Below are positions 1 to 21,175 of a stretch of DNA of 21,175 nucleotides, piece after piece; within the stretch, counting starts at the first letter, position 1, and each line of letters begins with the position of its first letter. The stretch lies in assembly GCA_009699645.1 (NCBI GenBank), contig WLNU01000008.1, positions 1 through 21,175 on the forward strand, given 5' to 3'. The DNA comes from Actinomycetota bacterium. GTDB taxonomy: Bacteria; Actinomycetota; Actinomycetes; Nanopelagicales; Nanopelagicaceae. Both the position numbers and the translations under genes were made by a program. The notes under the pieces are model-generated. The model worked only from the letters and a program-made list of their open reading frames with translations, ran no database searches and was not told the origin of the DNA.

Positions 1-249
1 ATGGATGCAGATGGTACGCGCGCCGGTTATGACATCGGAATGATTCGAGCGGTGCGCTCGGTATCTAAGGTCCCACTTATCGCTAGTGGTGGGGCGGGTA
101 GCCTTGCAGATTTTGCGGCGGCTTTAGATGCCGGGGCTGATGCACTCCTTGCCGCAAGCGTCTTTCACTTCGGAGTTCATCGCATTAAGGATGTGAAGTC
201 ATATTTGGGCTCACACAATTATCCCGTGCGCACCATCACCACTTTGTAA
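1..249 (+). CDS. hisF: Imidazole glycerol phosphate synthase subunit HisF, C-terminal part (5' end outside window)
   Basis: This is the last 82 codons of the cyclase subunit that, with HisH, closes the imidazole ring to form IGP and AICAR in histidine synthesis (cytoplasmic). The visible part starts inside the conserved block around Asp-Gly-Thr (residues 4-6 here, the loop carrying the second catalytic Asp of the family) and continues with Gly-Tyr-Asp, then the phosphate-binding strand PLIASGGAG (about 25-33). It ends with the family's [13 protein letters not shown] run and a closing helix. The frame is open at base 1, so the Met there is internal and not a start. The stop is TAA at 247-249. 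hisI follows after 14 bases, the usual actinobacterial order, so the two are surely cotranscribed. Identification is firm. Confidence 0.95.
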
Positions 250-263
250 GGCAGAATTACCCT

Positions 264-596
264 ATGGCCACCCTTGATCCTGCAATCGAAGCACTGCTGA
301 AAGAGCCATCGGCGCTCATCCCAGCTATCGTGCAAGATTTCACAAGTCACGAGGTCTTGATGCTTGCTTACATGAGCGCTGAATCATTGGCGATGACTTT
401 AACAACAGGTAAGGCGACTTTTTGGAGTCGCAGTAGAAATGAGATTTGGGTAAAGGGCTCCACATCGGGTCACTTTCAAGAGGTGCACTCGATTGCACTC
501 GATTGTGATGGAGATGCTCTATTGATTAATGTCACCCAAGTCGGTGTCGCATGTCATACTGGAAATACAACATGTTTTCATAACCCAATAAAATAA
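264..596 (+). CDS. hisI: Phosphoribosyl-AMP cyclohydrolase HisI
   Basis: HisI hydrolyses the adenine ring of phosphoribosyl-AMP, the third step of histidine synthesis. The 110-residue protein has the usual length of a stand-alone cyclohydrolase with no HisE (pyrophosphohydrolase) fusion. Diagnostic blocks are [13 protein letters not shown] (53-65), followed by S-T-S-G-H, the Mg-binding D-C-D-G-D at 80-84, and the zinc cysteines C81, C97 and C104, the latter two in [10 protein letters not shown]. The ATG at 264 lies 14 bases after hisF, with a weak AAGG at 248-251. It belongs to the histidine operon. The next four genes of many actinobacteria (trpE, the trp-associated membrane protein, trpC, trpB/A) are not found downstream; only a short peptide gene follows. 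Confidence 0.97.
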
Positions 597-643
597 GATA
601 CTCAGTAAACTAAATGAGAGTTTTTAAGGGTTCGGAGCTTTAA

Positions 644-808
644 ATGAAGAGTTGGCTAGCAGTTATCATTAGTGCAGTGATGATTCTTACTGTAGTTCTC
701 TTTGCCAGTCGTAAACTAGGGCTATCTGCGCGCTATGAGCGCACCCCCAGGTCATTAAATCCATGGAACTCACAGGATAAAGGTATTGACCCAAGTGATG
801 AAGTTTGA
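644..808 (+). CDS. 54-residue single-span membrane peptide, probable shrunken trp-associated membrane protein
   Basis: A short reading frame starts at ATG 644 with GGAG at 634-637, six bases upstream, and stops at TGA 806-808. Residues 3-21 form one hydrophobic span (WLAVIISAVMILTVVLFA), followed by a basic turn (SRK) and a hydrophilic tail that should be cytoplasmic by the positive-inside rule. The tail contains S-A-R-Y-E-R, then PW, then D-K-G-I-D-P-S-D. From memory, the actinobacterial 'Trp biosynthesis-associated membrane protein' (TIGR02234) ends with the same order: last membrane span, a RYE/RYD stretch, then W...D-x-G-x-D-P-T. That protein has about 200 residues and four spans, so this would be only its C-terminal quarter. 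Its place after hisI and before lgt fits that origin. Function is unknown, and the good SD suggests it is translated. A nine-codon frame (614-643) ends directly at its ATG and is probably chance. Confidence 0.6.
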   Translation: MKSWLAVIISAVMILTVVLFASRKLGLSARYERTPRSLNPWNSQDKGIDPSDEV

Positions 809-819
809 ACACCTCAAGA

Positions 820-825
820 TAGGAT
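820..825 (+). promoter_or_regulatory. Possible -10 box (TAGGAT) or SD for the MauE-like gene
   Basis: TAGGAT fits the actinobacterial TANNNT -10 consensus and ends six bases before the ATG at 832, which would put the transcription start at or next to the start codon. The AGGA inside it is also a usable Shine-Dalgarno, seven bases from the ATG. Sequence alone cannot tell the two apart. Confidence 0.3.
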
Positions 826-831
826 TACTCA

Positions 832-1329
832 ATGATCGCCTTTAATCAAAAGTATCAAAGGTTCTTCACTTTAGTTGCACGCTTAGTAATTGGTGGAGTT
901 TTACTCGTGGCTGGGGGATTAAAGGCATTTGTCCCTGCCGAGGCAGCTAGCGCCGTTGCCGCTTATAAGATTCTGCCAACACAGATCGCCCACATTCTGG
1001 GATATGCCCTTCCATGGTTTGAGATAGCGATCGGGCTTCTACTTATTGTTGGCATCTCAGTGCGTTTATCGGCCATGGCCTCGGGCGCCATTATGGTTGT
1101 CTTTATCGCAGCGATTATTAGCGTTTGGGCCCGAGGAATTCTTATCGACTGTGGATGCTTTGGGGGTGGTGGAGCAATCGATCCATCTAAGGCCGCCGAA
1201 GTTCACCGTACATATGCCATTGAAATCGCACGTGATTTAGGACTGGCATTATTAGCCCTCTATCTATACTTTTTCCCCTATGGATTATTCTCAGTTGAGA
1301 AAATAGCTATCACAAACGAGGAGATGTAA
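832..1329 (+). CDS. MauE/DoxX-type four-span membrane protein with CGC motif
   Basis: This 165-residue integral membrane protein has four hydrophobic segments (about 13-33, 50-75, 80-100 and 130-150), the layout of the MauE/DoxX family (methylamine utilisation MauE, PF07291-like). The N-terminal span carries the family's R-L-V-I-G-G ... G-G-L-K pattern. It has only two cysteines, C107 and C109, in DCGCFGGGG after the third span; this Cys-Gly-Cys-Phe-Gly motif is the hallmark of the family. MauE is associated with folding and disulfide handling of methylamine dehydrogenase, but no mau enzyme gene is present here. The stop TAA (1327-1329) directly abuts the ATG of the DsbA-like gene, so the two are translationally coupled and probably partners in thiol redox chemistry outside the membrane. 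That role is inference; the family assignment is good. Confidence 0.85.
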   Translation: MIAFNQKYQRFFTLVARLVIGGVLLVAGGLKAFVPAEAASAVAAYKILPTQIAHILGYALPWFEIAIGLLLIVGISVRLSAMASGAIMVVFIAAIISVWARGILIDCGCFGGGGAIDPSKAAEVHRTYAIEIARDLGLALLALYLYFFPYGLFSVEKIAITNEEM

Positions 1330-2043
1330 ATGTCCAAGCAGGCAAAGGCAGCCAAAGGCGGAGACCACTTCACTCGCTGGCTAGTAATTGGAATGGTAGC
1401 CCTGGTTGTTGTAACGGGCGTTGTCTTTTCAATGATGAGCTCATCGTCTAAAGCTACCGAATCATTTACAGCACTTGAGGGTTTCACAAAGGGTGAGGCA
1501 GTAACTGCAACCATTAATCCCGCTGCTGGCTCGGGTCTAACGTTAAATCCCGGCGCACCAGTAACAATTGATCTCTGGGAAGATCCACAATGTCCAGTAT
1601 GTCGCACCTTTGAAACATCTATAGGTGAATATATAGACACCATGGTACGTAGCAAGAAGGCCACTGTTGTTTATCACGTTCTATCTTTCCTTGGACCAGA
1701 ATCTGTGCGAGCTGCAAATGCGATGATGTGCGCGGCCGATGAAGGGCACTACTTAGATTTTCATAAAGCGATCTATACAGTCCAACCGGAACTCGAAAAC
1801 TCAGGATTTTTCTCCAATGAAAATTTGGTTAAGATTGGTGACTACATCGGGCTCACATCAAAGACATTTACCGATTGTGTGACACAGGGTTCAAAACTAG
1901 ACCTAGTCAAGGCCCATGAAGATTCAATGCCGACGTATAAAGTAAATGGCACTCCTACTGTATTTATCAATGGAAAACTCTGGGAGCGCACATCAAATGG
2001 CTTTGATTTAAATGAGTTCCGCCTTGCTGTAGAGGCTGGCTAA
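1330..2043 (+). CDS. Membrane-anchored DsbA-like thiol:disulfide oxidoreductase (thioredoxin_4 type)
   Basis: The 237-residue protein has a basic N-terminus, one signal anchor (about 17-36) and an extracytoplasmic DsbA/thioredoxin_4 domain. The redox motif is C88-P-V-C91 in WEDPQCPVCRTFE, and the cis-proline loop is G207-T208-P209-T with VFING after it. C134 and C183 lie in the helical insertion and are placed to form the second, structural disulfide common in this family. It most likely oxidises or isomerises cysteines in exported proteins. It starts one base after the stop of the MauE-like gene and ends three bases before the TTG of lgt, so the three genes form one tight unit. From memory, Streptomyces also has a DsbA-like gene beside lgt. 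The exact substrate and whether it runs as oxidant or reductant cannot be read from sequence. Confidence 0.9.
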   Translation: MSKQAKAAKGGDHFTRWLVIGMVALVVVTGVVFSMMSSSSKATESFTALEGFTKGEAVTATINPAAGSGLTLNPGAPVTIDLWEDPQCPVCRTFETSIGEYIDTMVRSKKATVVYHVLSFLGPESVRAANAMMCAADEGHYLDFHKAIYTVQPELENSGFFSNENLVKIGDYIGLTSKTFTDCVTQGSKLDLVKAHEDSMPTYKVNGTPTVFINGKLWERTSNGFDLNEFRLAVEAG

Positions 2044-2046
2044 CAC

Positions 2047-2865
2047 TTGCTACGTTCGATTCCATCACCGACTTTCTCGGTGCTGGAAATCGGGCCGCTC
2101 ACGATCCATATGTATGCCCTATGCATCATTACAGGAATCGCTGTTGCAATTTGGCTAGGTGATAAACGCTTTAGAGCTGTTGCACCCAATGGGAGATCGG
2201 TAGTTTCAGAGGTAGCGATTACCGCCGTACCATTTGGAATCATTGGTGGGCGTATTTACCATGTCATCTCTTCACCCGATGATTACTTTGGTAGCCAGGG
2301 AAATCCCCTTGATGCTCTCAAAATCTGGGAGGGCGGTCTCGGTATCTGGGGTGCTATCGCACTAGGAACAGTAGCTGCCTGGCTGCGCTATCGCAGATTG
2401 GCCCAGAGAATTGATCTTCCAACATTTGCATACTTCATGGATGCACTTGCACCTGGAGTTCTCTTTGCGCAAGCAATTGGCCGCTTTGGAAATTGGTTTA
2501 ATATCGAACTCTTTGGTCGTCCACTCGATGCACCATGGGCGCTATCTGTGCCATTGCTGAACCGCCCTAATGGATTTACACAGTTTGCAACTTTTCATCC
2601 CACCTTTCTCTATGAGGCGATCTGGTCAACTGCTTTAGCATTTCTATTAATCAGATTCAGTAAGAGGTTTCGTCCAGGCCAGTTATTTTCTCTCTATGTT
2701 TTAGGCTATTGCATTGGCCGGATTGGCATTGAAGCGATTCGAATCGATGAAGCGCATGAGATTTTCGGACTGCGCCTAAATCTCTGGGTTGGATTATTTG
2801 TTGCCATTGGTGCACTCATCAGCTTTCGTCGCTTAAATAAAGGCAGGCCCGAACTTCTCGGGTAG
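2047..2865 (+). CDS. lgt: Prolipoprotein diacylglyceryl transferase Lgt
   Basis: Lgt transfers diacylglycerol from phosphatidylglycerol to the lipobox cysteine of prolipoproteins, the first step of lipoprotein maturation, in the plasma membrane. The 272 residues hold about seven spans. The signature GRFGNWFNIELFGRP (145-159) includes the catalytic-site Arg146 and Asn149. The other conserved block is IWEGGLGIWG (93-102), the actinobacterial form of the enterobacterial HGG loop. The C-terminal RIGIEAIRID block (about 234-243) holds the last essential Arg region. TTG at 2047 is chosen as start because the following residues (LRSIPSPTFSVLEIGPL) match the conserved actinobacterial N-terminus and the first ATG would remove it; AGAGG at 2031-2035 can serve as SD. 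It has the expected length and nothing is missing. Confidence 0.96.
   Translation: MLRSIPSPTFSVLEIGPLTIHMYALCIITGIAVAIWLGDKRFRAVAPNGRSVVSEVAITAVPFGIIGGRIYHVISSPDDYFGSQGNPLDALKIWEGGLGIWGAIALGTVAAWLRYRRLAQRIDLPTFAYFMDALAPGVLFAQAIGRFGNWFNIELFGRPLDAPWALSVPLLNRPNGFTQFATFHPTFLYEAIWSTALAFLLIRFSKRFRPGQLFSLYVLGYCIGRIGIEAIRIDEAHEIFGLRLNLWVGLFVAIGALISFRRLNKGRPELLG
2847..2863 (+). terminator. Short hairpin at the end of lgt
   Basis: CCCGA (2848-2852) pairs with TCGGG (2858-2862) around a five-base loop, with a possible outer G-U pair. It covers the last codons of lgt and touches the stop. There is no T-run after it, so it is at best a weak U-less terminator or an mRNA 3' stabiliser separating lgt from the next gene. 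Confidence 0.25.
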
Positions 2866-2868
2866 GCT
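2863..2868 (+). promoter_or_regulatory. -10 box (TAGGCT) of a likely leaderless transcript for the VIT-family gene
   Basis: TAGGCT matches TANNNT and ends seven bases before the ATG at 2876. No Shine-Dalgarno lies in front of that ATG. The spacing places the transcription start on or next to the start codon. The first three bases are the lgt stop codon TAG. No clear -35 is seen. Confidence 0.45.
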
Positions 2869-2875
2869 ATCTACT

Positions 2876-3583
2876 ATGGCTCTAGATGATGTATATGCGC
2901 GCAATCTCCACCACCGAACCCATCGGGCGGGCTGGCTTCGCGCCGCAGTTTTAGGTGCCAATGATGGTTTAGTCTCTACAGCCTCTCTCATGATCGGTGT
3001 TGTAGCCGCTGGGAAAAGCGAGTTTTTAATAACTGCAGGACTTGCAGGAATCAGCGCCGGTGCAATGTCTATGGCAGTTGGTGAGTATGTTTCAGTGCGC
3101 TCACAAAATGATATTGAAGATTCTGATCGAAGACTTGAAATGGAACATCTTGCAACTGATCCTGCGGGAGAGCTCTTAGAGCTCCAACATATTTATATCA
3201 ACCGTGGATTAACTCCAGAGCTTGCGATGGAAGTTGCTATTGCGATGCATGCAAAGGATCCACTTGCAGCGCACTTGCGCGATGAACTCGGTCAGCATCC
3301 CCACACAAAGGCCCGCCCAGTACAGGCCGCGATCGCATCGGCTATCTCATTTACGGCAGGAGGGCTTATTCCCTTTGCTGGAGCCCTTGCCCCATCAGTT
3401 GGAACAGAGGCTTTGAGTATCGTTGGCTTCACACTCGTGGGTCTAGTTCTGACGGGAGTGCTCAGTGCACGAACAGCTGGCTCCAAAATCCTCAGCACTA
3501 CAGTACGAATTATAATTGGAGGCGTTTTAGGCATGCTCATTACCGCTGGAATCGGTCAGATCGCCCAAGTTGCCGGTATTTAA
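2876..3583 (+). CDS. VIT1/CCC1-family membrane protein (putative Fe2+/Mn2+ transporter)
   Basis: The 235-residue protein has the VIT/CCC1 layout: a short N-terminal helix, then the signature R-A-A-V-L-G-A-N-D-G-L-V-S-T-A-S-L (about 22-38) forming span 1. Span 2 ends in AGAMSMAVGEYVSVRSQND (about 61-79). A cytoplasmic acidic and His-rich helical segment follows (about 80-145: EDSDRRLEMEHLA, LLELQHIYINRG, HAKDPLAAHL). Three C-terminal spans complete it (about 150-235). In plant and yeast relatives this fold moves Fe2+ or Mn2+ across membranes, and the Glu/Met-rich middle segment is the metal-binding hydrophilic domain. Bacterial members are commonly annotated as VIT-family transporters, with export of excess iron or manganese as the likely role. 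It sits alone between lgt and gltB and has no visible SD. Substrate is not resolved. Confidence 0.88.
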   Translation: MALDDVYARNLHHRTHRAGWLRAAVLGANDGLVSTASLMIGVVAAGKSEFLITAGLAGISAGAMSMAVGEYVSVRSQNDIEDSDRRLEMEHLATDPAGELLELQHIYINRGLTPELAMEVAIAMHAKDPLAAHLRDELGQHPHTKARPVQAAIASAISFTAGGLIPFAGALAPSVGTEALSIVGFTLVGLVLTGVLSARTAGSKILSTTVRIIIGGVLGMLITAGIGQIAQVAGI

Positions 3584-3690
3584 ACTCTTCTCATACTGGT
3601 TTTTATTGCTACTCTTTGCACCGCAACAAAAGTAATTAGTACCAGGGCCAAGGTTGTCCCGAAAAACTCGACAATCGGAGCTCAATCACC

Positions 3691-6600
3691 ATGGCTTTGC
3701 CTTCCAACTATCCACATGCACAGGGACTCTATAACCCTGCCCACGAACATGATGCATGCGGTGTTGCCATGGTTGCCACGCTCAATAAGGTAGCAACACA
3801 CGAGATCGTAGAAAAAGCACTCACAGCACTGCGCAATCTCGAACATCGCGGTGCATCAGGGGCCGAACCAGATAGTGGTGATGGTGCAGGAATTTTAATT
3901 CGTATACCCGATCTGTTTTTTCAAGCCATCACACCATTTGATTTACCTGCAGAAGGTTCATATGCCACAGGTATTGCCTTTGTTGAAAAAGGAAGCGAAG
4001 TTAAAGACCAGATTTTGCGTATTGCAGCCGAGGAGGGCTTAAAGGTTATTGGATGGCGTGATCTCCCCATTAATCCAAAGGGTCTTGGCAAGAGCGCGCT
4101 CTCAGTGATGCCCGATTTCCAACAGTTATTTATTAGTGGCTTAAAGAATGAAAACGGCCTAGTCCTAGAGCGCATGGCATTCTGTCTTCGCAAGCGTGCC
4201 GAACATGCACTGCAACTCTACTTCCCGTCACTCTCTGCCCAAACAATTGTCTATAAAGGAATGCTTACCACTGGTCAGCTAGAAGAGTTTTTCCCAGACT
4301 TAAGTGATGAGCGTGTGGTCTCTCCCTTAGCACTCGTGCACTCTCGTTTTTCTACCAATACTTTTCCATCATGGCCACTGGCCCACCCTTACCGCTTCAT
4401 TGCACATAACGGTGAAATCAATACAGTTAAAGGCAACCGTAACTGGATGCGTGCACGCGAATCACTTCTTGAAAGTGATCTGATACCAGGAGATTTAAAG
4501 CGCTTGTTCCCAATTGTGCAGATGTCGGGTAGTGATTCAGCATCCTTTGATGAAGTTCTTGAACTTCTCTATCTAGGCGGACGCTCATTGCCACATGCGG
4601 TCTTAATGATGATTCCTGAGGCTTGGGAAAATCACAGCTCAATGTCAGCTGCGCGCCGTGATTTTTACACCTTCCATGCATCTCTGATGGAGCCATGGGA
4701 TGGACCGGCATGTGTAACTTTCACCGACGGCCATCAGGTTGGTGCGGTCTTAGATCGCAACGGTCTGCGTCCATCGCGATTCTGGGTTACTAAAGATGGC
4801 CTTGTTGTTTTAGCCTCTGAAGTTGGTGTTCTAGATATCGCACCAGAGAGCATTGTTCGAAAGGGGCGCTTGCAGCCCGGAAAGATGTTCTTAGTCGATA
4901 TCGAAGCCGGTCGCATCATTGAAGATGAAGAGATTAAGGATTCATTGGCAACGGCTGCTCCATATGGTGATTGGCTGCACGCTGGAATGGTCAAACTCAG
5001 TGATCTTCCCTCACGCGAACACATTGTCTATCCGCACTCATCCGTTGTGCGACGCCAGCGCGCATTTGGCTACACCGAAGAAGAGCTGCGCATTTTAATT
5101 ACTCCTATGGCAGGAAAGGGAATGGAGGCGCTGGGTTCGATGGGAACTGATACACCTATTGCAGCTCTTTCCAATAAACCCCGTCTGCTATTTGATTACT
5201 TTTCACAGCTCTTCGCCCAAGTTACAAATCCACCGCTAGATGCAATTCGTGAAGAGTTAGTCACAAGTTTAGGCACGGCAATGGGTCCAGAGCATAATCT
5301 TTTAGATCCAGGCCCGTTTTCATGTAGACAGATCTCACTTGCATTTCCTGTGATTGATAACGATGAGCTTGCAAAGATTATTCACGTGAATGCAGATGGG
5401 GATTACCCAGGCTTAGCTGCACATGTTGTCCGTGGATTATTCTTTGTCGCCGACGGTGGAGATTCACTGCGCGCAAGAATCGATGAGATTAAAGCCGAAG
5501 TCTCACAGGCAATTAACGACGGTGCCCGAATCATTGTTCTCTCTGATCGAGATGGTGATACAGAAGAGGCGCCCATACCATCGCTTTTACTCACATCTGC
5601 AGTGCATCACCATTTGATTCGTGAGAAAACCCGTACAAAAGTAGGACTAGTTGTTGAAGCTGGAGATGTTCGCGAAGTTCATCACGTCGCTCTTCTCATC
5701 GGATACGGCGCTGCAGCAGTTAATCCATATCTTGCAATGGAGAGTGCTGAAGATTTAGTTCTGCAGGGTGTAATAAGTGGCATTACACCTGAAAAGGCTG
5801 TTCGCAACTTGATTAAATCTCTAGGCAAAGGTGTTTTGAAAGTTATGTCGAAGATGGGTATTAGCACCATCGCCTCATACACAGGTGCCCAGGTCTTTGA
5901 AGCTATTGGTTTGAGCAGCGAAGTTGTCGATGAGTTCTTTGTCGGCACTACTTCCCGCTTAGGCGGGGTCTCATTAGATGTTATTGCTCAGGAAACTATC
6001 GCTCGCCATCACATCGCTTATCCGCCGGGCGGAGAGGTTCCTGGAACTAAGCGACTTCCCATTGGTGGGGAGTACCAATGGCGCCGCGAGGGCGAGCCAC
6101 ACTTATTTGATCCCGAAACAGTCTTCGCCCTACAACACTCGACTCGTACAAAACGCTATGACATCTTCAAGCGCTATACCAACCGAGTCAATGATCAGAG
6201 CACACGGTTAATGACGCTACGCGGTTTATTCGAGTTCAAAGAACAGAGCGCTATCTCTATCGATGAGGTCGAACCAGTGAGTGCGATCATCGCTCGTTTT
6301 TCTACTGGAGCGATGTCTTATGGCTCAATTTCACAAGAGGCTCATGAAACTTTAGCTATAGCGATGAATCGCCTCGGTGGAAAATCAAATACGGGTGAGG
6401 GCGGAGAAGATCCATCGCGTTATGAAGTAATGGAGAATGGAGATTCAAAGCGCTCTGCGATTAAGCAGGTGGCATCGGGCCGTTTCGGTGTTACCAGCCA
6501 ATACTTAGTGAACGCCGATGATATTCAAATCAAAATTGCGCAAGGGGCAAAGCCTGGCGAGGGCGGACAACTTCCTGGTAACAAGGTATATCCCTGGATT

Positions 6601-8202
6601 GCAAAGGTTCGTTACTCAACTCCAGGTGTTGGTCTTATCTCTCCGCCGCCACACCACGATATTTACTCCATTGAAGATCTAGCGCAGTTGATCCATGATT
6701 TAAAGAACGCCAATAAAAGCGCCCGTGTGCATGTAAAGCTCGTTGCCGAAGTCGGTGTTGGAACCGTTGCAGCCGGAGTCAGCAAGGCACATGCCGACGT
6801 TGTTTTGATCTCAGGTCACGATGGTGGAACTGGTGCATCACCCCTGACATCACTCAAACATGCCGGAGCTCCATGGGAGCTTGGGTTAGCTGAGACTCAA
6901 CAGGTTTTACTACTCAATAATCTACGTGATCGAATCGTTGTACAGGCCGATGGGCAGTTAAAGACTGGTCGCGATGTAATCATTGCCGCTCTGCTTGGCG
7001 CAGAAGAGTTTGGATTTGCTACCGCTCCACTTGTTGTTTCAGGTTGCGTCATGATGCGCGTTTGTCACTTAGATACATGTCCAGTCGGTGTGGCTACACA
7101 GAACCCCGAACTTCGTGCGCGCTTTACAGGCAAGCCCGAATTTGTTGAAACCTTCTTCGAATACATCGCCGAAGAAGTTCGCGAGATATTAGCTAGCTTA
7201 GGATTTAGAACTCTGCTTGAAGCTATAGGCCATGTTGAGTATCTAGAAACTCGGCGGGCAGTTGAACACTGGAAGGCCAGTGGTTTAGACCTCTCGCCAC
7301 TGCTTGTTCGTCCTGAAAGCTTAAGTGCGCTCCACAATACTGCACGCCAAGATCATGGACTCGATGCCGCCCTTGATAATCAGCTGATTGATCTGGCAGA
7401 ACCGGCCCTGACACAACAAGAGTTAGTGCGTATCGATCTACCGGTGCGAAATGTGAACCGAACCGTTGGAACAATGTTGGGCGCAGAAATTACCCGAACT
7501 TATGGCGGTGCAGGACTGCCCGATGGAACCATTGATATTACTTTGCGCGGATCTGCTGGCCAATCACTCGGTGCTTTTATACCTGCAGGCTTAACGATTC
7601 GCTTGTACGGTGATTCAAATGATTATGTTGGTAAGGGTATTTCTGGAGGTCGCGTAATCCTGCGTCCAGATATTTCATCGACATTTAACTCACATGAAAA
7701 TGTCATTGCAGGAAATGTCATTGGCTATGGTGCAACTTCCGGTCATATTTTGATACGTGGAGTAGTGGGAGAGCGCTTTTGCGTCCGTAACTCTGGGGCA
7801 ACAGCAATTGTCGAAGGCATTGGGGACCATGGCTGCGAATACATGACTGGCGGAACGGTTGTGGTTCTCGGAAAAATTGGTCGCAATTTTGCCGCAGGAA
7901 TGTCAGGTGGGCGGGCCTTTGTTTTAGATTTAGATCCTGTAAATGTTAATACCGACATGGTGGATGTCATTGCGGTACCGGTTGATCAACGCGAAGTTCT
8001 GAAGTCGATCATCACAGATTTTGCAGATAGCACCGACTCACTCATTGCTAGAGCCCTCTTGGCAGATTGGGATATTGCCATAAATCGCATCTCCCTTGTC
8101 ATGCCACGTGATTATGCACGGGTACTCGATGCAATGGCGCGTGCAACTCGTGAAGGATTACCAGTTGACGCACTTGTTATGGAGGTAGCAGCTCTTGGCT
8201 GA
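3691..8202 (+). CDS. gltB: Glutamate synthase large (alpha) subunit GltB
   Basis: GltB uses the amide of glutamine to convert 2-oxoglutarate to glutamate, with electrons delivered by GltD. The length (1503 aa) is normal. A short propeptide (1-22) precedes the N-terminal nucleophile Cys23 in HDACGVAMV, which must be exposed by processing. The type-II glutamine amidotransferase domain spans about 23-430, with [12 protein letters not shown] and AHNGEINT as key blocks. A central domain covers about 470-780. The FMN-binding synthase domain (about 830-1210) contains [10 protein letters not shown] and [12 protein letters not shown]. The 3Fe-4S cysteines are C1119, C1125 and C1130 in [17 protein letters not shown] Gly-rich GXGXG C-terminal domain (about 1260-1460) closes the protein. 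ATG 3691 follows GGAG at 3677-3680. The 107 bases upstream should hold the promoter, but I see no convincing -35/-10 pair or GlnR/AmtR box. It overlaps gltD by eight bases. Confidence 0.98.
8181..8197 (+). promoter_or_regulatory. Strong Shine-Dalgarno deciding the TTG start of gltD
   Basis: GGAGG at 8181-8185, inside the end of gltB, stands nine bases before TTG 8195-8197. This is the best SD in the area, and no ATG lies near it. It supports TTG as the gltD start and couples translation of the two subunits at their 8-bp overlap. Confidence 0.75.
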
Positions 8203-9649
8203 TCCAAAGGGATTTATTACAACTCCTCGTGAAGTTCCAACACGTCGCCCCGTTGATGTTCGCATACTAGATTGGCGCGAGGTATACGAACCACAGAGCT
8301 TTGAACATCTGCAAAAGCAGGCTGGGCGTTGTATGGACTGCGGAATTCCCTTCTGTCACGAGGGATGCCCACTCGGCAATCTCATCCCAGAGTGGAATGA
8401 TTTAATTTGGCGTGGAGATAAACACGAAGCTATTGATCGTTTGCATGCGACAAATAATTTTCCAGAGTTCACAGGGCGCCTCTGTCCTGCACCCTGTGAG
8501 ACTGCTTGTGTAATTGGAATTAATCGTGATGCAGTAACAATTAAACAGGTTGAACTTCGCACCATTGAAGAGGCCTTTGCAACGGGTGAGGTAAAGCCAC
8601 TCGTACCTGATCGGCTTACTGGAAAGACTGTTGCAGTTATCGGCTCAGGACCTGCCGGATTAGCCGCAGCCCAACAGTTAACGCGGGCAGGCCATACTGT
8701 GGCGGTCTACGAGCGTGCGCCAAAAATCGGTGGCTTGCTGCGTTATGGAATTCCTGAATTTAAAATGGAGAAGCATATTCTCGATCGCAGATTAGAACAG
8801 ATGGAAAAAGAGGGAACACGTTTTCGGCCCGGCGTAGATGTTGGGGGAGAGCTCACAGGATCTGCCCTTCGCAAGAAATACGATGCAATCGTCTTAGCAG
8901 TGGGCGCTACAAATTGGCGCGATCTAAATATCTCAGGGCGCGATCTAGTCGGTGTCTACCAAGCTATGGAGTATTTACCGTGGGGCAACGCGCAGGCCCT
9001 AGGTGAGGTAGAGACACCATTGATTAATGTTGCAGGAAAGCACGTTGTGATTTTGGGTGGCGGGGACACCGGCGCTGACTGTTTAGGAACGGCGATACGT
9101 CAAGGTGCGGCAAGTGTCACTCAGTTAGAGATCATGCCAAGGCCCAGTGATGAGCGCCCAGCATCACAACCATGGCCGACATATCCGATGATCTATCGCG
9201 TATCTAGTGCCCATGAAGAGAGAGATAATCGAATGTTTTCAGTGAGCACTGAGGAGTTTCTAGGCGATGATGCTGGAAACTTACGAGCAATAAAAATTGT
9301 TGAAACAGAGTTTGTTAATGGAAAATTTGAAGCCGTAACAGGAAGTACCAAAGAGATCCCTGCAGATTTCGTATTTCTGGCTATGGGCTTTACAGGCCCA
9401 GAGCAGTCTCCACTACTCACCCAGTTAGAGCTTGCTATCGATGATCGTGGCAACATTGTTCGCGATGCCAACTTTGCAGCAAATGATGATGGTGTATTCG
9501 TTGCAGGTGATGCTGGCCGTGGTCAATCACTGATTGTTTGGGCGATCGCAGAGGGGCGAAGTACAGCATCGGCGGTGGATAGATATCTCACTGGTGATAC
9601 GCAACTTCCAAATCCAATCGAGCCAACTAGCCGTCAATTGATGGTTTAA
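8195..9649 (+). CDS. gltD: Glutamate synthase small (beta) subunit GltD
   Basis: GltD oxidises NADPH at FAD and passes electrons through iron-sulfur clusters to GltB. In the 484 residues the N-terminal ferredoxin-like part has two cysteine groups: C46, C49, C54 and C58 ([13 protein letters not shown]), and C97, C101 and C105 (CPAPCETAC), for the 4Fe-4S clusters. The FAD-binding Rossmann motif is [14 protein letters not shown] (146-159). The NADPH-binding motif is [13 protein letters not shown] (284-296). The C-terminal FAD block, [19 protein letters not shown], is near residue 450. The start is TTG, with a strong SD nine bases upstream inside gltB. The same reductase fold occurs in other enzymes, but the length, cysteine pattern and location after gltB make GltD certain. 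Confidence 0.97.
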
Positions 9650-9652
9650 GGT
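9647..9652 (+). promoter_or_regulatory. Possible -10 box (TAAGGT) or SD for pyk
   Basis: TAAGGT fits TANNNT and ends six bases before ATG 9659, the geometry of a leaderless transcript. AAGG inside it could equally be an SD seven bases from the ATG. The first three bases are the gltD stop codon. Its role is ambiguous. Confidence 0.3.
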
Positions 9653-9658
9653 TGTCGT

Positions 9659-11098
9659 ATGCGTAGAGCAAAAATAGTCTGCACAATGGGCCCTGCCGTT
9701 GAATCTGCCGAGAAGGTGAAGGCGCTCATTGAGGCGGGAATGAACATGGCTCGATTGAATCTCTCTCACGGCTCATATGAAGAGCACCAAGTGAGATTTG
9801 ATCAAGTACGTGCAGCGGCAAAAGAGGCAGGGCGCCCCGTTGCAATCCTTGTTGATTTACAAGGGCCAAAGATTCGTCTGGCTAGATTTGTTAACGGCCC
9901 ACACGAATTGGCGCGGGGAGATATTTTTACTATTACTACCGATGAAGTTGATGGTACAAAAGATCGTGTCGGCACCACATACATGGGACTACCAGGAGAT
10001 TGCAAGGCCGGAGATCTCATATTGATCGATGATGGAAAAGTAACAGTGCAGGTTATAGAAGTTAAGGGCAACGATGTGATTACTAAGGTCATCGAACCAG
10101 GGGCAGTAAGTAATAACAAAGGAATAAACCTTCCAGGGGTAGCCGTCTCTGTTCCTGCTATGTCAGAGAAAGATATTGAAGATCTGCGTTGGGGACTTAG
10201 GGCAGGTGCTGATTTCATCGCACTTTCATTTGTGAGAAATGCCGCCGATATTAAAGATGTTCATGCAATTATGGATGAAGAAGGTATTCGCATTCCTGTA
10301 ATTGCCAAGATTGAAAAACCTCAAGCCGTTGAAAATATCGCTGAAATTGTCGATGCATTTGATGGAATCATGGTTGCACGTGGTGATTTAGGTGTTGAAC
10401 TTCCCATAGAAGATGTGCCTCTTGTGCAAAAACTCTGCGTCGAACTTGCGCGCGATATGGCAAAGCCCGTCATTGTTGCAACACAGATGCTTGATTCAAT
10501 GATCACTAACTCACGTCCAACGCGCGCAGAAGCCACAGACTGCGCCAATGCCGTCATTGATGGGGCAGATGCATTAATGCTCTCGGGTGAGACAAGTATT
10601 GGTGAATTTCCGATTGAGGCCGTACAAACTATGGCCCGCATTATTCAAAAGACTGAGGAGGGTGGTCTCGATCGAATCCGTCCTATCCGGACAGCCCCTC
10701 GCACTAAGGGCGGCGCTATTACAAAGGCGGCAACAGAGGTCGGTGCAATCGTGGACGCTGAGTATTTGGTTGCATTTACGCAAAGCGGTGACTCGGCACG
10801 TCGCATGTCACGACTGCGCTCTCCCATCCCAATTCTTGCAATGACCCCTGAGGTTGGAACATACAATCGTTTATCTCTTTCATGGGGAGTTGAATCGATG
10901 CTTACTCCCATCGTTGGTGCAACCGATGAGATGGTGAAGTTGGTCGACACAGTTTTAATCGACTCTGGTAGAGCAGATATTGGAGATAACGTGATGATCG
11001 TTGCTGGATCTCCTCCAGGAATACCTGGCTCGACTAATGCGATGCGCGTTCACCGTGTGGGCGATGCCGTTGGTGGCGCTGCTCCTGCCTACCGCTAA
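9659..11098 (+). CDS. pyk: Pyruvate kinase
   Basis: Pyruvate kinase converts phosphoenolpyruvate and ADP to pyruvate and ATP, the last step of glycolysis. The 479 residues match the bacterial family. They open with RRAKIVCTMGPA (2-13) and the substrate-binding MARLNLSHGS (30-39). The signature VIAKIEKPQAVENI (214-227) carries catalytic Lys217 and metal ligand Glu219. MVARGDLGVELP (238-249) provides the second metal ligand, Asp243. KPVIVATQMLDSM and DGADALMLSGETS (about 269-313) complete the active site. The C-terminal allosteric domain (about 350-475) is present. ATG 9659 is nine bases after the gltD stop. From memory, pyk follows gltBD in other actinobacteria too. A tRNA begins 14 bases after its stop, so the pyk transcript probably runs into it. 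Confidence 0.97.
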   Translation: MRRAKIVCTMGPAVESAEKVKALIEAGMNMARLNLSHGSYEEHQVRFDQVRAAAKEAGRPVAILVDLQGPKIRLARFVNGPHELARGDIFTITTDEVDGTKDRVGTTYMGLPGDCKAGDLILIDDGKVTVQVIEVKGNDVITKVIEPGAVSNNKGINLPGVAVSVPAMSEKDIEDLRWGLRAGADFIALSFVRNAADIKDVHAIMDEEGIRIPVIAKIEKPQAVENIAEIVDAFDGIMVARGDLGVELPIEDVPLVQKLCVELARDMAKPVIVATQMLDSMITNSRPTRAEATDCANAVIDGADALMLSGETSIGEFPIEAVQTMARIIQKTEEGGLDRIRPIRTAPRTKGGAITKAATEVGAIVDAEYLVAFTQSGDSARRMSRLRSPIPILAMTPEVGTYNRLSLSWGVESMLTPIVGATDEMVKLVDTVLIDSGRADIGDNVMIVAGSPPGIPGSTNAMRVHRVGDAVGGAAPAYR

Positions 11099-11112
11099 GA
11101 TTTACCAGTAGC

Positions 11113-11185
11113 GCCTCGGTACTCCAACGGTAGAGAGGGCAGTCTCAAACACTGCATAGTGTCGGTTCGAATCCGACTCGGGGCA
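11113..11185 (+). tRNA. tRNA-Leu-like (anticodon CAA) with a short variable loop
   Basis: A full cloverleaf of 73 nt can be drawn. The acceptor stem GCCTCGG (11113-11119) pairs with TCGGGGC (11178-11184), with two G-U pairs. The D stem CTC (11122-11124) pairs with GAG (11135-11137), and its loop holds GG at 11129-11130 followed by TAGA. The anticodon stem GCAGT/ACTGC (11139-11143, 11151-11155) is perfect, with loop CTCAAAC and anticodon CAA at 11146-11148. The T arm GTCGG/CCGAC (11161-11177) has loop TTCGAAT. The discriminator is A11185, and no CCA is encoded. The CAA anticodon, A73 and the three-pair D stem with GGTAGA all point to leucine. However, bacterial tRNA-Leu is class II with a long variable arm, and here only ATAGT (11156-11160) lies between the stems. 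It is either an unusual functional tRNA or a decayed copy. Confidence 0.8.
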
Positions 11186-11223
11186 CGTTAGTAAAAATTT
11201 ATGTTCCGAAAGGATAATCTGTA

Positions 11224-11796
11224 GTGATTCGTATTCTCGTTGCCGAAGATGAAGCGCTCATCCGCATGGATCTGGTCGAGATGCTACAAGGTGCTGGCTA
11301 TGAAGTTGTTGCCGAGGCTAGTAATGGCCAAGAGGCAGTTGATCTAGCCAATCTTCACAAACCAGATATTGCAATTCTAGATGTGAAGATGCCGGTGATG
11401 GATGGCATTTCGGCGGCGGAGAAAATAATTAATATAGCTCCAGTTTTAATGCTAACTGCATTTTCACAAAAGGAGCTCGTTGACCGTGCACGCGATGCTG
11501 GAGTGATGGCCTATGTCGTTAAACCATTTACTATCACTGATTTAGTACCCGCTATCGAAATTGCAATGAGTAGGCATCTACAGATGCGCTCACTTGCCGA
11601 TGAAGTGGCCGACTTACATGAGCGCCTTGAAACACGAAAGCTAATCGATCGGGCAAAAGGCATCTTGATGAAGGCACTTAACTTGTCCGAGCCTGAAGCA
11701 TTTTCCTGGATTCAACGCGCGGCTATGGATCGCCGAATGAGCATGAAGGCCGTGGCCCAAGCCGTCATAAACCCTGAGGCAGTCCCGCTCGACTAA
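11224..11796 (+). CDS. pdtaR: ANTAR-domain response regulator, PdtaR-like RNA-binding antiterminator
   Basis: This 190-residue protein has an N-terminal receiver domain (about 2-120) and a C-terminal ANTAR RNA-binding domain (about 128-184). Receiver residues are complete: acidic pocket E8/D9, phospho-acceptor D53 in ILDVKMP, T78 and K100 in VVKPF. The linking coiled helix is LADEVADLHERLETRKLI, followed by the ANTAR core DRAKGILMKALNLSEPEAF and a terminal three-helix segment. The architecture matches M. tuberculosis PdtaR (Rv1626), which is phosphorylated by the kinase PdtaS and prevents termination or changes translation by binding paired hairpins in target RNAs. No kinase gene is in the window, as usual for this orphan arrangement. 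GTG 11224 is chosen because AAGGA (11210-11214) stands nine bases upstream and it gives the canonical N-terminus. It follows the tRNA by 38 bases. Confidence 0.93.
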   Translation: MIRILVAEDEALIRMDLVEMLQGAGYEVVAEASNGQEAVDLANLHKPDIAILDVKMPVMDGISAAEKIINIAPVLMLTAFSQKELVDRARDAGVMAYVVKPFTITDLVPAIEIAMSRHLQMRSLADEVADLHERLETRKLIDRAKGILMKALNLSEPEAFSWIQRAAMDRRMSMKAVAQAVINPEAVPLD

Positions 11797-11808
11797 AGGT
11801 GAATAGTG

Positions 11809-11841
11809 CAGTAACCACACTGTCATTTATAACGAAATTGA
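11809..11841 (+). other. Two adjacent small hairpins with six-base loops after pdtaR
   Basis: CAGT/ACTG (11809-11812, 11819-11822) encloses AACCAC, and ATTT/AAAT (11825-11828, 11835-11838) encloses ATAACG, two bases apart. ANTAR proteins bind paired hexaloop hairpins with A at loop position 1 and G at position 4. Both loops here have the A but neither has the G, and the stems are only four pairs. This may be chance. Confidence 0.2.
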
Positions 11842-11864
11842 GATACTTCAGGCATACTTTCGGC

Positions 11865-11894
11865 TTGTTAACTCTCATTACGTGCCACTATTCT
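11865..11894 (+). promoter_or_regulatory. Likely promoter of the liv operon
   Basis: TTGTTA (11865-11870) and TATTCT (11889-11894) are separated by 18 bases, a good sigma-70-type pair for an actinobacterium. Transcription would start near 11901, giving a leader of about 40 bases before the livK ATG at 11940. This is the best -35/-10 pair I found in the window. Confidence 0.5.
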
Positions 11895-11906
11895 AAGCGT
11901 CTCCCT

Positions 11907-11916
11907 GTCCCGGGAC
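11907..11916. promoter_or_regulatory. Perfect 10-bp palindrome in the livK leader
   Basis: GTCCCGGGAC has no loop and lies just after the predicted transcription start and before the SD AGGAAAGG (11926-11933). A zero-loop palindrome suits a dimeric DNA-binding regulator better than an RNA hairpin. Separately, CCTGT (11904-11908) can pair with ACAGG (11924-11928), which would partly cover the SD. Both are readings of the bases; no regulator is identified. Confidence 0.35.
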
Positions 11917-11939
11917 GAAAAGAACAGGAAAGGCACTAA

Positions 11940-13088
11940 ATGAACAAGAAGATCCAGAGTTCACTTGCCGTTGTTACAGCTGCAGCCCTTGCATTTGGCT
12001 TAGGCTCAGCTTCATCAGCAAGTGCTGCTGTAAAGACATACACCATCGCCTATCAAGGCCCACTATCTGGTGGAGAAGCCTCAACTGGAACCGATGAGCA
12101 AAACGCTGTTAAGTACGCTGCCAAACTATTTATGGCAAAGAATCCCAACATCAAGATCAAGGTTGTATCTGTTGATGATCAGGGAGATCCAGCTGTTGCA
12201 TCAACAGTTGCTCCAGGAACAGGTGCTAACAAGAGCATTATTGGCGTTGTAGGACCTGCTTACTCAGGTGCAACAATCGCATCACTTCCTTACTACAAGG
12301 CTGGCGGATTAGTAATGATCTCTCCATCGGCTACACGCGTATCGCTCACAGATCCAGCATCACCTGACTTCGGCGGACCAGTTTTCCACCGTGTCGTAGG
12401 TAAAGATGACTTGCAGGGTCCAGCTTTGGCTAAGTACGCCACAGCCGGTATTACAAGTGCAAAGGTATTTGTTGTCGATGATCAATCAGCATATGCAGTA
12501 CCACTTCGTGGCTACGTTGAAGCAGGCTTGAAGAAGGTAGCTGGAGCAACTCTTGTTGGTGGGGATTCAGTTCCTAACACAGCAACTGATTACAGCCCAA
12601 CAATTGCTAAGATCAAGACAGCTGGCGCAACTGTTGTTATCTACACTGGCTACTATTCAGCTGGTGCAATCTTCATTAAGCAGCTACGTGACTCAGGTTC
12701 AACAGCGATATTTGCTGGTGGCGACGGAGTCTTCAACCAGGAGTTCCCAAAGCTTGCAGGTACTGCAGCTGAAGGCTCACGCATTACTGGTGTAGGTGGC
12801 CTAGCAGGTATCAGTGCAAAACTTGAAGCTGATTTCAAGAAGCAAATGGGTGTTTCATCTGGTGTTTACTCAGTTGAATCATTCGATGCCGCCAATATCC
12901 TCCTTGAAGGTATCAAGGCTGGAAAGACAACTCGCGCAGCAATGCTCAAGTGGGTTAAGGCCTACAAGGGTAAGAGCGTGAGTGGCAACGTAATTAAGTT
13001 CGATAGCAATGGCGACATTTCTTACGGACTATTTGCTGGATTCACCTCAAAGAATGGTGTTCTAGTTAACACAGGAATCATCAAGTAA
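11940..13088 (+). CDS. livK: Branched-chain amino acid ABC importer, substrate-binding protein
   Basis: This 382-residue type-I periplasmic-binding-fold protein should capture leucine, isoleucine, valine or related amino acids outside the cell and deliver them to LivHM. Residues 1-29 form a signal peptide: MNKKIQSS, a hydrophobic core to about 22, then an A-S-A cleavage site before A30. The mature part begins with the family's Y-T-I-A-Y-Q-G-P-L-S-G-G. It continues with VVGPAYSGAT (about 103-112) and VMISPSATR (about 124-132), the ligand-contact blocks. The whole protein has no cysteine, so it cannot be a lipoprotein, unlike most Gram-positive binding proteins. ATG 11940 has the strong SD AGGAAAGG. 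Codon use is enriched for the AAG/GGT/GCT type, consistent with high expression. Two hairpins separate it from livH. The exact substrate is not certain; amides or other amino acids are possible. Confidence 0.92.
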   Translation: MNKKIQSSLAVVTAAALAFGLGSASSASAAVKTYTIAYQGPLSGGEASTGTDEQNAVKYAAKLFMAKNPNIKIKVVSVDDQGDPAVASTVAPGTGANKSIIGVVGPAYSGATIASLPYYKAGGLVMISPSATRVSLTDPASPDFGGPVFHRVVGKDDLQGPALAKYATAGITSAKVFVVDDQSAYAVPLRGYVEAGLKKVAGATLVGGDSVPNTATDYSPTIAKIKTAGATVVIYTGYYSAGAIFIKQLRDSGSTAIFAGGDGVFNQEFPKLAGTAAEGSRITGVGGLAGISAKLEADFKKQMGVSSGVYSVESFDAANILLEGIKAGKTTRAAMLKWVKAYKGKSVSGNVIKFDSNGDISYGLFAGFTSKNGVLVNTGIIK

Positions 13089-13103
13089 GTATTTAGTACT
13101 TAC
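13085..13103 (+). other. Hairpin at the livK stop codon
   Basis: GTAAGTA (13085-13091) and TACTTAC (13097-13103) make a perfect seven-pair stem around a five-base loop, with the livK stop TAA inside the 5' arm. There is no T-run after it. It is probably part of a 3'-protecting or attenuating structure together with the larger hairpin just downstream. Confidence 0.4.
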
Positions 13104-13114
13104 GCTTAGTAAGT

Positions 13115-13163
13115 TGGTGGGTGTTTTGGTTATCTCTATAAAATGAGGCCAAGACACCCACCA
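13115..13163 (+). terminator. Large stem-loop between livK and livH (U-less terminator or attenuator)
   Basis: Fifteen bases (13115-13129) pair with 13149-13163 with a single G-U pair; the core is GGTGGGTG/CACCCACC and the loop is 19 bases. It is the strongest inverted repeat in the window. The following bases (CTTCTGTAAG) are not a T-run, so it does not look like a classical Rho-independent terminator. It most likely lowers read-through into livHMGF or protects the livK mRNA end, giving more binding protein than permease. A TATACT at 13183-13188 could be a -10 for the downstream genes, but I see no matching -35. Confidence 0.6.
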
Positions 13164-13215
13164 CTTCTGTAAGTTCTACCTTTATACTCACCCAGAGCAA
13201 AAGTGAAGGAGAGCA

Positions 13216-14166
13216 ATGTTTGCAGTATTGATTGATCAATTTTGGTCTCTTACTTTGGCCGGTATTGCTCTAGGTTTTATTTACGTACTGATATCCCTCG
13301 GTTACACCATGGTTTATGGCGTTCTTAGGATGATTAACTTTGCCAACTCTGAGATTTTTATGTGGGGAACTTTTGGAACTATCATTACTAACCGCGATAT
13401 TTTTCATTACACGCAGACATCCGAACCCGCACAGGGATGGAAGTTAGCTCTTGTTCTGATCTCCTCTCTGCTCATGTCGATGTTTGTCGCGGCATTGACT
13501 GCAGTCTTTGTTGAATTCGTCGCATACCGCCGCTTGCGTATGAAAGGCACTAACCGCCTTGCTACCTTGATCTCTGCTATTGGAATATCTATCGCTCTTC
13601 AGGAGCTAATGCGATTGCTTACAGACTCTCGACCAGTGGGCTCTCCACGTGTACTTGAAAAGATTATTCTGGCTGAAGTTTGGGGAGCAAATATCCGTCT
13701 CGATACTGTAGTCACAATTATTGCAGCGGCTGTGATCTTCTTCATTCTCGAGCGATTTATTCAATTATCTCGAATGGGAAAAGCGATTCGCGCTGTGTCA
13801 CAGAATGAAGATGCCGCAAAGCTCATGGGAGTCAATCTCAACAGAATTATCACAGTAACATTTTTAGTTGGCGGTTTAGCTACTGGTGCTGCCGCATTTT
13901 TCTACATTACAGTCTTTGAGTACACCAAGTTCAATATTGGCTTCACCATGGGTATGGCCGCATTTACTGCCGCTGTGATAGGCGGTATTGGAAACATTAG
14001 GGGTGCATTCTTTGGGGGTTTGAGCCTTGGCCTACTTGAGGTTTATGCATCTGCAGTTCTTGGAACTCAGTGGAAGGCCGTTACTGTATTTATTGTCTTA
14101 GTTTTAGTTCTTCTCTTTAAGCCAAATGGTTTATTTGGCGAAGCTGTCCAACAGACGAGGGCATAA
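13216..14166 (+). CDS. livH: Branched-chain amino acid ABC importer, permease LivH
   Basis: LivH is one half of the membrane channel of the importer. The 316-residue protein has about eight hydrophobic spans. It opens with the LivH-type segment (Q-F-W-S-L-T-L-A-G-I-A-L-G-F-I-Y) and M-V-Y-G-V-L-R-M-I-N-F-A-N. The coupling (EAA-like) loop that contacts the ATPases is AVSQNEDAAKLMGVN (about 193-207), followed by the AAVIGGIGNIRGAFFGG block (about 254-270). ATG 13216 is preceded by AAGGAG at 13206-13211. The gene is 127 bases after livK, and that spacer holds the large stem-loop. LivM begins four bases after its stop. Confidence 0.95.
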   Translation: MFAVLIDQFWSLTLAGIALGFIYVLISLGYTMVYGVLRMINFANSEIFMWGTFGTIITNRDIFHYTQTSEPAQGWKLALVLISSLLMSMFVAALTAVFVEFVAYRRLRMKGTNRLATLISAIGISIALQELMRLLTDSRPVGSPRVLEKIILAEVWGANIRLDTVVTIIAAAVIFFILERFIQLSRMGKAIRAVSQNEDAAKLMGVNLNRIITVTFLVGGLATGAAAFFYITVFEYTKFNIGFTMGMAAFTAAVIGGIGNIRGAFFGGLSLGLLEVYASAVLGTQWKAVTVFIVLVLVLLFKPNGLFGEAVQQTRA

Positions 14167-14170
14167 GGAT

Positions 14171-15208
14171 ATGAAAATTCGTAACTACTGGAATTTACGT
14201 GACTTTGGTGCATCGGTTTGGGAGAACGCCAATCGCCCTAAACGAATTGTAATTGCAATTACCGCTGTTATATTGGTCGGACTTTTACCTTTTGCTGGAG
14301 CAAGTTTCTTAGCAACACCTATCGCTGCCTATGACGCAGTACTTGTTTATCCAGTGGGAGTATTTGTTTTAATGGCACTGGGTTTAAATATCGTTGTCGG
14401 AAAATCAGGAATGCTCGATCTAGGCTACGTTGCATTCTTTGCAATCGGTGCCTACACAATGGCACTCATGGGTACCCATACCGGTTTAAACACTTGGGAG
14501 ATCATGCCCTTTGGTATTGGCTTTGCCATGTTGGCCGGCGTATTACTTGGTCTTCCAACGCTTCGCCTTCGTGGTGATTATTTAGCGATTGTTACACTGG
14601 GCTTTGGAGAAATTGTTCGACTGGTCGCTCTGAACTCTTCCTGGACTAAGGGCCCTAATGGAATCGCAAATATTCCGATGCCTCCAGATATTGGCCCGCT
14701 CAAATTTAAATTAGATGATCAGAAGGTTTTTTTCTGGGTCGTCGTAATAATGATTTTGCTGGTCATCTGGATGATTCGACGTTTGAGTATTCGCCGCCCA
14801 GGACGAGCATGGGAGGCGATCCGACAAGATGAGGATGCAGCAGAGCTCATGGGTGTGCCGACTCTTAAGTACAAAATTTGGTCATTTACTTTGGGTGCTG
14901 CAGTCGGTGGGGCGGCAGGTGTTCTTTATGCCTCCAAGAATCTTTTTATCGCACCTGAGATGTTTACCCTTAACGTCTCCATTTTAATTCTCTCCTGCGT
15001 TGTATTTGGAGGAATTGGAAATATTTGGGGCGTCGTAGTTGGGGCGACGATTCTGGGCTACCTACCAGATCGAATCCGTTTTATCTCTGATGCACGCCTA
15101 CTGGTATTTGGCACAGTACTAGTTGTTGTCATGAATTTTAGACCCGATGGGCTGCTGCCACGTAAAAAGCGTGAAAAGGCGATAGTAAAGAGAGAGGTCA
15201 ACGTCTAA
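14171..15208 (+). CDS. livM: Branched-chain amino acid ABC importer, permease LivM
   Basis: LivM is the second permease, and pairs with LivH. From ATG 14171 it has 345 residues. The N-terminal cytoplasmic part is MKIRNYWNLRDFG, then about nine spans. Family blocks are MALGLNIVVGKSGMLDLGYV (about 60-79), LRGDYLAIVTLGFGEIVR and the coupling loop EAIRQDEDAAELMGVP (about 216-231). VFGGIGNIWGVVVGA lies near the C-terminus. A longer frame could start at ATG 14126, but that would overlap livH by 41 bases and has no SD. GAGGG at 14157-14161 lies nine bases before ATG 14171 and supports the shorter form. The stop directly abuts the ATG of livG. Confidence 0.93.
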   Translation: MKIRNYWNLRDFGASVWENANRPKRIVIAITAVILVGLLPFAGASFLATPIAAYDAVLVYPVGVFVLMALGLNIVVGKSGMLDLGYVAFFAIGAYTMALMGTHTGLNTWEIMPFGIGFAMLAGVLLGLPTLRLRGDYLAIVTLGFGEIVRLVALNSSWTKGPNGIANIPMPPDIGPLKFKLDDQKVFFWVVVIMILLVIWMIRRLSIRRPGRAWEAIRQDEDAAELMGVPTLKYKIWSFTLGAAVGGAAGVLYASKNLFIAPEMFTLNVSILILSCVVFGGIGNIWGVVVGATILGYLPDRIRFISDARLLVFGTVLVVVMNFRPDGLLPRKKREKAIVKREVNV

Positions 15209-15985
15209 ATGTCCGAGACACTTCTTTCAATTAAAAATCTAACGATGAAGTTTGGTGGAGTAACGGCCCTTGGTGAAGTCAATCTAGAGGTTAAGAAGGG
15301 TGAAATTCTCGCTTTGATCGGGCCCAATGGTGCGGGTAAGACAACTGTTTTTAATGTTATTACTGGTGTCTATCAAGCAACAAGTGGCTCGATTACATTT
15401 GATGGAATTGAACTAAAGAAGCAGAAGCGATTTGAAATTACGCAGCTTGGGATTGCGCGTACTTTTCAAAATATCCGTTTGTGGGGAGATATGACTACCC
15501 TTGAAAACGTTATTACTGCAACAGATGCGCATAAGAAGAGTGGCCTAATAGGAGCTCTCTTCGGTCTGCCTCGCGCCCGTCGGGAAGAGAGAGAAAATCG
15601 TGAACGTGCGATTGAAATCCTCAAGTTCATCGGAATCGATGAGTACTCCGATCGTTTGGCAAAGAATCTTCCCTATGGCGTTCAACGACGTTTGGAGATT
15701 GCTCGCGCGATGGGCACCTCGCCAAAACTCTTACTTCTGGACGAGCCAGCTGCTGGCTTTAACCCGGCAGAAAAAGTCGAGCTTGCAGCGTTGATTAAAA
15801 AAATCCGCGATGCCGGTTACACCGTTCTTCTAATCGAGCACGATATGTCATTGATTATGGGCATCTCAGATCGAGTGGCTGTTTTAGATTTTGGTATCAA
15901 GATCGCCGATGATCTGCCAAGTAAGGTTCAGAAAGATCCCAAGGTTATTGAGGCCTATTTAGGAGTGCCAGCAGATGCGTCTTGA
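15209..15985 (+). CDS. livG: Branched-chain amino acid ABC importer, ATPase LivG
   Basis: LivG is one of the two cytoplasmic ATPases that drive the importer. In the 258 residues the Walker A is GPNGAGKTT (38-46) and the Q-loop is at Q87 (TFQNIR). The signature is the degenerate LivG form L154-P-Y-G-V-Q. Walker B is LLLLDEP (D178, E179) and the H-loop His is H211 in LLIEHDM. The insertion between Q-loop and signature (about 105-135) is typical of LivG. ATG 15209 abuts the livM stop, with AGAGAGG just upstream. The end overlaps livF by 11 bases. Confidence 0.96.
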   Translation: MSETLLSIKNLTMKFGGVTALGEVNLEVKKGEILALIGPNGAGKTTVFNVITGVYQATSGSITFDGIELKKQKRFEITQLGIARTFQNIRLWGDMTTLENVITATDAHKKSGLIGALFGLPRARREERENRERAIEILKFIGIDEYSDRLAKNLPYGVQRRLEIARAMGTSPKLLLLDEPAAGFNPAEKVELAALIKKIRDAGYTVLLIEHDMSLIMGISDRVAVLDFGIKIADDLPSKVQKDPKVIEAYLGVPADAS

Positions 15986-16697
15986 AATTAAAGATCTCCA
16001 CGTCCACTACGGCAAGATTGAGGCGATCAAGGGAATCTCTGTCGTTGTCAATGAGGGTGAGATCGTGACGTTAATCGGTGCTAACGGCGCCGGCAAAACG
16101 ACAACACTTAAGACAATCTCAGGTCTTCGCAAAGTATCAAGTGGTGCGATTTTATTTGATGGCCAAGATATCTCGAAGGTTCCAGCCCATGAGAGAGTAG
16201 ATCTTGGAATCTCACAGGCCCCAGAGGGCCGGGGAATCTTTCCTGGAATGAGCGTTCTAGAAAATCTGGAGATGGGAAAGTTTCATCGCAAGAGCCGCAA
16301 AGCCGAGATGGATGAGGATCTAGATAAAATCTACGCACTCTTTCCACGTTTAAAGGAGCGCACATCCCAGGCAGGTGGAACATTATCTGGGGGAGAGCAA
16401 CAGATGCTGGCCATTGGCCGAGCCCTTATGGCACGTCCTAAAGTCTTACTCCTTGATGAGCCATCGATGGGTCTTGCACCACAGATGATTGCAAATATCT
16501 TTCGCATCATTACCGAGATCAATAAGACGGGTGTGACTATCTTGCTCGTTGAGCAAAATGCCCAGCAAGCTCTGCAGAGAGCACACCGGGCATACATCCT
16601 TGAGACTGGAAACGTAGTCAAAGAGGCCAAGGCCTCTGATCTGCTCAATGATCCAGCCGTGCGCGAGGCTTACCTGGGCACTGGGGCGCACTCTTAA
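15975..16697 (+). CDS. livF: Branched-chain amino acid ABC importer, ATPase LivF
   Basis: LivF is the second ATPase, forming a heterodimer with LivG. The 240 residues carry Walker A GANGAGKTT (35-43), Q81 in the Q-loop (SQAPEGRGIF), the signature LSGGEQ (137-142) and Walker B LLLDEP (D161, E162). In the H-loop the usual His is Gln (LLVEQNA), which is normal for LivF. The ATG lies inside the end of livG, with AGGAG at 15961-15965 nine bases upstream, so translation is coupled. It is the last gene of the operon. Its stop is only four bases from the stop of the convergent thioesterase gene, and no clear terminator is seen. Confidence 0.96.
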   Translation: MRLEIKDLHVHYGKIEAIKGISVVVNEGEIVTLIGANGAGKTTTLKTISGLRKVSSGAILFDGQDISKVPAHERVDLGISQAPEGRGIFPGMSVLENLEMGKFHRKSRKAEMDEDLDKIYALFPRLKERTSQAGGTLSGGEQQMLAIGRALMARPKVLLLDEPSMGLAPQMIANIFRIITEINKTGVTILLVEQNAQQALQRAHRAYILETGNVVKEAKASDLLNDPAVREAYLGTGAHS

Positions 16698-16701
16698 AGT
16701 T

Positions 16702-17112
16702 TTAGCGCTCTGCCAAAATCAGACAGGTAATACGTGCAGTACATGTTCGCTCACCTTTGTCATTAGTAATAACGACGTCGTAAGAACACAGAGTTTTTCC
16801 AAGAGATAGCGCAGTTGCAACGGCCGTAACAACTCCGCTCGTTGCAGATTTGTGATGAGTGGCGTTGATATCAACTCCAACACTCATTCGAGTAGGACCT
16901 GCATGCAGGGCTGTTCCAACTGAGCCAAGGGTTTCAGCTAAGACAACACTTGCACCGCCATGTAAGAGCCCAAGAGGTTGAGTGTTTCCCTCTACTGGCA
17001 TAGTTGCTACTAATCTTTGCGGAGAGGCTTCGATAATCTCGATACCCATCTTTATCCCAAGTGCTCCGCCGCCACGCTCTTTAATAATCTCTAAGAATTT
17101 CTCATTGCTCAT
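16702..17112 (-). CDS. Hot-dog fold acyl-CoA thioesterase, PaaI/YdiI (MenI) type
   Basis: This 136-residue single hot-dog domain most closely recalls E. coli YdiI/MenI in its central block, QPLGLLHGGASVVLAETLGS (45-64). There HGG (51-53) helps bind the thioester and Glu60 is the likely catalytic base. The following G-V-D-I-N-A-T-H-H-K-S-A block (about 78-89) is also conserved. YdiI hydrolyses 1,4-dihydroxy-2-naphthoyl-CoA in menaquinone synthesis, but relatives act on phenylacetyl-CoA derivatives and other acyl-CoAs, and the substrate cannot be chosen here. The start at 17112 is eight bases after a TAGACT -10 box and lacks an SD, so a leaderless mRNA is likely. From memory, a thioesterase gene next to polA also occurs in mycobacteria. 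Confidence 0.88.
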   Translation of the reverse strand: MSNEKFLEIIKERGGGALGIKMGIEIIEASPQRLVATMPVEGNTQPLGLLHGGASVVLAETLGSVGTALHAGPTRMSVGVDINATHHKSATSGVVTAVATALSLGKTLCSYDVVITNDKGERTCTARITCLILAER

Positions 17113-17120
17113 AAGACATG

Positions 17121-17126
17121 AGTCTA
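17121..17126 (-). promoter_or_regulatory. -10 box (TAGACT) of the thioesterase gene
   Basis: On the minus strand TAGACT fits TANNNT and ends eight bases before the ATG at 17112. There is no SD between them, so a leaderless or nearly leaderless transcript is implied. The same run TTAGACTCATG also precedes the MFS gene at 20933-20943. Confidence 0.5.
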
Positions 17127-17136
17127 ACCAACAATC

Positions 17137-17142
17137 TAAGAT
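17137..17142 (+). promoter_or_regulatory. -10 box (TAAGAT) of polA
   Basis: TAAGAT fits TANNNT and is followed by six bases (GAACCC) and the polA ATG at 17149, so transcription should start on the ATG itself. No SD is present. No -35 is evident at the normal distance; that region is taken up by the opposite promoter. Confidence 0.5.
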
Positions 17143-17148
17143 GAACCC

Positions 17149-19737
17149 ATGAGCAAACGCCTATTACTAATAGATGGGCACTCAATGGCATATCGGGCCT
17201 TTTACGCCCTTCCAGCTGAAAATTTCACTACGGCTAGCGGACAGCATACAAATGCCATTTATGGCTTTGCCACGATGCTGCTCTCCTTGCTCACTAGTGA
17301 GAGGCCCACGCATGTAGCCGTTGCCTTTGATGTCTCTCGTAAAACCTTTCGCTCTGAGATCTTCCCCGAGTACAAAGCCAACCGCGCCAAAACCCCTGAT
17401 GAGTTTCGGTCGCAGATGTCGTATTTGCATGAGTTGGTAGCTGCCTTTGGTATCACAACATTTGAAGTTGAGGGCTACGAGGCCGATGATATTTTGGCCA
17501 CCATTGCAAAGCGTGCCGAGAGTGAAGGTGCCCATACTCTTATCTGCACGGGTGATCGGGACTCATTTCAATTAGTTAACGAGATGACAACGGTGCTCTA
17601 TCCCAAGCGTGGGGTAAGTGATTTAGCGCGCATGACTCCAGAATCCGTATATGAAAAGTATGGGATGACACCAACGCAGTATCCAGACTTTGCCGCCCTT
17701 CGCGGAGATCCAAGCGATAACTTGCCCTCGGTTCCAGGAGTTGGTGAAAAGACGGCCGCTAAATGGATCGTTGACTATGGATCACTCAAAGAGCTCATCG
17801 CAAATGCCGATAAGTTAAGTGGCAAGGTTGGCCAGTCTCTGCGTGATTCAATTGATAGCGTCATTCTTAATAGCGAATTAACTCAGTTGGTTTCAGATGT
17901 TCCCATCAGTCTTACAATCGATGATTTAGCGTGGTCTGGAGTGGATGAAAATAAGGTCGCTCCTTTATTTAATCTCCTTGAATTTAAAACTCTCAAAGAT
18001 CGCATGAAACCTATTCTGCTCCAAGGCAGCACGCCAACTAGTGTTGAGCCCGAGTTCACTCTCTTTGCCCAAGAGATGAGTGAGGGTGTACTTACTTCAA
18101 AAGAGGCAGATGCAAAGATTGCCGCGCATACTGGCGCTCTGGCTATCACTTTTTCACTGATAGAAGAAAAACTGCAGAGTTTTGCCGTAGCTCTCTCACC
18201 GGATGATGCCTTTTTAGTGCACTCATCCAAGTTGGGGGATTGGGCCACGAATCCAGAGATTAAAAAGATCGCCCATGATGCTAAGTCTTTATCACGTAAC
18301 TATCCGATCTATGGCGTTGAGTTTGACAGCGCACTTGCCGCCTATCTCGTTAACCCTGGTGTTCGAACACAGGAACTTACAAACGTACAGGAGCGATGGG
18401 GAGATGGCTCTGCTATTAACTCCTCTACTCCAGAGCAAGAGCTACTTACTTCAGCAAGAGCGCTTTTTTTCTTACAGGGCTCACTTACTCGCGAACTAAA
18501 GGAGCGTGGCCTATACGAGCTATTTGTTTCGATGGAGTTGCCCATTGCAGAACATCTATCGCAGATGGAAAATATTGGTATTGCCGTCGATCGCAAAGAG
18601 TTGGAGAAGCTTTATACCTTCTTTGAAGGAGAGGTAGCTCGAGAGACTAAGGCGGCCCACGATAGCGTTGGCCACGAGTTCAATGTTGCCTCACCTAAAC
18701 AGCTTCAGGTAGTTCTATTCGATGAGCTAAAACTGCCAAAGACTAAGAAAATTAAGACCGGATACACCACCGATGCCGAAAGTTTGGAGTGGCTGCATCA
18801 AAAGAGTGGGCACCCATTATTAGCCCATCTCTTGCGCATCAGAGAGACGAAGAAACTTGCCACGACCGTTGACGGATTAATCTCAGAGATCGCACCAGAT
18901 GGTCGCATTCACACTCACTTTGGTCAAACAGTGACATCTACTGGACGGCTCTCATCAATCGGACCAAATTTACAAAATATTCCAGTGCGCACTGAAGAGG
19001 GTCGCACGATTAGAAACGCATTTATTGCTGGCACGGGATATGTGGGCTTATTAACCGCTGACTACAGTCAGATTGAGATGCGCATTATGGCTCACCTATC
19101 AGATGATGCGAAGTTGTTGGCCGCTTTTGAGTCTGGTGAGGATCTGCATGCCACGATTGCTGCAGTGATCTTTGGTGTTAAGGCCAACGATGTTGATCCA
19201 GAGATGCGCCGCCAGATTAAGGCGATGTCCTATGGCCTTGCCTATGGGCTTTCATCATTTGGATTATCGGTGCAGTTAGATATCACTCCGGCCGAAGCAC
19301 AAGGTTTAATGGAGACCTACTTTCAACGATTTGGCGGAATCCGTGATTACTTAAAGACGGTGGTTGAGCAGGCACGCAAAGTTGGATATACCGAAACTAT
19401 TATGGGGCGTCGCCGCTATTTACCGGATTTAATGAGTGATAACCGACAACGCCGTGAAGTCGCAGAGAGAATGGCACTTAACGCACCGATTCAGGGATCG
19501 GCAGCCGACATTATTAAGTTGGCAATGCTCAAGGTGCAAAGCGCTATTCAAGAGCAAGAACTTCAATCGCGATTATTGTTACAGATACACGATGAGCTCA
19601 TCCTTGAAGTTGTCAAAGGTGAAGAGGATGCAATCACGACACTCGTTATGCGTGAAATGGGTGCGGCATATCCCCTTCGAGCACCTCTGGATGTCAGTGC
19701 AGGTCTGGGTCTGACGTGGCGTGAAGCTGCGCATTGA
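17149..19737 (+). CDS. polA: DNA polymerase I
   Basis: PolA fills gaps and removes RNA primers in replication and repair. The 862 residues hold three domains. The 5' nuclease (1 to about 290) shows DGHSMAYRAFYAL, YKANRAKTPDEF, EADDILATI, GDRDSFQLV and GDPSDNLPSVPGVGEKTAA. The 3'-5' exonuclease-like domain (about 325-470) has lost the catalytic Asp-x-Glu; the equivalent strand reads LAITFSLIE (331-339), so proofreading should be absent. The polymerase domain (about 480-862) has motif A with Asp638 (TADYSQIEMR), the O helix with Arg687, Lys691, Tyr695 and Tyr699, and motif C with His814-Asp815-Glu816. Tyr695 stands where E. coli has Phe762, as in mycobacterial Pol I. It diverges from the thioesterase and its 3' end overlaps the MFS gene. 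Confidence 0.97.
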   Translation: MSKRLLLIDGHSMAYRAFYALPAENFTTASGQHTNAIYGFATMLLSLLTSERPTHVAVAFDVSRKTFRSEIFPEYKANRAKTPDEFRSQMSYLHELVAAFGITTFEVEGYEADDILATIAKRAESEGAHTLICTGDRDSFQLVNEMTTVLYPKRGVSDLARMTPESVYEKYGMTPTQYPDFAALRGDPSDNLPSVPGVGEKTAAKWIVDYGSLKELIANADKLSGKVGQSLRDSIDSVILNSELTQLVSDVPISLTIDDLAWSGVDENKVAPLFNLLEFKTLKDRMKPILLQGSTPTSVEPEFTLFAQEMSEGVLTSKEADAKIAAHTGALAITFSLIEEKLQSFAVALSPDDAFLVHSSKLGDWATNPEIKKIAHDAKSLSRNYPIYGVEFDSALAAYLVNPGVRTQELTNVQERWGDGSAINSSTPEQELLTSARALFFLQGSLTRELKERGLYELFVSMELPIAEHLSQMENIGIAVDRKELEKLYTFFEGEVARETKAAHDSVGHEFNVASPKQLQVVLFDELKLPKTKKIKTGYTTDAESLEWLHQKSGHPLLAHLLRIRETKKLATTVDGLISEIAPDGRIHTHFGQTVTSTGRLSSIGPNLQNIPVRTEEGRTIRNAFIAGTGYVGLLTADYSQIEMRIMAHLSDDAKLLAAFESGEDLHATIAAVIFGVKANDVDPEMRRQIKAMSYGLAYGLSSFGLSVQLDITPAEAQGLMETYFQRFGGIRDYLKTVVEQARKVGYTETIMGRRRYLPDLMSDNRQRREVAERMALNAPIQGSAADIIKLAMLKVQSAIQEQELQSRLLLQIHDELILEVVKGEEDAITTLVMREMGAAYPLRAPLDVSAGLGLTWREAAH

Positions 19738-20935
19738 GATCTTCTTCATCGGTAGGTATTCGATTTGCAGCTTTTAGACGGGCTCTACCGATGCTTAAGA
19801 CGATATTCCCAAGGCCAATAAATACTGCAGTCAGTGCTAAACAAAATTGCGGTGATATTGACTCTGAGATAATTCCACCAAGGGCAGCACCAAGTGACAT
19901 CACACTGCCCTCTACTGTCCAAAGCCAAGCCATATAAGAAACTGCCGAACCCTTTGGGCGAACAGCCTCCATGACCTCCCAGTAAAAGACTTGAACTGCG
20001 CCGCCAATAAAGCCTAAGAAGGCTCCAGCAATTGCCATCGACCAACCTGGATATGTAAATGCTATGGGAATCGATATGAGAAACCAGAGAAGATAACTTT
20101 TGCGAAGTGCGGCAAGTGAGGATGTGCGTCGTGAGAGCAGTCCTGCGACTAATCCACCCACGATGCTAGAAATACCCATAGCGGCAAAGACCCAAGCGGT
20201 GCGATGTGCAACGTTTTCTAACGTTGCAAATGCTGGAACTGCAACGTCAAAGAGACCCCAAGCAAAACCGATAAATGATCCTTCCAGCATCATCAATCTA
20301 AGTGCAGGGTTGTGCCAGAGAGATTGAGCGTCTTTCTCTTTCTTCTCCGGTATCCAATCTCTGGAAATTGGTGCAAGTGCAAGTGCGCCGCCACCCATAA
20401 TCATAAGAACTGCAGCAGTAAGAAGGGCACTACCTGGATGTGAGGAAAGGGCAAGCGTTGTAGCTACTACTGGTCCAATGACGCTAGCTGTATTCATCAC
20501 AGAGGTATCAACGGCATAGGCCGTGCGCAGAAAATCACCAGTGACAACTGATCTCCATAATGGGCGTATCGAGAGATTAATTGGCGGAGCAGTGAGTCCC
20601 ATGATGGTTGCCATGACAAGAATGAATGTTGATGAGTGAGAGATATTGACCATGATCATCATTCCTGCATATGCCGGAACAAGAATTCGTATCGGCCATT
20701 TCTGACCATACCTATCGATTACCGAACCTCGAATTCCGGCAGTAAAAGATCCAGCTAAGGAGTTTGCACCAATCACTAAACCAGCAAGGGCGATAGACCC
20801 TGTCTCTTGCTGTGTTTTAAAGAAAAGAGCCAATCCCACCATGCCGTAGGCGACCCGGGCCGGGAATGCCGCGAGAACTAATACCCAGACGTTAGGGAGT
20901 GCAAATAGCTGGCGATAGCGATTCATTATGGGCAT
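19694..20935 (-). CDS. MFS transporter, 12 spans
   Basis: The 413-residue protein has a major facilitator layout: about six spans, a charged central loop (RDWIPEKKEKDAQ, about 197-209) and six more spans. The cytoplasmic loop 2-3 motif is present in weak form (DRYGQKWPIR, about 74-83). It resembles actinobacterial MFS proteins of the drug or small-molecule efflux type, and no substrate can be named. The first ATG is at 20935, but a TAGACT -10 box ends one base before it. If that box is used, the true start would be the in-frame ATG at 20926 (MNRYRQLF). Neither has an SD. The C-terminal tail (T-D-E-E-D-L-N-A-Q-L) is hydrophilic and overlaps the end of polA by 44 bases on the opposite strand. 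Confidence 0.87.
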   Translation of the reverse strand: MPIMNRYRQLFALPNVWVLVLAAFPARVAYGMVGLALFFKTQQETGSIALAGLVIGANSLAGSFTAGIRGSVIDRYGQKWPIRILVPAYAGMMIMVNISHSSTFILVMATIMGLTAPPINLSIRPLWRSVVTGDFLRTAYAVDTSVMNTASVIGPVVATTLALSSHPGSALLTAAVLMIMGGGALALAPISRDWIPEKKEKDAQSLWHNPALRLMMLEGSFIGFAWGLFDVAVPAFATLENVAHRTAWVFAAMGISSIVGGLVAGLLSRRTSSLAALRKSYLLWFLISIPIAFTYPGWSMAIAGAFLGFIGGAVQVFYWEVMEAVRPKGSAVSYMAWLWTVEGSVMSLGAALGGIISESISPQFCLALTAVFIGLGNIVLSIGRARLKAANRIPTDEEDLNAQLHATSDPDLH

Positions 20936-20936
20936 G

Positions 20937-20942
20937 AGTCTA
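20937..20942 (-). promoter_or_regulatory. -10 box (TAGACT) of the MFS gene
   Basis: TAGACT on the minus strand lies one base before the first ATG (20935) and ten before the in-frame ATG at 20926. A start of transcription at the usual distance would fall between the two and favour 20926. The run TTAGACTCATG is identical to the one before the thioesterase gene. Confidence 0.4.
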
Positions 20943-20970
20943 ATGATTGGGCCTAGATAAATGAGTGGAT

Positions 20971-21000
20971 TTGCTCAATAGGACGTCAAAACCGTACCCT
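20971..21000 (+). promoter_or_regulatory. Possible rpsA promoter
   Basis: TTGCTC (20971-20976) and TACCCT (20995-21000) are 18 bases apart in the spacer between the divergent MFS gene and rpsA. The -10 fits only TANNNT. Transcription would begin near 21007 and give a leader of about 50 bases. Confidence 0.3.
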
Positions 21001-21010
21001 TGCCCTCCAA

Positions 21011-21022
21011 CCACGAAAGTGG
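21011..21022 (+). other. Small GAAA-loop hairpin in the rpsA leader
   Basis: CCAC GAAA GTGG forms a four-pair stem closed by a GNRA tetraloop, 33 bases before the rpsA start. GNRA loops are stable and often dock to other RNA or protein. With so short a stem it may be chance. Confidence 0.3.
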
Positions 21023-21055
21023 AAACTACTACTCATCTATCCCTACGGAGCACAC

Positions 21056-21175
21056 TTGTCTACAACAACACCAGTAATTGCAGTAAATGACATTGGATCG
21101 GCCGCTGATTTTCTAGCCGCAATCGAAGGAACTATAAGAAATTTTAATGATGGAGATCTCGTCGTCGGAACAATC
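21056..21175 (+). CDS. rpsA: 30S ribosomal protein S1, N-terminal part (3' end outside window)
   Basis: The first 40 codons of S1 are visible, running in frame to the last base. S1 binds mRNA on the 30S subunit. After MSTTTPVIAV the sequence NDIGSAADFLAAIEGTIRNF followed by NDGDLVVGTI matches the actinobacterial S1 N-terminus (typically AVNDIGSEEDFLAAVDKTI, then FNDGDIVEGTI) leading into the first S1 repeat. The start is TTG 21056, supported by GGAG at 21047-21050 five bases upstream; no ATG or GTG lies in frame nearby. The gene diverges from the MFS transporter across 120 bases. From memory, polA close to rpsA is a conserved actinobacterial neighbourhood. Confidence 0.92.
   Translation, partial: MSTTTPVIAVNDIGSAADFLAAIEGTIRNFNDGDLVVGTI

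Follow-up and report, generated by a model that had tools for sequence, protein, structure and literature searches.

The window analysed here, a 21,175-nucleotide stretch of actinobacterial DNA, encodes what we are confident is a working tRNA-Leu that reads UUG, folds as a class I tRNA and is most likely charged by the ordinary leucyl-tRNA synthetase (LeuRS), and that more likely descends from a lineage of short leucine tRNAs than from a long one by deletion of its arm. Expression, charging and the route of origin are what we infer from comparative sequence data. Reviews treat tRNA-Leu as a class II tRNA with a long variable arm (PMC7609411, PMC9976931), a view contradicted in an actinobacterial order and, as sampled, in many Actinomycetes and phages. 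Set against the textbooks the gene is unusual, within its own lineage it is ordinary, and it is very probably functional. A first-pass annotation, made from the letters of the window, had listed a functional class-I-shaped tRNA-Leu among several options, and this option is supported by structure, conservation and covariation, by the lack of a second UUR-reading tRNA among the Rfam hits of three complete related genomes and by the leucine meaning of UUR codons.

The gene occupies positions 11113–11185 of the forward strand, is 73 nt long and carries the anticodon CAA. ARAGORN calls tRNA-Leu(CAA) at 11113–11186, and the Rfam tRNA model RF00005 matches 11113–11185 over its full length (model positions 1–71 of 71) at 52.1 bits, where the gathering score is 29. 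All seven pairs of the acceptor stem GCCUCGG/UCGGGGC are formed, two of them as the wobbles U4.G69 and G7.U66. The D stem consists of three pairs (CUC/GAG) with the loop CAACGGUAGA; the anticodon stem GCAGU/ACUGC, which carries the loop CUCAAAC, and the T stem GUCGG/CCGAC are both perfect. The discriminator is A73, and CCA is not encoded in the gene. The variable loop, AUAGU, has 5 nt, where a class II tRNA has a variable arm of at least 10 nt. The window sequence thus bears out the perfect anticodon and T stems, the leucine-like D arm of three pairs and the variable loop of only ATAGT that had been proposed at the outset, and ARAGORN and Rfam join it in confirming the 73-nt cloverleaf with its CAA anticodon and A discriminator. 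The leucine identity set given in PMC9976931 (A73, A14, A15-U48, G18G19 and a Leu-type D loop) is present.

The tRNA lies between two protein-coding genes on the same, forward strand. The stop codon of an open reading frame at 9659–11098 is found 14 nt upstream; following the first-pass annotation, we take this frame to be pyk, putatively encoding pyruvate kinase. The gene that starts 38 nt downstream, at 11224–11796, encodes a pdtaR-like response regulator with an ANTAR domain, assigned from its open reading frame, its orthologous loci and its homologues, which carry PF00072 and PF03861 and one of which is named PdtaR in its source record. The spacer (11186–11223, forward strand) holds a Shine-Dalgarno-like GAAAGGA.

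Relatives of this locus were collected in a scan with the pdtaR-like protein, from which the best 80 of 562 loci were used: a close group of 52 (L001–L052) and an outgroup of 28. The close group was assigned to the order Ca. Nanopelagicales, of which Ca. Planktophila is a member, by similarity and by the recurrence in a sample of the order of 41 of the 50 group genomes that were searched for a short UAA tRNA; its record titles vary between Ca. Planktophila, Ca. Nanopelagicales and 'Actinobacteria', and some are evidently mislabelled (e.g., Bifidobacterium breve). The pyk frame has a tblastn match in 52/52 group loci and 22/28 outgroup loci. A 73-nt tRNA-Leu(CAA) stands before pdtaR in all 52 group loci according to ARAGORN, which reports one more base, so that the short form is indeed kept at the pyk-pdtaR junction, a point that the first-pass annotation had advised checking. 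Seven distinct sequences occur among the 52, and their anticodon stems (GCAGU/ACUGC, GCGGA/UCCGC, ACGGU/ACCGU and GCGGU/ACCGC) vary by compensating changes. In 42 of these loci pdtaR begins, with ATG or GTG, exactly one nucleotide after A73, in frame.

Conservation extends through the order of strain IMCC19121, in which 192 of 201 sampled genomes have a match, one of them weak (G185); among the matches listed, all but one span bases 1–73. The nine genomes in this sample that gave no match to the short CAA tRNA are likely explained by genome incompleteness. We also aligned 20 short leucine tRNAs, 11 bacterial and nine from phages. Standard pairs fill 99.3% of the pair cells, changes on both sides are seen at 14 of 20 pairs, and for four of five covariation measures none of 500 shuffles scored as high as the alignment, with 3 of 500 doing so for the fifth.

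The other leucine tRNAs of the group were read in three complete genomes. All 38 Rfam tRNA hits of IMCC19121 (G001) were inspected: the CAA and UAA tRNAs are class I, the UAG and GAG tRNAs class II. For the two other complete genomes, G002 and G003, reading covered all hits of 79 nt or longer, and the six in each are tRNAs for Ser, Tyr, Leu(UAG) or Leu(GAG). The CAA tRNAs of both genomes and the UAA tRNA of G002 read as short, with matches 73 nt long, and the UAA tRNA of G003 is known from its 73-base match length alone. None of the 38 G001 hits, and none of the hits of at least 79 nt in G002 and G003, is a long UUR tRNA. A normal class II tRNA-Leu(CAA) elsewhere in the genome, for which the first-pass annotation had advised looking, was therefore missing from the Rfam hits read in the three complete relatives: the only tRNAs found there for UUR codons are short, and those with UAG and GAG anticodons keep the long arm. 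More widely, a search for the short UAA tRNA covered 50 of the 52 group genomes and gave matches in 40, in 35 of them over all 73 bases; 29 of 30 UAA loci read are short tRNA-Leu(UAA) genes, and the remaining one is cut by a contig end. From these relatives we infer that the source genome of the window has a short UAA tRNA and no long UUR tRNA. Apart from leucine, G002 and G003 each hold an extra low-scoring tRNA with the anticodon ACC (Gly), at G002:C1:331800-331871 and G003:C1:266455-266526, an anticodon unusual for bacteria, and odd Val tRNAs occur at G001:C1:813860 (UAC) and G002:C1:476496 (AAC).

The amino acid that UUG stands for was examined in codon alignments of pdtaR (53 group and 28 outgroup sequences) and pyk (53 and 22), taking columns with at least 90% agreement in the outgroup. 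UUG falls on conserved leucine in 270/308 cells, UUA in 233/266 and CUN in 1004/1115; in pyk, 25 of 183 UUG cells face a conserved valine. On the evidence of these alignments, UUG means leucine in the genomes of the group, and recoding of UUG finds no support in them. One LeuRS locus exceeds the cut-off in each of six genomes searched, and a second LeuRS dedicated to the short tRNAs was not found in these six.

Sequence positions that matter for charging were counted in 40 distinct chromosomal short leucine tRNAs and 30 class II leucine tRNAs, one of the latter from a phage. U8, A9, C12-G23, C13, A14, A15, A22, U48 and C2-G71 are present in 40/40 short tRNAs and A73 in 39/40. The class II set shares A14, A15 and U48 (29 each), A22 (28) and A73 (30), and has G9 in 29, G12-C23 in 29 and G13 in 25, a class II core that is counted here and follows no published definition; at these same core positions all 40 short tRNAs have A9, C12-G23 and C13 instead. 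ARAGORN added one base at the 5' end of some IMG/VR rows, which shifts a few viral cells and leaves the chromosomal rows unaffected. Judged by these counts, the identity positions are common to both classes, and what changes together with the arm is a set of core positions. One short tRNA-Leu(UAA) (L246, genome G588) has the discriminator G instead of A, against leucine identity.

Leucylation in Escherichia coli needs A73, A15-U48, G18G19 and A20a and not the arm, whose sequence and folding are uncorrelated with charging, according to the account in PMC9976931. Because E. coli leucylation does not need the arm and the identity bases are kept, charging of the short tRNA-Leu(CAA) by a normal LeuRS is plausible. 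The ordinary bacterial LeuRS would most likely rely on features that are independent of the arm, namely A73, A14, A15-U48, G18G19 and a D loop of the Leu type. Seryl-tRNA synthetase (SerRS) is described as needing a long arm (PMC7609411), and C2-G71 is listed as an antideterminant against it (PMC9976931); C2-G71 together with the missing arm would keep SerRS off. Within the group, the short CAA tRNA and an equally short UAA tRNA would then be the UUR readers, as the three complete genomes suggest, with the UAG and GAG tRNAs staying class II.

Three other accounts of the gene were weighed against a decoding tRNA-Leu. The missing long arm and the two acceptor wobbles could point to a decaying copy or an assembly error, with a normal tRNA-Leu(CAA) doing the work elsewhere, yet the same length recurs in 52/52 loci, the match in 192/201 genomes and the stem changes compensate, and no long UUR tRNA appeared among the hits read in the complete genomes. 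The first-pass suggestion of a decaying copy is contradicted by these data, and an assembly deletion is untenable because the short tRNA is present in many separate assemblies; on conservation and covariation both are ruled out for the window tRNA, and the chance that either applies is practically negligible. That the tRNA decodes UUG with a different amino acid, by recoding or mistranslation, might be suspected from its body, which at fixed positions is on average nearer to the group's tRNA-Phe (mean identity 0.62) and tRNA-Met (0.60) than to class II tRNA-Leu (0.56). Against this stand the leucine identity bases, the placement of UUG on conserved leucines at a rate much like that of CUN, and the fact that all 52 viral contigs sharing a 16-base stretch of the D arm have another leucine anticodon there. 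The mischarged tRNA also envisaged in the first-pass annotation is accordingly disfavoured, with UUR codons on conserved leucines and the identity bases intact, and we regard any other amino acid as extremely improbable. The third account gives the gene a main role outside translation, for example in the control of pdtaR by RNA processing where tRNA and mRNA meet. Where pdtaR begins one nucleotide after the tRNA, the pdtaR mRNA would have almost no leader once the tRNA 3' end is processed, and the in-frame spacing in 42 of 52 relatives speaks for such a role; the window, with its 38-nt spacer, and 10 of the 52 loci do not have this spacing, however. Moreover, the short CAA tRNA is the only one found in three complete genomes and should therefore also decode. 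Such a main role is highly improbable in our estimation, and the gene is best read as a decoding tRNA-Leu.

Short leucine tRNAs also occur beyond the order. A covariance model of short leucine tRNAs (R1) scored its short test sequences at 60.4–94.1 bits, the best other tRNA at 58.3 bits and class II tRNA-Leu at up to 53.6 bits, a thin margin at the low end. All of 394 genomes of the class matched at 1e-9, a threshold that is unspecific; the best E-value was 3.1e-17 or better in 362 and above 1e-16 in 32. The 27 best-scoring loci of this search were read and are all short tRNA-Leu(UAA), seven of them from genomes of 4.4–8.5 Mb. In the outgroup, 24 of 28 genomes have a hit at 1e-16, and the 25 loci read are all short (22 UAA, two CAA and one CAG). 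Arthrobacter genomes have a short UAA and a long CAA tRNA; Kineococcus siccus and Streptomyces sp. HNM0574 have a short CAA tRNA beside class II UAA, UAG, CAG and GAG tRNAs. A short tRNA-Leu(UAA) thus appears to be common in Actinomycetes by these searches. Where read, chromosomal short leucine tRNAs serve the UUR box, and in the group of the window they serve both UUR codons; the exception is Kineosporia mesophila (L247, genome G570), where a short tRNA-Leu(CAG) accompanies a short UAA tRNA; no other short CUN tRNA was among the chromosomal ones read. The first-pass annotator knew of no such change in free-living bacteria; the short form itself is real, but it is not peculiar to the window gene, with short UAA tRNAs elsewhere in Actinomycetes. 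A blastn search of 5,426 E. coli genomes with the short UAA form gave no match at E 0.1.

Matches among tRNA-Leu genes of phages were obtained for both the window tRNA and the UAA tRNA. Two phage searches returned 425 records (E up to 1) and 90 records, which were read in part and may include other tRNAs. In each of 16 phage regions read, one or more tRNA-Leu genes have a variable loop of 5–7 nt; these regions were chosen as hits to short tRNAs, and 16/16 is thus no estimate of frequency. Their hosts are Streptomyces, Rhodococcus, Corynebacterium, Pseudomonas, Acinetobacter, Erwinia, Salmonella, Lactobacillus, Synechococcus and Prochlorococcus. Within its D arm the window tRNA has the 16-mer TCCAACGGTAGAGAGG, an exact copy of which is present in 52 IMG/VR contigs; these are predicted viral and may include host sequence, and all 52 encode a short tRNA-Leu at that place, 50 with the anticodon UAG and two with UAA. 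Two IMG/VR contigs are rich in tRNA genes, with 36 ARAGORN tRNAs in L330 (3900-11071) and 33 in L285. All four leucine tRNAs of L330 are short and its Ser and Tyr tRNAs measure 85–90 nt, a pattern that fits a LeuRS not needing the arm and a SerRS needing it.

The window tRNA would belong to this short tRNA-Leu lineage, carried on actinobacterial chromosomes, mostly with UAA and sometimes with CAA, and in phages. At fixed positions the mean identity of the group CAA tRNAs is 0.71 both to group UAA tRNAs and to the short CAA tRNAs of the outgroup, 0.69 to the outgroup's short UAA tRNAs and 0.63 to phage short tRNAs, above the values for tRNA-Phe, tRNA-Met and class II tRNA-Leu given earlier. A tRNA tree rests on 66 columns and leaves 73 of 142 inner branches open, too few columns to settle the origin. 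One fork (support 97) unites all seven group CAA tRNAs with four of 11 group UAA, 12 viral, two phage and one outgroup short CAA tRNA, and class II CAA tRNAs form a separate fork (99). Other short UAA tRNAs stand beside class II tRNA-Leu or among other class I tRNAs, and because they are scattered in this way, the tree does not show a single origin of all short leucine tRNAs.

Two other routes to the window tRNA compete with descent from the short lineage. The old class II tRNA-Leu(CAA) of the locus may have lost its arm in place and adjusted its core later: a class II CAA tRNA is found near pdtaR in 26 of 28 outgroup loci (a short one in the other two), and the place is thus conserved, mostly on the other strand, however. 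Positions 9, 12-23 and 13 match those of short UAA tRNAs, the identity to group UAA tRNAs exceeds that to class II tRNA-Leu, and the tree places the group CAA tRNAs with UAA, viral and phage rows, apart from the class II CAA fork, all of which makes loss in place a possible though unlikely route. Of the initial statement that a long variable arm is missing, the absence of the arm holds; the window tRNA is probably not just a long-armed tRNA minus its arm, however, as positions 9, 12-23 and 13 differ as a set and a poorly resolved tree groups it with short UAA and viral tRNAs instead of the long CAA tRNA found near pdtaR in other actinobacteria. Alternatively, the window tRNA may be a remoulded class I tRNA that once served a different amino acid, as its closeness to tRNA-Phe and tRNA-Met and the tree, in which some short actinobacterial leucine tRNAs fall among class I tRNAs of other kinds, might suggest; the three-pair D stem with its AA..GGYAGA loop, A15-U48 and C2-G71 are tRNA-Leu features, however, and we find remoulding distinctly unlikely. 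A change of anticodon within the short lineage, or gene replacement from it, would be more likely here than deletion of the arm from a long CAA tRNA.

Comparison with known leucine tRNAs places the window type among them. It shares with bacterial class II tRNA-Leu (such as the CAA tRNAs near pdtaR in Arthrobacter, Kineosporia and Streptomyces) a leucine anticodon, A73, A14, A15-U48, the D-loop GG, a three-pair D stem and mostly a GGYAGA loop, and differs from it in its 5-nt variable loop, against 11–17 nt, and in A9, C12-G23 and C13, against G9, G12-C23 and mostly G13. Animal mitochondrial tRNA-Leu(UUR) likewise reads UUR without a long arm and is recognised by its LeuRS, as PMC9976931 relates; here, in contrast, the setting is a bacterium with perfect stems and an ordinary bacterial LeuRS, whose relatives keep the arm on UAG and GAG tRNAs. 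The short tRNA-Leu(UAA) of Actinomycetes, read in Arthrobacter, Kineosporia and Nocardia, has the same core signature and mostly a 5-nt loop but the anticodon UAA, the CAA tRNA being class II in outgroup genomes where both were read. Short tRNA-Leu genes of Synechococcus phage S-CREM1, Rhodococcus phage Trina and Streptomyces phage Alone3 share the architecture and the D-loop and variable-loop pattern; they are found on phage genomes, with anticodons UAA, CAA and UAG. In mycobacteria, PMC6582537 mentions in passing one tRNA-Leu(TAG) whose variable loop is short and which accompanies a normal isoacceptor; compared by description only, it is an extra gene in a tRNA cluster and reads CUN. The passage in PMC11541572 that names Mycobacterium tuberculosis tRNA-Leu 2, 3 and 5 as long-armed suggests by its wording that the others are short. 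We found no description of short tRNA-Leu as a general bacterial type in the open-access literature. Such genes already bear the name tRNA-Leu in ARAGORN output and in several phage records, and their odd shape is easily overlooked. They offer test material for LeuRS/SerRS discrimination, for change of tRNA structural class and for exchange of tRNA genes between phages and hosts.

A wider scenario is speculative and, taken as a whole, rather unlikely. The short leucine lineage would circulate between phages and actinobacterial chromosomes, swapping leucine anticodons, and in Nanopelagicales would have replaced class II tRNAs and taken the whole UUR box; it may be favoured by escape from nucleases that recognise or cut long arms, an idea raised because a defence system reported in PMC13096335 cleaves the variable loop of tRNA-Tyr; and, at this locus, the pdtaR mRNA would owe its 5' end to 3' maturation of the tRNA.

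Mobile elements yielded some further observations. A plasmid search returned 11 records, and the three hits outside Actinomycetota were all read: those on a Thermomicrobium and a Legionella plasmid proved to be tRNA-Lys and tRNA-Trp, not short tRNA-Leu, and the third, on plasmid pCENA543c of Nostoc sp. CENA543 (L336 54-531), is a tRNA array with two short tRNA-Leu genes, CAA and UAG. The Mycobacterium abscessus prophage records MW584199.1 and MW584176.1 begin with bases that match positions 29–73 of the short tRNA-Leu(UAA), which suggests an attachment site in a short tRNA-Leu.
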